From Pseudovibrio japonicus (GTDB lineage Bacteria > Pseudomonadota > Alphaproteobacteria > Rhizobiales > Stappiaceae), in assembly GCF_014651595.1 (NCBI RefSeq), contig NZ_BMXE01000003.1, positions 496,001 through 560,000 on the forward strand: a DNA stretch of 64,000 nt. Direction: 5' to 3'. A program made the position numbers and the translations under genes. Shown piece by piece: positions 1 to 64,000 of this stretch; position 1 is the stretch's first letter; each line of letters begins with the position of its first letter. The notes beneath the pieces were generated by a model that was given only the letters and a program-made list of their open reading frames with translations, ran no database searches and was not told the DNA's origin.

Positions 1-104
1 TGAAAAACAATGGAATCTTTCCATCAAACACGCGTGAATTCCCTCGAGTGTCATGAGTTGCTCAGACCTTAAGGGGAAAGTTGCGCAAGTTTGTGGGAGC
101 TCAG

Positions 105-142
105 AATGAAAAAATCCGGGTTGGTGTGTCCAGCCCGGATTT
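105..142 (-). terminator. Rho-independent terminator after psuG
   Basis: Read on the minus strand, a 9-bp stem (AAATCCGGG at 112-120 pairing with 134-142) with a 13-nt loop is followed by a T-rich run. It lies just beyond the psuG stop codon and fits the end of the psuK-psuG transcript. The first 100 bases of the window show no gene I can support. Confidence 0.7.
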
Positions 143-167
143 GTCTTTTGGGTGCTGTGATAGCTGC

Positions 168-1082
168 TTATGCAGTCAAACCGCAGGCGATTTTTGCAGC
201 TAGTTTTGCGTTGTTCTTTACCAGCGCAATATTGGTTACAAGGCTGCGGCCGTTGGTGCGCTCAAAAATATCTTGCAGCACAAACGGAGTTACGGCTTTG
301 CCAGTGATGTTCTGATCGTTTGCGGCCTGAATGGAGGCATCAATGAATACCTGCATTTCGTCGGATGGGATCTCATATTCAGCCGGAACCGGATTGGTTA
401 CAAGCACGCCGCCGTGGTCACCAAACTTCTCGCGGAATGCGATCAGCTTTGCGATGTCGGTGGCCTCATCCAGACGGTACGGTGCTTTGATCTGGGAATC
501 GCGGGACCAGAAGGCAGGGACGTTGTCGCAGCCAAAGCCAATAACCGGAACCCCGCGGGTTTCAAGAACTTCTAGTGTTTTTGGAATGTCGAGCAGGGCT
601 TTTGCGCCTGCGGACACAACACAAACCGGGGTGCGGGAGAGTTCGTCGAGATCCGCTGAGATGTCAAAGGTGGTTTCTGCGCCTTTGTGTACGCCACCGA
701 TGCCGCCAGTTGCAAACACACGGATGCCTGCAGCATGGGCAGCCATCATGGTGGCCGCCACGGTTGTGGAGCCGTTTTTGCCCAGTGCCATTGCGAAGGA
801 CAGGTCCGCACGGGAGCACTTCATCACGTCTTTGGCGTTTGCCAGTTCTTCCAGCGTGCTGTCTTCCAAGCCAACATGAAGTTCGCCATTCAGCACAGCG
901 ATTGTCGCAGGGACGGCGCCAGTATCGCGGATGAGCTGTTCTACTTCGCGGGCGGTCTCAACGTTTTGCGGATAGGGCATGCCATGGGTGATGATGGTGG
1001 ATTCCAGCGCAACAATGGGCGCGCGGTTGCTCAAAGCATCTGCAACTTCTTTAGAGTGATGGATTTTGATTGAACTTCCCAT
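168..1082 (-). CDS. psuG: Pseudouridine-5'-phosphate glycosidase PsuG
   Basis: This 304-residue cytosolic enzyme reversibly splits pseudouridine 5'-phosphate into uracil and ribose 5-phosphate. The family signature ALESTIITHGMP (residues 25-36) is present, as are FATGGIGGVH (123-132) and SAGAKALLDIPKT (157-169). By comparison with the E. coli enzyme, E27, K88, D144 and K161 are candidate active-site residues; this mapping was made by eye. Length is normal for the family. It follows a PfkB-type kinase on the same strand with a 32-bp gap, so the two make a complete pseudouridine degradation module: phosphorylation, then C-glycosidic bond cleavage. Confidence 0.95.
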   Translation of the reverse strand: MGSSIKIHHSKEVADALSNRAPIVALESTIITHGMPYPQNVETAREVEQLIRDTGAVPATIAVLNGELHVGLEDSTLEELANAKDVMKCSRADLSFAMALGKNGSTTVAATMMAAHAAGIRVFATGGIGGVHKGAETTFDISADLDELSRTPVCVVSAGAKALLDIPKTLEVLETRGVPVIGFGCDNVPAFWSRDSQIKAPYRLDEATDIAKLIAFREKFGDHGGVLVTNPVPAEYEIPSDEMQVFIDASIQAANDQNITGKAVTPFVLQDIFERTNGRSLVTNIALVKNNAKLAAKIACGLTA

Positions 1083-1114
1083 GGTTTTCCCAGTCTTTCG
1101 TATGTTGTTGATGC

Positions 1115-2038
1115 TTAGGCGTGTTCTAATAAACGAGCATTAAGCGATTGGGGTGAAAGCGTTGCCGGTGCTGCGCCGGTCGCTTCCACTGTAATTGATG
1201 CTGAAGCAAGGCCGCTTTTTACTGCTGAAACCGGGTCTTCATTGAGGCAGCTTGCATAAAGGAAGCCTGCAATAAAGGCGTCACCGGCGCCAGTAACGTC
1301 CACGGGTACAACAGAAAAGGGGGTGTGCGAGCTCGTGCTGCCTGCACAGTGAAGGGCCAGCGGTTTGTTGGCATTACTGACCAGCACGGTTGCAATACCC
1401 GTTGCTGCCAGCTTCTGTGCGAGTTCTTCTGCTGTGAACTCACCTGGCTTGGACGACAACAGGGCAGCAGCTTCATCTGTGTTGGTGAAAAGTATATCGA
1501 TCTTTGACAGGAGCGGGCGCAGTTTGGGGGCCTTTGCAATTGAAACGGTGTCAGCTGCGAGCAGGCGCTGGCCCTTGGCGTTGGCGAGCGACAGAAGGGT
1601 GGCTTCTTCCAGATTGGTTTCGCAGAGCCAGATATCGCAGCCCAGCAGTGCCTGCGGGATTGGATTTTTCTCTGAGAAACTGACCTTCGAAGTGATCTCA
1701 CTATCAGAAATGGCGGAGAACAAGGTGCCATCGGGATTGTGGAGCGCAAGATAGGAGCCGGTTCGTCCACCGGCCACTGTGGTGATGCTGGATGTATCGA
1801 TCCCGCATTCCGACAGGCTACTTGTGAGGAAGGCTCCGTCTGCGTCATCTCCCAGACAGCCGTGCATTGTTGGTTTCATGCCTAGCCGCGCCATGGCTCG
1901 CGCGATGTTAGCCCCGACGCCTCCGGCCCGGGACATAATCTTTCCTGGTGTGGAGGTGTCCGGTTTAAACGGTCGATCTGCATGGGCAATTCTGTCCAGA
2001 TGAATTGCGCCGATAACGCCGACCTTCTTTGCTGACAT
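1115..2038 (-). CDS. psuK: PfkB-family carbohydrate kinase, probable pseudouridine kinase
   Basis: This is a 307-residue ribokinase/PfkB-fold kinase. The N-terminal part has an AGGVGANIARAMARLG segment, and the C-terminal PfkB signature VDVTGAGDAFIAGFL carries the catalytic Asp and the anion-hole Gly residues. I chose the ATG at 2038 because GGGAGGAAG lies just upstream and the protein then starts MSAKKVGVIGAIHLDR; the frame is open to 2110. The substrate is inferred from the adjacent psuG, which needs pseudouridine 5'-phosphate; another nucleoside or sugar kinase activity is possible. It is the first gene of the psuK-psuG unit and is divergent from recA. Confidence 0.85.
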   Translation of the reverse strand: MSAKKVGVIGAIHLDRIAHADRPFKPDTSTPGKIMSRAGGVGANIARAMARLGMKPTMHGCLGDDADGAFLTSSLSECGIDTSSITTVAGGRTGSYLALHNPDGTLFSAISDSEITSKVSFSEKNPIPQALLGCDIWLCETNLEEATLLSLANAKGQRLLAADTVSIAKAPKLRPLLSKIDILFTNTDEAAALLSSKPGEFTAEELAQKLAATGIATVLVSNANKPLALHCAGSTSSHTPFSVVPVDVTGAGDAFIAGFLYASCLNEDPVSAVKSGLASASITVEATGAAPATLSPQSLNARLLEHA

Positions 2039-2208
2039 AACCAATTCTTCCTCCCAGGATCGAAACATAGTTGATATGCAATGCGGTTGGTCAGCGCAAG
2101 CTACGGGCAAATACAGACTGTGGGTGATGTATCAAAACTGCATATCTGCAGGTCTGATTCCAGATGTGTGTGCTCCTCTGCTGGTCTGCGAAAAGTTATC
2201 TACATACT

Positions 2209-2223
2209 GAACAATATGAGAAC
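2209..2223. promoter_or_regulatory. LexA (SOS) box upstream of recA
   Basis: The sequence GAAC-AATATGA-GAAC matches the alphaproteobacterial LexA operator GAAC-N7-GAAC exactly. It sits 120 bp before the recA start, so LexA repression of recA and its induction by DNA damage are expected. Confidence 0.85.
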
Positions 2224-2275
2224 ACATTGAAATTAATTCATTTTTATTAGTTAGTTATCAGGTATTGTAAATCTG

Positions 2276-2290
2276 GAACAAAATGAGTAC
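2276..2290. promoter_or_regulatory. Second, degenerate SOS-like box
   Basis: GAAC-AAAATGA-GTAC differs from the LexA consensus at one base in the second half-site. It lies 67 bp downstream of the perfect box and 53 bp before the recA start. It may be a weaker LexA site; this is inference from the pattern alone. Confidence 0.45.
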
Positions 2291-2343
2291 AAATAACTGA
2301 CTTTGAAACTGCGCGTCCATCGTGAAATAAGGGATGAGAACGT

Positions 2344-3408
2344 ATGGCACAAACTTCACTCCGCCTTGTTGAGGGCAATCAGATGGACAAAACTAAAGCA
2401 CTGGATGCAGCGCTTTCCCAAATTGAACGAGCTTTTGGTAAAGGCTCCATTATGCGCATGGGCCAGGGGCAGGCCGTAGAAATCCAGAGCGTTTCGACTG
2501 GTTCTCTCAGTCTGGACATTGGGTTGGGTATTGGCGGCTTGCCGAAGGGACGTATCATTGAGATCTACGGTCCTGAAAGCTCCGGTAAGACTACATTGGC
2601 TTTGCACACAGTTGCATGTGCGCAGCAAGGAGGCGGGATTTGCGCCTTTATTGATGCCGAACATGCGCTGGACCCGATTTATGCGCGCAAGCTTGGCGTG
2701 AATATTGACGATCTGCTTATCTCCCAGCCAGATGCTGGTGAGCAGGCGCTTGAGATTGCTGATACGCTGGTTCGTTCTGGTGCGGTTGACGTGCTGGTGA
2801 TCGACTCCGTTGCTGCGCTGACGCCAAAAGCCGAACTTGAAGGTGAAATGGGCGACTCGCTTCCTGGTCTGCAGGCGCGTTTGATGAGCCAGGCGCTGAG
2901 AAAGCTGACGGCATCCATTTCCAAGTCCAATACCATGGTTATCTTCATCAACCAGATTCGTATGAAGATCGGTGTGATGTTTGGTTCTCCCGAGACGACA
3001 ACCGGTGGTAACGCGCTCAAGTTTTACGCTTCTGTGCGTCTGGATATCCGCCGAATCGGTGCGATCAAGGATCGTGATGAAATCGTTGGCAACCAGACCC
3101 GCGTGAAAGTGGTGAAGAACAAACTGGCGCCTCCATTCAAACAGGTCGAGTTTGACATCATTTATGGTGAAGGCATCTCCAAAATGGGTGAATTGCTGGA
3201 TCTTGGTGTTAAAGGCGGTATTGTTGAGAAGTCAGGTGCCTGGTTCTCCTACAACAGTCAGCGGCTGGGGCAGGGGCGTGAGAACTCGAAAAACTTCCTG
3301 CGAGAGAATTCCGAGCTGGCGGATGAGATTGAGCTTGCTATTCGGCAGAATGCCGGTTTGATCGCGGAAGCGATCAGCGATCCAGAAAAAGCTGCGGAAA
3401 ACCAATAG
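2344..3408 (+). CDS. recA: Recombinase RecA
   Basis: This 354-residue protein is the DNA-strand exchange recombinase and co-protease for LexA. Walker A GPESSGKT is at residues 76-83, and the segment [18 protein letters not shown] (Walker B region) and the L2 loop region [16 protein letters not shown] are all intact. Length is typical of alphaproteobacteria. The chosen ATG gives [16 protein letters not shown]; a second Met at residue 14 is the equivalent of starts in shorter homologues. The gene is monocistronic between an SOS-type promoter region and a strong terminator. Confidence 0.99.
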
Positions 3409-3415
3409 AGTTTTG

Positions 3416-3445
3416 AGGGGCTGGATTTATCCGGCCTCTTTTTTT
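3416..3445 (+). terminator. Rho-independent terminator of recA
   Basis: A 9-bp stem (AGGGGCTGG with CCGGCCTCT, two G-U pairs) and a 6-nt loop are followed by a run of Ts, 8 bp after the recA stop. Confidence 0.85.
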
Positions 3446-3598
3446 GTAGGGTTTTATGGACAGATTTGCTGCAGATGGCTAAAACGCGGCAGATACCAAT
3501 TTTTTGTTGCATCGTTTCTGATGCGCGTACCCTGCAATTTGGCAGCTGTGATTTTAGAAACAGCGGCCCACTAGAAAACAAGACGGACATCAATACCT

Positions 3599-6259
3599 AT
3601 GAGTGGCGTCAACGAAATTCGGTCGGCTTTTCTCGACTACTTTGCAAAAAACGGACACGAAGTTGTTCCTTCCAGTCCATTGGTGCCACGTAATGATCCG
3701 ACATTGATGTTTACAAATGCGGGTATGGTGCCATTCAAAAACGTATTTACCGGTTTGGAAAAACGGGATTACGTGCGTGCAACATCTTCGCAAAAGTGCG
3801 TTCGCGCTGGTGGTAAGCACAACGATCTGGATAATGTTGGTTATACGGCGCGTCACCACACCTTCTTTGAAATGCTGGGCAACTTTTCCTTTGGCGATTA
3901 CTTCAAGGAACATGCGATTGAGCTGGCATGGAACCTGATCACCAAGGAATATGGCCTGCCAGCGGACAAGCTGCTGGTCACCGTTTATTCCGAGGATGAA
4001 GAAGCCTTCAATATCTGGAAGAAGCTGACTGGCTTTGCTGATGATAAGATCATCCGCATCTCAACTTCTGACAACTTCTGGGCAATGGGTGATACCGGTC
4101 CATGTGGTCCATGCTCCGAGATCTTTTATGATCACGGTGAGCAGATCTGGGGTGGCCCTCCAGGATCTCCTGAGGAAGATGGCGATCGCTTCATCGAGAT
4201 CTGGAATCTTGTGTTCATGCAGTATGAGCAGCTGGCAGACAAGCGTATTGATTTGCCACGTCCGTCCATTGATACCGGTATGGGGCTTGAGCGTTTTGCT
4301 GCAATTATGCAGGGCGTGCATAACAACTACGAGATCGACCTGTTCAAGGCCCTGATCGCAAGTTCCGAGCATCTGACGGGCGTTGAGGCTGAAGGCAAAG
4401 CGCAGGCAAGCCATCGGGTGATTGCTGATCACCTGCGTTCCATGTCGTTTATGATTGCTGATGGTGTTCTGCCATCCAATGAAGGCCGTGGTTATGTGCT
4501 GCGCCGTATTATGCGCCGTGCCATGCGCCATGCGAACCTTCTGGGCGCGAAAGATCCGGTTATCTTCAAGATGCTGCCGACGCTTGTGCGTGAAATGGGA
4601 CAGGCGTTCCCTGAATTGCCACGCGCTGAGAAGCTTATTGAAGAGACCATTCAGCTGGAAGAAAAGCGCTTTATCAAGACGCTTGAGCGTGGACTGGGCC
4701 TGCTGGAAGATGCAACCAGTTCTCTTGGCTCCGGTGATCAGCTGGACGGTGAGACTGCGTTTAAGCTTTACGACACCTATGGCTTCCCACTCGACCTGAC
4801 GCAGGACGCCCTGCGTAACCGTGAGATTGAAGTTGATACCGATGGCTTTAATAGTGCCATGGAGCGTCAGCGGGCTGAAGCGCGTGCGGCTTGGTCCGGC
4901 TCTGGTGATGCTGCGACCGATGCGATCTGGTTCTCCATCAAGGAAAAAGCCGGTGCAACTGAGTTCCTCGGGTATGAAACCGAGAAGGCAGAAGGCGTTG
5001 TTCTGAGCCTTGTTAAAGATGGCGAAGAAGTTACTGCCTTGAAGCAGGGTGAGGAGGGGTCTCTGATCCTCAACCAGACCCCGTTTTATGGCGAATCCGG
5101 TGGTCAGGTTGGCGACTGTGGCACCATGATTGCCGAGGGTGTTTCCCTTACTGTCACCAACACGCAGAAGAAGGCGGACGGTCTGTTTGTTCATTCTATT
5201 CGTGTTGAGAGCGGCGAAGTTAACGTGGACGATGCGCTTGAGCTGATCGTTGATCATTCTCGCCGCAGTTCCATTCGTTCCAACCACTCTGCAACCCACC
5301 TGGTTCATGAGGCGCTGCGTGAGGTGCTTGGTACGCACGTTGCTCAGAAGGGGTCTCTGGTTACGCCTGAGCGTCTTCGTTTTGACTTCTCGCATCCAAA
5401 GCCTGTTAGTGCAAATGAGACTGCACAGGTTGAGGCACTGGCCAACGAGATTGTTTTGCAGAACGCGCCGGTCGAGACTTCTCTGATGGAAGTTGATGAG
5501 GCGATTGAAGCAGGTGCGATGGCGCTGTTTGGCGAAAAGTACGGCGATGAAGTGCGCGTGGTTTCCATGGGTACGGCAACGACCGGAGAAAAAGCTGGCA
5601 AGTCCTACTCTGTTGAGCTGTGCGGCGGTACGCATGTGAAGCGTACCGGCGACATTGGTCTTGTAACCGTTGTGTCTGAAGGTGCTGTTGCTGCTGGTGT
5701 TCGCCGTATTGAGGCGCTTACCGGTGATGAAGCCCGCAAGTATCTGGCAGAGCAGGACGCTTTGATGCGTGAAACTGCTGGCCTGCTTAAGGTATCTGCA
5801 GCGGACGTTCCTTCTCGTATTGCGGGTCTTCTCGACGAGCGCAAGAAGCTGGAGCGTGAACTTGCAGAAGCGAAGAAGAAGCTTGCCATGGGCGGCGGTG
5901 GCTCCGGCGGTGATGCTGGCGTGACTGAAGCTGGTAAGTTCAAGCTGATGGCGCGCGTTCTTGAAGGCATCAGCCCGAAGGATCTGAAGTCTGTTGCTGA
6001 TGAAGGCAAGACTGCGATTGGGTCTGGTGTGGTTGTGCTGATCAGCAAGGCGGAAGACGGTAAAGCTGCTATCGTTGTTGGCGCCACCAAGGATGTGAGT
6101 GATACTGCAAGCGCTGTTGATCTTGTTCGCATCGGTTCTGGTGCGCTTGGTGGTCGCGGTGGCGGTGGACGTCCGGACATGGCGCAGGCCGGTGGCCCTG
6201 ATGCAAGCAAGGCTGATGAGGCGATTGCGGCGATCAAGGCTCATCTTGAGACGCTGTAA
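3599..6259 (+). CDS. alaS: Alanine--tRNA ligase
   Basis: This 886-residue enzyme charges tRNA-Ala and edits mischarged Ser and Gly. The catalytic class II domain starts with [20 protein letters not shown] and includes [19 protein letters not shown] and [18 protein letters not shown]. The editing domain zinc/active-site motif is [14 protein letters not shown] and its partner is [14 protein letters not shown] Gly-rich linker (GGGGSGGD) precedes the C-Ala domain, which ends in the usual Gly-rich [17 protein letters not shown] segment. The recA-alaS order is common in alphaproteobacteria. The Shine-Dalgarno sequence before the ATG is weak. Confidence 0.99.
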
Positions 6260-6286
6260 AACCTGATCAAAGATCTAAGAGTTACG

Positions 6287-6317
6287 AAGGGGGGATTTAA
6301 TCTCCCCTTTATTTTTT
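6287..6317 (+). terminator. Rho-independent terminator of alaS
   Basis: A 9-bp stem (AAGGGGGGA pairing with TCTCCCCTT) with loop TTTAA is followed by TATTTTTT, 27 bp past the alaS stop. Confidence 0.85.
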
Positions 6318-6380
6318 GCCGGTTACTTTCAACTGGTTCTCTCCCGCTGCTGCTTGCATTGGGCTACATGATCTAAAGGC

Positions 6381-7610
6381 GTGGGGAGGTCTGCTGCCGG
6401 GTTTGTTTTTGCTCTGGTCTGTTTGGGGGTGGTTGTGGCATATGCCATCAAATTGAAGGTTTACAACCTTTTGGAGCGCAGCAGCGCGGGCAATCGGCTT
6501 GCACGGCAGATTGATGCCATTCTCATCCTTTTCATTGTGGTGAATGTGGGCCTTGCGGTTTTGGAGACCGAGCCGAGTATTGGGGAGGTCTATATCTGGC
6601 AGATCTTTCTGCTGGATATTATTGCTGGCTCTGTCTTTGCGGCCGAGTACTTGCTGCGCCTTTGGGTTTCTGATCTGCATCCTCCATTGAGGAAATATGG
6701 ACCTTTTAAAGCGCGTGTTGCTTATGCGTTGCAACCGTTGTCGCTGGTTGATTTTGTGGCTGTGCTGCCTTTCTGGCTTTCTCTATTTTTCGCCAGTATC
6801 AGTTGGAAATCGCTCGTTATCTTACGCTTGCTGCGGTTTTTGAAGATTGCGCGGTATTCACCGGCTGTGCGCTCTTTGATTTCTGCGGTGGTTACTGAGC
6901 GAAAAGCCATTGTGGGCAGTCTTGTGCTGATCTTAGGTGTTGCTCTTGTGGCTGCGACATTGCTTTACAGCGTGGAGCATGTGGCGCAGCCTGAAAATTT
7001 TGGCAGTATTCCGAATGCGTTATGGTGGGCGTTCTCCACGCTCACGACAGTTGGGTATGGCGATGTGGTGCCTGTGACGGCTGCTGGCAAGATGATTGCC
7101 AGTCTGGTGATGTTGACGGGTTACTGTCTGTTTGCGCTGCCCGTTGGTATTATCGGCACTGCGTTTGCGCGTGAGATCCATAGCCGCGACTTTGTGATTA
7201 CGTGGGGGATGGTGGCTACAGTTCCCTTGTTTGAGCGCTTGTCTGCAGTTGAGATCGCTGCGGTTACTGAGCTTTTGCACTCACACAGCGTGCCTGAAGG
7301 ACGGAGTGTCTGCGAGAAAGGTGAGGACGGCGACAGTCTCTTTCTTATCGCTTCTGGTGAGGTGGAAGAGGTGTTTGAGGACCACAGCATTGTGCACGGC
7401 GAAGGGGAGCATTTTGGTGAGGCATCCTTATTTGGGCACCGGAAACGGACGGCCAGTGCGATAGCCAGAACGTCCGTTCAGGTCATGGAGCTTAAGATGG
7501 AAGATCTGCGTCGTTTCATGGATCGCAAGCCTGCCGTTGCCAAGAAGATCATTGATGAGGCCATTGATGAGCGCGAGGCTCATCATGTGGATGCGGAGTT
7601 TACTCCTTAG
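6381..7610 (+). CDS. Six-helix voltage-type K+ channel with C-terminal cyclic-nucleotide-binding domain
   Basis: This 409-residue membrane protein resembles the prokaryotic CNG/MlotiK1-type channels. Hydrophobic segments S1-S6 span residues about 8 to 260. The S4-like helix near 146-161 carries spaced R149, R152, K155 and R158, and the pore loop has the K+ selectivity filter TVGYGD at 223-228. The C-terminal part (about 280-390) is a cNMP-binding fold with the phosphate-binding cassette GEHFGEASLFGHRKRTASA. The start is GTG at 6381; the frame is closed just upstream. The 3' end overlaps the convergent GDPD gene by 4 bp. Ligand (cAMP or cGMP) and gating cannot be read from sequence. Confidence 0.9.
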   Translation: MGRSAAGFVFALVCLGVVVAYAIKLKVYNLLERSSAGNRLARQIDAILILFIVVNVGLAVLETEPSIGEVYIWQIFLLDIIAGSVFAAEYLLRLWVSDLHPPLRKYGPFKARVAYALQPLSLVDFVAVLPFWLSLFFASISWKSLVILRLLRFLKIARYSPAVRSLISAVVTERKAIVGSLVLILGVALVAATLLYSVEHVAQPENFGSIPNALWWAFSTLTTVGYGDVVPVTAAGKMIASLVMLTGYCLFALPVGIIGTAFAREIHSRDFVITWGMVATVPLFERLSAVEIAAVTELLHSHSVPEGRSVCEKGEDGDSLFLIASGEVEEVFEDHSIVHGEGEHFGEASLFGHRKRTASAIARTSVQVMELKMEDLRRFMDRKPAVAKKIIDEAIDEREAHHVDAEFTP

Positions 7611-8581
7611 TTCGGCTCCTTGCTTGACGGTCCCACGACTTCAATCTTGTTTGTCCAGATGTATCCGTTGAAGTTGTCAGGCAGTGCTGACAGCTGTTCC
7701 AGCGTGTCTATGCCTTCGCCTGCGCCCTGTGACTTGAAGGCACCGGATGCGATGATTTCGCTGCCATATGCTTCAAGGCGTTGTTGGAACTTGTGGGGCC
7801 AGCCCCAGATTGCCCAGGTGTAGTTTGAGGGGACGCCGATGACGGTGCCTCTGCAGTCTTTAGGAACGTATCCGGTCCACCCTAAAGCGACATAGTTCTT
7901 GAGACAGGCTTTGGTTCGTTGCTTGTCGAAACCAGCGATATGTTCTGCGTTATCAGAAATATGCCATGTGGGGGCAGAGGCACCGTAGACTGCCCAGACT
8001 TGCTCCTTCCACTGTGGGTTCTTTTCCAGTTTTTCCTCTAGGAGTTCTGCGGAGCGGAGCTCTCTTTCCTTGAAGTTGATCAGGAATTTCTTACCGGGAA
8101 GGGCGCGAAACACCTCTTCCAGTTCCGGCAGTGCGCCAATGCCTGTTCCCCTTAAGGGGAACGTCTTCCCGCCATCTGCGGTGTATCCGTAACCGATATC
8201 CAGCGCTTTAAGCTGTGCAAGTGAGTGGGATCGCGTGATGCCTGAGCCATTGGTGCGGCAGTCCACCGTCCAGTCATGGAAGACAGCAAGTTTGTTGTCT
8301 ATGGTGGGGTGAACGTCCAGCTCTACGATGTCTGCGCCAGCTTCAAAGGCGGTTTGCATGGAGGCGATGGTGTTTTCCAGAAATGCATGCGACGGGGTGT
8401 CGATGCGCTCTGCAGTGCAGGTCTCGTTTGTGAGGTTGTTGCGGTGATAGGTCTGGTGGACGCCGCGATGGGCAATGTACTTTGGTGATCCCGATGGTGT
8501 GTGAAAGGAAAACCATGAGGCGTTGTAGAGGTATACTCCGGCAATTAAGAGAAGCAGGAAGAGTGCAATTTTTTTAAACAT
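7607..8581 (-). CDS. Glycerophosphodiester phosphodiesterase family protein, membrane-anchored
   Basis: This 324-residue protein probably hydrolyses glycerophosphodiesters to glycerol 3-phosphate plus an alcohol. It starts with an uncleaved-looking signal/TM segment (MFKKIALFLLLLIAGVYLY), so the catalytic part should lie in the periplasm. GDPD motifs are visible: IAHRG near residue 43, FLENTIASMQTAFEAGADI, ELDVHPTIDNKLAVFHD. I start it at the ATG at 8581; the open frame continues to 8674 but that stretch is not protein-like. It is convergent with the K+ channel gene. Lipid turnover or phosphate scavenging is the likely role. Confidence 0.85.
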   Translation of the reverse strand: MFKKIALFLLLLIAGVYLYNASWFSFHTPSGSPKYIAHRGVHQTYHRNNLTNETCTAERIDTPSHAFLENTIASMQTAFEAGADIVELDVHPTIDNKLAVFHDWTVDCRTNGSGITRSHSLAQLKALDIGYGYTADGGKTFPLRGTGIGALPELEEVFRALPGKKFLINFKERELRSAELLEEKLEKNPQWKEQVWAVYGASAPTWHISDNAEHIAGFDKQRTKACLKNYVALGWTGYVPKDCRGTVIGVPSNYTWAIWGWPHKFQQRLEAYGSEIIASGAFKSQGAGEGIDTLEQLSALPDNFNGYIWTNKIEVVGPSSKEPN

Positions 8582-8735
8582 AAACAGAGCCCGAACGGAA
8601 AATGTGAATAAGCGTTTAGGTTGAAATTGTAATGTGTTCTCACTTAGGCGTTGTCTTGGCTTGCACAAGAACATAGGGGCTGTCGGCGTGAAGAACTGTA
8701 GAAAACCCTGTGAGGTTATGTTCGGTGTATTTAGG

Positions 8736-9143
8736 TTAAGCCGGCAGACGGACCGTGAGTTCCAGTTCTATCTGCAGATCAGGCAGCGCCAGAGCTGCCA
8801 CTCCAATCCCAGTCAGGCTCGGCTCCGCTCCGTCGAGCATTTCTAATAGGACAGGGAAGGCTTGGTTTAGCCTGTCTGGTGTGAGGTCTTTTATGTAGCA
8901 GCGCAGGATGGCGATGTCCTCCGGGCCTGCTGCTAAAGCATCCAATGCGGCTTTGGCGCTTTGTGCTGCTAGTCTTGTTTGCTCGGCAAGGTCTTTGGGA
9001 ATCGGCGTGCCGTCTGTCCGCCACGCGCACTGACCAGATACGTAGGCCATTCTTCCAGCCTCAACGACCGAGATCTGGGAGTAACCCATTCCCTCTTCGT
9101 TGGGCAGAGAAGGTGGGTTAACGCGCGTTATCGATGAAGTCAT
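8736..9143 (-). CDS. RidA (YjgF/YER057c/UK114) family protein
   Basis: This 135-residue protein of the RidA superfamily typically forms trimers; true RidA members hydrolyse reactive 2-aminoacrylate and other enamines/imines. The pattern YVSGQCAWRTDG in the N-terminal half and ILRCYIKDLTPDRLNQAFPVL in the second half fit the family, with the Arg in ILRCYI in the position of the catalytic carboxylate-binding Arg. Active-site residues differ between subgroups, so deaminase activity is not certain. AGGGGGA lies a little far (about 12 nt) upstream of the ATG. It has no obvious operon partner. Confidence 0.8.
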   Translation of the reverse strand: MTSSITRVNPPSLPNEEGMGYSQISVVEAGRMAYVSGQCAWRTDGTPIPKDLAEQTRLAAQSAKAALDALAAGPEDIAILRCYIKDLTPDRLNQAFPVLLEMLDGAEPSLTGIGVAALALPDLQIELELTVRLPA

Positions 9144-9249
9144 TGTCTTTTGTATCCCCCTAAAGATAGCAAGAATGAAACGATAGCGGCGAGATTTGCG
9201 AATGGATAGGGAGAAACCTTCTGGCTACGAGATGTAGGGGGCAACAGAG

Positions 9250-9279
9250 GCACCACTCAAAGGGATCTGTGAGTGGTGC
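9250..9279. repeat. Perfect 10-bp inverted repeat (hairpin)
   Basis: GCACCACTCA at 9250-9259 pairs with TGAGTGGTGC at 9270-9279 around a 10-nt loop. There is no T-tract on either strand, so it is not a classical terminator. It lies 70 bp beyond the stop of the pepsin-like gene and may stabilise that mRNA 3' end or bind a protein. Confidence 0.55.
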
Positions 9280-9349
9280 GCTGGTAAAGGTGCAGCGGAG
9301 CATCAAGGAGCAGTGGGCTTGTCCATAGCGTAAAGGTGTCCTGTTTAGC

Positions 9350-10471
9350 CTACTGATCAGAGGCGCAACTTAAGGTCACTTGTCTGTCTGCTGGTGAATA
9401 GAAATAATTGCAGTGCTCGAAGAACTGCTGGCCGCTGTTAAAGAGCATCGGGCTTACACCCGTGTGGCCTAGGGACCATCTTGCGGAGTTGCCAAGGGGC
9501 TGATCTTTGCCGTAGCTCAGCGTTACCAAGAGGTCTTTGCTCTGTTCATCCGTATAGAGCTGCATCTGATAGTCAGACGTCTCAATCTGCCCGCTGTCGG
9601 CGCTGGAGGTGCAACACGGCACTGCTGCTTCAGCTACCGAGACGATGCCAAATGATATGCCGGTGTCCGGGAGAATGCGGGCTGTTTTGGGGCCATCTGG
9701 TGGGTAGATGATTTCGCCGTTCGCTTTACTTGTGATGGCGAAGGGAAGCAGAGGCGCTACCAACTCTGTTGGCTTTGTGGAGGAGGCTGAGAGGGGCAGC
9801 GTGAGCGACTTTCCCAGATTAGGGAGTGGGTTCTGGCTGGAGGCCAAGTATACATCAATGCTGCTGCTGTCAGATTGCGCGTTTGTGAGGGCGTAGTTCT
9901 GATTTTCGAATGGGGTGCCATTCTCTTCGACCAGATTGAGGAACGGATTGGCAGCATTGGGCTGATCGGAGGCCGCTTCCGAAAAACCATCGGGACTGTC
10001 AAAGCCAACGCCCATCATGAAGACCTTCGGGTTGTGATTGCAGCTGGGTGGAGGCGTTGTGGAGCATGTGGGCGTGTTTTTGCTGTTTGGGCAGTGTTGT
10101 ACCGCTGCGAACACCGGAAAGTCTTTGAGGTGCTTTGTAGGAGCCTCGCCGGGCGTTCCAAAGGTGAGGTCGCGTTTGATGATGTAACCGGCATAGGTAT
10201 TGCCGGAGCTGGAATAGGACAGGGTTTTACAGGTGGAGCTTGCCTGTTCCGCTACGGTGGGGATGAAAAAACCGGCGGAGCCGACGATGCCGGTTGAACC
10301 TGTGTCCATCACGAAGATTGACTTCTTAGCTTCGCCACTGGGCGTGTCGGTGTGTATTTCCAACTGGAAATATGGGCCGATCTTTTTTGCTGTGATGGGC
10401 TCTTCGGTTTGCGCCTGCACGATGCCTGCCATACATGTGCTTATCAGAAGAGCAGATAGGTGATGCCTCAT
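9350..10471 (-). CDS. Secreted protein with two DTG motifs, pepsin-like aspartic protease candidate
   Basis: This 373-residue protein has a Sec signal peptide (residues 1-21, ending GIVQAQ). Residues 53-60 read FVMDTGST, and a second motif, ILPDTGIS, is at 266-273. The 213-residue spacing of D56 and D269 is close to that of the two catalytic Asp residues in bilobal pepsin-type (A1) proteases, and SYSSSGNTYAGYIIKR (85-100) could be the flap strand. Eight Cys residues (even number) suggest disulfides in the periplasm or outside. The DUF3443-like families are an alternative assignment. The frame is open upstream to 10717, but the ATG at 10471 starts the signal peptide. I see no protease-family prodomain. 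Confidence 0.6.
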   Translation of the reverse strand: MRHHLSALLISTCMAGIVQAQTEEPITAKKIGPYFQLEIHTDTPSGEAKKSIFVMDTGSTGIVGSAGFFIPTVAEQASSTCKTLSYSSSGNTYAGYIIKRDLTFGTPGEAPTKHLKDFPVFAAVQHCPNSKNTPTCSTTPPPSCNHNPKVFMMGVGFDSPDGFSEAASDQPNAANPFLNLVEENGTPFENQNYALTNAQSDSSSIDVYLASSQNPLPNLGKSLTLPLSASSTKPTELVAPLLPFAITSKANGEIIYPPDGPKTARILPDTGISFGIVSVAEAAVPCCTSSADSGQIETSDYQMQLYTDEQSKDLLVTLSYGKDQPLGNSARWSLGHTGVSPMLFNSGQQFFEHCNYFYSPADRQVTLSCASDQ

Positions 10472-10576
10472 GGTTTTGATCCTTTTTTGATTACGGTAGG
10501 GCCGCAATTGTGAAGGATGCCTTGTGTGGTAATCCCTTGATTTACAGGGATTTGCGCGTTGTCTGAGACTTGTGGC

Positions 10577-10609
10577 AATAAAAAAGGGTGCCCGGAGGCA
10601 CCCTTTTCG
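10577..10609 (-). terminator. Terminator of icd (works on both strands)
   Basis: AAGGGTGCC (10584-10592) pairs with GGCACCCTT (10597-10605) around CGGA. Read on the minus strand the stem is followed by TTTTTTATT; it lies 23 bp past the icd stop. Confidence 0.85.
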
Positions 10610-10631
10610 GAAATCAGAGCTTTGGCAAAGC

Positions 10632-11849
10632 TTATGCGGTTGCCATTGCTTTTTGCAGGTTCTCGTCGACTTTGTCGAGGAAGCCAGTTGTGGTGAGCCA
10701 CTTCTGGTCCGGACCAACGAGTAGTGCCAGATCCTTCGTCATGTAGCCGCTTTCAACTGTGTCGATACAGACCTGCTCAAGAGTTTCTGCAAACTTCTTC
10801 AGATCAGCGTTGTCGTCCAGTTTCGCGCGGTGTGCGAGGCCACGGGTCCATGCAAAGATAGATGCGATGGAGTTTGTGGAGGTCTCTTCACCCTTCTGGT
10901 GCTGACGGTAGTGACGGGTCACTGTGCCGTGTGCAGCTTCTGCTTCAACGGTGCGTCCGTCTGGTGACATGAGAACGGAGGTCATCAGGCCGAGGGAGCC
11001 GAAGCCCTGTGCTACGGTGTCGGACTGAACGTCGCCGTCGTAGTTCTTACAAGCCCAAACGTAACCACCGGACCACTTCATGGATGCAGCAACCATGTCG
11101 TCGATGAGACGGTGCTCGTACCAGATTTTCTCAGCTTCGAACTTCTCTTTGAACTCGGTGTCGTAAACTTCCTGGAAGATGTCCTTGAAGCGACCATCGT
11201 ATACTTTGAGGATGGTGTTTTTGGTGGACAGGTAGCAAGGAACCTTACGGCCCAGCGCGTAGTTCATGGAAGCGCGCGCAAAGTCGCGGATGGAATCATC
11301 CAGGTTGTACATTGCCATTGCAACGCCGGAGGATGGTGCGTCAAACACTTCGTGTTCGATCTCGGTGCCATCTTCGCCAACGAATTTAACAGTCAGCTTG
11401 CCTTTGCCCGGGAATTTGAAGTCAGTCGCGCGGTACTGGTCACCAAATGCGTGACGGCCAACGATGATTGGCTGGGTCCAGCCTGGAACCAGACGTGGAA
11501 CGTTGGACATGATGATCGGCTCACGGAAGATAACGCCACCCAGGATGTTACGGATGGTGCCGTTTGGAGAGCGGTACATACGCTTCAGGTCAAATTCTTC
11601 AACGCGTGCTTCATCTGGAGTGATGGTTGCACATTTAACGCCAACACCGTACTTCTTGATCGCGTTTGCAGCGTCAACGGTGATCTGGTCATCAGTTGCG
11701 TCACGAGACTCGATGCCGAGGTCGTAGTACTTGAGATCAATGTCCAGATAAGGATGGATCAGCTTGTCCTTGATGAACTGCCAAATGATGCGGGTCATCT
11801 CATCGCCGTCGAGCTCGACGACTGGATTTTCTACCTTGATCTTTGCCAT
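10632..11849 (-). CDS. icd: NADP-dependent isocitrate dehydrogenase
   Basis: This 405-residue enzyme of the TCA cycle oxidatively decarboxylates isocitrate to 2-oxoglutarate. It is of the homodimeric eukaryote-like type II class common in alphaproteobacteria, shown by the start [34 protein letters not shown] (substrate-phosphate loop region), and [20 protein letters not shown]. The ATG at 11849 is preceded by GAGGT; an in-frame ATG at 11864 has no ribosome binding site. It is monocistronic with a strong terminator. A 480-bp non-coding space separates it from the divergent ketosynthase. Confidence 0.97.
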
Positions 11850-12331
11850 ATTAGTAGACCTCATGTTTTTTTAGGTACGTGACAATGGAGCCGTTTCAGG
11901 CTCAAGTTGCCATGTGTATACACATGTGCGCAATTTAATGCCAGAGGAAATCTGCGGTTGTGCGGCTTGTCATACCAAATTCGTATGCTGCGTAGAAGTG
12001 GTGTTCACTAACAAACTGCAATTTCAACTGTAATTGCGCTCTGAGACGGTTTTGAACGCTCTCTGTAATCTCGCCAGCGCTTTTCCTTCTCCATACGATT
12101 TACTGGTGATTTACTGATGATTTACTGATGGTTTACCTTAGTGTACAAAGACGATTATTTTGAAATTGTAAGATGTTATCCACTAAGATAAATGTTTGCG
12201 TAGTTGGCTCTTAACTCTCAAAACATATCCAATTACTCTGACCATAAAATGGCACCAGAATTGGGACGCGAGCATTTCGAAGGGCGCGCAGAAATCGTTC
12301 GTTGCGTTCTTTAGCCTAGGAGTTAGAGAAG
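11850..12331. other. 480-bp divergent intergenic region between icd and the FabF-type gene
   Basis: No coding frame here looks real. It must carry the promoters of both flanking genes. It holds the 11-bp tandem array listed separately, a TTATCCACT sequence at 12176-12184 (one mismatch to a DnaA box, possibly chance), and an AT-rich stretch. The ketosynthase has a ribosome binding site AGGAG about 12 nt before its ATG. Confidence 0.6.
12097..12140. repeat. Four tandem 11-bp repeats (GATTTACTGAT)
   Basis: Units at 12097, 12108, 12119 and 12130 read GATTTACTGGT, GATTTACTGAT, GATTTACTGAT, GGTTTACCTTA. The 11-bp period is close to one helical turn, so proteins bound at each unit would sit on one DNA face. 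It could be an operator array or a slippage product; sequence alone does not decide. Confidence 0.75.
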
Positions 12332-13594
12332 ATGCGGATTGTCGTAACCGGTATGGGCGTGGTGTCACCCCTCGGTGTTGGTGTTAAACCGTTTTGGGAG
12401 CGTCTCATCGCGTCCAAAAGCGGTATTCGTGCGCTTACCAGATTTGATGCAAGTAACCAGGTCTGCCAGGTGGCAGGGCAAGTTCCATCCGTGGATGAGG
12501 ACGAGTTCGGTTTCGATTCCAGTATGGTCATTCCCGTTAAAGACCAGAAGAAGATGGGTTTGTTCATCCATTATGCACTCGCGGCAGCCAAAGAGGCCCT
12601 TAATCACGCCGACTGGCATCCTGAGACGGATGAGGACAAGGAAAACAGCGCGACGATCATCGCTTCCGGTGTTGGTGGGTTCCCCGGGATGATCGGGGCA
12701 GCGCGCACTGTGGACCATAAAGGCCCGCGGCGCTTGTCTCCGTTTGCTGTGCCCAGTTTTCTGGCGAACCTTGCGGCAGGACAGGTTTCCATTGCGAATG
12801 ACTTCAGAGGCCCTCTGGGTACTCCGGTGACAGCCTGTGCTGCCAGTGTCCAGGCCATTGGTGATGCGGTTCGCCTGATCAAGAATGGTGAAGCGACTGT
12901 GGCGCTGGCCGGTGGTGCTGAGGCAAGCATTGATCCGGTTGCATTCGCCGGTTTTGGTGCAGCGCGTGCACTTTCCCACCATTTCAACGATGATCCACAG
13001 CGTGCCTCGCGTCCGTTTGACAAAAAACGTGACGGGTTTGTTATGTCTGAAGGTGCAGCAATGCTGGTGATTGAACCGCTTGAGCATGCGCTTGCGCGCG
13101 GTGCGACACCGCTGGCAGAGATTGTGGGCTACGGAACCTGTGCCGATGCGCACCATGCCACTGCGTCTCTTCCGGATGGAGCTGGTGGGCAGCGTGCAAT
13201 GCGCAGGGCTTTGAAGCAGGCCGGGATCAATCCCGACGAGATCGGCTACATCAATGCGCACAGTACTTCAACGCCGATCGGGGATGCTGCGGAGATTGCG
13301 GGTATTCATGCAGTGTTTGGTGATCGAGGTAAAGATCTTGCGGTTTCATCAACCAAGTCGGCAACTGGCCACCTTTTGGGTGCTGCCGGTGCGCTTGAGG
13401 CGATTGCCTCGATTATGGCACTGAAAGAAGGGATTTTACCGCCGACTTTGAATCTTGATGATCCTGATGAAGAGGCAGCACAGTTTGAGCTGGTACCAAA
13501 GACGGCCCAAGAAAAAGACCTGAAGTATGTTATGTCCAATGGCTTTGGTTTTGGGGGAGTAAATGCCTCCATTATATTTGGAAAACCGACTTGA
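12332..13594 (+). CDS. Beta-ketoacyl-ACP synthase II-type enzyme (FabF-like)
   Basis: This 420-residue thiolase-fold condensing enzyme elongates acyl-ACP with malonyl-ACP. The complete Cys-His-His triad is present: C169 (PVTACAASVQAIGDA), H310 (INAHSTSTPIGD) and H347 (SSTKSATGHLLGAAGA), with K342 also conserved. The usual NAHGTSTP motif here has Ser instead of Gly. There is no acpP or fabG beside it, so this is probably an additional ketosynthase rather than the main one. It could serve long-chain or special acyl groups; the exact role is unknown. It stands alone before a strong terminator. Confidence 0.9.
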   Translation: MRIVVTGMGVVSPLGVGVKPFWERLIASKSGIRALTRFDASNQVCQVAGQVPSVDEDEFGFDSSMVIPVKDQKKMGLFIHYALAAAKEALNHADWHPETDEDKENSATIIASGVGGFPGMIGAARTVDHKGPRRLSPFAVPSFLANLAAGQVSIANDFRGPLGTPVTACAASVQAIGDAVRLIKNGEATVALAGGAEASIDPVAFAGFGAARALSHHFNDDPQRASRPFDKKRDGFVMSEGAAMLVIEPLEHALARGATPLAEIVGYGTCADAHHATASLPDGAGGQRAMRRALKQAGINPDEIGYINAHSTSTPIGDAAEIAGIHAVFGDRGKDLAVSSTKSATGHLLGAAGALEAIASIMALKEGILPPTLNLDDPDEEAAQFELVPKTAQEKDLKYVMSNGFGFGGVNASIIFGKPT

Positions 13595-13620
13595 TATTTG
13601 AAGACAACGTTCGTTTGGGG

Positions 13621-13649
13621 AAGGCTTGGAGGAACTCTAGGCCTTTTTT
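13621..13649 (+). terminator. Terminator of the FabF-type gene
   Basis: AAGGCTTGGAG (13621-13631) pairs with CTCTAGGCCTT (13635-13645), with wobble pairs and loop GAA, then TTTT. Confidence 0.75.
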
Positions 13650-13832
13650 CTTGCGTGCTCGGGCGGCCTTTCCAACCCGAACTATTGTTATTCGTACAAG
13701 TTGACCCTGTCCTTTTGCAGGAACTGTTCCAGTGAAGGCCTTATGCATCTTTCAGGGGAGACTTATCGTATCCGCCAGATTTAAAGGTGTGGCTCGCGCT
13801 TAATTACTTTTGGACAGTGTTTTGGGAGCTCT

Positions 13833-13988
13833 TTGGCTGATGGTTTATTTTGGCTCGCGGCGGTCGCCTGTTGGATGACGGTCCTGCGGTTCGTTCCGGT
13901 GGAATTGACCGCTGGCCTGATCGTCAGAGGCAATCTCACTCTAAACGGGATCATGCTTGTCTACTCCTTGGCTGTTATCCGCGATTAG
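13833..13988 (+). CDS. Possible small membrane protein (51 aa, TTG start)
   Basis: A short frame opens with TTG at 13833, four bases after a GGGAG sequence, and ends at TAG 13986-13988. The translation is strongly hydrophobic with two candidate helices (DGLFWLAAVACWMTVLRFV and ITLN-like GIMLVYSLAVIRD end) and a basic residue pair, as in small inner-membrane proteins. A hairpin with a T-run lies 28 bp downstream and would end this transcript too. No family is recognised; it could be a relic or chance frame, as the start codon is weak. Confidence 0.35.
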   Translation: MADGLFWLAAVACWMTVLRFVPVELTAGLIVRGNLTLNGIMLVYSLAVIRD

Positions 13989-14010
13989 CGGAGATTGATG
14001 CATTGAAACA

Positions 14011-14051
14011 AAAAAATGCCGCGCATCGGGGTGACTTGCGCGGCACGTTTT
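14011..14051. terminator. Bidirectional terminator after the HdeD-like gene
   Basis: TGCCGCGC (14017-14024) pairs with GCGCGGCA (14038-14045) around a 13-nt loop. On the minus strand seven Ts follow; on the plus strand CGTTTTTA follows. It lies 56 bp past the HdeD stop. Confidence 0.85.
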
Positions 14052-14106
14052 TATCTGACTTCTTGTGGTTGATAGGCGCCATTGAGGAGGTGCCTGCCTA
14101 CCTGTA

Positions 14107-14691
14107 TTATTCCGTCTTGTGGGCTGCCATGGCGATCGCGATATAACTCCAGCCATTGAACATGATGGAGATACCGGCCACCAAGCCAAGCGCCCATGCT
14201 GCCGAGGCCGGGAAGTCCAGCAGGATCATCAATCCAGCTGCGATTGCGATGAGGCCGGAAGCCAGAATCCATCCCCAGCTGGCGTGCGGTCTCAGGCGCA
14301 GGGAGAAAAGGGCCTGTGCAACGCCTTGGGCGATGAAGACGGCGGAGAGTAGTAGGGTCAGTGCGACTGTTCCTGCTACGGGGTTGAAGTAAATGGCCAC
14401 CCCACCAACGAGTGCGATGATGCCAATGAGAGATTGTCCTAGGAAGCCTCCCCATTCTTTCACCTGCATAGCGTGCCAGAGTTGAAGAGCCCCGACGACG
14501 ATCAGAACCAGACCAATGACCAGTGCTACCGCGATGGAGGACGCGTATGGTATGACCAACACAATCATACCACCAATCACCATCAGTACTCCGAGCACCA
14601 GAAATTTTACCCAGTTGTCACGCACTAACTGCGTGAGATCCGGGAGTTGTGGAGGCGGGGTGCCACCTGTGTTGTGTTCTTGTTCAGACAT
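14107..14691 (-). CDS. HdeD family (DUF308) integral membrane protein
   Basis: This 194-residue protein has a short hydrophilic N-terminus and about six transmembrane helices in three repeated helix pairs: FLVLGVLMVIGGMIVLVIPY, SIAVALVIGLVLIVVGALQL, LIGIIALVGGVAIYF and so on, with Gly-rich turns. This repeat structure and length fit HdeD, which in E. coli protects against acid at high cell density. The molecular activity is not known. AAGGAG lies about 12 nt before the ATG. It is monocistronic, divergent from trmJ. Confidence 0.85.
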   Translation of the reverse strand: MSEQEHNTGGTPPPQLPDLTQLVRDNWVKFLVLGVLMVIGGMIVLVIPYASSIAVALVIGLVLIVVGALQLWHAMQVKEWGGFLGQSLIGIIALVGGVAIYFNPVAGTVALTLLLSAVFIAQGVAQALFSLRLRPHASWGWILASGLIAIAAGLMILLDFPASAAWALGLVAGISIMFNGWSYIAIAMAAHKTE

Positions 14692-14985
14692 TGTCGTCAG
14701 GGTCTCCTTCGTAGAGGGTCACGCCATTCAGAGGCTGCGTTGAAACGGCCGACTCTCTAGATACCAGCAAATCACAGCTTTACTCTTGATTGAATTCGCC
14801 GAATTTTACCCTCTTTAGGTGCTTAGTCAGACCTGCTACACCTTATGGTAGGGCTGATCTGCAGTTGGTGGGTTCTTGCCGAGGGAAAACGACAGGCAAA
14901 ATTTGATGGGAACTGCCGCCTTCCGATAAGCGATGCTGGTAAAACTGTTCTGGCAATTTTTGATGTGATCGGCTAGAGGATCGGC

Positions 14986-15756
14986 ATGTCTGAAAGCACT
15001 CCTGAAACTAACAATGCCATTCCTCCTGTTGTGGTTCTTTGTGAGCCCCAACTTGGCGAAAATATCGGTATGGTTGCCCGTGCTATGGCCAACTTTGGCC
15101 TGCACGACTTGCGCCTGATCAACCCTCGTGATGGCTGGCCGAGCGACAAAGCGCGCTCTGCGTCCAGCCGGGCACATCATGTTATTGACGCTGCTCGGGT
15201 CTTCGACAGTGTTGAAGAAGCTGTTGCCGATCTGAAGCTTGTCTTTGCTACCACGGCCCGCAGCCGTGATTTGCCGAAGCCGGTTGTGGGGCCGGATGAG
15301 GCTGCGTCCGAGAGCGTTGCTCAAGGCCTGCGCGGTATCCCGTCCGGATACATGTTTGGTCGCGAACGTTGGGGCTTGAATAACGATGAAGTGGCGCTTG
15401 CGAACAAGATCGTGACATTGCCGGTTGATCCAACCTATGCCTCCCTGAATATTGCTCAAGCTGTCTTGGTCTGTGCCTATGAGTGGCGCCGCGTGGCGAC
15501 TGCAGGGGCTCTGCCATTTTCTCTGGATGACTATGACGGGGAGCTGGCAACGCAAGAGTCCGTTCAACGGATGTTTGAGCATCTGGAAGCAGGCTTGGAT
15601 GCGCGCGGTTTCTTCCGTCCTATAGAAAAAAAGCCAGTAACAATTCGCAGGTTGCGCAACATCTTTCAGAAAGCAGATCTCACGGAGAATGAAGTGCGCA
15701 TCATGCGTGGTGTGATTTCCTGCTTCGAGAAGTATGGCGTAAAGGATAAAGACTGA
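14986..15756 (+). CDS. trmJ: TrmJ-type tRNA (cytidine/uridine-2'-O-)-methyltransferase
   Basis: This 256-residue SPOUT-superfamily enzyme transfers a methyl group from SAM to the ribose 2'-OH, probably at tRNA position 32. The TrmH-family N-terminal motif VLCEPQLGENIGMVARAMANFG (split by family convention at NIG) and the C-terminal knot motifs FGRERWGLNNDE and YASLNIAQAV are present. The last 80 residues form the TrmJ-specific tail. Its TGA overlaps the ATG of the glutamate racemase gene by one base, so the two are translationally coupled. Confidence 0.9.
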   Translation: MSESTPETNNAIPPVVVLCEPQLGENIGMVARAMANFGLHDLRLINPRDGWPSDKARSASSRAHHVIDAARVFDSVEEAVADLKLVFATTARSRDLPKPVVGPDEAASESVAQGLRGIPSGYMFGRERWGLNNDEVALANKIVTLPVDPTYASLNIAQAVLVCAYEWRRVATAGALPFSLDDYDGELATQESVQRMFEHLEAGLDARGFFRPIEKKPVTIRRLRNIFQKADLTENEVRIMRGVISCFEKYGVKDKD

Positions 15757-16529
15757 TGCTGACAGGCCCTTCTACGGTTCCCTTTCAACCATTGCACATG
15801 CAGGCGGATTTGTCTGGCCGCGTGTTGGTGCTGGATAGTGGGGTAGGGGGGCTGTCGGTGCAGCGGGAAATCAAACGGGCCGTGCCGGAGGCTGGCCTGC
15901 TTTACCTGGCGGACCGGGCTGCCTTTCCCTATGGCGACTGGGAAGGGGCGGCGCTGCGGGATCATATCTGTGATCTGGTGAAGTCGGTGAGTGCGGTCTG
16001 GCAGCCAAGCGCGGTGGTGGTGGCCTGCAATACGGCATCCACTCTTGTTCTTACGGCTTTGCGGGAGTTTTTGCCCGTGCCCGTGATCGGGACGGTTCCG
16101 GCAATCAAGCCAGCGGCTGAACAAACACGCAGTGGTGTGTTTGCTGTGCTTGCGACGCCGGGGACGGTGAAGCGCGACTATACGCAGGACCTGATTGATG
16201 ACTTTGCCTCCCAGCACCACATTGCTCTGGTTGGCGCATCTGGCTTAGCGGGCCTTGCAGAGGATAAGCTGGCGGGCCGCGGGGTTGATCTTGAGCATTT
16301 GCGGCGGGAAATAGCGCCTTGTTTTACCGAAGAAGACGGGAAGCGCACCGACTGTGTGGTTCTTGGCTGCACGCACTTTCCGTTCCTAAGGGAAGAGATG
16401 GAGCAGGTGGCTCCGTGGCAGGTAACTTGGATTGATCCGGCCCCTGCCATTGCCAAGCGATTGGTGCAGGTTGTGGAACGAGGTGATGTGGCAACCGGCT
16501 GTGATGATTTGTTCTTCCTAACCGGCTGA
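15756..16529 (+). CDS. murI: Glutamate racemase
   Basis: This 257-residue cofactor-independent racemase makes D-glutamate for peptidoglycan. The two catalytic Cys are C91 (VACNTAST) and C205 (LGCTHFPF), with H207 beside the second; the substrate-binding start is LDSGVGGLSV (26-35) and PYGD is at 58-61. The first 14 residues before MQADLSG may not be translated, as the core begins there, but the ATG at 15756 overlaps the trmJ stop and is the natural coupled start. Confidence 0.93.
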   Translation: MLTGPSTVPFQPLHMQADLSGRVLVLDSGVGGLSVQREIKRAVPEAGLLYLADRAAFPYGDWEGAALRDHICDLVKSVSAVWQPSAVVVACNTASTLVLTALREFLPVPVIGTVPAIKPAAEQTRSGVFAVLATPGTVKRDYTQDLIDDFASQHHIALVGASGLAGLAEDKLAGRGVDLEHLRREIAPCFTEEDGKRTDCVVLGCTHFPFLREEMEQVAPWQVTWIDPAPAIAKRLVQVVERGDVATGCDDLFFLTG

Positions 16530-16661
16530 AATCTGGGTTTTCTTCGCTATAGGTTGCTGGAGTGTTGCAAGCCTTGGCAGAAATTAAGCGGTTCTTCTAG
16601 GCGGATTTTGACGTTAGCTTGATAGAGCTTCGGAACCTGCGGATTTGCTGGAGCCGAGATT

Positions 16662-18116
16662 TTGGACATCATCAATACGATCATCGACTATATCAACGCT
16701 ATCCTTTGGGATTATGTTCTGCTTTACGGATTGCTCGCCGTTGGCGCTTTTTTCACAATCCGGTTGGGTTTCATCCAGTTTCGCTATTTCGGTCAATGCT
16801 TCAGCGTTCTCCTCAAATCACGACATGAAGACGAGCACGGGATCAGTCCATTTCAGGCTCTGTGTACCAGTCTGGCGTCTCGTGTTGGCACAGGTAATAT
16901 TGTTGGGGTTGCTGTGGCGTTGACGCTGGGCGGACCGGGCGCAATCTTCTGGATGTGGGTGGTTGCCTTGGTTGGTATGGCGACGGCATATGCAGAAAGT
17001 GCCTTGGCGCAGCTGTATAAAGTTGCGGATGAGGAGGGGCAGTTTCGTGGCGGTCCGGCGGTTTATATAGAAGCTGGCCTGAAGAGCCCTTTATTTGGTA
17101 ATCTCTTTGCAATCACGTTGATTTTTACCTTTGGCCTTGTGTTCTGTGCTGTACAGTCGAACTCCATCGCGACGTCAATGAGTAATGCTTTTGGTTTGCC
17201 GCCGATCGCGACTGGTGCGGTGCTTGTTGTGGCAGCCGGGCTTGTGATCTTTGGCGGTTTGCGGGGGATCGCCCACTTTGCTGAGATCGTTGTTCCCTTT
17301 ATGGCGGTTGCCTATGTGGGCATTGCGCTTGTGATTTTGGCGATGAATTTTCAAGAGGTGCCGGGTGTTCTGTGGAGTATCGTGGCGCACGCCTTTGGGA
17401 TTGAAGAAGCGGTCGGCGGGGTTACCGGTGGTGTGATGGCCGCACTCATGAATGGTATCCGCCGTGGTCTTTTCTCCAACGAAGCCGGGATGGGATCAGC
17501 GCCAAACATTGCTGCGTCTGCTGTTCCTGATCCACACCACCCTGCATCGCAGGGGTTCGTGCAGGCACTTGGTGTCTTTATCGATACTATTGTGATCTGT
17601 ACCGCAACTGCCTTGATTATTCTGCTGTCAGGTATTTACGATCCGACAACAGGTTTGACGGGTATTTCGCTGACACAGTCCGCAGCAGAGGCCCACATAG
17701 GTGATTTTGGTGTCTACTTCATCGCAATTGCAATTCTGTTCTTCGGATTTACATCAATCGTAGCGAACTACTCCTATGCTGAAAACGCTATGATTTATCT
17801 GGAGCACGGATGGAAGCCAGGCCTTTCGATCCTGCGTATTTTGACGCTGTCAATGGTGTTCTGGGGTGCTCTTCAGACAGTTATAACGGTGTTCAATGCT
17901 GCTGATGCTTCTATGGCAGTGATGGCGACAATCAACCTGGTTGCGATTGTACTGTTGTCGCCGAAAGTGGTGCTTATTACCAAGGATTACGTTAAGCAGC
18001 TGAAGGAGGGCAGAGAGCCCTTGTTTGATCTTTCTGAGCATCCGGAGCTTGCTGATGGGGTGGATGCGGAGATCTGGAGCGAAAAGCGCGGCAGGGAAGC
18101 GCAGACGCGTTATTGA
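16662..18116 (+). CDS. Alanine/glycine:cation symporter family protein (AGCS)
   Basis: This 484-residue secondary transporter of the AGCS family couples import of alanine or glycine to Na+ (or H+). Eleven or so hydrophobic segments are visible. The typical opening IINTIIDYINAILWDYVLLY, the SRVGTGNIVGVAVALTLGGPGA motif and the SNEAGMGSAPNIAASA signature in the middle are all present. The start is TTG at 16662, since no ATG or GTG lies before the conserved N-terminus. Amino-acid specificity and ion are inferred from the family. A hairpin follows it before rpsD. Confidence 0.9.
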   Translation: MDIINTIIDYINAILWDYVLLYGLLAVGAFFTIRLGFIQFRYFGQCFSVLLKSRHEDEHGISPFQALCTSLASRVGTGNIVGVAVALTLGGPGAIFWMWVVALVGMATAYAESALAQLYKVADEEGQFRGGPAVYIEAGLKSPLFGNLFAITLIFTFGLVFCAVQSNSIATSMSNAFGLPPIATGAVLVVAAGLVIFGGLRGIAHFAEIVVPFMAVAYVGIALVILAMNFQEVPGVLWSIVAHAFGIEEAVGGVTGGVMAALMNGIRRGLFSNEAGMGSAPNIAASAVPDPHHPASQGFVQALGVFIDTIVICTATALIILLSGIYDPTTGLTGISLTQSAAEAHIGDFGVYFIAIAILFFGFTSIVANYSYAENAMIYLEHGWKPGLSILRILTLSMVFWGALQTVITVFNAADASMAVMATINLVAIVLLSPKVVLITKDYVKQLKEGREPLFDLSEHPELADGVDAEIWSEKRGREAQTRY

Positions 18117-18194
18117 TGCGGCTCGCGTTTCTCAGCTGTTTCCCGTTATATTTCATTGACTCTTGAGCGCATTTTCAATAGGAATGCGCTGTTC

Positions 18195-18227
18195 AAGGCG
18201 GTTCTTTTGGGGCCGCTTTGATTTTAC
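18195..18227 (+). terminator. Probable terminator after the AGCS gene
   Basis: AAGGCGGTTC (18195-18204) can pair with GGGCCGCTTT (18210-18219), three wobble pairs, loop TTTTG, followed by GATTTTACG. The T-run is weak. Confidence 0.45.
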
Positions 18228-18354
18228 GCACCCGTGTGGTTCGGCATGCGCTATTTGCCGTAACTGCTGTCAGTCGTTTGCAGGCTGTGTGTTTGCAGCG
18301 AAAAAGGAGGGCGCGTTTCCTTTAAAAATATAGATCAACGCTAAGGAAACTGCG

Positions 18355-18972
18355 ATGTCTAAGCGCCAGAGCGCCAAGTATAAACTAGACCGTCGGATGG
18401 GTGAAAACATCTGGGGTCGTCCTAAAAGCCCTGCGAACCGTCGTGAATATGGCCCAGGCCAGCACGGTCAGCGTCGTAAGGGTAAGCTTTCTGACTTTGG
18501 TGTGCAGCTGCGCGCTAAGCAGAAGCTGAAAGGCTACTACGGCAACATCTCTGAGAAACAGTTCCGTAAGACTTATGATGAAGCTTCCCGTCAGCGCGGC
18601 GATACTTCTGAAAACCTTATCGGTCTGCTCGAGTGCCGTCTTGACGCACTTGTTTACCGCGCGAAATTCGTTCCAACCGTGTTTGCTGCTCGTCAGTTCA
18701 TCAACCACGGTCACGTGAACGTAAACGGTCGTCGTGTGAACATCGGTTCTTACATGTGTAAGCCAGGCGACGTGATTGAAGTTCGTGAAAAGTCCAAGCA
18801 GCTGGCAATTGTACTGGAAGCAGTACAGTCCGCTGAGCGTGACATTCCTGACTACATTGACGTTGACACCAACAAACTGACCGCGACTTATGCTCGCGTT
18901 CCTGCTTTTGGTGACGTGCCTTACCCAGTTCTGATGGAACCAAACCTGGTTGTGGAATTCTATTCCCGCTAA
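18355..18972 (+). CDS. rpsD: 30S ribosomal protein S4
   Basis: This 205-residue primary 16S rRNA-binding protein helps start 30S assembly and is part of the ribosomal decoding-accuracy region. It begins [20 protein letters not shown] and has the S4 domain [31 protein letters not shown] (split) with [17 protein letters not shown]. Length is normal for alphaproteobacteria. TAAGGA is placed 7 nt before the ATG. It stands alone, away from the main ribosomal operons, as usual in this class, with its own terminator. Confidence 0.99.
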
Positions 18973-18999
18973 TAGGTTTGATCCTGAACGATTTGATTT

Positions 19000-19028
19000 G
19001 GGCTGCCCTTTGGGTGGCCCTTTTCTTT
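19000..19028 (+). terminator. Rho-independent terminator of rpsD
   Basis: GGGCTGCCC pairs with GGGTGGCCC (two G-U pairs) around TTT, followed by TTTTCTTT. Confidence 0.8.
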
Positions 19029-19104
19029 GGGCGGTGCTATTTCTCCCCACAGCAAAATGCATTTCCCATCGCTTGATAGAGACGAGTAAAGATAAGTTAT
19101 AGCC

Positions 19105-20070
19105 ATGAGCCAGTTAAGCGCAGAACAGACACCTGAGACCGCTCCTAAGGACAAGACCTTTGATCCTGATTGCCATCCACTTTTCCGTGCGGTGCCAAGT
19201 TCGGTTGAGTTCAAGAAGCTGCGTAAACGCTTGCTGCGTGAGACACGTCAGGCGATTTCTGATTACAAGATGGTGCCGGATGGAGCGAGCCCAGAGAAAA
19301 CCAAGTGGCTCGTCTGTCTGTCTGGCGGCAAAGACAGTTACACCCTGCTTGCGGTTCTGATGGACCTGAAGTGGCGCGGTCTTCTTCCTGTTGACCTGAT
19401 CGCCTGCAATCTAGACCAATCCCAGCCTGACTTCCCTCAGCATATTCTGCCTGAGTTCTTCGAGCGCTATGAGATCCCGAATAAGATTGTGCGCGAGAAC
19501 ACTTATGGGATTGTGACCGACAAGCTGCCGGAAAATTCAACCTACTGCTCTTTGTGCTCCCGTCTGCGCCGCGGTATCCTATATCGCACGGCGCGTGAGC
19601 TGGGCTGCGAAGCGATTGTGCTCGGGCACCACAGGGATGATGCGCTGGAAACCTTCATGATGAATATGTTCCATGGTGGACGTATGGCATCCATGCCGCC
19701 CAAGCTGGTGAATGATGAAGGTGACCTGATGGTGCTGCGCCCGCTGATGAACTCTTGTGAGGCGGATATTGAGAAGTTCTCCAAGGCGATGGAGTTCCCG
19801 ATCATACCTTGTAACCTGTGCGGCTCTCAGGATGGCTTGCAGCGTGTTCAGGTGAAGAATATGTTGCAGCAGTGGGAGAAGGAAACTCCGGGCCGTCTGG
19901 GTATCATGGCGCGTGCTCTGGCGCATGTGCGTCCATCTCATTTGCATGATGCAGAGGCGTTTGATTTTGTGGGACTGCGTCCGAACTCCGGTGAGGCTGG
20001 GGAGAGTGATCAGGAGCCGTGTGCTGCAGCAGAGGCGATGACCGAGAAGCTGTTTGGCAACGAGTTCTAG
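19105..20070 (+). CDS. ttcA: tRNA 2-thiocytidine biosynthesis protein TtcA
   Basis: This 321-residue iron-sulfur ATPase thiolates cytidine 32 in tRNA. The PP-loop SGGKDS is at residues 73-78. The Cys pairs C148/C151 (YCSLC) and C236/C239 (CNLC) are the candidate ligands of the essential [4Fe-4S] cluster and sulfur-transfer site. LDQSQPDFP and [15 protein letters not shown] are typical family stretches. It lies between rpsD and a small secreted ORF and has its own terminator. Confidence 0.95.
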
Positions 20071-20096
20071 GCTTGACGCGTGACTTGTTAGATTTG

Positions 20097-20135
20097 AAGC
20101 CGCCGCATGGGTGTGTGTGGCGGTTTTGTTTTTTG
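20097..20135 (+). terminator. Rho-independent terminator of ttcA
   Basis: AAGCCGCC (20097-20104) pairs with GGCGGTTT (20119-20126), followed by TGTTTTTTG. Confidence 0.75.
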
Positions 20136-20197
20136 AGGCTGGATATGGCTTTCTGATACTTGCGCATCCTCTGGCGAGGAAAGGTGTATTGGGGTAG

Positions 20198-20407
20198 TCA
20201 GTGTTGATCAGTTTCTTGTTTTAGCCCGCCGAAGGACTTGCAGGCGTCGGACCCGTTCAGCCAGGAGGGCTTGCGAAACACGGTCATGTTTTGGCATTCA
20301 TACCGGGCCAACCCTTCCTTATTGGTTGGAGTAATGCTGGCGGCAACTGCTCCCATTGCGGTGCCGGTGATGACGCCAAGGAGCAAAACTCTCAGATAAA
20401 GTTGCAT
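20198..20407 (-). CDS. Small exported protein of unknown function (69 aa)
   Basis: The first 23 residues look like a Sec signal peptide (MQLYLRVLLLGVITGTAMGA then VAAS). The mature part would be only about 45 residues, with two Cys (YECQN and DACKS) that could pair in the periplasm. No family is recognised. The frame is compact, ends before the next minus-strand gene, and has GAGAG just upstream of the ATG. It could be a lipoprotein-like or stress small protein; I cannot say more. Confidence 0.55.
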   Translation of the reverse strand: MQLYLRVLLLGVITGTAMGAVAASITPTNKEGLARYECQNMTVFRKPSWLNGSDACKSFGGLKQETDQH

Positions 20408-20509
20408 CTCTCATCCCCGTTGAACTCTCGATAAGACGTTTCTAGCAAGGGCAATGTGAGAGAGCTCTGAGAGCCGCGTTTATTTGGTGTTCAGGAAAGT
20501 TAAGCGAAG

Positions 20510-21172
20510 TTAAGCAGTCAGGCTGCTCCAGTTGATGGCCAGGCAATCGGTCTTGCCGGTTGCTTGTGTGAAGTTTTCAAGAGGCAGGTCGGCAGATGGT
20601 TGCTCATGTGGGGCAACGTGGAGGGTATGCCAGCCAGCGGCTTTGGCAGGTTTGATATCCTTTTCCAGATTGTCTCCGACGAAGAGTGCTGTTTGCGGCG
20701 AAATGCTGTGTTTGTCCTCAAGTTTGCGCAAGAGTGGCACGCTGGGTTTGCATTCTGCGGGGAATACATCGCCGCTGGCATACGCAAAATCGACGTGATC
20801 GAGAATGCCGAGCTTGTTCATAACCGCCCATTGGAATTTTGAGGGGCCGTTTGTCATCACACCAATCTGGCAGTGGAAGTTCGCTTTCAGGAGCGATATC
20901 GCTTCGAAGATACCGGTATAGGGAGCCTGTGCCTCTGCCCATTTGCGGGTGAAGGTATCGAGGGCTTTGGTCTGTTCGTCCTGCTTCATCTGCGGAAAAC
21001 ATGATTGCACAGCTTCCAGACCGCTGTGCTCGCCATTGTGTAGCATATGGCGCAGCCAGGTATTGCTGTGTTTGTTGTATTGCTCGCCAAAGACCTCAAA
21101 GAACATTTTGGGATAGGAGGCTTTGTGATGGCAGATGGTGCCGTCTAAATCGAAAACAATGGTCTTGAACAT
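20510..21172 (-). CDS. HAD-superfamily hydrolase
   Basis: This 220-residue phosphatase-type protein of the haloacid dehalogenase superfamily has motif I FDLDGT with D8/D10, motif II near VMTNGPSKFQ, and motif IV VGDNLEKDIKPAKAAGW, in which the Asp pair binds Mg2+. The C1-type cap lies between motifs I and II. It starts at the ATG at 21172, right before MFKTIVFDLD; the open frame reaches 21232 without family similarity. Substrate is unknown; phosphoglycolate- or pyrimidine-nucleotidase-like activity is possible. Confidence 0.85.
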   Translation of the reverse strand: MFKTIVFDLDGTICHHKASYPKMFFEVFGEQYNKHSNTWLRHMLHNGEHSGLEAVQSCFPQMKQDEQTKALDTFTRKWAEAQAPYTGIFEAISLLKANFHCQIGVMTNGPSKFQWAVMNKLGILDHVDFAYASGDVFPAECKPSVPLLRKLEDKHSISPQTALFVGDNLEKDIKPAKAAGWHTLHVAPHEQPSADLPLENFTQATGKTDCLAINWSSLTA

Positions 21173-21233
21173 ATTCTGTCTGCTTACCGTGAAAAGTGCA
21201 GATAAGACTAGTGATTTGCGGCGGCATGGCAAA

Positions 21234-21263
21234 CAAAAAACGGGCCCTCGAATGAAGGCCCGC
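21234..21263 (-). terminator. Terminator after grxD
   Basis: CGGGCC (21241-21246) pairs with GGCCCG (21257-21262); on the minus strand TTTTTTG follows, past the grxD stop. Confidence 0.7.
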
Positions 21264-21291
21264 TTTGAAGAAACTGATTTTCGGCAGAGAC

Positions 21292-21627
21292 TTATGCAGC
21301 AGGTGCGGTCTCTATGCCTTTTTCTGCAAACAGAGCCTGCAGTTCCTGAGACTGGAACATCTCGCGGATAATATCACAGCCACCAATGAACTCACCTTTG
21401 ACGTAGAGCTGTGGGATTGTTGGCCACTGGCTGTAATCTTTGATGCCCTGGCGCAGGCTATCGTCTTCCAGAACGTTATGGCCGACGTATTTTACGCCGA
21501 TGTAATCCAGAATCTGCACAGACTGGCCGGAGAAGCCACACTGTGGGAAGCTTGGAGTGCCTTTCATGAAGAGCACTACATCGTTGTTCTCTACTTCGTG
21601 CTTGATCCAGTTTTGGATATCGCTCAT
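21292..21627 (-). CDS. grxD: Monothiol glutaredoxin, Grx4 type
   Basis: This 111-residue CGFS-type glutaredoxin binds a glutathione-ligated [2Fe-2S] cluster and delivers or senses iron-sulfur clusters. The CGFS motif is at residues 30-33 (FPQCGFSGQ), and K22, the WPTIPQLYVKGEF loop and GGCDI follow. The ATG at 21627 has AAAGGA upstream and matches the family N-terminus (MSDIQNWIKHEV); the frame extends to 21660. It is co-directional with bolA just upstream, the usual partner in holding the cluster. Confidence 0.95.
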   Translation of the reverse strand: MSDIQNWIKHEVENNDVVLFMKGTPSFPQCGFSGQSVQILDYIGVKYVGHNVLEDDSLRQGIKDYSQWPTIPQLYVKGEFIGGCDIIREMFQSQELQALFAEKGIETAPAA

Positions 21628-21759
21628 TTCGTCGAGTTCCTTTCGCTCGACCGGGGTCAAAGCCCGGTGACCGTGATTGTACTTTTTTCGTGGTGCGGCC
21701 CATCATATGGTAAATTTGCATGCAAAATGCAAGAAAAAGGTCGCACCGCTTTTTGTTCG

Positions 21760-21993
21760 TTATTCCGGAGCAGAGGTCTGCAACGCCAAAGCGTGCAAAT
21801 CGTCGCCCATTTTTCCCTTAAGAGCCTGATACACCATTTGGTGCTGCTGCACGCGGGATTTGCCGCGGAAACTTTCCGAGATTACGACGGCAGCGTAATG
21901 GTCGCCATCACCTGCCAGATCTCTGATTTCCACGTGTGCGTTTGGCAAAGCCTCTTTGATGAGGGTCTGTAGTTCGCCTGCGTCCATGGCCAT
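21760..21993 (-). CDS. bolA: BolA family protein
   Basis: This 77-residue protein has the BolA fold and forms a heterodimer with Grx4, sharing a [2Fe-2S] cluster; it may also act in DNA binding. The core stretch HYAAVVISESFRGKSRVQQHQMVYQ (split) carries the conserved His and SxxFxGxxxxxxHQ pattern. It starts at the ATG at 21993. Its placement between purL and grxD is the conserved alphaproteobacterial order. Confidence 0.92.
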   Translation of the reverse strand: MAMDAGELQTLIKEALPNAHVEIRDLAGDGDHYAAVVISESFRGKSRVQQHQMVYQALKGKMGDDLHALALQTSAPE

Positions 21994-22107
21994 GAGTATG
22001 CCTCCTTGCCCGACTGGGTTGCTTCTGTTTGGTTGCTTCTCTCATCATACATGAAGAGAGAAGCGAATCTTATTTAGAACTCAGTTTAGCAGTTCGGTGG
22101 ACGAGTA

Positions 22108-24309
22108 TCAGCTCGCCTGCATAAAATGCGGGAACCATCCCTCGAAAGCATTGTTCAGCTCTGCAACTGACACACTGATTTTATCGCCAAGAACAAGAGT
22201 ATCACCCCCAGTCTTACCGATTTCTTCAGTGCTGATACCAGCGTCGATCGCATCTTCCAAGAAGGCAGCGAGCTTTTCCTCTGCCACAGTCACAATATAG
22301 CGACATTGATCTTCACCAAACAGAATGGCATGAGGATGATCGCCTGCAACTTTTACTGTTGCGCCGAGTTTGCCTTTGATTGCCATTTCGGCAAGCGCGA
22401 CAGCCAGACCACCGGATGAAATGTCGTGTGCAGCTGTGATACGGCCTTCTGTGATCGCTTCACGCACGAATGTGCCTGTGAGTTTCTCAACTTCCAGATC
22501 AACAGGGGGAGGGGCGCCTTCTTCGCGGCCCAGAATTTCCTCAAGATATTGGGAGGAACCCAGATGCTTGCCTTCGCCGCCTAAGACAACGATGGTTTCG
22601 CCTGCGCTTACAAAGGCACTGCCCACGCGCTTGGTGACGTCTTTGAGAAGACCTACGCCGCCGATTGCGGGTGTTGGCAAAATGCCTTCGCCGTAGGTTT
22701 CGTTGTAAAGGGACACGTTTCCGGAAACGATCGGGGTTTCCAGTGCCTCACAAGCTTCGCCGATACCTTTCAGGCAGCCAACGAACTGGCCCATGATCTC
22801 TGGCTTTTCAGGGTTGCCGAAGTTCAGGTTGTCGGTGATTGCCAGAGGCAGAGAGCCAACTGCGGACAGGTTGCGGTAGGTTTCTGCAACAGCCTGTTTG
22901 CCGCCTTCATATGGGTTTGCGTAGCAATAGCGTGGGTTCACGTCTACGGTAAAGGCGAGGCCTTTGTCCGTTCCGTCCACACGGATGACACCAGCATCGC
23001 CGCCCGGCGTTGCTGCTGAGTTGCCCTGAATGAGCGTGTCGTACTGCTCGTAGACCCAGCGTCGGGAGGAACCATTTGCACCGCCGATGAGTTTCAGCAG
23101 GGCTTCTTTGTAGTCTGCTGGTTCTTCGATGTTGGATGCAGCGATTTCCTCTGGCTCAGGCCACTGTGTCCATGGGCGATCGTACTCAGGGGCTTCATCG
23201 CCGAGTTCCTTGATCGGCAGGTTGGCCATGACCTGACCGTACTGCTTCACAACAAAGCGCAGGGTGTCGGTGGTGACGCCACAGATAGCAAAGTCCAGTC
23301 CCCACTTGGTGAAGATGGCTTCGGCTTCTTTTTCCTTGGATGGCTCAAGAACCATGAGCATGCGCTCTTGGCTTTCGGAGAGCATCATCTCGTAGGCGGT
23401 CATGTTTTCTTCGCGGGCCGGAACTTTGTCCAGATCAAGCTCGATACCGAGATTGCCTTTTGCGCCCATTTCGACTGCAGAACAGGTGAGGCCAGCTGCG
23501 CCCATGTCCTGAATTGCGATAACCGCACCGGTCTTCATCAACTCAAGGCAAGCTTCCATCAGGCACTTTTCAGTGAAGGGGTCACCAACCTGGACGGTTG
23601 GGCGCTTCTCGTCGATGGAATCGTCGAATTCAGCGGAGGCCATTGTTGCGCCGCCAACACCGTCGCGGCCTGTTTTGGCGCCAAGGTAGACCACAGGAAG
23701 GCCGACACCTTTTGCTTCAGACAGGAAGATCTTGTCGGAATCGGCAAGGCCTGCAGCAAAGGCGTTTACCAGGCAGTTGCCGTTGTAGGATTTGTGGAAC
23801 TCCACTTCGCCGCCCACAGTCGGGACACCGAAGGAGTTGCCGTATCCACCTACGCCGGAGACAACACCGGATACAAGGTGGCGGGTGCGTGGATGATCTG
23901 GCTCACCAAAGCGCAGAGCATTCATGGCTGCGACCGGGCGTGCACCCATGGTGAACACGTCGCGCAGAATGCCGCCAACGCCGGTTGCGGCGCCCTGATA
24001 TGGCTCGATGTAAGATGGGTGGTTGTGGCTTTCCATCTTAAAGACGACTGCCTGCCCATCATCGATGTCGACAACACCTGCGTTCTCGCCCGGTCCCTGA
24101 ATAACGCGGGGGCCGGTAGTCGGGAGTGTCTTCAACCATTTCTTGGAGGATTTGTAGGAGCAATGCTCGTTCCACATTGCGGAGAAAATACCAAGCTCGG
24201 TGAAGGTTGGCTCTCTGCCAATCAGCTCCAGGATGCGAGCATATTCGTCTTCCTTAAGACCGTGGGCCTCAATGAGCTCGGGGGTGATCTTAACGCTATT
24301 TTGGATCAT
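22108..24309 (-). CDS. purL: Phosphoribosylformylglycinamidine synthase subunit PurL
   Basis: This is the ATP-dependent synthetase subunit that converts FGAR and glutamine-derived ammonia to FGAM in purine synthesis, with PurQ (glutaminase) and PurS as partners. The short, bacterial PurL type is shown by about 733 residues and by [51 protein letters not shown] and [14 protein letters not shown] chose the ATG at 24309, giving [18 protein letters not shown] as in relatives; ATGs at 24354 and 24375 are open in frame, and 24354 has AAGGAG just 3 nt away. It is separated from purQ by about 6 kb, unlike the usual adjacency. Confidence 0.96.
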
Positions 24310-24492
24310 CACACTCAGAAAATTTGGGCGCATTGCGCCGGGGCCAAATGTCATGGGCTCCTTAACAGGATTCATTTGAAAATGGAAACTATCGAGGCGG
24401 ATTTTTTAGATTTTTTGCTGCCAAGGCATGGTTTTTCGCAGCGTGATGCAAAGTCGTTCTGTAAGAATTTAGGTGGTGTGTAATTAATTGAA

Positions 24493-24516
24493 TTAGCTGA
24501 AAAAATTTTCAGCTAA
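24493..24516. repeat. Perfect 11-bp palindrome between purL and the secreted-protein gene
   Basis: TTAGCTGAAAA (24493-24503) pairs with TTTTCAGCTAA (24506-24516). On the minus strand it follows the small secreted gene by 20 bp and ends in T-rich sequence, so it may end that transcript. It may instead be an operator for purL, whose promoter must be near. Confidence 0.6.
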
Positions 24517-24536
24517 AATTGAGGGTGGTAATGCTG

Positions 24537-25049
24537 CTAGAAGGTGATTTCGCCTTGCACTGTTGTTACGGACAAGGTCATGTTGGGCAGGATCGTACGG
24601 TTCCATGTTCCGTGGCCCTTTGCGTTTGCCCAAGCGCCATCACCGCCGAGCACTGTCCAGGTTCCGGTATACTTCCCTTCATTGATCTCGGTGATCTCGT
24701 AACTGAGTGCAAATGGGTCGCCGTCTTTGTCCTTTAAACTACAGACACCGCCACCCTGGACTTTCATGTTCTTGATAACAGCCCCACCAAAACAGCTGCC
24801 TGAAACCAAATCAAATGGATCTGAGGGATCTGCGCTCAGGAAGACGTAGTCGGAGTTGAGACGCTGGAGGGTCAAGTCATCTGTAATGATGGCGTTGTTG
24901 TACAGGCCAAAGGAGACGAGTTGGCCGGTTTGAGAGTATCCTGCTGCGCGGGCGTTGATCTGTGCTGCGTGCGTGATGAGCGCACTGGCTCCCAGAGTGG
25001 TAGCGAAAACGGTTCCGAGTACGGCAATTCTTTTCGCAAGGGGTAACAT
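24537..25049 (-). CDS. Exported protein of unknown function (170 aa)
   Basis: The N-terminus MLPLAKRIAVLGTVFATTLG followed by SALITHA is a Sec signal peptide; the mature part is about 145 residues. The second half reads KYTGTWTVLGGDGAWANAKG, a Gly/Trp-rich beta pattern like the allene-oxide-cyclase or lipocalin-type barrels of secreted proteins, but the match is weak. Two Cys in the mature part (SGSCFGG and GGVCSLK) could pair. AAGGA is 11 nt before the ATG. I do not recognise a family. Confidence 0.65.
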   Translation of the reverse strand: MLPLAKRIAVLGTVFATTLGASALITHAAQINARAAGYSQTGQLVSFGLYNNAIITDDLTLQRLNSDYVFLSADPSDPFDLVSGSCFGGAVIKNMKVQGGGVCSLKDKDGDPFALSYEITEINEGKYTGTWTVLGGDGAWANAKGHGTWNRTILPNMTLSVTTVQGEITF

Positions 25050-25398
25050 CGCAGACAGTCCTTTGCAGGTTTGCCCGGCGTCTTGGCCAAGCCCGTGTAT
25101 TTTCTCAATGCAACCACAGCTATTGAGCCTGTTTCAACGAAGACCTGTTGAACTGGTTAGGTTTGCGTTTCGAGTGTTACAAAGAGCGTACTGCAACATT
25201 TACGCTTCGGAAATATTCATTAACTTACTGTATTTACTACCTACTTTAAATTTATAGGGAGCGTTTTTATGATTTTAAAACTCTCATTTGCGATGCTTTC
25301 CTGTGCCTCCAACTAGGCGCCTTATGCCAGTACTCAGAATTGGCTGTCTAACAAGAATTCGCCGATGCTTATGTAGTGTCAGGTGAGCGGAGATAAGG
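25050..25398. other. 349-bp divergent intergenic region
   Basis: It separates the secreted-protein gene (minus) from the HlyD-FUSC pair (plus). The middle (25180-25320) is AT-rich and probably holds both promoters. I see no ORF or strong repeat in it. Confidence 0.5.
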
Positions 25399-26382
25399 GT
25401 GCCTGGAGGTGTTCATTATATAAGTGGTCCGATCAAGGTGATCATAGGCGCATGCGCCTTGGTCGGCGCTTATTTTGTCCTCGATTATTTTCTTACCTAT
25501 ACCGCTGATGCTTATGTCTCTGCAGATGTTGTGTTTGTTTCTCCTGAGATTTCTGGATTTGTGACTGAAGTCCCGATTCCTCGAAACGAGCCGGTAAAAG
25601 CCGGGGATTTGCTTATGCAGATTGACCGTGAGCCATTCGCTTTGGCTGTGCTGGAAGCGCGCGCAGAAGAGATGCAGGCATTGGCGAACCTTCGCCGCAC
25701 TGAAGTGGAGGTTCAAGTGGCGGAATCCGCTGTCACTGCAGCAGTTGCTAAAGTGGCTAATCTGTCAGCCCAGCAACAGCGTTTTGAGGAACTCACCGAC
25801 AATGGCTTTGTTACCCAGCAGCGACTGGATAATATTACGCTTGCTCTCGAAGAGGCGAATGCAGAGACGCAGTCGGCTAGAGAAAGCTTACGTGCAGTCG
25901 CGCATCAGGTCGAGGTTATGCGTGCCACATACGAGGCGGCGCAGGCAGCAATGTCGCTGGCGGAATATAACCTTGAAAGATCCTCCCTCACAGCCCCCGC
26001 AGACGGTGTCGTGAGTGAATACGCCATTACTCCAGGGGGGTATGCTTTACAGGGTGTGCCGCAGCTGGCGCTCATCACAAACAGCAACTGGCGGATTATT
26101 GCCAACCTGATTGAACGGCACGCTGCTAGGTTGAAACCGGGGCAGACGGTTTACTTCCAAGTCTCCAGTGATCCCTACCGTATTCACAAAGGTACTGTGC
26201 GCTCGATTGGTCGTGGTGTCTCGCGCAGGGATGAGAACCCTCGTGTCATGCCATACATTCCGCTGACGACGGACTGGATACGGCTTTCGCAGCGGTTTCC
26301 AGTCGAGATTGATATGGGGCCGCTTCTGGATCATCACACCCCCATGCATGGTGGAGACGCCCGCGTCTTCATTTTTCATTAG
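25399..26382 (+). CDS. HlyD-type membrane fusion protein
   Basis: This 327-residue periplasmic adaptor has one N-terminal TM helix (IKVIIGACALVGAYFVLDYF, 12-31) and the biotinyl-lipoyl/barrel pattern of HlyD/EmrA/AaeA proteins: VSPEISGFVTEVPIPRNEPV, a coiled-coil hairpin (about 85-175, heptad-rich QAEE/QQRFEE), then LTAPADGVVSEYAITPGGYA. The start is GTG at 25399 with GGAG 6 nt upstream. It is followed 9 bp on by a FUSC-type partner, forming an AaeAB-like aromatic-acid efflux pair; the substrate is inferred only from the family. Confidence 0.88.
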   Translation: MPGGVHYISGPIKVIIGACALVGAYFVLDYFLTYTADAYVSADVVFVSPEISGFVTEVPIPRNEPVKAGDLLMQIDREPFALAVLEARAEEMQALANLRRTEVEVQVAESAVTAAVAKVANLSAQQQRFEELTDNGFVTQQRLDNITLALEEANAETQSARESLRAVAHQVEVMRATYEAAQAAMSLAEYNLERSSLTAPADGVVSEYAITPGGYALQGVPQLALITNSNWRIIANLIERHAARLKPGQTVYFQVSSDPYRIHKGTVRSIGRGVSRRDENPRVMPYIPLTTDWIRLSQRFPVEIDMGPLLDHHTPMHGGDARVFIFH

Positions 26383-26391
26383 GTGGGTGCC

Positions 26392-27450
26392 ATGTTCTTC
26401 AATTACGTTCTCGGTTTACGAACAAGTCTGATGGTTACACTGGCAGCTATTATCGCGTTGCTGGTTGATGTAGATGACCCATGGTGGTCAGCTATGTCCG
26501 CCCTGACAGTGGCTAATGCAGACTGGACCAATGTGTGGCGTAAAGGCATGCAGCGCGTTATTGGGACAATCATCGGTGGTTTTTCTGGCTACTGGATCGC
26601 CCTTATGGTTAAAAACTACCATTTTTTCCAATGGATTGCTGTCGGCTCTTTGGCAGCGTTCGCTATTTATAAGCGGATGGCGAGCCCGAATTTTGCGTAT
26701 GCCTGGCTGCTGGGGAGTGTGACGGCGATGCTGGCTATTTATGCTTCCTTCACACAAATCGAGGGTCTCTTTCTCCTGATGGTTGATCGGACTATTGCTG
26801 TTGTGATTGGTGTTATGACGGCGGCTGTGGTCTCTTACTTCATGAATGAAGACAGCTCTCTAGCTGTCGGGATTGGTCCTTATCTTCCCCCTAATATCGA
26901 TACGATGGATAAGAACTGGGTGTTTGCATTATGTGTTAGTGGCGCCGCTGTCGCGGTGATTGCTCCAATTGTTTACGTTGGTCATGATTTGGCGGCCATG
27001 GTGCAGATCATTATTACGTCGCTCGTGGTGCTTTATGGGCCTGCTGTCTCCGTAAAGAAGTTTGCTCTGAACCGGACTTTGGGCTGTTTTATTGGCGGCC
27101 TGATGGGGTTTGCGCTTATTGGGCTTGGTCTGCAGTCGTTCTTTTGGTGGGGCTTGCTGCTGGCGATCGGCCTGTTTTTCCTTGCATCAGTCCATCAAGG
27201 CGATAGCTACTGGTCTTACGCAGGTATGCAAGGCGGGTATGCCTTCGTTGTTGCCGCCTTGGCGTCTTCTGGACCTGTCGACAATTTCAATCAGGTGATT
27301 GATCGTCTCGTCGGTGTGGTCTTGGGGGTTCTCATATCCATTGCAGTTCTGGTTGTGGTTCGTATCTGGCAGGGGGCGGATTTTCCGGATATTGAGCATA
27401 TGAACCGTCAGAGAGCTCTTGAGGCACAAGTAAAGAAAGAGAGGCCGTAA
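26392..27450 (+). CDS. FUSC-family (AaeB/YccS-like) inner-membrane transporter
   Basis: This 352-residue protein has two groups of hydrophobic helices with the FUSC pattern: an N-terminal set with DPWWSAMSALTVANADWT and RVIGTIIGGFSGYWIALM, then a second set with GALGGRTIL-like NRTLGCFIGGLMGFALIG. It is shorter than full AaeB (about 650 residues), with one FUSC unit. The ATG at 26392 has AGGTGG 5 nt upstream; GTG at 26383 is an alternative. It probably pairs with the HlyD protein encoded just before it. The 3' end lies inside a perfect hairpin. Confidence 0.85.
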   Translation: MFFNYVLGLRTSLMVTLAAIIALLVDVDDPWWSAMSALTVANADWTNVWRKGMQRVIGTIIGGFSGYWIALMVKNYHFFQWIAVGSLAAFAIYKRMASPNFAYAWLLGSVTAMLAIYASFTQIEGLFLLMVDRTIAVVIGVMTAAVVSYFMNEDSSLAVGIGPYLPPNIDTMDKNWVFALCVSGAAVAVIAPIVYVGHDLAAMVQIIITSLVVLYGPAVSVKKFALNRTLGCFIGGLMGFALIGLGLQSFFWWGLLLAIGLFFLASVHQGDSYWSYAGMQGGYAFVVAALASSGPVDNFNQVIDRLVGVVLGVLISIAVLVVVRIWQGADFPDIEHMNRQRALEAQVKKERP

Positions 27451-27465
27451 AATCACGGCCTCTCT
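27436..27465. terminator. Perfect 11-bp hairpin between the convergent FUSC and peroxiredoxin genes
   Basis: AGAGAGGCCGT (27438-27448) pairs perfectly with ACGGCCTCTCT (27455-27465) around a 6-nt loop. On the minus strand it is followed by TTCTTTAC; on the plus strand there is no clear T-run. It overlaps the last codons of the FUSC gene. Confidence 0.7.
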
Positions 27466-27498
27466 GTGCATCAAGAAATTTGTTTGTGGTATATTTGA

Positions 27499-28035
27499 TT
27501 ACAGTGCTCCGGTGTATTCACCGCGAGCGGGATAATCATTCTTGATGCAGAAGTCGAGGGCACCGAGCATTGGCTTAAAGTCAGGACGTGCAAATGGCAT
27601 GGTCTGCACGTTGCCGAAGTAAAGGGTGCCGTCAGGCTTTACAAAGAACAGGCCCGGTTCTGCAAACAGGTCTGGTTCTTCAACACCGATTGATGTCTTG
27701 CCGTGGCCTGCTGAGATGTACAGGCCCCATTCGCGCGCCTTGGTCAGAGAAACACCGTAACCAACGCGCAGTTTGTCTGCTTTGATTGACTCGGCAAATT
27801 TCTCGGCGCGACCTTGTGTATCGGTCGACAGGGCCACGGTCTTCACGCCGCGTTCTGCAAACTCTGGTGTCAGGCGTTCTAGTTCTTTTAGGTAGTTTGC
27901 GCAGATGGGACAGTGCAAGCCACGGTAAAAAACAACCAGCGTGGCGAAGTTGGATGCGTCTGTTGACAGGTCGAATGTACCACCACCAACGAGGTTCGCA
28001 GACAGGCTTGGGACTTTCTGGCGAGGGATAAGCAT
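27499..28035 (-). CDS. AhpC/TSA-like peroxiredoxin family protein (CPxC type)
   Basis: This 178-residue thioredoxin-fold protein has FYRGLHCPICANYLKEL around residues 36-52, where C42 and C45 replace the usual single peroxidatic Cys of the VCTxE motif. This CPxC form is seen in the peroxiredoxin-like DUF899/AhpC-like groups; it may reduce peroxide or act as a thiol-disulfide protein. The start is the ATG at 28035 with AGGAG just upstream; a frame open to 28104 has no such site. It is divergent from an AraC-type regulator. Confidence 0.8.
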   Translation of the reverse strand: MLIPRQKVPSLSANLVGGGTFDLSTDASNFATLVVFYRGLHCPICANYLKELERLTPEFAERGVKTVALSTDTQGRAEKFAESIKADKLRVGYGVSLTKAREWGLYISAGHGKTSIGVEEPDLFAEPGLFFVKPDGTLYFGNVQTMPFARPDFKPMLGALDFCIKNDYPARGEYTGAL

Positions 28036-28186
28036 TTTGTTCTCCTGAGCTGGTTTCTTTTTCTTCTTATCGCATTGCTCAATTCGTTTTTCTTGAAACG
28101 GCAAATAGCAGTGGTCGATTTGTGCTTATTATGATACTGAACGTTTGATTGCTTTTTGTACGGAATAACTGACTGAGAGTTCGGAT

Positions 28187-28999
28187 ATGGCCACTGTGCT
28201 TGCTGAGGTTCAACCTGGAGAGCTGAGATATGATCGCCTTTCGTCGCTTATTGAGCGGTTTAAGGTGGAAGCGTACATTCTTCAAAACACCGAGGATGAC
28301 GTGCTTCAGGGGAACTTTTTCATTCTTCAGTGTGCGCAGGGCCTCAGGAAACTGGTGTTTCTTCCGTCCAGTCCTGACAATCCCACCTCAATCAAGCAAA
28401 TTTGCGATGAGACTGTCGTTTTGGCGGGCGCACGGGTGGAGTTTGGTGGGCCGGGTTCTCAGTTGAGTACAGCGCTGCCAGATTGTGTCGAGATTGAACT
28501 ACGGGATGCGCCTGAACTGGAAAGTCTCGCGGAGCTGGTGGTGGAAGAGGTTCTGTCACCGCGCTGTGGTGGAGCGGCAGTCATCAATCGCCTCTGCGAA
28601 GTGGTGATGATCCGGCTGCTGCGTCATGCCATTCTTACGGGTGCTGCTGGTAGTGGTTTGATTGCGGGTCTGGCGCATCCAAACCTGGCGCAGGCTCTGG
28701 TTGCTATTCATGAAAATCCCGCAAAGCCATGGCGTCTTGAAAGTCTTGCAGAGGAGGCGGCCATGTCCCGTACCCAATTTGCAGTGCATTTTAAGAATGT
28801 GATGGGAGAGACGCCAGGGTCTTACCTGAGTAACTGGCGATTGGCGCTGGCCAAGTTGGATTTGGAAGCAGGACATTCCCTGAAAAGTGTCGCTTCGCGC
28901 GTTGGGTTCGTTTCGCCCACGGCATTGTCGCGTGCCTACCAACGACGCTACAATGAGCTACCTCGTCATGTTGCATCGAAAACCGTTATGGCGCTGTAA
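28187..28999 (+). CDS. AraC-family transcriptional regulator
   Basis: This 270-residue regulator has an N-terminal cupin-like sensor (about 1-140, with the AraC_binding pattern) and a C-terminal pair of helix-turn-helix motifs (about 170-265): LESLAEEAAMSRTQFAVHFK and LKSVASRVGFVSPTALSRAY. It is read away from the peroxiredoxin-like gene with 151 bp between the starts, so it probably activates that gene in response to an unidentified compound. CupinAraC regulators next to such proteins often respond to small oxidants or aldehydes; that is only family-level inference. Confidence 0.9.
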   Translation: MATVLAEVQPGELRYDRLSSLIERFKVEAYILQNTEDDVLQGNFFILQCAQGLRKLVFLPSSPDNPTSIKQICDETVVLAGARVEFGGPGSQLSTALPDCVEIELRDAPELESLAELVVEEVLSPRCGGAAVINRLCEVVMIRLLRHAILTGAAGSGLIAGLAHPNLAQALVAIHENPAKPWRLESLAEEAAMSRTQFAVHFKNVMGETPGSYLSNWRLALAKLDLEAGHSLKSVASRVGFVSPTALSRAYQRRYNELPRHVASKTVMAL

Positions 29000-29072
29000 C
29001 CTTGGTAGGTTTACGTATTTGTCATAGTGTCACATATCTGGTTTATATGCTGCTCCGCTTTCCTCCGAAGAT

Positions 29073-30314
29073 ATGATTGAGCTGCCTATGAGTTTTTCTG
29101 AACGCCCGACCAACCTTCCTGAACAGCAGTCCAAAGGGCATGTGCTTGAGGTCTTTCTCGCCTTCTTAAAATTGGGGCTGACGTCGTTCGGAGGGCCGAT
29201 CGCTCATCTTGGCTACTTTCGTGAAGAGATTGTAAAACGCAGGAAATGGCTGGCCGATGATGCTTATGCAGATCTGGTTGCGCTGTGTCAGTTCTTGCCC
29301 GGTCCTGCGAGCAGTCAGGTCGGGTTTGGTCTTGGTCTTATGCGTGCCGGACCGATGGGTGCGTTAGCAGCGTTCGTTGCCTTTACTGCTCCCTCTGCGC
29401 TTCTACTTTTTGCCTTTGCTTATTGGGCGTCTTACCTTCAGGGTCCAGTAGGCTTGGGTATGATCCATGGATTGAAGTTGGTTGCTGTGGCTGTTGTTGC
29501 GCAGGCCGTCTGGGGGATGGCACGGAACTTCTGCGTGGACCAGCTGCGCGCTGGTTTGGCTGTGTTGGCTGTGGTCCTGATTGTGGCACTTGGGGGTGCG
29601 GGCGGACAGATTGCGGCGATTGTGGCTGGTGGTCTGGGTGGTTTCCTGTTCTGCCGCTCTGAGCCTAAAGCTGAAGTACACGACGTTTCCTTTGCACCGC
29701 GTCGGCGGGTTGGGCTGATTGCAATTATTCTGTTTGCGGCACTGCTGTTTGGACTTCCTATGGTGAGCGATCTTACGGGGAGCTCACTGGTCTATGTGTT
29801 TGACAGTTTCTATCACTCTGGTTCACTCGTGTTTGGCGGTGGACACGTTGTTCTGCCGCTTCTGGAAGCCAAGGTCGTTGGCACGGGGATGGTGAGTGAG
29901 AACTCGTTCCTTGCTGGTTATGGTGCGACGCAAGCGGTTCCCGGCCCCTTGTTCACCTTCGCGGGATATCTGGGTGCAGAGATGCAGACGGGTTATGCGG
30001 CTTGGGTTGGTGCGACCATTGCGTTGTTGGGTATCTTTCTGCCGGGCTTCCTGCTTTTGATCGCGGGCTTGCCGTATTGGGCTTGGTTGCGGCAAACGCC
30101 GTCAGCGCGCGGGATTATGGCGGGTGCGAATGCGGCTGTGGTTGGTGTTCTGGGTGCGGCGCTTTATTCGCCGGTCTGGACGAGCGCGGTGCTTGATGCC
30201 AAGGATTTCGCAGCTGCCTTGTGCGGGTTTGTGCTGCTGCTGTCCTTTAAGGCACCGCCTTGGGTCGTGGTGGTTCTGCTTGCCGTGACCGGGGTTGGCT
30301 TCGCCTTCATTTAA
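29073..30314 (+). CDS. chrA: Chromate transporter family protein ChrA
   Basis: This 413-residue protein is a long-chain CHR-family member with two homologous halves of about six TM helices. The N-half signature is LGLTSFGGPIAHLGYFREEIV and the C-half one is SLVFGGGHVVLPLLE. Family members export chromate, but many chromosomal homologues have no proven chromate role. Starts at 29073 (MIELPMSF) or at 29088 (MSFSER) are both possible. It stands alone downstream of the AraC gene and shares a bidirectional terminator with purQ. Confidence 0.88.
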   Translation: MIELPMSFSERPTNLPEQQSKGHVLEVFLAFLKLGLTSFGGPIAHLGYFREEIVKRRKWLADDAYADLVALCQFLPGPASSQVGFGLGLMRAGPMGALAAFVAFTAPSALLLFAFAYWASYLQGPVGLGMIHGLKLVAVAVVAQAVWGMARNFCVDQLRAGLAVLAVVLIVALGGAGGQIAAIVAGGLGGFLFCRSEPKAEVHDVSFAPRRRVGLIAIILFAALLFGLPMVSDLTGSSLVYVFDSFYHSGSLVFGGGHVVLPLLEAKVVGTGMVSENSFLAGYGATQAVPGPLFTFAGYLGAEMQTGYAAWVGATIALLGIFLPGFLLLIAGLPYWAWLRQTPSARGIMAGANAAVVGVLGAALYSPVWTSAVLDAKDFAAALCGFVLLLSFKAPPWVVVVLLAVTGVGFAFI

Positions 30315-30329
30315 GAGGCTTAAGACAAA

Positions 30330-30366
30330 CAAAAAACCCGGAGTGCTGAGCTTCCGGGTTTTTTTT
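30330..30366. terminator. Bidirectional terminator between chrA and purQ
   Basis: ACCCGGA (30336-30342) pairs with TCCGGGT (30353-30359); T-runs are present on both strands, fitting the convergent genes. Confidence 0.85.
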
Positions 30367-30386
30367 AGATCTACTGTTCTGGCTAC

Positions 30387-31058
30387 TTACGCTGCCAGAT
30401 TTTCCATGACGCTTTCAAACAGTGCGCGGCCCTCGATGCCACCATGAAGATCCTCAACTAGGTTTTCAGGGTGAGGCATCATGCCAAGGACGTTGCCTTT
30501 TGCGCTGGTGATGCCGGCAATGTCGTTGAGGGAGCCGTTTGGATTGGTACCGTCAGCATAGCGGAATGCGACGCGGCCTTCTCCTTCCAACTCCTTCAGG
30601 GTCTCAGGATCAGCGAAGTAGTTGCCGTCATGGTGGGCCACTGGACAACGCCAGACTTTACCTTTTTCCATTCTGGAGGTGAACGCGCTGTTGGTGCTGG
30701 TGGTTTCCAGCATCACTTCCTTACACACGAAGTGGAGGGAGGCGTTGCGCATCAAAGCGCCCGGCAGAAGGCCTGTTTCTGTCAGCATCTGGAAGCCGTT
30801 GCACACGCCCAGAACGTGACGTCCCTGATCAGCGGCTGTTTTCAGTGCCGGCATGATGTGGGAGCGGGCAGCAATTGCGCCTGAACGCAAGTAGTCACCG
30901 TAAGAGAAACCGCCCGGCAGGACATAAAGGTCTGCGTCCGGCAGTTCAGTTTCGGTGTGCCATACTGTGGCGACTGGCTGGCCGGAGATTTGCTCCAGCG
31001 CTTTGATCATATCACGGTCCCGGTTGGAGCCAGGGAATAGGATCACTGCGGATTTCAT
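30387..31058 (-). CDS. purQ: Phosphoribosylformylglycinamidine synthase subunit PurQ
   Basis: This 223-residue class I glutamine amidotransferase feeds ammonia to PurL for FGAM formation. The nucleophile Cys is in [12 protein letters not shown], and the HPEN near the C-terminus supplies the His-Glu of the triad. Length and [17 protein letters not shown] start are typical. GAGGAAAC precedes the ATG. It lies 3' of purS in the usual pur order, but its other usual neighbour purL is displaced. Confidence 0.96.
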
Positions 31059-31102
31059 GAATGTTTCCTCTTGGATGGAGGGCCGCTTGTCACAGACGAG
31101 TT

Positions 31103-31210
31103 TTACAGAAGTAAAAATACCGCAAGAACAGAGAGGGCAGCTGGCAAGCCGATAAAGATGATTGCTTTGATAATCATGAACCGGATGATCCGGCCAGTAT
31201 CGTCTTGCAC
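31103..31210 (-). CDS. Possible small membrane protein between purS and purQ (35 aa)
   Basis: A frame from GTG at 31210 encodes a 35-residue peptide with one strongly hydrophobic helix ([20 protein letters not shown]). GAGGG lies 7 nt upstream. It fills the space between purS and purQ on the same strand. A short peptide of this kind may be an annotation gap; I cannot assign a function. The GTG start and small size make it less certain than its neighbours. Confidence 0.45.
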
Positions 31211-31239
31211 GGTGTTGCCCTCGCAGGTTCCGCTATCGG

Positions 31240-31479
31240 CTAGAGCAGTTCGATAGAGTAGTTTTCGATGACGGTGTTTGCCAGCAGCTTTTCGCACATG
31301 GCTTCAATGTCAGCCCTGGCCTCAGCCTCGCTGCGGTCTGCCAGCTCCAGGTCAAATACTTTACCCTGGCGAATGCCTTCAACGCCTTCAAAACCAAGAG
31401 AACCAAGGGAGCCTTCGATTGCTTTGCCCTGGGGATCGAGAACACCGTTCTTGAGAGTGACGGTCACACGTGCCTTCAT
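31240..31479 (-). CDS. purS: Phosphoribosylformylglycinamidine synthase subunit PurS
   Basis: This 79-residue small subunit bridges PurL and PurQ in the bacterial three-part FGAM synthase. It begins MKARVTVTLKNGVLDPQGKA and has the GxGFEGVEGIRQGK-like LGFEGVEGIRQGKVFDLEL stretch common to PurS. Length is as expected. It is in the purC-purS-purQ order on the minus strand. Confidence 0.95.
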   Translation of the reverse strand: MKARVTVTLKNGVLDPQGKAIEGSLGSLGFEGVEGIRQGKVFDLELADRSEAEARADIEAMCEKLLANTVIENYSIELL

Positions 31480-31654
31480 GGTTCTAACTGGTCCTTCCTT
31501 ACCAAAATGAGGGATTTAAGCGGGCAGCAATTGCGCTGGTCGCCAAAATCCAATTCTTGCGCGCGTTCATAACGCGGGAATCTATGTCGGGGAAGCAAAA
31601 ACTACGCGTGGTCGTCAGATAGTTTACTACCGCTGCGGTCCTTGCCTGCCCTGA

Positions 31655-31682
31655 AATGCAAAACGGGCCTCACGGGCCCGTT
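31655..31682 (-). terminator. Probable terminator of purC
   Basis: AACGGGC (31662-31668) pairs with GCCCGTT (31676-31682); on the minus strand TTTTGCATTT follows. Confidence 0.5.
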
Positions 31683-31688
31683 CATTGA

Positions 31689-32453
31689 TTACTTGACTAG
31701 CACTGGTCCGGAATGTCCCGGACGGTCGTTGTCGATCAGGATGCCGAGCCTGCGGGCTACTTCCTGATAGGCTTCAACCATGCCGCCCATATTCTGGCGG
31801 AACCGGTCCTTGTCCATCTTGTCGTTTGTTTTGGTATCCCACAGGCGACAGCTGTCCGGAGAGATCTCGTCAGCAAGGACAATGCGCATCATGTCGCCTT
31901 CAACCTGACGTCCAAGTTCAATCTTGAAGTCAACGAGGCGGATGCCGACGCTCATAAACAGACCGCACAGGAAGTCGTTGACGCGGATGGCAAGTGCCAT
32001 CATGTCATCCAGTTCCTGAGGTGCGGCCCAGCCAAAAGCGGTGATGTGTTCTTCAGAGACCAGGGGATCTCCAAGCTCGTCGTTCTTGTAATAGAACTCG
32101 ATAATGGAGCGTGGAAGCTGAGTGCCTTCTTCCAATCCAAGACGCTTGCACAAGGAGCCTGCAGCAACGTTGCGGACAACAACCTCGATTGGAATGACTT
32201 CCACCTGATGAATCAGCTGTTCACGCATGTTCAACCGGCGAATAAAATGGGTTGGAATACCCATGTTATTCAGATTGTTGAAAATGTACTCAGAAATCCG
32301 GTTGTTCAGGACGCCTTTTCCATCAACGACTTCATGTTTTTCGTTGTTGAAGGCTGTAGCATCATCTTTGAAGTGCTGAATCAGCGTTCCCGGCTCAGGA
32401 CCCTCATAGAGAATCTTGGCCTTGCCTTCGTAAATTCGCCGACGGCGGTTCAT
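31689..32453 (-). CDS. purC: SAICAR synthase PurC
   Basis: This 254-residue enzyme joins CAIR and aspartate in purine synthesis. It starts [20 protein letters not shown] and contains the SAICAR synthetase signatures [18 protein letters not shown] and [11 protein letters not shown] used the ATG at 32453; an in-frame GTG lies 6 bp upstream. The order purC-purS-purQ is conserved in alphaproteobacteria, with the DUF1476 gene divergent upstream. Confidence 0.96.
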
Positions 32454-32810
32454 TGGCACTTACCATTGCGTTTGTAGAACAAGTCGTACGGGTGACGTTG
32501 GGGCGTAAACTGGTTGACTGTCAAACCATTCGTGCCAAAACTTGCGCGAATGTTCCTCCAGCACCGGTTTTCGCATCTTTCATCATCGCGAAAATCACGA
32601 TCCCGCTATGCGGCGCGGAACTTAACCGACTTTTTGATAAAGCACAAATGGGTAATTGGATTGGCGGTCTTAGTCACTGATATTCCACTGATACCAACTG
32701 ATGGCTTTTGACCTGCAAATAGAAGTTGCGTAGAATGAAACCCGTAGGTTATAGCGTGGCTTGTAGGAGGGGAGGGACCTTTTTACATTGTCTGAGCTAG
32801 GAGGGAAAAG
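32454..32810. other. 357-bp divergent region between purC and the DUF1476 gene
   Basis: This stretch must hold the promoters of purC and of the DUF1476 gene. I see no conserved riboswitch or strong inverted repeat. The GC-rich GTAGGAGGGGAGGGACC section at 32763-32779 lies about 30 bp before the DUF1476 start. The short frames here have no protein-like features. Confidence 0.45.
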
Positions 32811-33134
32811 ATGACCACGTTCGACAAACGAGCTGAGGCTTTTGAAGGCAGTTTTGCAATTGGTTCTGAGCAGGCTTTCAAGGCAACTGCACGGCGGGAC
32901 AAACTGCTGGGGCAGTGGGCTGCTGAGAAGCTCGGTTTGGCCGGGGACATTGCGGAAGACTATGCCAACAAGATTGTGCAAACCGATCTCAAAGAGCCGG
33001 GCGACGAGGACATTTTTGCTCGTATCTCCAAAGATTTTGCAGATGCGGGTGTTGAACAGTCCGAACATCAGATCCGTCGCACCATGGACGAGCTGATGGT
33101 TGTTGCGAAAAAGGAAGTTGCTGAGGAAGCCTAA
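32811..33134 (+). CDS. DUF1476 protein, F1-ATPase zeta subunit (inhibitor) family
   Basis: This 107-residue all-helical protein begins MTTFDKRAEAFEGSFA, the hallmark of the alphaproteobacterial zeta subunit. In Paracoccus denitrificans, zeta binds F1 and inhibits ATP hydrolysis. Some members are degenerate, so the role in this organism is inferred. AGGAGGG lies about 7 nt before the ATG. Its gene is next to purC in many alphaproteobacteria. Confidence 0.9.
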   Translation: MTTFDKRAEAFEGSFAIGSEQAFKATARRDKLLGQWAAEKLGLAGDIAEDYANKIVQTDLKEPGDEDIFARISKDFADAGVEQSEHQIRRTMDELMVVAKKEVAEEA

Positions 33135-33184
33135 GTGCTTCGCGTTAAGCAGGCTCTAAATGAGAGCTCCTGACTAGAGATTTT

Positions 33185-33223
33185 GCCGTCTTCCCTTGAT
33201 ATTGTCGGGAAGACGGCTTTTTT
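33185..33223 (+). terminator. Rho-independent terminator of the DUF1476 gene
   Basis: A perfect 11-bp stem GCCGTCTTCCC (33185-33195) with GGGAAGACGGC (33207-33217) is followed by TTTTTT. Confidence 0.9.
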
Positions 33224-33300
33224 ATTGGAATGACACTTGCGTTGACGAGCTGGTGCTGCGTGACTTGATGGTGCCTGTGCTCAATTAGATGAGGCATGAC

Positions 33301-34068
33301 ATGAGTAAAAATATGTGTCTGGCAGAGAAACTGCGGGCAGGACAAACCGTTTTGAGCGCGTGGGCCACTCTGCCCTCCCCGATTTTCTCCAGCCTCTTTT
33401 TGAAGGGCGGCTATAAAGCTGTGACGCTGGATTTGCAGCACGGTTTGCAGACCAGAGCAGAAGCACGTGATTCCATTAAGGAGATGATCATTGGGGGCGG
33501 TCATGCGATCGCGCGGATCCGGATGGATGATTTCAGGAATGCGAGCTGGCTGCTCGATGCAGGGGCAGAGATGATCATTGCACCCATGATCAACTCGGTT
33601 GACGATGCAAGGAAGCTGGTGGAGTTCTGTAAGTATCCGCCGCTTGGGACACGCAGCTATGGCTCTGTCGGTGCGACCATGACCGCTGGTATCACCATGG
33701 ATGAGTACTTTGCGTCGGCTGATAAGAAGACACTGGCGATTGCTATGATCGAGACGCCCGAAGCATATGCGGCTCTTGAGGACATTCTTGGTGTTGATGG
33801 TCTGGATGGGATCTTCGTGGGACCATCTGACTTGTCGCTGACGGTCTCAGGCGGCAAGAGTGTGGCGCCTGTGTCTGAGGCGTCTTTGGCAATGCAGAAG
33901 GATATTGCCGAGAAAACCAGCGCAGCTGGAAAGATTGCTGGGATCTACTGCGTTACAAAAGATCATTTGCAGCATTCAAAGGCCGCTGGCTATCAGTTCA
34001 TGACCTTTGGGACTGATTCGACTTTGTTTATCTCTGCAGCTGCTGAGGCGGCACAGGCCTTGGACTGA
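33301..34068 (+). CDS. HpcH/HpaI-type aldolase/citrate lyase family protein
   Basis: This 255-residue TIM-barrel class II aldolase type cleaves or forms C-C bonds of 2-oxo acids such as 2,4-dihydroxyhept-2-ene-1,7-dioate. Visible motifs are LDLQHGLQTRAEA (metal-site/catalytic region, with Gln where most homologues have Glu), APMINSVDDARKLVEFCKYPP, RSYG and ETPEAYAALEDILG followed by FVGPSDLSLT. The ATG at 33301 has GAGG 6 nt upstream; 33289 is an in-frame alternative. It is convergent with rpe. The natural substrate is unknown. Confidence 0.88.
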   Translation: MSKNMCLAEKLRAGQTVLSAWATLPSPIFSSLFLKGGYKAVTLDLQHGLQTRAEARDSIKEMIIGGGHAIARIRMDDFRNASWLLDAGAEMIIAPMINSVDDARKLVEFCKYPPLGTRSYGSVGATMTAGITMDEYFASADKKTLAIAMIETPEAYAALEDILGVDGLDGIFVGPSDLSLTVSGGKSVAPVSEASLAMQKDIAEKTSAAGKIAGIYCVTKDHLQHSKAAGYQFMTFGTDSTLFISAAAEAAQALD

Positions 34069-34085
34069 ATGCAGATCTGAATAGA

Positions 34086-34112
34086 AAAGGCCGCCTTGTG
34101 GGCGGCCTTTGG
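34086..34112. terminator. Bidirectional terminator between the aldolase gene and rpe
   Basis: AAAGGCCGCC (34086-34095) pairs with GGCGGCCTTT (34101-34110) around TTGTG; the T-tract is better on the minus strand. Confidence 0.75.
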
Positions 34113-34129
34113 TGTTTCAAGGTGAGGTC

Positions 34130-34798
34130 TTAGACCTGAGCTGCAGCACGGATTGCTGCTATGTTTTCGCGGTAGCTGTCAATGGTCCCGCCTTTGAAGA
34201 CGGCAGAGCCAGCAACCAGTGTGTCAGCGCCTGCCTTGGTGACCAGCGGAGCGGTCTGCGGAGTGATGCCGCCGTCGATCTGAATGCGGATCGGGCGATC
34301 GCCGATCATGCTTTTGATGCGTGCGACTTTCTCGACCTGGGACTCGATGAACTTCTGGCCACCGAAGCCAGGGTTCACGGTCATGACAAGGATCATGTCG
34401 AGGCGGTCGAGAACGTATTCCAGACAGCTTTCATGGGTGGCGGGGTTTAGAGATACACCAGCTTTCTTGCCCAGATCGCGGATTGCCTGCAGCGAGCGGT
34501 CCAGATGCACGGTCGCTTCTGCATGGACCGTAATGTAGTCGGAGCCAGCTTTGGCGAAGGCTTCAAGATACGGGTCACACGGCTCGATCATCAGGTGGGT
34601 GTCGAAGACCTTATCTGTATGCGGGCGGAGTTTTGCGATCACGTCTGGACCAAAGGTGATGTTTGGAACGAAGTGACCGTCCATAACATCCAGGTGGATC
34701 CAGTCGGCTCCAGCTTCTACAACATCACGAACTTCTTGCCCCAACTTGGAAAAGTCTGATGCAAGGACGGAAGGGGCGATAACGAGCGGTTGTGCCAT
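34130..34798 (-). CDS. rpe: Ribulose-phosphate 3-epimerase
   Basis: This 222-residue TIM-barrel enzyme interconverts ribulose 5-phosphate and xylulose 5-phosphate in the pentose-phosphate pathway. The start [40 protein letters not shown] (with catalytic Asp and metal His) and [16 protein letters not shown] are all present. I start at the ATG at 34798, with GGAGAA upstream. The conserved C-terminal [11 protein letters not shown] loop is also complete. Confidence 0.95.
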
Positions 34799-34899
34799 AG
34801 CAGGGATTCTCCTTGGTGTGCCCAATTTGCAGTGCGGCTAGCATGGACATTGATGAGAAGCAAGTGGTGCGTTCATCGCAGCTTTGATCGCTGTGTCTT

Positions 34900-35886
34900 T
34901 CATCGGGTGGCTGTGGTTTGGCGGACCCGCACGGCCGCGGGCTTGAGCAGCCATGGGAGCAGGTAGATGGGGAACTGGGCGAATGCGAAAAAGAGCCATG
35001 CCAACTCTGGAATGGTTCCTCCCAATGCCGCGACCATCAGGCCCAGATTGCGGCTCCCGGCGCCATAAGCTGCGATGAAAGCCGTCTGTCGCCCTGCGGG
35101 ATAGAAGATCAGGAAGGTCACAAGCAGTTGCAGGCCAGCAATGGCAAAGACGCCGATGAACAAGGCAGCGGCTTTGAAAGGTGCAGCCAATGCAAAGTCG
35201 GTCACACCATCCATGGCAGCAATAGCGAAGATAAAGAGCACGATACAATTGATGCCGTTGATATGGTCGGTCATCTCTGTAATGCGTTTTGCGCCGAGCA
35301 AATAATAGATAAGGCGGCCCAGAGCAGCGGATCCCAGCAGGAACAGTGTCAGATTGGCTGCCAGTGAAAACGGCGAGATCTGAAGGTTTTCCGGCAACAG
35401 AAGGTAGGCAAACAAGGCGGTGCTGAAAGGCGCGATGATAAATGACAAGGCGGAGATCGTAAGGGCGAGCGCGCCGTTGAGGCCGAACATCCAGATGAAG
35501 ATGGGCGAGGACATGACCGGAGGCGCTGCGGAGACCATGAACAGTGCTGTGAGCACACCCAGGTCAAACTGATCCAGTCCGATGGCCAGGCACGCCAGTG
35601 TTGCGAGCATGGGGAGCACAAGCATCTGCCAGAGCATGGCGGCAACGGCTGGCAATGGGCGCGTGAGCTGGTGGGCGATGGCTGCATTATCGACGCGGAT
35701 GAAACTCAACGTGAGCAGGACGAAAATTGCAGGCGTCAGAAGCCCGCGCAGCGCTTCGGCAATTCCGGGCAGGAACAGGCCGAGAAAAATGGAGATGGCA
35801 ACTGCATTGGCGCCGCTTCGCCCCAAAAAACGCAGGAGCGCATTGATCAGTTGCAGGCCACCTGCGAGAATTGTTGGGGAGGGCAA
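34900..35886 (-). CDS. Bile acid:Na+ symporter (BASS)-like membrane protein
   Basis: This 328-residue protein has about ten TM helices in two inverted halves, with AAPPVMSSPIFIW and the C-half GAGSRNLGLMVAALGG, similar to the BASS/arsenite permease fold. The likely action is Na+-driven uptake of an organic anion, but the substrate is unknown. The start is TTG at 35886 with no clear ribosome binding site, so the N-terminus is uncertain. The gene lies between rpe and the Lrp regulator on the minus strand. Confidence 0.75.
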   Translation of the reverse strand: MPSPTILAGGLQLINALLRFLGRSGANAVAISIFLGLFLPGIAEALRGLLTPAIFVLLTLSFIRVDNAAIAHQLTRPLPAVAAMLWQMLVLPMLATLACLAIGLDQFDLGVLTALFMVSAAPPVMSSPIFIWMFGLNGALALTISALSFIIAPFSTALFAYLLLPENLQISPFSLAANLTLFLLGSAALGRLIYYLLGAKRITEMTDHINGINCIVLFIFAIAAMDGVTDFALAAPFKAAALFIGVFAIAGLQLLVTFLIFYPAGRQTAFIAAYGAGSRNLGLMVAALGGTIPELAWLFFAFAQFPIYLLPWLLKPAAVRVRQTTATR

Positions 35887-36016
35887 TGTTTAGTCCACGC
35901 GACAACTTAAGTGCAAGAGATCGCGCGACTAAACCATATTAGCGGCGTTTGAGCAAACATTGCCGAGTTTAAGAGACTGCGCGTCAATCAACTCTTATGA
36001 CTGGGGGCCCGAAGTC

Positions 36017-36502
36017 CTAACTGACAAACTCTTTAAGAGGTAATGCAACTGTTTCCTTAATTGTCGAGACTACAATACGGGATTGAACATCTGACACCAA
36101 AGCGTTGTCCAGAAGTTTCAAGCGTAGGAAGTCGTCGTAACACTTGATGTCACTGGCGACGACTTTGATGAGATAGTCCACTGCGCCGGTGATGCGTTCG
36201 CATGTGACAACTTCAGGCCATATCCCGATGAGCCTGTCGAATGCTTCCATGTTATCGCGGCTCGGCACAGTGAGCTTAACAAAGGCATAGGCGAGAAAGC
36301 CAAGGCCGACTGCTTCGCGATCAACCAGTGCAGCTGTCTGCTTGATCACTCCAGTCTCCTTGAGTTTCTTAATTCGTCTCCAGCACGGTGTTTGGCTCAT
36401 CCCAGCTTCTTTGGCGACATCGGCGATGGATTGGGATGCATCTTTTTGCAGAATTCGCAGAACGCGGATGTCGGATGGGTCTAATAAAGAATTTTCGCTC
36501 AT
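36017..36502 (-). CDS. Lrp/AsnC-family transcriptional regulator
   Basis: This 161-residue protein has an N-terminal winged HTH (about 6-60: SIADVAKEAGMSQTPCWRRI) and a C-terminal RAM-type ligand-binding fold (about 70-150). Such regulators respond to amino acids or 2-oxo acids. The ATG at 36502 has GAGGGGG just upstream. It is read away from the indolepyruvate oxidoreductase gene (155 bp between starts) and is the natural regulator of it, sensing an aromatic or branched amino acid. Confidence 0.9.
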   Translation of the reverse strand: MSENSLLDPSDIRVLRILQKDASQSIADVAKEAGMSQTPCWRRIKKLKETGVIKQTAALVDREAVGLGFLAYAFVKLTVPSRDNMEAFDRLIGIWPEVVTCERITGAVDYLIKVVASDIKCYDDFLRLKLLDNALVSDVQSRIVVSTIKETVALPLKEFVS

Positions 36503-36657
36503 GTGCCCCCTCAGGAATAATTTTTCGACTGAATACGTATTTTCCGGTAGGATAGCACAGAAAGCACGCAAAAGAAGGATCACTATGGGCTAGGACGAAA
36601 GAATTGGTTTTGGGAGGGGGAACCGTCCACAGCCAAGATGGGAGAGGAGCTCATTGA

Positions 36658-39600
36658 ATGAATGTAAGTGTGCCACCAATCAGCTTACATGATAAATATA
36701 CAGCTGAAGAAGGCAATGTTTACCTGACCGGTATTCAAGCACTGGTGCGACTTGCTTTGGATCGCGGTCGATTGGATCGTGCTAATGATTTGAAAACAGG
36801 CGGTTTTATCTCCGGATACCGTGGTTCTCCGATCGCTGGCTACGACACGGAGCTTCAAAGATCACGTCAATATCTTGATCCGCTGGACATTCAGTTTCAA
36901 CCGGGAGTTAATGAGGAACTGGGCGCCACAGCGGTTTGGGGATCACAAAAAGTCAGACAGCACGGCAAAGGTTCTGCCTTTGATGGCGTCTATGGCATCT
37001 GGTACGGGAAGGCGCCGGGTGTGGATAGAGCTGGGGATGTGTTGCGTCAGGCAAATGCATCCGGAACCGACCCGAATGGCGGTGTTGTTGCTCTTGCGGG
37101 TGATGATCATCTGGCAAAATCTTCCATCTTGCCAGCGCAAAGCGAGTTTTTTTTCCAGCATGCGGAAATTCCGGTTCTGAACCCCGCTGACATTCAGGAA
37201 GTTCTGGATTTCGGTCAGCATGGGTTTGAGATGTCGCGCTACACAGGCCTGTGGAGTGCGTTGATCTGTCTTGCTGATACTATGGATGCATCCGGTGTTG
37301 TGTCTGCGGATCTGGCACGACATTCTTTCGTGCGTCCAGCGGCATTCGATCCGCGTAAGAATGCTGAGTTGAACCGGGTCTTGCTGCTTGGCAATCGCCT
37401 GGAGACCGAGCGTTTGCTGCGCGATATCCGTATGCCTGCTGTTCTGGCGTATGCGAAAGCGAATCGTCTGGACCATGTGGCCTATGGCGCGCAGAAGCCG
37501 CGAATCGGTATGGTTGCGACCGGTAAGGCTTTCCGCGACCTGTGTCAGGCACTGCGCCTGATGGGGATCACAGATCAGCGTGCAAAAGAGATTGGGCTTG
37601 CGGTTTATAAGGTGGGAATGCCTTATCCGCTGGAACCAACGGCGTTCTCAAGTTTCGCACGAGGTGTTGAAAAGATTCTGGTGGTTGAGCACAAACGTGC
37701 GTTCATGGAGCCACAGATCAAAGAGATCGCCTACAACTGGCCAAGTGATCAGCAACCACAGATTCTCGGCAAGAAAGATGCGCAGGGTGAGCCATTGTTC
37801 TCCGATGTGCTTGAGCTTTCTATTGATGAGATGATCCGCGTGATCATGAATTTCCTGCCTAAGGAATACGTCACCGATGAAATGCGGGCCGTTGCTGATT
37901 CCATGATGCGTCAGCAGATGTGGGCGCAGGGCAATGGTGAAACAGCGGCGCGCTCGCCTTACTTCTGTTCCGGTTGCCCGCATAACACCTCGACTGTTGT
38001 GCCGGAAGGGTCGCGGTCGATGCCGGGTATTGGGTGTCACGCCATGACCGAGATCAGTGGCCGCACAACCGATGGCCAGATTGCCATGGGCGGTGAAGGT
38101 ACGCTTTGGGTTGGTCAGGCGAACTTTGCCCGTGACAAGCACGTGTTTGCGAATATGGGGGATGGCACCTACTTCCACTCCGGTATCCTGTCGATCCGTC
38201 AGGCCGTGGCGGCGCGTGTGCCGATCACCTTCAAGATTCTTTATAATGACGCGGTTGCGATGACTGGCGGTCAGGAGATTGATGGTTCGCTTACAGTGCC
38301 TCAGCTGCTGAACCAGCTTCATGCGGAAGGCGTGAAGAAGGTTGTTCTTCTGAGCGAGAAGCCTGAGGAATATGCTGGCCGTCAGGATCTGGCCGTTTCT
38401 GAGCCGGTTCATCACCGCGATGATCTGATGAAAGTGCAGAACGAACTCAAGGAGTTCAACGGCGTTTCAGCGATTGTGTTTGATCAGACCTGTGCTGCGG
38501 AAAAACGTCGCCGCCGCAAGAAAGGGCTTTATCCAGACCCGGACCTGCGCGTGATGATCAATGACCGTGTCTGTGAGGGCTGTGGTGATTGTTCGGTTCA
38601 GTCGAACTGTCTTTCAGTTGAGCCACTTGCAACACCGTTTGGCGAAAAACGTCGGATCAACCAATCATCCTGTAACAAGGACTTCTCCTGTGTGAAGGGG
38701 TTCTGCCCGTCCTTTGTTTATGTGAAGGGCTCGAAGCTGCGTCAGGCAAAACCAGCTGATTTTGCGCTGGATGAGTTTGTGAAGGCGTTGCCGGAGGTTC
38801 AGCTACCATCGCTTGAAAGTACGCATAACCTTTTGGTTGCGGGTATTGGTGGCATGGGTGTTACGACCATCTCTGCCATTATTGCAATGGCGGCGCATAT
38901 TGATGGGATTAAAGCCTCAACGCTGGATATGACCGGACTTGCCCAGAAGTATGGACCTGTGACGTCTCATGTGCGTTTTGCGGCTGCAAGCGATACGATT
39001 GAGGGGCCACGTGTACCACCTGCACAACTGGATGTACTGATTGCGAGTGATATGCTGGTTGCCAGTAAAGCAGAGCAGCTGTCCCTTTATCACAAGAGCA
39101 GAACGCATGGGTTTGTGAACACAAACGTCACGCCGACCTCTGAGTTTGTGATGAAGCAGCAGCTTTCCTTTAATGAGCACAATATGAAGCAGACTCTGGA
39201 ACAGGGGACTGTGGATCTGCGTGCGCATGATCTGGCCAATATCGCAGAGAAGCTGCTTGGTGATTCTATCTACACCAACATGATGCTCATCGGGTTGGCC
39301 TATCAGGCGGGCACTTTGCCGATTACCGCTGAAGCTATTGAGCACGCGATCACATTGAACGGTGCTGCGGTCGAGAAGAATATCCATGCGTTTCAGGCTG
39401 GGCGTGTGCTTTATGGCAATCCTGATGCCATCTTCGGTGCTCTGCCACGCCGTGATGCAGTTAAGGCAATGACCCTTGATGAGAAGATAGACTTCTTCGC
39501 CAAGGAGCTGACTGCTTATCAGAATAAAACCTACGCCAATACCTATCTGGAGAAGATCTCCCAGATCAAAGCGCGGGATGAGGAGTTTGGTCCCGGTTCG

Positions 39601-40143
39601 CTGGAGCTGACGCACACTGCAGTTGAGATGCTTTATAAGGTGATGGCTTACAAAGACGAGTATGAAGTTGCCCGTCTTTATAGTGAGCCAGCGTTCCGTA
39701 AAAGCCTCGAAGCTCAGTTCGATGATCCGGGTGAGTTGGAGTTGTTGCTGGCGCCTCCATTCTTGCCAGGTAAGCCGGATCCAAAGACAGGCCGTCCTCA
39801 GAAGCGGGCGTTTGGTCCCTGGATCTTCAAGGCTTTCAATATGCTGGTTTCTCTTCGTGGCTTGCGTGGCACGGTGCTTGATCCGTTTGGATATGCGCAG
39901 GAGCGTAAAGACGAGCGTGCACTGCTCAAGCAGTACCATGATGATATCAGTCTGGCCTGCGGAAAACTGGGAACTGCAAATTATGGCTTGCTACGCGAGT
40001 TCCTTAATTTGCCCGACTCCATTCGTGGGTACGGTCCAATTAAGGATGAGAATCTGAAGCAGGCGCAGCTCAGACGTGAGGAATTGCTCGGGAGACTTGA
40101 GGAAGACCCTACGACAGTAACCTTCAAAGAGGCAGCTGAGTAA
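36658..40143 (+). CDS. Fused indolepyruvate:ferredoxin oxidoreductase family protein
   Basis: This 1161-residue enzyme oxidatively decarboxylates aryl- or branched 2-oxo acids to acyl-CoA with electron transfer to ferredoxin. The N-terminal part carries the alpha-type domains, a thiamin-diphosphate segment with GDGTYFHSG near residue 502, then two [4Fe-4S]-type motifs (CEGCGDCSVQSNC and CNKDFSCVKGFC, about 640-690), and a C-terminal gamma-type domain beginning IGGMGVTTISAI near 728. This single-chain form is common in alphaproteobacteria. Adjacent Lrp is the likely regulator. No ferredoxin gene is near. Confidence 0.93.
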   Translation: MNVSVPPISLHDKYTAEEGNVYLTGIQALVRLALDRGRLDRANDLKTGGFISGYRGSPIAGYDTELQRSRQYLDPLDIQFQPGVNEELGATAVWGSQKVRQHGKGSAFDGVYGIWYGKAPGVDRAGDVLRQANASGTDPNGGVVALAGDDHLAKSSILPAQSEFFFQHAEIPVLNPADIQEVLDFGQHGFEMSRYTGLWSALICLADTMDASGVVSADLARHSFVRPAAFDPRKNAELNRVLLLGNRLETERLLRDIRMPAVLAYAKANRLDHVAYGAQKPRIGMVATGKAFRDLCQALRLMGITDQRAKEIGLAVYKVGMPYPLEPTAFSSFARGVEKILVVEHKRAFMEPQIKEIAYNWPSDQQPQILGKKDAQGEPLFSDVLELSIDEMIRVIMNFLPKEYVTDEMRAVADSMMRQQMWAQGNGETAARSPYFCSGCPHNTSTVVPEGSRSMPGIGCHAMTEISGRTTDGQIAMGGEGTLWVGQANFARDKHVFANMGDGTYFHSGILSIRQAVAARVPITFKILYNDAVAMTGGQEIDGSLTVPQLLNQLHAEGVKKVVLLSEKPEEYAGRQDLAVSEPVHHRDDLMKVQNELKEFNGVSAIVFDQTCAAEKRRRRKKGLYPDPDLRVMINDRVCEGCGDCSVQSNCLSVEPLATPFGEKRRINQSSCNKDFSCVKGFCPSFVYVKGSKLRQAKPADFALDEFVKALPEVQLPSLESTHNLLVAGIGGMGVTTISAIIAMAAHIDGIKASTLDMTGLAQKYGPVTSHVRFAAASDTIEGPRVPPAQLDVLIASDMLVASKAEQLSLYHKSRTHGFVNTNVTPTSEFVMKQQLSFNEHNMKQTLEQGTVDLRAHDLANIAEKLLGDSIYTNMMLIGLAYQAGTLPITAEAIEHAITLNGAAVEKNIHAFQAGRVLYGNPDAIFGALPRRDAVKAMTLDEKIDFFAKELTAYQNKTYANTYLEKISQIKARDEEFGPGSLELTHTAVEMLYKVMAYKDEYEVARLYSEPAFRKSLEAQFDDPGELELLLAPPFLPGKPDPKTGRPQKRAFGPWIFKAFNMLVSLRGLRGTVLDPFGYAQERKDERALLKQYHDDISLACGKLGTANYGLLREFLNLPDSIRGYGPIKDENLKQAQLRREELLGRLEEDPTTVTFKEAAE

Positions 40144-40169
40144 GACCTGATTCTTTGCAGAAACCATAG

Positions 40170-40202
40170 AATGCCGGCCTCTTTGGGGTCGGCATTTTGT
40201 GT
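40170..40202 (+). terminator. Terminator of the indolepyruvate oxidoreductase gene
   Basis: AATGCCGGCC (40170-40179) pairs with GGTCGGCATT (40187-40196), followed by TTGTGTTT. Confidence 0.75.
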
Positions 40203-40309
40203 TTGGCATCACACTTATGCGGCTTAATCCCTGATTTGTGACTTTCTGGTGGCCGTGCGCGCAATTTTCCCGAAATTTGAACTTGCTTTTTTATAAGTCC
40301 CTCACTAAA

Positions 40310-40363
40310 ACCGACTGGACGGTACAAAAACCGACTGGACGGTACAAAAACCGACCAGACGGT
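40310..40363. promoter_or_regulatory. Array of 20-bp repeats, probable TetR operators
   Basis: Three near-identical units with ACCG-N6-CGGT dyads start at 40310, 40330 and 40350: two read ACCGACTGGACGGT, the third ACCGACCAGACGGT. The ten outer bases are self-complementary. A decayed fourth half (TCCGATCAGA) begins at 40370, exactly one period on. They lie 33-86 bp upstream of the TetR gene start, as expected for auto-regulation of TetR-MFP-RND. Confidence 0.8.
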
Positions 40364-40395
40364 ACAGGCTCCGATCAGAGGAGAAGGATACCAGC

Positions 40396-40965
40396 GTGGA
40401 AACAACAGCAGAACATATTCTGGATGCCGTCGAGCGTCTGGTTTGCCTCGAAGGAACCCGGAAGCTGACCATTGATGCGGTCGCTGCCGAGGCGGGCATG
40501 TCCAAAGGCGGCGTGCTTTATAATTTTCGAAGTAAGCATGAACTGTTGTTGGGTGTGATCCGCAGAGTTGTTTGTGATGTTCGCAAGAGAACCTACGCGC
40601 TGAGTGACAAGTTGAAAGAGCAAGGAGTGGCCTGCCCAATTTTGGCGGCGAGCTTCCAGATCTACAAGGACTATCGAGAGAAGACCGCTCCCAAAGCGTT
40701 GTTTGCTCTTGCGGCTCAGGAGCCTGAACTGGTCGCTGAATTTCAGGAGATGAGCACTGAGTTTGGCAAAGCGGTCAGTAACGAGATTAGTGATCCGGTT
40801 TTGGGGCACATGTGTTTGCTCATCATCGACGGGCTTTATTACCGCCAGGCTCTGGATATTGAAAACTACGGCACTGGCGAAATTGATGAACTTATTGATC
40901 GCGTGTTGGAAATCACCTCCCAGAATGCCCAGTACGCTAAATTGAACGCTGAAGCTGGAAACTAA
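40396..40965 (+). CDS. TetR-family regulator of the adjacent RND efflux operon
   Basis: This 189-residue regulator has the N-terminal TetR HTH (LTIDAVAAEAGMSKGGVLYNF, about 23-43, split) and a variable C-terminal ligand domain. The start is GTG at 40396 with GGAGAAGG about 10 nt upstream. Its stop codon is 7 bp before the membrane fusion protein gene, so the three genes TetR-MFP-RND form an operon. The upstream repeats are its likely operators. The ligand is unknown. Confidence 0.92.
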   Translation: METTAEHILDAVERLVCLEGTRKLTIDAVAAEAGMSKGGVLYNFRSKHELLLGVIRRVVCDVRKRTYALSDKLKEQGVACPILAASFQIYKDYREKTAPKALFALAAQEPELVAEFQEMSTEFGKAVSNEISDPVLGHMCLLIIDGLYYRQALDIENYGTGEIDELIDRVLEITSQNAQYAKLNAEAGN

Positions 40966-40971
40966 GGTAAA

Positions 40972-42063
40972 ATGCAGAAAATAAGCGGAAAAAGTAGAAT
41001 AGGGCGCTTGGGTGTACCTGTTTTTGTCGGGGCACTTGCTCTGCTGCTTGCAAGTTGTCAGGAAAAAGAAGTTGTTGAGGCAGCTGAAACAGTTGCGCCT
41101 CGCCCAGCTCGTGTCATGGTCGTTTCCGAGGTTGATGACCTCTTTACCCGTGACTTTACCGGCCGTGTTGATGCGGTTCAGACCGTGGATCTGGCATTCC
41201 GTGTCTCTGGTCAGCTTGTTGAACTGCCGGTGGTTGAAGGTCAGCGCATTGCAAAGGGTGACCTGATTGCAGCTCTCGACCCAACTGATTTTGAGAATGC
41301 GGTTCGCGAAGCTGAAGTGAACTATGAGCAGAAGAAGAAAGACCTGAAGCGTTATGAGACGCTGAAAAACAAGCAGGTCATTTCTGAAGGTGCATATGAT
41401 AACGCAAAGACTGCGTTCGACCTTGCTGCGGTTACCCTTGATAAAGCGCAGCAGAATTTGGGCTACACACGGATTGAGGCGCCTTACGATGCGATCGTAA
41501 CCTCTCGTCTGCTCGATAACTACACCATTATCAATGGCGGGACGAGCATTGCGCGTGTTCAGGACATGAGTGAAGTGCGCATCAATATCGATGTGCCTGA
41601 ACGGTTATTTGCTCAGGCAACTGAGACATCTGTTCTGAAGATGACTGCAGAGTTTCCTTCTCATCCGGGCAAAGTGTTTCCGCTGGAATATCGTGAACAC
41701 CGTACCGAAGCTGACAAGGTCGCTCAGACCTACCGCGTAACTTTGGCGGTAAAGGATGCTGCTGGGTACAACATCATTCCGGGCATGACTGCAAGTGTCA
41801 AAGTGAAGCTGAATGCTCTTGATGAAGCTCACAATACTGCGTTCTTCGTACCAACCTCCGCTGTTGGATCTTCACCAGACAAGACCCCTTACGTTTGGGT
41901 TGTTAATGAAGACGAGAAGCGTGTGGGTCGTCGCAAAGTCGAGCTGGGAACTGTGCTTGGAGCCTACATTCCAGTGCTCACTGGCCTCAATGACGGCGAA
42001 ATGATTGTTACAGCCGGTGTGAGCCATCTGAGCGAAAACCAGCAGATCGTACCTAAGCTGTAA
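40972..42063 (+). CDS. RND efflux membrane fusion lipoprotein
   Basis: This 363-residue periplasmic adaptor has a lipobox LLLASC with C29 as the probable lipidation site. The domains in order are barrel-lipoyl (FRVSGQLVELPVVEGQRIAK, about 79-98), a coiled-coil hairpin (about 115-165) and a membrane-proximal beta domain. It should link the RND pump to an outer-membrane channel. It sits 24 bp before the pump gene. No TolC-type gene is in the operon, so the channel is provided elsewhere. Confidence 0.93.
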   Translation: MQKISGKSRIGRLGVPVFVGALALLLASCQEKEVVEAAETVAPRPARVMVVSEVDDLFTRDFTGRVDAVQTVDLAFRVSGQLVELPVVEGQRIAKGDLIAALDPTDFENAVREAEVNYEQKKKDLKRYETLKNKQVISEGAYDNAKTAFDLAAVTLDKAQQNLGYTRIEAPYDAIVTSRLLDNYTIINGGTSIARVQDMSEVRINIDVPERLFAQATETSVLKMTAEFPSHPGKVFPLEYREHRTEADKVAQTYRVTLAVKDAAGYNIIPGMTASVKVKLNALDEAHNTAFFVPTSAVGSSPDKTPYVWVVNEDEKRVGRRKVELGTVLGAYIPVLTGLNDGEMIVTAGVSHLSENQQIVPKL

Positions 42064-42087
42064 GAGTAGCGTCTAGGAGTTATTGAA

Positions 42088-45000
42088 ATGGATATTGCAC
42101 GCTACTCAATTGAGAAGCCGGTCAATGTCTGGATGGTTGTTCTGATTGCTCTTTTAGGGGGCATTTGGGCTCTGGGCGGCATTGGTCGACTGGAAGATCC
42201 GGCATTTACCATTAAAGAAGCGCAGGTAATCACCTCCTATCCGGGTGCAAGCGCTGCAGAAGTTGAAGAGGAAGTCACTGAGCGGCTCGAGAGTGCCATT
42301 CAGCAGATGCCTCAGCTGAAACAGGTTCGTAGTACATCTGAACCGGGTCTTTCCCGTATTCAGGTGGAAATGAAAGACACATATGACGGCAGCGAGTTGC
42401 CTCAGGTGTGGGATGAGCTGCGCCGCAAAGTGCATGATGAAATTCCGCAGTTGCCAGCGGGTGTGCGTACTCCAATTGTGTACGACAGCTTTGGCGATGT
42501 GTTTGGCATGTACTATGCCTTAACGTCTGATGGATACTCCAACCGGGATATCCGCAAGACCGTTAAGGAACTGCGCCGCGAGCTGCTGACTGTCGATAAT
42601 GTTGCTAAGGTTTCTGTGCTTGGCTTGCCTGAGGACGAGATCGTCATTGCGATGGATCAGGACCGACTGGCACAGCTTGGTATTACCATTGCTGATGTGC
42701 AGAATGTTCTGAATGCAGAAAACGCAATTCAGGCAAACGGCACAACGGTTTCCGGCGACCTGCGCATTCGCATCTCGACTGTTTCTGCCTTTGACAGTTA
42801 CCGCAGCATTCAGAACCTAATGATCGGTAATCCGGGGTCCACGGCGATGGTTCGCCTTTCGGATGTGGCAACGCTTTCTGTTCAGGAGCCTGAGAACCCT
42901 AAGGTTCTTGTGCGTCATAACGGTCAGCGAGCGGTTACTTTGGGCGTTGCTGCGATTGAAGATACAAACGTGGTGGCTGTTGGTCAGGACGTTGAAGCTC
43001 ATCTGAATATGCTGCGTGCGAACCTGCCTGTTGGTATGGAAATTGTTCCTATCTACGAGCAGCACAAAGTGGTTGACGAGGCTGTTGGTTCCTTCGTGTG
43101 GAACCTTGTGATGTCGGTTTCCATCGTGATTGTGGTGCTTGGCATCTTCATGGGCTGGCGCGCTGCTGTTGTGGTTGGATCTGTCCTGCTGCTGACCGTG
43201 CTTTCCACGATCCTCCTGATGAAACTGGGCGGGATTGAGCTTGAGCGTATCTCGCTTGGTGCGCTGGTTATCGCCATGGGCATGTTGGTGGACAACGCGA
43301 TCGTTGTTGCCGAAGGAATGATGATCAACATGCAACGTGGTATGCGGCCGATCAAAGCAGCGTCGACCGTTGTTGAGCAGACCAAGTGGCCGCTGCTGGG
43401 CGCAACCGTTATCGGGATCATGGCGTTCTCTGGTATCGGTCTTTCCAGTGACAGTACCGGTGAGTTCATGTTCTCGCTGTTTGCGGTTGTTGGTATTTCC
43501 CTGTTGATGTCCTGGTTGTTCGCGATCCTGGTTACACCGCTGTTTGGTAAGTACTTCTTCAAGATGGCTTCCATCTCCGGTGATGAGCATGATCCGTACC
43601 GTGGCTTCATGTACACCATGTTCCGCAAAACCTTGGTGCTGACCTTGAAGCTGCGCTGGCTGTCGCTGGTGGTTCTGATCGGTGTGACCGTTGTTTGCTT
43701 CTGGTCGTTCCAGTTTGTTGGAAACTCCTTCTTCCCGAACTCCGCGACCCCGCTGTTTTATGTGAACTACTGGCTGCCTCACGGTACCGATATTCACGCG
43801 ACTGCACGTGACATGGAGAAGCTGGAAAACGAGATCTTGTCTTTGCCGGGTGTTGTTTCAACCAATACCTTTATCGGTCAAGGCGCGACCCGCTTCATGC
43901 TGACTTACGCTTCGCAGGATGGTAGTGCCAACTATGGTCAGGTGATCGTTCGTACGGAAAATACGGATATCATTGATGATCTGGCAGTGAAGATCCGCGA
44001 ATTCGGTTTTGCCGAGTTGCCTCAGGGACAGGTGTACACGGAACGTCTGGTGTTTGGTCCTCCGTCCGGTGCTGATGTGCAGGCGCGTGTCTCTGGTCCG
44101 GATGCTGATGTTTTGCGTCAGATCTCCGAGGACATGATGGCGATCTTCAAGGATCCTCAGTATCGCTTGAGTGATGTGCGAACGGACTGGCGTGAGCGTG
44201 AGCTGGTGATGCAGCCGAAGTTCGATGAGCAGCGTGCGCGGATTGCCGGGATTACGCGTCAGGATCTGGCGACTGCGGTTCAGTTTACCTCTGATGGTAT
44301 CCGTACAGGTAGTTACCGTGATCTGGATGAAGACATTCCGATTATCGTGAAACGTCAGCGCGGAGAAGGCGAGACTGCGTCCGAAGCTCTTGTAAACACA
44401 CTGGTTTGGAGCTCTCAGCAGCGCAAGTACGTGCCGATCGATCAGGTCACATCCGGTGTTGCTACGGTGGCTGAAGATACTTTGATCCGTCGCCGGGACC
44501 GTGTGAAGACCATTAGTGTGCTTGGTGCGAGTGCGCCGGATGAGTTGGCGTCGGTTGCGCATGCTCGAATTCGTGGAGTTATTGAGGCTGTTCCGCTTCC
44601 TGATGGGTATTCCATGGAGTGGGGTGGTGAGTACGAAAACTCCAAGAATGCGAACGAGTCGCTGGGTACGAAGGTTCCTGTTACCTTCCTTGTGATGATT
44701 GTTATCTCCATCCTGCTGTTCTCTAAGGTGCGGGAACCACTCATCATCTGGCTGATTGTGCCGATGTCTATCAACGGTGTTGTGATCGGGCTGCTTGGAA
44801 CGGGCCTTCCGCTGGACTTCATGGCGATCCTTGGTGTGCTGTCCTTGTCGGGCATGCTGATCAAGAATGCGATCGTTCTGCTGGAGGAGATCGACCTGCA
44901 GCTGGAAGAAGGCGGAGATCGCTTTGATGCTGTTGTGCGTGCGAGTGTTTCTCGTTTGCGTCCGGTGTCTATGGCGGCGATCACGACGATCCTTGGTATG

Positions 45001-45225
45001 GCGCCGCTGATTGTTGATCCGATGTTCGCGAGTATGTCTGTCACCATTATGGGTGGTCTGGCGTTTGCGACGGTGCTGACACTGATTGCTGTTCCGCTGC
45101 TGTTCATCATCTTCTACCGGATCCGTCCGGGTGAGGGTGCTGGACAGGGCAAGGCGAAGAACTCCTTGAAAGAATTGGAAGATAATGCTTCTGATGGTCA
45201 CAAGGCTGAGCCGGAACCAGCCTAA
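42088..45225 (+). CDS. RND-type efflux permease
   Basis: This 1045-residue proton-driven inner-membrane pump has the RND plan: TM1 near 12-30, large periplasmic loops, and two TM blocks (about 335-530 and 860-1020). GALVIAMGMLVDNAIVVAEG in TM4 and the GMLIKNAIVLLEEID stretch in TM10 are typical of HAE-type transporters. Substrates may be drugs, solvents or host- or sponge-derived compounds, but sequence does not tell. It is followed by a very strong hairpin. Confidence 0.95.
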   Translation: MDIARYSIEKPVNVWMVVLIALLGGIWALGGIGRLEDPAFTIKEAQVITSYPGASAAEVEEEVTERLESAIQQMPQLKQVRSTSEPGLSRIQVEMKDTYDGSELPQVWDELRRKVHDEIPQLPAGVRTPIVYDSFGDVFGMYYALTSDGYSNRDIRKTVKELRRELLTVDNVAKVSVLGLPEDEIVIAMDQDRLAQLGITIADVQNVLNAENAIQANGTTVSGDLRIRISTVSAFDSYRSIQNLMIGNPGSTAMVRLSDVATLSVQEPENPKVLVRHNGQRAVTLGVAAIEDTNVVAVGQDVEAHLNMLRANLPVGMEIVPIYEQHKVVDEAVGSFVWNLVMSVSIVIVVLGIFMGWRAAVVVGSVLLLTVLSTILLMKLGGIELERISLGALVIAMGMLVDNAIVVAEGMMINMQRGMRPIKAASTVVEQTKWPLLGATVIGIMAFSGIGLSSDSTGEFMFSLFAVVGISLLMSWLFAILVTPLFGKYFFKMASISGDEHDPYRGFMYTMFRKTLVLTLKLRWLSLVVLIGVTVVCFWSFQFVGNSFFPNSATPLFYVNYWLPHGTDIHATARDMEKLENEILSLPGVVSTNTFIGQGATRFMLTYASQDGSANYGQVIVRTENTDIIDDLAVKIREFGFAELPQGQVYTERLVFGPPSGADVQARVSGPDADVLRQISEDMMAIFKDPQYRLSDVRTDWRERELVMQPKFDEQRARIAGITRQDLATAVQFTSDGIRTGSYRDLDEDIPIIVKRQRGEGETASEALVNTLVWSSQQRKYVPIDQVTSGVATVAEDTLIRRRDRVKTISVLGASAPDELASVAHARIRGVIEAVPLPDGYSMEWGGEYENSKNANESLGTKVPVTFLVMIVISILLFSKVREPLIIWLIVPMSINGVVIGLLGTGLPLDFMAILGVLSLSGMLIKNAIVLLEEIDLQLEEGGDRFDAVVRASVSRLRPVSMAAITTILGMAPLIVDPMFASMSVTIMGGLAFATVLTLIAVPLLFIIFYRIRPGEGAGQGKAKNSLKELEDNASDGHKAEPEPA

Positions 45226-45229
45226 GAAA

Positions 45230-45272
45230 AAGGCTCTCCCGGTTACATAAAACCGGGAGAGCCTTCTGGAAT
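45230..45272 (+). terminator. Strong 15-bp hairpin after the RND gene
   Basis: AAGGCTCTCCCGGTT (45230-45244) pairs with AACCGGGAGAGCCTT (45251-45265) around ACATAA. The following TCTGGAA is not T-rich, so it may be a terminator or an mRNA-stabilising structure. Confidence 0.7.
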
Positions 45273-45447
45273 AACAAAGGGCGGCGTATATTTACCGCAA
45301 CGCATCGTCCTTTGTTCCCCCGCGTCGCCTCTGATCCCAACACCGGAGGCGGCGCACCTTTTTTGCCAGTGGGCAAAACTTGATTGTCACCTGTTTTCCT
45401 TCAAGAAAACGGGCTCTTCATCCCAAAAAATACAGCGGAAATGTCAG

Positions 45448-45531
45448 TGTAGCTTACGGTTTGCGCTGATTTGCGCCGTTTTGCGTTATCCTGCGTTTTT
45501 TAGGTTTTTCTTGCGTTGTTTTGTAGCTTAC
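45448..45531. repeat. 10-bp-phased TTGCG array flanked by a 10-bp direct repeat
   Basis: TTGCG or CTGCG occurs at 45461, 45471, 45481, 45491 and again at 45511, exactly every 10 bp with one missed position. The array is bracketed by TGTAGCTTAC at 45448-45457 and at 45522-45531. I do not recognise this element. Confidence 0.7.
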
Positions 45532-45553
45532 CCGAACCAGTTGTATCTGCGAG

Positions 45554-46582
45554 TTAACATTCTCGTGATCCGTATCGGCTTTGCCAGGTTGGTACCGTAT
45601 CGCCGGGGTACTCTTTGGCATTGTACACACCGCGAGCGATGGCACGGGAGACTGTCTGAGCGGCGTAGGCGCCAAGCTCCAGCAGGTCGATCATGGGGTT
45701 TTGCATTTTCCGCTTGCCGGTAGAGATCACAAAGAGCAGATCGCCGTCCATGGGCGTGTGGGCTGGCCAGAGCGCGCGGGCGTAGCCGTCGTGGGCGGCG
45801 GTGGCGATGCGCTTGCATTCGGACTTGGTCAGGATCAGGTCGGTGGCAACGATGCCGATGGTGGTGTTTGCGCTTGGGGATACGTCAATTGTGCCGAGGC
45901 TGAATTTGGTTTGTACGTGGTGTGCGGTCTCCGGCATTTCTGCTGGCCAGCCCAGTCCGCCAAATTCGGCGTTTTGTTCTTGTGGCGCTGCCCAGAAATA
46001 AGGGGTGTCGCCAATGGTGGGGCGGCCCAGAGCGTTGACGGCGATCAGAGCGCCGACCGTTCCGCCGTTTGGCAGCGTGAAAGAGGCAGAGCCCAGCCCA
46101 CCTTTCACGTCGGCGGTGGTGGCGCCAAAGCCTGCGCCTGCGGTGCCGAGTTCAAACTCCTCTGCGGCGTTGTCTACGGCTTCGATCCCCATTTCGCGGT
46201 AGATGGGATTTCTGCCCCATGACTTATCCCCACCATTGCGAAGATCGAATAGAATGGCTGTGGGGGTAATTGGAATGATAGCACTGCCGATACGAAAACC
46301 TTTGCCGAGTTCTGCCAGCCGGACCTGTACGCCGCTGCCTGCATCCAGCCCGTATGCAGAGCCACCTGACAGGACAAGGGCGTCAATGGCGTTGACGGTT
46401 TGCTCCGGCTCCAGCAGGGCGAGGTCGCGCGTGCCGGGAGCGCCGCCCATGATGGCGGCGGAGGCTACGGCTTGTTCGTCCGGAATGAGAACGGTGACCC
46501 CTGACTTGGTTTTTTCGCAATGGGCGTTTCCAACCTTCAATCCCGGAACGTCGGTAATCAGATTGCGTTGGGCTGAGGTCAT
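45554..46582 (-). CDS. P1 family peptidase (DmpA/aminopeptidase S58 type)
   Basis: This 342-residue self-processing aminopeptidase-type protein has the family stretches ITDVPGLKVGNAHCEKT, ALVLSGGSAYGLDAGSGVQV (split) and GTVGALIAVNALG, the last being near the Gly-Ser/Thr autoprocessing site in relatives. Such enzymes release N-terminal residues from peptides, sometimes with D- or beta-amino acids. The ATG at 46582 has GGGAAG about 6 nt upstream. It is convergent with the RND operon. The substrate is unknown. Confidence 0.9.
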   Translation of the reverse strand: MTSAQRNLITDVPGLKVGNAHCEKTKSGVTVLIPDEQAVASAAIMGGAPGTRDLALLEPEQTVNAIDALVLSGGSAYGLDAGSGVQVRLAELGKGFRIGSAIIPITPTAILFDLRNGGDKSWGRNPIYREMGIEAVDNAAEEFELGTAGAGFGATTADVKGGLGSASFTLPNGGTVGALIAVNALGRPTIGDTPYFWAAPQEQNAEFGGLGWPAEMPETAHHVQTKFSLGTIDVSPSANTTIGIVATDLILTKSECKRIATAAHDGYARALWPAHTPMDGDLLFVISTGKRKMQNPMIDLLELGAYAAQTVSRAIARGVYNAKEYPGDTVPTWQSRYGSREC

Positions 46583-46812
46583 GGCACTTCCCTAAGTCAT
46601 TTTCGAAAAATTCACGCAGCGCCCACGTGTTAGTCTTATCGCAAATGCGCTCAAGAGCACGTGGCGGGCATGGCTATGGGCTGATCAAGCTCCAAGCCAT
46701 AATTACAAAAAGTATCGCAGACCCAAAAAGGGTATGCCCTTATCAGTGATACGCGCAAACAAATTTGAGATAAAGGGCTCCTATTTTAGAAAATGGAATA
46801 GGAGCCGGTATC

Positions 46813-47337
46813 TTAGACAGAATGATAGTTTCGGTCGAGGTAGATCAGGGCTGGGGCAAACTCACCCAGCCGTGCTGCAACGACCTCACCGAAGATAACA
46901 GAGTGGGTGCCTACTTCTGTCACTTCTTTAATGTGACAATCAAAGCTGACTCGCGCGCTTTCCAGAATTGGACTGCCGGTTACCAGAGTGCCCCAGTTTC
47001 CTTTTGTAAAGCGTTCTTCCATTGGCAGATCACCTTCGCCTGCAAAGGCGTTGGACAGGTCTGTGTGATCGTGAACGAGCGTGTTGATGGAGAAGACGCC
47101 GTTGTCTTTGACGATCTGGTTTACGCGGGCGCTGCGGTTGAGGCAGACAAGCAGGGTCGCGGGACTGTCAGAAACGGAACACACAGAGGAAACGGTTGCG
47201 CCAACACGGCCTGCGTGACCAGCACTGGCGAGCAGGTGAACCGATGCGCCCAAACGACTCATAGCCTCTCTAAACTCGTGAGATGCCAGTGTCTTGTTGT
47301 TATTCTCAAGTGGCGCCATGGTTATAGCTGTCGTCAT
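46813..47337 (-). CDS. Flavin reductase (HpaC-like FMN-binding) domain protein
   Basis: This 174-residue split-barrel flavoprotein supplies reduced flavin to a monooxygenase. FSINTLVHDHTDLSNAFAG (101-119) is the flavin-binding family motif, together with LLVCLNRSARVN. Length is normal. No monooxygenase partner gene is adjacent in this window, so the partner may be elsewhere, or the protein works in another redox role. Confidence 0.88.
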   Translation of the reverse strand: MTTAITMAPLENNNKTLASHEFREAMSRLGASVHLLASAGHAGRVGATVSSVCSVSDSPATLLVCLNRSARVNQIVKDNGVFSINTLVHDHTDLSNAFAGEGDLPMEERFTKGNWGTLVTGSPILESARVSFDCHIKEVTEVGTHSVIFGEVVAARLGEFAPALIYLDRNYHSV

Positions 47338-47729
47338 TCAGTTCGTTCCAAGATATTCCCAGAGATACGCTCTCTGGTTCACACTATGTAGCGTCTATTA
47401 GTAGGGTTTCGTCGTCTAAAAATGACGGTATTCGAATTAGAGTAATTATAGATATTTATAGAGAAAAGCTAGTTCAACAATGAGTGTCCGACCATTTTAC
47501 CAGAGACTGGTTTAGATTAGAACTCATCCTAAAATATAGTGCCTGCGAGTGACCTTTATGTGATGCCGATATTATGTCCATTTTGACGAGTATCGTCGCA
47601 TGATCGCATAGCAAAAGTAATGGTATCAGCAATAGGATAAGGCTAGTGCTTGGCGAGACGCTCAATGTAACTTTGGTCAATTCGCAGAGTTTCGAGTTTC
47701 TGGCAGCCAGCCGAAAATGAGAAGTGATG
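47338..47729. other. 392-bp intergenic region upstream of the phytochelatin-synthase-like gene
   Basis: AT-rich and non-coding. A short hairpin (CCAGAGA 47359-47365 with TCTCTGG 47371-47377) lies 22 bp upstream of the flavin reductase start, in its 5' leader. Both divergent promoters must lie here. I see no other structure. Confidence 0.5.
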
Positions 47730-48437
47730 ATGAAAATCAACCGACTTGCTATATTCGGCGCTGCTCTGCTCCTGACTGGGGCTTATGCAGGCAGTGCCTT
47801 TTCAAGTGACGACGATCTCATTTATCTGACCGAACCTGCGGGTCAAAGCCTCTTTGAGGACTCTGAAATCAAGTCGGATTACTTTCCGCTGGCAAGTTAT
47901 TTAGAGACACAGAAGGTCGTTACTTTTTGCGGACCGGCGACAATTGCTAATGTTCTAAACAGTCTGGATGTGCCCCGTCCACCAGTGCTGCTTCTCAGTC
48001 CCTACGGTTACTTTACTCAAGAGAATGTCTTTACGCCTGAAAATCAGCAGGTGAAGGGTTATCTGGGTGTTTTCACAAGTGGCATGAATCTGGAACAGTT
48101 AGCTACCTTCTTTGCTAATCTTGGCGTGCAGTCGGATTTCCATTATGCCAGTGATCTGACAACCGACGAACTACGTGATATCGTTACAGAAACCCTGCAG
48201 GATACTGATAAGCGGTTGGTCATCAACTACACGCGGCAGGCTATTGATCAAGACGGTGCAGGGCATATTTCACCCGTGGCTGCTTATGATGAAGACAACG
48301 ATAAAGTGCTGATTCTGGATGTGGCGAAATACAAATACCCGCCTGTCTGGATAACCATGTCTGAGCTGCACGATGCGATGTCTGGAGTTGATTCAGACTC
48401 AAATCTTAGCCGTGGCATTGTTGTGGTGTCGAAATAA
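47730..48437 (+). CDS. Exported phytochelatin synthase-like protease (family C83)
   Basis: This 235-residue protein has a signal peptide (first about 24 residues, to GSAF). The Cys-His-Asp triad of phytochelatin synthases is complete: C67 (TFCGPATIANVLNSL), H179 (GAGHISPVAAYDEDND), D197 (LILDVAKYKYPPVW). Spacings of 112 and 18 residues match the cyanobacterial enzyme (C70, H183, D201). Short bacterial homologues mainly hydrolyse glutathione to gamma-Glu-Cys. The ATG at 47730 has GAGAAG 5 nt upstream; GTG and ATG at 47724 and 47727 are open too. It is monocistronic. Confidence 0.88.
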   Translation: MKINRLAIFGAALLLTGAYAGSAFSSDDDLIYLTEPAGQSLFEDSEIKSDYFPLASYLETQKVVTFCGPATIANVLNSLDVPRPPVLLLSPYGYFTQENVFTPENQQVKGYLGVFTSGMNLEQLATFFANLGVQSDFHYASDLTTDELRDIVTETLQDTDKRLVINYTRQAIDQDGAGHISPVAAYDEDNDKVLILDVAKYKYPPVWITMSELHDAMSGVDSDSNLSRGIVVVSK

Positions 48438-48884
48438 CGCTCACCTGACTAGCGAACTCTCCAATTCCTTGGGTGCCTAGACCCCTTGATGGCAGCTGGT
48501 TAGCGATCCATCAAAAAACTTCAGGTGTCATCTTGCGGTTGCGTTGTCGCGAGGCCCAGTATAAATCAATCATGATATATTACAAATTTACATAAAAATC
48601 TCCCAATTGGGTGAGGGAGATTCACGTTTTAGTTGCGAAAATTCATTCTCAATTGCTGTCTTTGTAAAATTTCCTGAGCGGTTAGCTGTAGGTGTTTCGG
48701 CTCTTACGAAATAAAAATGCGTTTTATGCGTAGAAATCGTATAAAAGTTCCAATATACGGGCTTATAAATATGGGTAATATACTTACAGGGGAGCTTACC
48801 TTAAAATATCGGGGGTCTGAAATCGGAGGCGTTCAGATCGGACAGCAACTAATAGCTGATCTCATTCGGGGAACAAAATAAAAC
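48438..48884. other. 447-bp region upstream of the liv operon
   Basis: The left part carries an inverted repeat AATCTCCC/GGGAGATT (48597-48604 and 48615-48622). The right half (48700-48800) is AT-rich and likely holds the promoter of livHMGF. The leader to the livH ATG is long, so an untranslated regulatory region is possible. I see no ORF. Confidence 0.5.
48597..48622. repeat. Inverted repeat upstream of livH
   Basis: AATCTCCC at 48597-48604 and GGGAGATT at 48615-48622 are perfectly complementary with a 10-nt loop. CACGTTTTAG follows, so it may be a weak terminator of the preceding gene. Confidence 0.55.
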
Positions 48885-49820
48885 ATGGATTACTTTCTCC
48901 AGCAACTTATCAATGGCGTTACGCTTGGGTCCATTTATGGCCTCATCGCCATTGGTTATACTATGGTCTATGGAATCATCGGCATGATTAACTTCGCCCA
49001 CGGCGATATCTTCATGGTCGGTTCTTTCATTGCACTTGTTATAATTGTCGCACTTGGAATTACAGCTGCTACTCCAGTGCTTCTTTTGATTTTAGCTTTG
49101 GCTCTCGTATTGGTTGTGGCCATGGCATTGACGGCTGTTTGGGGGTGGACAGTCGAGAGAATTGCTTACCGGCCTTTGCGTGGCTCATTCCGCCTTGCGC
49201 CGCTGATTACTGCAATTGGTGCATCAATTGCTCTTCAGAACTTCGTTCAGGTTTCTCAGGGTGCGAAGAACAAGCCGCTTCAGCCGCTGATCTCTGGCGG
49301 ATTTCAGCTGACAGATGGTGGTGCTGACGGGTCCGGTTTTGTGGTGAACCTGTCCTATGTACAGATCCTCATCGTGGTGACGACCGTTATCCTCATGCTC
49401 GGTTTCACCTACCTCATCAACAATACAAGTCTTGGTCGTTCGCAGCGTGCCTGTGAGCAGGACCGCAAGATGGCTGCTCTGCTTGGTGTGAACGTTGACC
49501 GCACCATTTCCCTGACCTTTGTGATGGGCGCTTCTCTGGCTGCCGTCGCGGGTCTGATGTTCCTGCTCTACTACGGCGTTGTGGACTTCTACATTGGCTT
49601 CCTTGCCGGCGTGAAGGCGTTTACCGCTGCGGTGCTGGGCGGAATTGGGTCTTTGCCGGGCGCGATGCTTGGTGGTCTTTTGATTGGCCTGATCGAGACA
49701 TTCTGGTCCGGTTATTTCTCAGTTGAATACAAGGACGTGGCTGCGTTCTCGATCCTCGCGATCGTGCTCATCTTTATGCCGGAAGGTCTTCTCGGCCAAC
49801 CTGAGGTGGAGAAGGTATAA
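48885..49820 (+). CDS. livH: Branched-chain amino acid ABC transporter permease LivH
   Basis: This 311-residue inner-membrane permease is one of the two channel subunits of the LIV importer. About eight TM segments are visible, starting with MDYFLQQLINGVTLGSIYGL, then the LivH family motifs MINFAHGDIFMVG and ACEQDRKMAALLGVNVDR (cytoplasmic coupling loop) and GGIGSLPGAMLGGLLIGLIE. Its TAA overlaps the livM ATG by one base. The operon order is livH-livM-livG-livF. Confidence 0.95.
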   Translation: MDYFLQQLINGVTLGSIYGLIAIGYTMVYGIIGMINFAHGDIFMVGSFIALVIIVALGITAATPVLLLILALALVLVVAMALTAVWGWTVERIAYRPLRGSFRLAPLITAIGASIALQNFVQVSQGAKNKPLQPLISGGFQLTDGGADGSGFVVNLSYVQILIVVTTVILMLGFTYLINNTSLGRSQRACEQDRKMAALLGVNVDRTISLTFVMGASLAAVAGLMFLLYYGVVDFYIGFLAGVKAFTAAVLGGIGSLPGAMLGGLLIGLIETFWSGYFSVEYKDVAAFSILAIVLIFMPEGLLGQPEVEKV

Positions 49821-51154
49821 TGCAAGCAAGACAAAGAGACAGCTTACTTGTTGCAAGTTTGAAAGACAGTTTGGGCGGTGCGGTGATTACCTTTGCACTT
49901 GCCTGCGTCATGGTGGGTCTTAAGGTTGACGTGGCATCCGGGCGTGGTGCGGAACTCTTCCTTGAGCACCGCTGGTTTGCGGTTGCGGTTGCGGTGGTCA
50001 CCGTGTTTGCCGGTCGCTTTCTGATGAATATGTTCTTCTGGAAGCGTGACGATGCGCCAAGCATCGGGCTTTCCGGTTTTCTGCCAAAAGGCGGTTTGGG
50101 GAACGGCACTACGAGTGTTCTGAAGTACGCGATGGTTGCGCTGGCGGTAGTGCTTCCATTTGCGTTGATGTTCTGGCTGGGTGCTCGTGGGTCCCGTCAG
50201 TATATTGACCTTGCCATTTTGGTGCTCACCTATGTGATGCTGGGATGGGGCCTGAACATCGTGGTTGGCCTTGCTGGCCTGCTCGACCTTGGGTATGTGG
50301 CGTTTTATGCGGTGGGGGCTTACTCCTACGCGTTGCTGGCGCACTACTTCGGGTTCTCGTTCTGGCTCTGCCTGCCGCTGGCCGGTATTCTGGCTGCGTT
50401 CTGGGGTATCATTTTGGGCTTCCCGGTACTGAGGCTTCGAGGTGACTATCTAGCCATTGTAACGCTTGCGTTTGGTGAGATTATCCGCGTTGTGCTGCTG
50501 AACTGGTACGAGTTTACCGGTGGTCCTGATGGTCTTTCCGGCATTCCACGTCCTAGCTTCTTTGGCTTGGAGTTTACCCGCGGTGAAGGTGGGTTTGCGG
50601 ACTTCTTCGGTTTGAAGTTTAGCAGTATCCATCGCATTATCTTCCTGTACTATCTCATCTTCGCGATGGCCTTGTTTACAAACTTTGTAACCATGCGCTT
50701 GCGCCGGATGCCGATTGGTCGTGCATGGGAAGCCTTGCGAGAGGATGAAATTGCCTGCCGTGCTCTTGGCATCAACACAACGACAACCAAACTGACAGCC
50801 TTTGCTCTTGGTGCGATGTTCGCTGGCTTTGCAGGGTCTTTCTTTGCAACGCGTCAGGGCTTCATCTCTCCTGAGAGTTTCACCTTCCTTGAATCCGCGA
50901 TCATTCTTGCGATTGTGGTTTTGGGTGGTCTTGGCTCACAGATCGGCGTGGTGATCGCTGCGATTGTGATGATCGGTGGCTTCGAATTCTTCCGCGAGTT
51001 TGAAGAATACCGCATGCTTGTCTTCGGTATGATCATGGTGGTGATCATGGTTTGGAAACCACGTGGATTGATCTCAAGCAGAACGCCGAGTGTGGCACTT
51101 TCCAAAAACGCAAAGGGCATCTCTGCCGATCTTGTTCAGGAGGGCCACGGATGA
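49820..51154 (+). CDS. livM: Branched-chain amino acid ABC transporter permease LivM
   Basis: This 444-residue second permease has an N-terminal extension with extra hydrophobic segments (about 15-80) compared with the E. coli protein. The LivM core is seen from about residue 150, with GLAGLLDLGYVAFYAVGAY, RLRGDYLAIVTLAFGEIIR and the C-terminal GGLGSQIGVVIAAIVM. The TGA overlaps the livG ATG by four bases. Confidence 0.95.
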   Translation: MQARQRDSLLVASLKDSLGGAVITFALACVMVGLKVDVASGRGAELFLEHRWFAVAVAVVTVFAGRFLMNMFFWKRDDAPSIGLSGFLPKGGLGNGTTSVLKYAMVALAVVLPFALMFWLGARGSRQYIDLAILVLTYVMLGWGLNIVVGLAGLLDLGYVAFYAVGAYSYALLAHYFGFSFWLCLPLAGILAAFWGIILGFPVLRLRGDYLAIVTLAFGEIIRVVLLNWYEFTGGPDGLSGIPRPSFFGLEFTRGEGGFADFFGLKFSSIHRIIFLYYLIFAMALFTNFVTMRLRRMPIGRAWEALREDEIACRALGINTTTTKLTAFALGAMFAGFAGSFFATRQGFISPESFTFLESAIILAIVVLGGLGSQIGVVIAAIVMIGGFEFFREFEEYRMLVFGMIMVVIMVWKPRGLISSRTPSVALSKNAKGISADLVQEGHG

Positions 51155-51996
51155 GCACCTGGGACACAAACCCTGTTCTGAAGGTTGAGCACCTGACAAT
51201 GCGCTTTGGCGGATTGACGGCGATCAACGACCTGAGCTTTAACGTGGGGCGCGGTGATATTACTGCGCTGATCGGGCCGAACGGTGCGGGTAAAACCACA
51301 GTGTTTAACTGCATCACCGGCTTTTATAAGCCGACTGAAGGCCGTCTGGTCATGAACCGGTCCATTGGTGAAAAGCACCTTTTGGAGCGGATGGCGGATT
51401 TTAAGATTACGGCGGACGCGAAGGTTGCCCGTACGTTCCAGAATATCCGGCTGTTTGGCGGGATGACCATTTTGGAAAACCTGATGGTGGCACAGCATAA
51501 TCCGCTGATGGTTGCCTCCAACTGGACCATTGGTGGTCTGCTCGGTCTGGGTGGTTACAAGAAGTCCAATGTGGATGCGATTGAAACTGCTAAGTACTGG
51601 CTGGAGCGGATTGATCTGATCGACCGGGCGGATGCGCCTGCGGCTGATCTTTCCTACGGCGATCAGCGCCGACTGGAGATTGCCCGTGCCATGTGTACTG
51701 GCCCTGAGCTTCTTTGTCTGGACGAACCAGCTGCTGGTTTGAACCCGAAAGAGAGTTTGGAGCTGAACAATCTGCTTCAATACATCCGTAAAGAGCACGA
51801 CACCTCTGTTTTGCTGATCGAGCATGACATGTCTGTTGTGATGGAAATCTCCGACCACGTGGTGGTGCTGGATTACGGCGTGAAGATTTCCGACGGCACC
51901 CCTGAGTTCGTCAAGAACGATCCGCACGTGATTGCGGCTTATCTGGGTGTTGAGGATGATGAAGTGGAGTTGGTTGAAGAGGAGGTGGGTCTATGA
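51151..51996 (+). CDS. livG: Branched-chain amino acid ABC transporter ATPase LivG
   Basis: This 281-residue ATPase has Walker A GPNGAGKTT (48-56), signature LSYGDQRRLEIARAM and Walker B LLCLDEPAAG, plus the LivG-type insert GMTILENLMVAQHN after the Q-loop. The start at 51151 overlaps the livM stop; upstream open frame is not protein-like. It overlaps livF by four bases (ATGA). Confidence 0.95.
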   Translation: MSTWDTNPVLKVEHLTMRFGGLTAINDLSFNVGRGDITALIGPNGAGKTTVFNCITGFYKPTEGRLVMNRSIGEKHLLERMADFKITADAKVARTFQNIRLFGGMTILENLMVAQHNPLMVASNWTIGGLLGLGGYKKSNVDAIETAKYWLERIDLIDRADAPAADLSYGDQRRLEIARAMCTGPELLCLDEPAAGLNPKESLELNNLLQYIRKEHDTSVLLIEHDMSVVMEISDHVVVLDYGVKISDGTPEFVKNDPHVIAAYLGVEDDEVELVEEEVGL

Positions 51997-52724
51997 ACGC
52001 GCAACAACCACTCCTGAGCATTCGCGGAGTAGAAACCTTCTACGGCAAGATCCAAGCGCTGCACGGCGTTGATCTTGATGTGTATGATGGTGAGATCGTG
52101 ACGCTGATCGGGGCGAACGGAGCGGGGAAATCCACCCTGATGATGACCGTTTGCGGTACCCCGCAGGCTCGCAAAGGCTCGGTGACGTATTGTGGTGAGG
52201 ACATCACCTACAAGCCGACTTTCGAGATTATGCGGACCGGTATTGCCCAGTCACCGGAAGGACGCCGTATCTTCCCACGCATGACGGTTCTAGAGAACCT
52301 GATGATGGGCGGTATGGTTGCCGGGAACGAGCATTTTGAGGAAGACCTGCGCCGTGCGTTTGAGCTGTTTCCGCGTTTGAAAGAACGTCAACAGCAGCGC
52401 GGCGGGACTTTGTCTGGCGGCGAGCAACAGATGCTGGCGATTGCCCGCGCTCTGATGAGCCGTCCGCGCCTGTTGTTGCTGGATGAGCCGTCTCTGGGTT
52501 TGGCTCCGATTATCGTGTCGCAGATTTTTGATGCGATCCGGGAGCTGAACCGTACGGATGGTCTGACTGTGTTCCTTGTTGAGCAGAATGCGTATCACGC
52601 ACTCAAGCTGGCTCACCGGGGCTACGTGATGGTCAACGGCACAATTACCATGACCGGCACAGGTAAGGAGCTTTTGTCTCGTGAAGAGGTGAAGGCAGCT
52701 TATCTTGAAGGCGGCGCGCACTAA
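51993..52724 (+). CDS. livF: Branched-chain amino acid ABC transporter ATPase LivF
   Basis: This 243-residue ATPase pairs with LivG. Walker A GANGAGKST, signature LSGGEQQMLAIARAL and Walker B LLLLDEPSLG are present, with the conserved C-terminal VEQNAYHALKLAHRGYVM stretch. Its ATG overlaps the livG stop. A DUF6867 gene follows 12 bp later. Confidence 0.95.
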   Translation: MNAQQPLLSIRGVETFYGKIQALHGVDLDVYDGEIVTLIGANGAGKSTLMMTVCGTPQARKGSVTYCGEDITYKPTFEIMRTGIAQSPEGRRIFPRMTVLENLMMGGMVAGNEHFEEDLRRAFELFPRLKERQQQRGGTLSGGEQQMLAIARALMSRPRLLLLDEPSLGLAPIIVSQIFDAIRELNRTDGLTVFLVEQNAYHALKLAHRGYVMVNGTITMTGTGKELLSREEVKAAYLEGGAH

Positions 52725-52736
52725 GGAGGCGAAGAG

Positions 52737-53096
52737 ATGGGTATTCTTTACGGCAGCTCTATGTCTGCCTTTATTGTCCTGGTGGTTATTCTTGGCGGTT
52801 TGGCTGCTGCTGCTACCGGTCGCTCTGTTGCGACCACGTGGCGACCGTTGCCGATCCTGTTCTGGTTCATCTTCCTGTTGACCCTTGCGATCCGGTTCCT
52901 GTCATTTGCACTGTTTGAAGAGCCTCTGCTTTCTATTCAGTATCTTGTGGTGGATTACGCGATTCTCATAGGCATCGCGCTGGCGAGTTATCGCATGACA
53001 CGGACCACGCAGATGGTGACTCAGTATAGCTGGCTCTATCAGAAGGTGGGTCCATTTGGCTGGACGTTGAAACCTGGTCAGAAAGATAATTACTAA
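52737..53096 (+). CDS. DUF6867-family small membrane protein in the liv operon
   Basis: This 119-residue protein has three or four hydrophobic helices (about 7-25, 35-58, 72-86) and ends in a hydrophilic tail (MVTQYSWLYQKVGPFGWTLK). It lies 12 bp after livF and 200 bp before livK with AAGGAGG before its ATG. Close relatives are found at this position in many alphaproteobacterial liv operons. A role as an auxiliary subunit of the LIV importer is inferred from place only; biochemical function is unknown. Confidence 0.75.
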   Translation: MGILYGSSMSAFIVLVVILGGLAAAATGRSVATTWRPLPILFWFIFLLTLAIRFLSFALFEEPLLSIQYLVVDYAILIGIALASYRMTRTTQMVTQYSWLYQKVGPFGWTLKPGQKDNY

Positions 53097-53208
53097 TTCG
53101 CAAAATTACTTAGATAATTGTTGCGCATCTGGTCAGTTCTGGTTCACACTAGTGACTGGCTATGCATCCGGATGATGAGCACGGAGAGGTCTCATTGTTG
53201 GAAGCATC

Positions 53209-53233
53209 GAGCAGGCGAGGGGTTTGCCTGCTC
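53209..53233 (+). promoter_or_regulatory. Strong leader hairpin before livK
   Basis: GAGCAGGC (53209-53216) pairs with GCCTGCTC (53226-53233) around a 9-nt loop. It lies 70 bp before the livK ATG and is not followed by a T-run. It might protect the highly expressed livK mRNA from 5' decay, or mark a processing site. Confidence 0.55.
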
Positions 53234-53302
53234 AAATGGGAGACATTGCTGTTTCCCGTTCAATTTCAATTAAGAAATGCACCTGAGTTGGGGAGTTTTT
53301 TT

Positions 53303-54403
53303 ATGAAAAAGTATCTTTTGGCAAGCGTTGCCGGTGTTGCTGCTATGGCAATGTCTGGCGCAGCTATGGCTGAAATCGTTATTGCTACTGCAGGCCCAAT
53401 GACTGGTCAGTACGCATCGTTTGGTGCGCAGATGAAAGCTGGTGCGGAACAGGCTGTTGCTGACATCAACGCAGCTGGCGGTGTGAACGGCGAGATGCTT
53501 GTTCTGGAAGTTGGTGATGATGCATGTGACCCTAAGCAGGCTGTTGCTGTTGCAAACCAGATGGTTGGTAAGAACGTAGCGTTCATGGCTGGTCACTTCT
53601 GCTCCGGTTCTTCTATCCCAGCTTCTCAGGTTTATGCTGAAGAGGGCATCGTTCAGATCACTCCAGCATCCACCAACCCGAAGTACACTGACGAGCGTCC
53701 TGGTCCTGGCACCTACCGTGTTTGTGGCCGTGATGACCAGCAGGGTAAAGTTGCAGGTACCACACTTGCGACCGAATTCGGCGATCAGAACATTGCTGTG
53801 ATCCACGACAAGACTGCTTACGGTAAAGGTCTTGCTGATGCGACCAAAGCTGTGATGAACGCTGCTGGCAAGCAGGAAGCTCTTTATGAAGCTTACACTG
53901 CTGGTGAAAAAGACTACACCGCGCTGGTTTCCAAGCTGAAGTCTGAAAAAGTCGACGTTCTTTACGTTGGTGGTTACCACACTGAAGCTGGTCTGATGAA
54001 GCGTCAGATGGTTGATCAGGGCATGGACACCATTCTGGTTTCAGGTGACGCTCTTGTGACTGACGAGTACTGGTCCATCACCGGTCCTGCTGGCGCAGGC
54101 ACCCTGATGACCTTCCCGCCGGACCCACGTAACAACGCTGAAGCTGCTGCTGTTGTGGCTGCTCTTGAAGCTGCTGGCAAGACCACTGAAGGTTACGCAC
54201 TTTACACCTATGCTGCGATCCAGACATGGGCGAAAGCTGCTTCTGCTGCAGGTTCCACTGACTATGACGAAGTTGTCGACGCACTGAACAACGGCAAGTT
54301 CGACACTGTTCTGGGTGAGCTGTCCTTTGATGAAAAAGGTGACGTGTCTCTGCCAGGTTACGTTTGGTACGAGTGGAAAGACGGTTCCTACGGTTACCGC
54401 TAA
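53303..54403 (+). CDS. livK: Branched-chain amino acid ABC transporter substrate-binding protein
   Basis: This 366-residue periplasmic binding protein has signal peptide MKKYLLASVAGVAAMAMSGA plus AMA, cleaved before EIVIATAGPMTGQ. The type I periplasmic-binding fold has the expected FGAQMKAGAEQAVADINAAGG and the disulfide-forming Cys pair (DACDPK and GHFCSGS). It is the last gene of the liv operon, or has its own promoter after the 5' leader hairpin. GGGGAG is 11-16 bases upstream. It is followed by a strong terminator. Confidence 0.95.
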   Translation: MKKYLLASVAGVAAMAMSGAAMAEIVIATAGPMTGQYASFGAQMKAGAEQAVADINAAGGVNGEMLVLEVGDDACDPKQAVAVANQMVGKNVAFMAGHFCSGSSIPASQVYAEEGIVQITPASTNPKYTDERPGPGTYRVCGRDDQQGKVAGTTLATEFGDQNIAVIHDKTAYGKGLADATKAVMNAAGKQEALYEAYTAGEKDYTALVSKLKSEKVDVLYVGGYHTEAGLMKRQMVDQGMDTILVSGDALVTDEYWSITGPAGAGTLMTFPPDPRNNAEAAAVVAALEAAGKTTEGYALYTYAAIQTWAKAASAAGSTDYDEVVDALNNGKFDTVLGELSFDEKGDVSLPGYVWYEWKDGSYGYR

Positions 54404-54437
54404 GATTTAAAGCCTGAGATTATTCAGGTTTTTGAGA

Positions 54438-54470
54438 GGGTTCCGGGGCAGCGCTCCGGGACCCTTTTTT
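54438..54470 (+). terminator. Rho-independent terminator of livK
   Basis: GGGTTCCGG (54438-54446) pairs with CCGGGACCC (54456-54464), then TTTTTT. Confidence 0.9.
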
Positions 54471-54599
54471 GTTGAAATAGAGCAAGGCTGGCAGAGCCTT
54501 GTTAAGAATAAATCTGCTCAGTCCGCAATTGGATGCACCGAACTATATCTGGCTTAAGCTTCAGTGCTTAAGCTGCGCTTTCCTAACTGAAGGTGTGCG

Positions 54600-55085
54600 A
54601 TGATTGTTCGTTGTTTGGCGTTACTTGCCGCTCTGGGTTTGTCAGGTGCTGCGCTTGCCCAAGGCTCCCGTATTTCGCAGTCTGAAGATGTGATGGTGTT
54701 TGATCAGTGCCTTCAAGAAGCGGGGCTTGCGTTCAACCCCAGAGTCCAGTGCATTGGACGGGTGTTTGAAGCTTGCCTTGAGAAGCAGGAGGATGACAGC
54801 ACCACCAACGTGCGGGAATGTTATTCAAGAGAAACAGCGCTTTGGGAGCGACTGATTGCTGATGTTGATACGAACCTGGAGCGACGGCAGGAAAGTGCAG
54901 CCAGAACCGAGCTGGGTGAGGCTAGCCGGACCTGGGAGGCATTTCGAAATAGTGCCTGCAACATTCCGTATGTTCTGAACCTACAACGGGAGCCTGCCTC
55001 TGTTCGGGGCATGGAGTGCTTTAACCGATCAACAGCGCTTTGGGCGCTTCAGCTTGCAGAATTTGTGCGGCCAGCGGGGAACTAG
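54600..55085 (+). CDS. LprI-like (DUF1311) exported protein, lysozyme-inhibitor family
   Basis: This 161-residue protein has a signal peptide (MIVRCLALLAALGLSGAALA). The mature part has the Cys-rich helical pattern of DUF1311/LprI: FDQCLQEAG, VFEACLEK, RECYSRE, NSACN and MECFNRST, with an acidic and Trp-containing middle. Mycobacterial LprI inhibits lysozyme; whether this protein does is unknown. It is the first of four small exported-protein genes in a row, separated by 6 bp from the next one. Confidence 0.75.
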   Translation: MIVRCLALLAALGLSGAALAQGSRISQSEDVMVFDQCLQEAGLAFNPRVQCIGRVFEACLEKQEDDSTTNVRECYSRETALWERLIADVDTNLERRQESAARTELGEASRTWEAFRNSACNIPYVLNLQREPASVRGMECFNRSTALWALQLAEFVRPAGN

Positions 55086-55091
55086 AGCTAT

Positions 55092-55646
55092 ATGAGAAAT
55101 TTCACATTGGTCATGGTTTTGTCTGCCTTCTGGTCTGGCTCAGCGTTTTCCGCGCAGCAGGTTGATCTGTCGCTTTGTGTGGCTGGTGATGGCAAAACGC
55201 CGGTTCCAAGGTGGGAGGTTGTCGGGGCATCTGTGGAGGCCCCTGAGGGTGAAGAGGCCAAGCCGTTTAGTTTCTCTGTTGCCTATCCTCCTCCGGCCTA
55301 TCACAGTTTGATGGCGCATTTGCGTGTCCAATTGGGGGATCTGGATGAAGCCTCTTGCACTGCTTTACGCGATGACCTTGTAAGGGCGCGGGAAAGCTCC
55401 GGTCAGGATGTGCCCCTTGTGGTCCAGTGGTTGTTTGATGATGGTGGCGCGCAAGATGATGTACGATCGCTGGATTTTAACGAATTGCCAGAATTCACGA
55501 TGGGCGGCTGCTGGCTTGATGGTGTCTATCAATTTGTTGCGCAAGACGATGTAGATGCTGACGCTGAGGCGTACACGCTGACGTTGGTGCCCATGGAGGC
55601 CGTTCAGGAAGCTGATGAGTTTTGCCGTCCTATACAGGAAGGGTAA
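55092..55646 (+). CDS. Exported protein of unknown function (184 aa)
   Basis: A signal peptide (about 1-20, ending GSAFS) precedes a mature part with four Cys (SLCVAG, ASCTALR, GGCWLDG, EFCRPI), likely two disulfides. The central part is acidic. I know no family. It is six bases downstream of the LprI-like gene, so probably in one operon with it. TTRich sequence follows it before the next gene. Confidence 0.6.
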   Translation: MRNFTLVMVLSAFWSGSAFSAQQVDLSLCVAGDGKTPVPRWEVVGASVEAPEGEEAKPFSFSVAYPPPAYHSLMAHLRVQLGDLDEASCTALRDDLVRARESSGQDVPLVVQWLFDDGGAQDDVRSLDFNELPEFTMGGCWLDGVYQFVAQDDVDADAEAYTLTLVPMEAVQEADEFCRPIQEG

Positions 55647-55911
55647 TTTGACTGTCGCAGTCGCTGGGTGGGAACTCAGTCTTTTTTGGAACTCGGGCAC
55701 CCTCTTCAGGGTGGCTAATGCTTTCAAGTCTTTGATGTAATCAACTTATTCGTGCATAGCTCAGAGTTTTTTCTGTTCAAACCCCGTCTGGACTTACTAG
55801 TCTGATATATTAATTTGATTCAAATCGTTTGCAGTGGGAGACTGGGGAGGCGCGTGCAGGTAGCAGACGTGGGTGTTTGAATGGTTTACCTGTGCATGGT
55901 CTGGGGTAGTC

Positions 55912-56355
55912 ATGCAATATAGAACCCTTTTGATTTCAATATGTTTTGCTGCAGCTGGGTGCATGCCACACCAAAGTGGCGATATGGCTGATCTGGTGGA
56001 ACCTGCGGTGATGAAAGCCAGGGCCAAACCCAGTGTGCCAGTTCCTGCAAAACCAGAGGCAGAGCGTGCGGCAGCGGCTGCGCTTGCTGGCAAATGGTCG
56101 GTCGTGCGCGCCGGTGGTCAAAGGCCTTGTGCATTGCAATTGAAGACTGCCCAGTTTGGCGCAAATTATGCTGCAAGTTCAGTGTGTTTTGGTAGACCGA
56201 ATGTGTGGGCATGGACTATAGAAGAGGATGCATTGGTCCTGTTTGATCACAAGAGTGAGGTGATCGGATCTTTTCGCAGGAGTGAGACGGGCGGTTGGAA
56301 TGAAGCGAAAGAGGGTGGGGGCCCTGCGCTTCGTCTCGTCCGGCTGGGGTCGTAG
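55912..56355 (+). CDS. AprI/Inh-type metalloprotease-inhibitor-like lipoprotein (first copy)
   Basis: This 147-residue protein has an N-terminal signal with a lipobox-like FAAAGC (C17). The region LAGKWSVVRAGGQRPCALQL to SFRRSETGGWN fits the beta-barrel pattern of the AprI/Inh inhibitors of serralysin-type proteases, with paired Cys (PCALQL and SVCFGR). The ATG at 55912 is better than an in-frame start at 55873, which gives an unlikely N-terminus. Its gene is followed 49 bp on by a second copy of the same type. Confidence 0.75.
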   Translation: MQYRTLLISICFAAAGCMPHQSGDMADLVEPAVMKARAKPSVPVPAKPEAERAAAAALAGKWSVVRAGGQRPCALQLKTAQFGANYAASSVCFGRPNVWAWTIEEDALVLFDHKSEVIGSFRRSETGGWNEAKEGGGPALRLVRLGS

Positions 56356-56404
56356 CCCCGTCAGATCTTGCGAGACATAAGAATGCCGTTCTGGGGGGAA
56401 TGGA

Positions 56405-57013
56405 ATGAAAAGGTTTGTTGTTGCCGCAAGCATGTTGGCGCTTGCTGGCTGCCAAAGTGCTGGCGGGCGCGCGGAGTTGAACCGCGCGGCTGATCTGGAC
56501 ACGTCAGCCAAGGCAACCGACAGTGAGAGCGCAGCTCCTGACCAAATCACACAAGGCATACCCTATTACAATGGAGATGGCGCGGTTGTTCCGCAGGCAA
56601 CGGATGGATCAGAGCAGGTGGTTCTGGAACCGGGTTCTGAATTAGCGTTTAGCTCTGGTTCTACGGCTGCAGCTGCATTTGGTAAGGACGCGGAGCCTGA
56701 GCCAAAACCGGTCGCCTATGCGGCGAACCTGGCGGGAAGCTGGCATGTTGACCTGAGCTCTGAGGGACGTGTGTGCCAGTTGGAGCTGGGCAGCAAGCCA
56801 AAGCGCGCTGGCTTTAACGCGAAGGCGAGCGAGTGCATGGACCGTGACTTGTTCTTTGTTTCTAATTGGGGTGTGAGAGACGAGGAACTCTTGTTGTTTG
56901 ATGACCTTTCCCGCATCAAAAGCAGCATGCGGATGACCGGGCAAGATCGCTGGGAAGGGCAGCTGGCAAGTCACAGCAAGCCCATCACCATAACAAGGCG
57001 AGCCGCTGAGTAA
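56405..57013 (+). CDS. AprI/Inh-type metalloprotease-inhibitor-like lipoprotein (second copy)
   Basis: This 202-residue protein has a lipobox LALAGC (C16), a low-complexity linker (about 20-110) and a C-terminal Inh-like domain (about 110-200): LAGSWHVDLSSEGRVCQLEL and SECMDRDLFFVSNWGVRDEE. Two Cys in this domain could pair as in the AprI fold. The linker makes it longer than the first copy, so the domain would stand away from the membrane. The 3' end is in a hairpin before a convergent gene. Confidence 0.78.
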   Translation: MKRFVVAASMLALAGCQSAGGRAELNRAADLDTSAKATDSESAAPDQITQGIPYYNGDGAVVPQATDGSEQVVLEPGSELAFSSGSTAAAAFGKDAEPEPKPVAYAANLAGSWHVDLSSEGRVCQLELGSKPKRAGFNAKASECMDRDLFFVSNWGVRDEELLLFDDLSRIKSSMRMTGQDRWEGQLASHSKPITITRRAAE

Positions 57014-57042
57014 GAGCCAGCGGTTTGAAACAACTGGCTTTT
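57012..57042 (+). terminator. Probable terminator after the second Inh-type gene
   Basis: AAGAGCCAG (57012-57020, overlapping the stop codon) pairs with CTGGCTTTT (57034-57042) with one G-U pair and a 13-nt loop. The next gene is convergent. Confidence 0.5.
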
Positions 57043-57050
57043 GAGGCCGG

Positions 57051-57395
57051 TCAGCTGTGTTTTTCCATAGCCTGATCCGATTTGCTCTGGGTTGGCAGGT
57101 GGGCCATCCATTTACGGCGGATGCCTTTTTCCAGATCCAGATTGTTGCGGTCAGCATAAAGCAGAAGATGGGCGAGCAGGTCGGCGGCCTCATTTTCTTT
57201 TTGCGTGTGCAGCTCGGTTGGTGTTGCCGCACCTGCACGGCCACGACGACTGGCTTTCATATGGGCGGCGGTCAGCTCACCCAGCTCTTCCTGAAGTTTG
57301 GCCAGATACCAGACCTCGTCGCGGTTGATGTTAAATCGCTTGGCGTAGATATCGGAAACTGTTCTTACAAGGTGCAAAAGTACTTTAAGTGTCAT
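57051..57395 (-). CDS. MazG-like nucleotide pyrophosphohydrolase
   Basis: This 114-residue all-alpha NTP-PPase-type protein has the metal-binding motifs EELGE (E36, E37, E40) and ENEAADLL (E69, D72), the EExxE...ExxD signature of MazG/HisE-type pyrophosphatases. It is a single-domain small member and probably acts on non-canonical or excess NTPs. It is not an obvious partner of the neighbouring genes. The ATG at 57395 is in good context. Confidence 0.72.
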   Translation of the reverse strand: MTLKVLLHLVRTVSDIYAKRFNINRDEVWYLAKLQEELGELTAAHMKASRRGRAGAATPTELHTQKENEAADLLAHLLLYADRNNLDLEKGIRRKWMAHLPTQSKSDQAMEKHS

Positions 57396-57470
57396 GGGAA
57401 TGGACTAAGTGGTTGTGCCTGCCATGGTCTTTTCATGGTCATGCTGGTGGTGTGTTGGGTGAGCGAACTC

Positions 57471-58754
57471 CTAGGGGTAATCCGCAGGGCTTTTAGGCGG
57501 GATGCTCTGGAGAAACTTCGGGGTGGCATCATATGCACTGTCTATACGCTTGTCATTCAGGGCGCGGCAAAGATCACTGACCGCATCCAGTGAATGGATT
57601 GCACGAAACTCGTCGACGTGAGGCAGGATTGCCTGAATGCCACGGGCCTTGGCTTCAAATTCATCGTATCGCAGCAGCGGGTTGAGCCAGATCAGTCGTC
57701 GGCACGACCTGTGCAGGCGGTCCATCTCGACGGACAGCTCGTCAAATGCTTCCCGCTCCAGTCCATCGGTGATGAGCAAGACAACGGGTCCGCCATGGCT
57801 GACGCGTCTGAGCCATGTGCGGTTGAAGGTCTGCAGGGAGCTGGCGATGCGTGTGCCGCCTGACCAGTCTTCAACTTCATCGGTGCAAGCGGCGAGGGCT
57901 TCGTCCGGGTCCTTCATGCGTAGGGCGCGGGTGATGTTGGTCAGTCGGGTGCCGAACAGGAATGTATGCGTTTTGCGTTTTTCCGAGAGCGCGTGGAGGA
58001 AGTGCAGCATGATGCGCGAATACTGGCTCATGCTGCCGGAGATATCGCAGAGGGCGACGATGGGTGGGTGCACGCGCGCAGGGGCTTTGTGTTTGAGGTC
58101 GATGATAGACCCGCCTGCTTTCAGTGTGGCGCGCATGGTTCTTCTGGCGTCGACCTGTTTGCCGGGCGTGTGTGAGTGCACTGGTTTGAAGCGGCGTGAG
58201 CGGATTTGATCTGCTGGCATGGTGAAGTGGGCGAGGGATCTGCGGGCCTGTGCAACCTCCTCAGCGGTCATCTGGGCAAAGTCCTTTTTCTGCAGGACTT
58301 CCTTTTCTGAAACGGTGAAGCGGGCGTCCACCTCAATCAGCGGTTTGGTTTCTTTGGCCTCACGCTGTTTGGCGGCCTCAAAGGCATTGGCGACACGGGA
58401 TTGGGCGGCGCGCGGTTTTTCTGCCTCGCGTTGTCCTGCCGGGGCGACGGGAGAGAGCAGAGCCAGCATCTTTTCGACAAGGCCTTTGCTCTGCCAATAC
58501 AGGCGGAAGGCCTCATCAAAGACTGGTTGCTGGTCGCGTTTATGGACGAAGACAGCATGCAGGGTCCAGTAAAGGTCCTGCTTGCTCTCAATGCCGTTGA
58601 TGGTCACTGCGCTGACGGCATCCACCACAGCAGACGGCCCCGCAGGCAGGCCTGCTTTGCGCAGGGTCCTGGCAAAATGCACGATGTTTTCGGTAATGCG
58701 CCCATGGGGTGGGCGCGGGGAAGGAGTGGGGCCTTGGGTGTCCGGCATGGGCAC
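57471..58754 (-). CDS. VWA-domain CoxE-like protein
   Basis: This 427-residue protein has a C-terminal von Willebrand A domain with an intact MIDAS: DISGSMS (about 246-252), the Thr of GGTRIASS and the Asp of LLITDGLERE. The N-terminal part (to about 190) is helical with a charged middle. It pairs with the MoxR ATPase whose stop lies 2 bp before its start. The start could be GTG at 58754 or ATG at 58748. CoxD/CoxE pairs mature CO dehydrogenase, but no coxMSL genes are in the window, so the target is unknown. Confidence 0.88.
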   Translation of the reverse strand: MPMPDTQGPTPSPRPPHGRITENIVHFARTLRKAGLPAGPSAVVDAVSAVTINGIESKQDLYWTLHAVFVHKRDQQPVFDEAFRLYWQSKGLVEKMLALLSPVAPAGQREAEKPRAAQSRVANAFEAAKQREAKETKPLIEVDARFTVSEKEVLQKKDFAQMTAEEVAQARRSLAHFTMPADQIRSRRFKPVHSHTPGKQVDARRTMRATLKAGGSIIDLKHKAPARVHPPIVALCDISGSMSQYSRIMLHFLHALSEKRKTHTFLFGTRLTNITRALRMKDPDEALAACTDEVEDWSGGTRIASSLQTFNRTWLRRVSHGGPVVLLITDGLEREAFDELSVEMDRLHRSCRRLIWLNPLLRYDEFEAKARGIQAILPHVDEFRAIHSLDAVSDLCRALNDKRIDSAYDATPKFLQSIPPKSPADYP

Positions 58755-58756
58755 AG

Positions 58757-59716
58757 CTACAGGGTCTGGGCGGGCATGTTGCCGGCAACGGAGGCCTGTG
58801 AGTTGGCGTCCATACGGATTTCATCAAGGATCGCGCGGGTTCTGGAGCCTTTGATGCGGTCGATGTCTTCCTGATATTTGAGCAGGACGCCAAGCGTATC
58901 CGAGACCATTTCCGGATCTAGGGCGACCTCCTGCAACTCAGTCAGGGCCGTTGCCCAGTCTAATGTCTCTGCGACCCCCGGCTTTTTGAAGAGGGCCTCG
59001 TCCTCGCGCAGCTTCTGCACAAAGGTGACGACTTGTGCGGAGAGATCGGCGGCGGCATTGGGCAGCTTGGTTTGGACGATTTGCAGCTCGCGCTCGGCAG
59101 TCGGGTAATCGACCCAGTGATACAGACAGCGGCGCTTCAGGGCATCGTGGATCTCACGGGTGCGGTTGGTGGTGATGACTGTGATGGGCGGCTCTTCGGC
59201 TTTGATGGTGCCTAGCTCGGGGATGGTCACCTGACTGTCGGCTAGCACTTCCAGCAGGAAGGCTTCGAAGGCCTCATCGGTGCGGTCCAGCTCATCAATC
59301 AAGAAGATCGGAGCGCCCAGTTTTGTGGTTTCGAGAGCTTGCAGGACCGGGCGCTTGATCAGGAAGCGCGGGCTATACAGGGCGGTGCTGAGGTTCTCGC
59401 GGTCGACGCTGCCGGAGGCCTCTGCCATGCGGATCTCCACCATCTGCGCGGCGTAGTTCCACTCGTAAACGGCGGAGGTGACGTCCAGCCCCTCATAACA
59501 CTGCAAGCGCACCAGCGGGCGGTTGAGGGTTGCGGCAAGGACCTTGGCGATCTCGGTTTTGCCGACGCCAGCTTCTCCTTCCAGAAAGAGCGGGCGTTGC
59601 ATGCGCAAGGAGAGATGGAGCACTGTTGCGAGCGAACGATCTGCCAAATACCCGCCAGAACTTAAGAGCGTGAGGGTTTCTTCGATTGAGTTTGGTAGAT
59701 CAACCTTACTGCTCAT
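58757..59716 (-). CDS. MoxR-family AAA+ ATPase
   Basis: This 319-residue AAA+ protein has Walker A GEAGVGKTE, Walker B PIFLIDELDRTD, and sensor motifs ITTNRTREIHDALKRRC. MoxR proteins act as chaperones for metal-enzyme assembly with VWA partners. Its stop lies 2 bp before the start of the VWA gene, so the two are co-transcribed. The target complex is not evident here. Confidence 0.92.
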   Translation of the reverse strand: MSSKVDLPNSIEETLTLLSSGGYLADRSLATVLHLSLRMQRPLFLEGEAGVGKTEIAKVLAATLNRPLVRLQCYEGLDVTSAVYEWNYAAQMVEIRMAEASGSVDRENLSTALYSPRFLIKRPVLQALETTKLGAPIFLIDELDRTDEAFEAFLLEVLADSQVTIPELGTIKAEEPPITVITTNRTREIHDALKRRCLYHWVDYPTAERELQIVQTKLPNAAADLSAQVVTFVQKLREDEALFKKPGVAETLDWATALTELQEVALDPEMVSDTLGVLLKYQEDIDRIKGSRTRAILDEIRMDANSQASVAGNMPAQTL

Positions 59717-59824
59717 ACGTATTCCGCTCCCGCGTATTTTTTAGGGTCTTGAGCGCTTCAGTTGCGCCTTATGATCATAATAGGCAGAAAAACGTATATT
59801 GAAAGCAGATTGTTGGCGGGTGAC

Positions 59825-60628
59825 TTAGCGGTTTGAGAGACCTAGTCCCATTCCGTCGCGCATGACTGTTGTGGCTTGCGGTGTGAAGGCGCCTCCTGCT
59901 TCTTCGTGCAGGGTGAAGCCGGGCAGGATCTGCAGCGGTGCTTTGCTGGCTGCAACGGCGCGCACAATGATGCGGGTTGCAGGGGCGTTTGCTGTGGGGC
60001 GGATCGGGATTATGTCGATGGCCCCGAAGCGGCGCTGCATAGGGCCGAGGAGGTCCTGCAGGCCATCTGCGCGGAAGATGATGGAGAGGGTTCCGCCGTC
60101 TTTGAGCAGGTCCTTGGCGGTCTTGATCCACGGTTCGATGCCGCGTTCGTCCAGCGCATGAGCCGGGGCGCGATCTGAATGTGGTGTGACGCGGAAGCGG
60201 GCGCTGTCGTAGTATGGCGGGTTCATGATCACGTGATCTGCGATGGATGAGCCCAGACCGCTTTGATGGCGAATGCTGCCCTTTGCGGTGAGGTTGGCTT
60301 CCAGAATCGAAACGCGATCAGCAAAGCCCACATTTTCTCGTAGGGATAGTCCTTTGCGGGCCAGTGCTGCGGTGACTGGGTCAAGTTCCACACCAACGGC
60401 TTTGATCTGCGGCAGGCGGTGGGCAGCGCAAAAGGCTGCGGTGCCGACGCCGGTGCCCAGATCGTAGAGCGTTCCGGTGGTGCCATCGGGCAGCGAGGCG
60501 GCCAGATAGACCGCGTCCAGGCCAGCTCTGTGACGGCCTTTGGCTGGTTGTTCCACCATGACTTTACCGCCAAGGAACTTGTCCCGGGTGATTTGCTGCT
60601 GAGATTGTGGTGTTTCAGGGTTGGTCAT
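59825..60628 (-). CDS. TrmN6-like N6-adenine methyltransferase
   Basis: This 267-residue SAM-dependent methyltransferase has motif I DLGTGVGTAAFCAAHR and the catalytic NPPYYDSARF, the N/DPPY motif of N6-adenine methyltransferases. It resembles TrmN6, which methylates A37 of tRNA1-Val. The length is close to that group. It lies close to DUF2007 and the polyprenyl synthase, a neighbourhood common in related bacteria. Another RNA target is possible. Confidence 0.85.
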   Translation of the reverse strand: MTNPETPQSQQQITRDKFLGGKVMVEQPAKGRHRAGLDAVYLAASLPDGTTGTLYDLGTGVGTAAFCAAHRLPQIKAVGVELDPVTAALARKGLSLRENVGFADRVSILEANLTAKGSIRHQSGLGSSIADHVIMNPPYYDSARFRVTPHSDRAPAHALDERGIEPWIKTAKDLLKDGGTLSIIFRADGLQDLLGPMQRRFGAIDIIPIRPTANAPATRIIVRAVAASKAPLQILPGFTLHEEAGGAFTPQATTVMRDGMGLGLSNR

Positions 60629-60719
60629 GGCGGTGCCGGATCAAGAAAAATCGCAATGACGCACTGATACAGGCTGCCGGGTTTCATGCAATCCCTATTG
60701 TTTATCTAGCGAGAAGTAT

Positions 60720-60944
60720 TCACGCGTCTTTTAGATAATGCTCAAGTCCGGAATCGCGCATGATCTGGCAGGCTTCGTCGAACCGGTCGGCGTCCACCAT
60801 GATACGGCGTGGCAGGAAACCAAGAGAGCCATCGAGGATGCTCATGTTGGTGTCTGCGACAAAATACATGATCTCTGCTCCCCCCAGCAACGCTTCGAGA
60901 TGTGAAATGAGGACCGGATCTGTTGTTCTGATGAGTTCTTCCAC
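60720..60944 (-). CDS. DUF2007 domain protein
   Basis: This 74-residue cytosolic protein has the DUF2007 pattern: LIRTTDPVLISHLEALLGGA with YFVADTNMSILDGSLGFLPR, and a C-terminal ADRFDEACQIMRD. The fold resembles small signal-transduction or ACT-like domains. The function is unknown. It is divergent from the polyprenyl synthase gene. Confidence 0.85.
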   Translation of the reverse strand: MEELIRTTDPVLISHLEALLGGAEIMYFVADTNMSILDGSLGFLPRRIMVDADRFDEACQIMRDSGLEHYLKDA

Positions 60945-61139
60945 GTTGGTTTCCTCTTGGTGGGAGCTGGCTATTTGACTAGAAATTATGCAGGTTGAGG
61001 CTCATATTGGCAAAAAAACCAATTGTGATTGGTAAATTATTCATTGGACACCACTTTATTGGCAGCAAATTCTTACTAAAGCTTGCCCGAACTGACCTAC
61101 ACACCTATTGTCCCGTTGGAATCAAAATAGAGGTATCCC

Positions 61140-62153
61140 GTGGGCGTAGTTGGTCTTCAATCACAGACAGCCAAACCAGCTGGAATTCAAAGGCTCGTTG
61201 AGCTTGTTTCTGGTGACATGGAGAAGGTGAACGAGCTAATCCTCTCCAAAGCCGGTTCTAACGTTGAGCTGATCCCGGAAATTGCGCGCCATCTGATTGA
61301 TTCAGGTGGAAAGCGGTTGCGCCCGATGCTGACACTGGCGTTTGCGCAGATGTTTGGCTACGAGGGCAAGGGACATGTCATCCTTGCTGCATCTGTAGAG
61401 TTCATGCATACGGCAACCCTGCTGCATGATGATGTTGTCGATGAAAGCGATATGCGCCGCGGTAAGCTGGCAGCACGCAAGCTTTGGGGCAACCAGGCCA
61501 GTGTTCTTGTGGGTGATTACCTGCTGGGGCAGGCCTTCAAGATGATGGTTGATGTGCACTCGCTGGAAGCGCTGCGCATTCTGTCTGAAGCTTCCGCGAT
61601 TATTGCTGAAGGGGAAGTGCTTCAGTTGGGTGCAGCTCAGGATACCACAACGACCTTTGAGACCTACCTGCAGGTAATTGAGGCCAAGACCGCTGCTTTG
61701 TTTGCAGCTGCTTGTGAAGTGAGCCCTGAGATTGCCGACAAAGGCGATGAGATGCGTGCTGCTGCGCGCAAGTTTGGCCTTGAGCTTGGCTATGCCTTCC
61801 AGCTGGTTGACGATGCGCTGGATTATGGCGGCGCGACCGTTGATCTTGGTAAGGACATCGGCGACGACTTCCACGAAGGCAAGATCACACTGCCCGTCAT
61901 CTATGCCATGGAGCGTGGCAGCGATGAGGACAAGGCGTTCTGGAAGCGTTGTCTGGAAGATGGTGACATCAAGGACGGCGATCTGGATCACGCAATCAAG
62001 CTGCTTAATGAGACCGGCGCATTGGCTGATACCGTTCAGCGTGCCCGCGACTACGGCGCCTCCGCCATTGACGCCCTGTCCAGTCTGCCTGATGGCCCTG
62101 CCAAGGTGGCTCTGAAAGATGCCGTCGACTTCTGCATCGCCCGCGTCAGCTAA
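61140..62153 (+). CDS. Long-chain trans-polyprenyl diphosphate synthase (IspB type)
   Basis: This 337-residue prenyltransferase adds isopentenyl units to make the side chain of ubiquinone (probably C45-C50). The first Asp-rich motif is DDVVD at 97-101 in LHDDVVDESDMRRG, and the second is QLVDDALDYGG; GGKRLRPML and KDIGDDFHEGKITLP are also conserved. The start is GTG at 61140 with GAGGT 5 nt upstream. The product length is inferred from the family. It ends in a strong terminator. Confidence 0.93.
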   Translation: MGVVGLQSQTAKPAGIQRLVELVSGDMEKVNELILSKAGSNVELIPEIARHLIDSGGKRLRPMLTLAFAQMFGYEGKGHVILAASVEFMHTATLLHDDVVDESDMRRGKLAARKLWGNQASVLVGDYLLGQAFKMMVDVHSLEALRILSEASAIIAEGEVLQLGAAQDTTTTFETYLQVIEAKTAALFAAACEVSPEIADKGDEMRAAARKFGLELGYAFQLVDDALDYGGATVDLGKDIGDDFHEGKITLPVIYAMERGSDEDKAFWKRCLEDGDIKDGDLDHAIKLLNETGALADTVQRARDYGASAIDALSSLPDGPAKVALKDAVDFCIARVS

Positions 62154-62178
62154 GCTGGCAAGAGTTTCAAGACTACCT

Positions 62179-62214
62179 AAAGCGCCGAGCATTGCTGCTG
62201 CGGCGCTTTTTTAT
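62179..62214 (+). terminator. Terminator of the prenyl synthase gene
   Basis: AAAGCGCCG (62179-62187) pairs with CGGCGCTTT (62201-62209), followed by TTTTA. Confidence 0.85.
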
Positions 62215-62874
62215 TGGATGGTTTTTGAAGTGAAGAGCGTTTTTCGTGGTGTAAGGGCTCACTGCGGGAGAGGCATATGGATGCTCATTGGATCGAGGTG
62301 CCCTAATCCGGAGCAGTTTGTCTCGTTCATGCATTTGAATAGTGAGGGTGTGGGACAAGCCGATCGTTTGCTGTAGGTGCTAAAATAAAAAATTCCAGAG
62401 ATCCTGTTAGTCGCGAAGTGCTTGCGACGGACATTCGGATGTTTCTATCAAGAGTTGATACTATCTACGAAGAGAATTTTTTGAGTACCCGAGTGGGAGT
62501 CTTTGTGCTTGGCCTCATATCTCACTCCTATCGTTGTGATCATGGCCAAAATACTCTCTTATTCAATTCAATCGATCTGCCATAAAGTGTCGATGACGAA
62601 CACTCTAAATAGACGTAAGTATCTTTTCAAAAGTCTGGTATTCCTCACTGTAAAAATATTTATTATTATCAAAATAAAATCTTGTAAAATTATATGAATT
62701 TCTTGCGATCATGACGTATTACTATTTCGTTAACTATAGAATATTCTACATAAATCGCCTATTTATTTGACATCAGATCAAAAAACAACTATCAGTGCGT
62801 CGTACGTTTACAGCCATCATAGGCTATCTTTTCTGCGGTTTGCTAAGCTTCCCCTGATTTTGAGAATGTTGCGC

Positions 62875-62897
62875 CCCATGTACATATCGAACATGGG
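62875..62897 (+). promoter_or_regulatory. Hairpin in the cold-shock gene leader
   Basis: CCCATGT (62875-62881) pairs with ACATGGG (62891-62897) around a 9-nt loop, 43 bp before the cold-shock ATG. Cold-shock leaders often contain such structures that change with temperature. Confidence 0.5.
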
Positions 62898-62940
62898 CTA
62901 CACGCCCGCTTAATTTCGGGTATAGTTACAAGGTACAAAA

Positions 62941-63150
62941 ATGACAATCGGCACTGTAAAATTCTTCAACTCCACAAAAGGTTTCGGCTTCATCTCTCCT
63001 GATGATGGTGCAAAAGACGCGTTTGTTCACATTTCAGCTGTTGAACGCGCTGGACTTATGGGTCTCGAAGAAGGCCAGAAGGTCTCCTATGAGCTGGAAA
63101 ATGGCCGCGATGGCAAAGTTTCAGCTGTGAACCTACAGCTGCAAGACTGA
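62941..63150 (+). CDS. Cold-shock protein (CspA family)
   Basis: This 69-residue RNA/DNA-binding OB-fold protein starts MTIGTVKFFNSTKGFGFISP. RNP1 is KGFGFI and RNP2 is AFVHIS (DAFVHISAVERAGL). Length and spacing are typical. AAGG is 6 nt before the ATG, after a leader with a hairpin. It may be induced by cold or be a growth-phase RNA chaperone. A hairpin follows its stop codon. Confidence 0.95.
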   Translation: MTIGTVKFFNSTKGFGFISPDDGAKDAFVHISAVERAGLMGLEEGQKVSYELENGRDGKVSAVNLQLQD

Positions 63151-63159
63151 TAAAAGATC

Positions 63160-63184
63160 AGGGCTACACTTATTGTGTAGCCCT
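63160..63184 (+). terminator. Hairpin between the cold-shock gene and the small downstream ORF
   Basis: AGGGCTACAC (63160-63169) pairs with GTGTAGCCCT (63175-63184). The following AACTCT is not T-rich, so it is probably an mRNA 3'-end or intercistronic stem rather than a strict terminator. Confidence 0.6.
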
Positions 63185-63208
63185 AACTCTGACAGAAAGG
63201 CCCTCAAT

Positions 63209-63382
63209 ATGCCTAGTATTTCAATATCAAGCGCTAAAGATCGTTTTGCTGCGATCGAAAAAAGCAAGAAAAAAGCACTTACCGATGAAGAAGAGCGGGC
63301 AATGAAGGTAAGCGAAAAAACGTCTCGCCTTAAAGCACTACGTCTTGCTAAAGAAGCTATTGGTAAAGAACTTCTCCGTTGA
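63209..63382 (+). CDS. Small charged helical protein of unknown function (57 aa)
   Basis: The peptide MPSISISSAKDRFAAIEKSK then KKALTDEEERAMKVSEKTSR is rich in Lys, Glu and Ala, with an alpha-helical pattern. AGAAAGG lies 9 nt before the ATG. It follows the cold-shock gene by 58 bp, in the same direction, across a hairpin. No family is recognised; it could be a small RNA-binding or cold-induced protein, or a partner translated from the same mRNA. Confidence 0.6.
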   Translation: MPSISISSAKDRFAAIEKSKKKALTDEEERAMKVSEKTSRLKALRLAKEAIGKELLR

Positions 63383-63867
63383 TGAAGCAGATCACTCTGT
63401 GAGCGGCAGTCAGCGTTGAGACCTAAGTTTTTTAGGGGTGCTGGAAGATGCTGCAAATATGATCACACAGCACTCCAGTGCGACTATATTTACCCAAGAG
63501 ACCTAGTCTGACAAACGGGGCCATTCCTTTGGCCACAGTGTAGGGCATCGCTCAAGACGAAAAATCACGCCCTGCTGTAATTGAAAATAGATCTCTTCCA
63601 AATTATAATAATTGTTATGCCTTATCCCACTTAGCTTGATCTAATGGCAATAAGAGCAAGTTTTAGTTTACACAATCCATGTGCCTATACGCACCTCCTG
63701 ACCAGATCAACTAAAGCCATATTAAAGTTGAATTTCGTTGAAACAGTATGTCTGGGTGTGCAATATGTATACAACGAAATATTGCTTTTCATGAGGTAGT
63801 ATTTTCGGACCAAGCGACCGTACATAAGTACTGAACCGTTTTTGGTCATTACCGATTGCACCCCAAA
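63383..63867. other. 485-bp intergenic region before the second cold-shock-like gene
   Basis: No plausible ORF. An inverted repeat, ATTTCGTTG (63732-63740) with CAACGAAAT (63772-63780), lies about 90 bp before the next start. The region is AT-rich in its middle and may hold the promoter and leader of the second cold-shock-like gene. Confidence 0.5.
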
Positions 63868-64000
63868 ATGATCAATGGTTCCGTGAAATTCTTTAATTCT
63901 GAACAAGGTTTTGGTTACGTTCAGGAAGAAGGCACCAATTCCCAGTTTCGCGTCCTCCGTGCTTCCTTAACTTGTGCTGGTATAAAGAAACTGGCTGAAC
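63868..64000 (+). CDS. Divergent cold-shock-like protein, cut by the window end
   Basis: The translation starts MINGSVKFFNSEQGFGYVQE, so the N-terminal Csp fold with an RNP1-like EQGFGYV is clear. The RNP2 region, normally DxFVHxS, reads SQFRVLRAS, losing the conserved His and changing the spacing by one residue. The rest lies beyond the window. It could be a specialised paralogue or a degenerating copy of the cold-shock gene 0.9 kb upstream. I see no strong ribosome binding site before the ATG. Confidence 0.65.
   Translation, partial: MINGSVKFFNSEQGFGYVQEEGTNSQFRVLRASLTCAGIKKLAE

Follow-up and report, generated by a model that had tools for sequence, protein, structure and literature searches.

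Does a solitary gene next to icd, whose product carries a signal sequence and two Asp-Thr-Gly motifs, encode a bilobal aspartic peptidase, and if so of which kind? We addressed this question in the window, the whole 64,000-nucleotide stretch of Pseudovibrio japonicus DNA analysed here, in which the gene (its product is called P0001) and its flanking signals are placed as follows.

9350..10471, minus strand: coding sequence of P0001, a predicted pepsin-like secreted protein of 373 aa (open reading frame; orthologs in 6 other genomes at the same locus; purifying selection)
10412..10471, minus strand: predicted Sec-type signal peptide, residues 1-20, with probable cleavage between VQA and Q (by eye; Ala aligned at 20 in 23/24 family members)
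10480..10488, minus strand: ribosome-binding site AAAAAAGGA, 8 nt before the ATG (kept in the six displayed Pseudovibrio orthologs)
10582..10608, minus strand: terminator-like hairpin (AAAAGGGTGCC..GGCACCCTTTT) behind the upstream icd (by eye; kept in six orthologs and in L084)

The open reading frame runs on the minus strand from an ATG at 10471 to a stop at 9350-9352, and this start is supported by the ribosome-binding site ahead of it and the retention of that site in the orthologs. A longer, 455-aa version with a TTG start was rejected, as it begins inside icd. The N-terminus, MRHHLSALLISTCMAGIVQA followed by Q, reads by eye as a Sec-like signal ending in a V-Q-A cleavage site; an N-terminal signal sequence is likewise seen by eye in the 6 orthologs, and an Ala stands at the position aligned with Ala20 in 23 of the 24 rows of the family alignment described below. 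A lipobox at Cys13 was considered and rejected, the orthologs at L010 and L011 having no Cys in the signal peptide. The mature chain would hold 8 Cys (counted by hand), and D56 would be its residue 36, with 35 residues between the end of the signal peptide and D56, which leaves scant space for a propeptide like that of pepsinogen. The original prediction had proposed DTG motifs at D56 and D269, a signal peptide, and a gene standing alone beside icd. In the translation both motifs fall exactly where claimed (D56-T-G-S-T-G and D269-T-G-I-S, with 213 residues between the aspartates), the Sec-like N-terminus agrees with the proposed signal, and icd (named by eye) does lie upstream on the same strand. 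The hairpin between the two genes indicates that the P0001 gene is a separate transcription unit; a terminator and promoter scan did not list this hairpin and found no promoter-like site on the minus strand.

The gene is present in 7/16 Pseudovibrio genomes, window included. Four of the ortholog loci are named Pseudovibrio and their contigs are placed in the window's genus; the neighbour names icd, GDPD, Kch (potassium channel) and RidA were given by eye from translations. In the six other carriers (L010-L013, L091, L092), the gene has icd on one side and GDPD/Kch on the other, with only a partial GDPD match in L013. icd itself was found in 15/16 genomes, the exception (G009) being in 980 contigs. 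At the eight icd loci of non-carriers (L083-L090) no match to the P0001 gene was found; GDPD adjoins icd in 4/8 of them and Kch in 6/8, and in one (L084, genome G007) the GDPD match and the stop of icd are about 100 bp apart. Within Pseudovibrio, the P0001 gene is thus present or absent as a single gene at one fixed place beside icd. Composition gave no sign of a horizontal gain (GC3 0.636 versus 0.633 for icd), and this candidate explanation was dropped. The gene is under purifying selection, with dN/dS of 0.085-0.21 in the four ortholog pairs whose dS is unsaturated.

Two neighbours in the window deserve mention. A RidA-like gene (by eye; 8736-9143, minus strand) stands between the protease gene and GDPD and has no match in 14 other Pseudovibrio loci (tblastn, E up to 1e-5). 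On the plus strand, 6381-7610 encodes a potassium channel whose filter reads TVGYGD and whose C-terminal domain resembles a cyclic-nucleotide-binding one (by eye), a gene that shares 4 bases with the end of the convergent GDPD gene.

Searched alone at E up to 10, P0001 hit nothing in Pfam, and thus not the pepsin family, nor anything in NCBIfam, and its only PDB match was an unrelated designed protein (E 0.98). A first wider profile, seeded with relatives from the order (G040, G053), had matches in 9/385 genomes of the class, and a second profile in 10/398 genomes of the phylum. Among these 10, the proteins in G086, G455, G692 and G729 (E 1.4e-4 to 4.8e-4) proved on reading to be other, weakly matching proteins and were set aside as non-members; G705 (locus L057) holds a true member outside the class. 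A profile built from 17 non-Pseudovibrio members matched P0001 at E 4.4e-30 (Z set to 100,000), its N-lobe alone at 2.1e-23 and its C-lobe alone at 3.6e-4. With both motifs masked, P0001 was still matched at 6.1e-14, and neither one reversed P0001 nor any of 50 shuffled copies was reported at E up to 100. When 5 Pseudovibrio rows were compared with the 17 other members by hhalign, the two groups paired over 284 columns (probability 99.7, E 6.7e-26), with both DTG motifs and a C-terminal N-S/T-G in register. By these profiles, P0001 belongs to a patchy, unnamed proteobacterial family whose members are divergent, at about 20% identity.

The alignments referred to below have 8 rows (7 Pseudovibrio and one relative), 18 rows or 24 rows. 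From the 24-row alignment we left out repeats of the window's gene and of the contigs of L011, L010, L012 and L013 (L001-L003, L005, L007, L045), other cuts of loci already used (L008, L016-L032, L044, L046-L049), the divergent two-DTG protein of L058 with its cuts L054 and L063, a different two-motif protein (L059, L050), one-lobe proteins (L060-L062, L051-L053) and two plasmid hits. Several of its rows, among them L037:7685, L043:4308 and L056, start at the frame cut, with the start codon unsettled. Beyond chromosomes, three pattern matches on viral contigs yielded zero confirmed members, and plasmids held no match to P0001. Two plasmid proteins matched the relative at L034, one from Methylobacterium bullatum (39.6% over 80%) and another, annotated as a hypothetical protein, from Xanthomonas sacchari (27.6% over 79%).

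Two loci stand apart in form. At L058 (3881-4822, minus strand) lies a shorter protein that looks exported and bears the motifs DTGSTG and LDTGEF; it scores 39.8 bits against the PE-PGRS_C model, whose cut-off is 33 bits, and is matched by the 18-row profile at 1.8e-12, so that by its profile matches L058 is a bridge between PE-PGRS_C and the P0001 family. The member outside the class (L057:4836-6002) begins with a lipobox-like LISC-GGGG, which suggests a lipid-anchored form.

Some members are much larger. In three genomes, five frames of about 1,040-1,150 aa carry a pepsin-like domain followed by an autotransporter beta-domain (PF03797, in 5/5 scanned), the pepsin-like domain thus forming the N-terminal passenger.

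L037:4094-7396: autotransporter member, in tandem with the next
L037:7685-10990: autotransporter member, in tandem with the preceding
L040:2334-5768, minus strand: autotransporter member
L043:4308-7616: autotransporter member
L014:1574-4768, minus strand: autotransporter member

The tandem pair is in G418, and two others lie on separate contigs in G340. PATR repeats were found in 4/5 of these proteins, in 3 over the cut-off. The frame of a sixth autotransporter-like member (L036:4128-7139) is split by one in-frame stop at 5445-5447, through either natural decay or a sequencing error. On a tree of 24 members the autotransporter label (six members, L036 included) needs 3 changes; the fusion may still have arisen once. 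Among the papers listed by a literature search (titles and abstract starts), none showed a fusion of an autotransporter to an aspartic protease, pepsin or aspartyl peptidase; the nearest case was APRc, a retropepsin-like protease that was proposed, with dispute, to cut autotransporters (PMC10414592). Literature searches by model name, for NF038019 and for PF20729, came back empty.

We compared the family with solved structures. The 8-row profile found no aspartic peptidase in the PDB, its only matches being antibody chains at 0.31 and 0.74. Among 177,635 distinct PDB sequences, the 18-row profile ranked first 4EHC (PE_PGRS16; 1.2e-5) and then 1AM5 (cod pepsin; 5.1e-5), followed by a pilus protein at 0.0099; the same two led with 24 rows (4.8e-6 and 2.4e-4, next 0.039). 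In both alignments the two lobes are in register, the second stretch of each being weak alone, and it is the region around the first motif that supplies a large share of the score for 4EHC. Only once the divergent relatives are included does a connection to solved structures emerge. Curated models behaved similarly. With E up to 0.01 as the limit, PE-PGRS_C (PF20729) matched 3/18 members, the best at 5.7e-9. In L055 its match extends over the two lobes (residues 61-297) and scores 25.8 bits, below the cut-off; across the class this model was found in 4/385 genomes, 2 of them over the cut-off, namely the L038 protein (36.5 bits) and L058, which is outside the 24-row alignment. The NCBIfam PecA model (NF038019) matched 4/24 members (best 1.4e-5). 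P0001 itself is below the cut-off of both models. Weak matches to the retropepsin-like PF13650 and PF13975 were seen in 6/18 and 3/18 members, and the Pfam pepsin family is absent from the 3 families matched by any of the 18 members at 0.01. By their alignments, the P0001 family is homologous to both lobes of solved bilobal aspartic peptidases (clan AA).

Structure prediction added little to this. An AlphaFold model of the whole protein, built from five similar Pseudovibrio rows, was poor (pLDDT 47.8), and a model of the N-lobe only reached pLDDT 69.4 and pTM 0.64. With E up to 1e-3, Foldseek returned nothing for either model, a blank to which no meaning is attached in the case of the poor whole-protein model. 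VIA-align of the N-lobe model ranked 4EHC first (Z 4.6, rmsd 3.7, 117 aligned), a score that, like all others in the list, is below 5 and may by the tool's own statement reflect only a common arrangement, several alignments also crossing both target lobes. Aspartic-peptidase folds made up 43 of the best 50 of 206 chains with Z of 2 or more (counted from titles), in a list that may favour families with very large numbers of PDB entries. The resemblance of the N-lobe model to aspartic peptidases is suggestive only.

The predicted catalytic elements of P0001 were placed on the 24-row alignment.

10298..10306, minus strand: predicted first catalytic motif D56-T57-G58 (FVMDTGSTG); D56, G58, S59 and G61 in 24/24, T57 in 23/24
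10202..10216, minus strand: putative flap Y86-S-S-S-G90; Tyr in 23/24, S89 in 23/24, S88 and G90 in 22/24
10001..10024, minus strand: putative N-lobe psi-loop V150-F-M-M-G-V-G-F157 (hydrophobic-hydrophobic-Gly); G154, G156 and F157 in 24/24
9659..9667, minus strand: predicted second catalytic motif D269-T270-G271 (ILPDTGIS); D269 and G271 in 24/24
9431..9442, minus strand: putative C-lobe psi-loop F344-N345-S346-G347; N345 in 24/24, G347 in 21/24; in register with W-I-F-G of cod pepsin 1AM5

The first motif aligns with the DTG of both 4EHC and cod pepsin, and Y86 is, from order and spacing, the proposed counterpart of pepsin Tyr75. In the second motif, position 270 is Thr in 18 members and Ser in 6, and position 272 Ile in 17 and Val in 7. 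Across the family the lobe-2 psi-loop is mostly N-S/T-G, as against the hydrophobic-hydrophobic-Gly of family A1. DTG, Tyr hairpin, MMG, DTG and NTG follow one another as the corresponding elements do in pepsin, whose scheme is given as Asp32, Tyr75, hydrophobic-hydrophobic-Gly, Asp215 and again hydrophobic-hydrophobic-Gly (PMC2761423). Published distances between the aspartates, for comparison, are 245 for shewasin A and 190 for S. medicae (both tabulated in PMC2761423) and 177 for PecA (positions 293 and 470; PMC6819658). An argument for a neutral pH optimum from position 218 was dropped, because shewasin D is reported to act at pH 3-4 although the residue in shewasins is of the neutral type (PMC4814920). 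Altogether, the two aspartates are conserved beyond chance, as judged by their presence in 24/24 members, the unreported shuffled and reversed controls and the low dN/dS. The bilobal pepsin-type reading of the original prediction was also supported, 4EHC and 1AM5 being the first two PDB sequences of the family profile with both lobes in register. Its comparison with the shewasin type was not: P0001 has a signal peptide (by eye), no Pfam match, and DTG-Ile instead of DTG-Ser/Thr in lobe 2. The prediction was therefore right in kind and wrong in family, the nearest curated families, reached through relatives, being PE-PGRS_C and PecA.

We consider it likely that P0001 is an exported, monomeric, two-lobed aspartic endopeptidase of clan AA; its family membership comes from sequence, and export, catalysis, location and substrates are what we infer. 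In the proposed mechanism, P0001 would be exported by Sec, cut by signal peptidase after VQA, and folded in the periplasm with disulfides drawn from its 8 Cys. Each lobe would then contribute one aspartate, the first D56 and the second D269, to the joint activation of a water molecule beneath a flap with Tyr86, and the enzyme would make limited, non-digestive cuts in linkers of envelope or secreted proteins, by analogy with PecA. Limited processing is our preferred role because PecA, the nearest characterised relative, is a surface protease with activity on itself and on PE_PGRS proteins (PMC6819658).

The main rival to limited processing is that P0001 is an extracellular digestive protease, serving nutrition on animal-host or detrital protein. 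The signal peptide (by eye) and the 8 mature cysteines would suit such an enzyme, and coral Pseudovibrio isolates are reported to secrete proteases acting on casein and gelatin (PMC7210813). In the same source, however, pepstatin A removed only 2.48-9.81% of the extracellular proteolysis of four isolates, at pH 8 only, so that an aspartic protease is not the main extracellular activity there of those four strains, which may or may not carry the gene; a fifth row under Pseudovibrio, yF15, shows 4.30% and is called Brevibacterium in the text. The autotransporter-passenger relatives and the lipobox-like start of L057 suggest envelope tasks instead, and we regard a digestive role as rather unlikely. 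The Pseudovibrio protease literature, among the matches listed (titles and abstract starts), does not name this gene, and a second listing of papers contained none on Pseudovibrio. P0001 might also have kept the pepsin fold and ceased to cleave, being exported to serve in binding or inhibition instead, as may be the case for PE_PGRS16. The latter, whose structure is the closest one solved, is reported to show no proteolysis (PMC6819658), and the family of P0001 deviates from active A1 enzymes both in the residue that follows its second DTG and in the psi-loop of lobe 2. Set against this, both aspartates and both motif glycines are kept in 24/24 members and the putative flap Tyr in 23/24, despite about 20% identity, whereas non-peptidase A1 members are described as having lost active-site aspartates (PMC2761423). 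PecA, a relative with DTG/DSG motifs, is active, and its D293G mutant does not cleave itself, the DTG aspartate being needed (PMC6819658). Loss of activity in P0001 is for these reasons quite improbable.

A further reading, in which P0001 is a shewasin-like pepsin of family A1 proper to which a signal peptide was added, draws on the second place of cod pepsin in the PDB search with the family profile. The A1 definition asks for Xaa-Xaa-Asp-Ser/Thr-Gly-Ser/Thr in both lobes (PMC2761423): VMDTGS of lobe 1 fits it and LPDTGI of lobe 2 does not, and of the two psi-loops, MMG of lobe 1 follows the hydrophobic-hydrophobic-Gly pattern and N-S/T-G of lobe 2 departs from it. The empty Pfam search and the fact that the bilobal curated families reached by relatives are PE-PGRS_C and PecA also speak against it, and we hold this assignment to be very doubtful. 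Chance occurrence of two DTG triplets in an unrelated beta protein would explain the empty single-sequence searches, the failure of the 8-row profile to find a PDB peptidase and the weak fold predictions, but it sits so badly with the conservation in 24/24 very divergent members, the masked-motif match and the PDB matches of the deeper profiles that it is scarcely credible.

An exported two-lobed aspartic endopeptidase with limited cutting thus remains our preferred reading of P0001. We propose, more tentatively and as a plausible rather than a probable extension, that Proteobacteria have their own unrecognised lineage of exported, two-lobed pepsin-fold proteases, a Gram-negative counterpart of PecA that would come in Sec-exported free (P0001), lipid-anchored (L057) and autotransporter-displayed forms, the last processing themselves or neighbouring surface proteins. 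If true, the secreted bilobal pepsin would be an old bacterial invention and not a eukaryotic import. Bacterial bilobal aspartic peptidases are few in the cited literature (shewasins and other A1 homologues, avidin-fused A1 domains, PecA and its mycobacterial relatives), and an exported proteobacterial family that conserves both aspartates in all its aligned members and includes autotransporter forms would tie PecA to pepsins through sequence. It would bear on whether pepsins arose in bacteria and would offer a non-pathogenic system for asking what such surface proteases cut.

Among known systems, the A1 domains fused to bacterial avidins, reported in 2021 (PMC8033661), resemble P0001 in being bacterial, predicted bilobal and in some cases proteobacterial; set against P0001 by description only, they differ in being assigned to A1 by InterPro and fused to avidin. 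With the retropepsin-like APRc, RimB and RloA (PF13650, PF13975) P0001 shares the catalytic motif of clan AA, and some such enzymes are secreted and known in Pseudomonas (PMC12239564). Retropepsins are, however, one-lobed homodimers with a single DTG per chain, whereas P0001 has two motifs in one chain, 213 residues apart. Pepsin and the shewasins have in common with P0001 two DTG motifs in one chain; P0001 also has a Tyr at its putative flap and a C-terminal pattern that aligns with that of cod pepsin 1AM5. Yet the lobe 2 of the family has Ile/Val where active A1 enzymes have Ser/Thr after DTG, the bacterial A1 homologues of seven species were described without a predicted signal peptide (PMC2761423), in contrast to the signal sequence seen by eye in P0001, and shewasin D is mainly cytoplasmic (PMC4814920). 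PE-PGRS_C (PF20729), PecA (PE_PGRS35) and PE_PGRS16 (4EHC, with an aspartic-protease fold; PMC6819658) are exported bacterial proteins, as P0001 is predicted to be, with a DTG followed by DTG/DSG; P0001 differs in having neither a PE nor a PGRS region nor type VII export, with a predicted Sec-type signal peptide instead. Judged by sequence, P0001 is very probably an exported bilobal aspartic peptidase that stands nearer to the mycobacterial PE-PGRS_C/PecA proteins than to the cytoplasmic shewasins.
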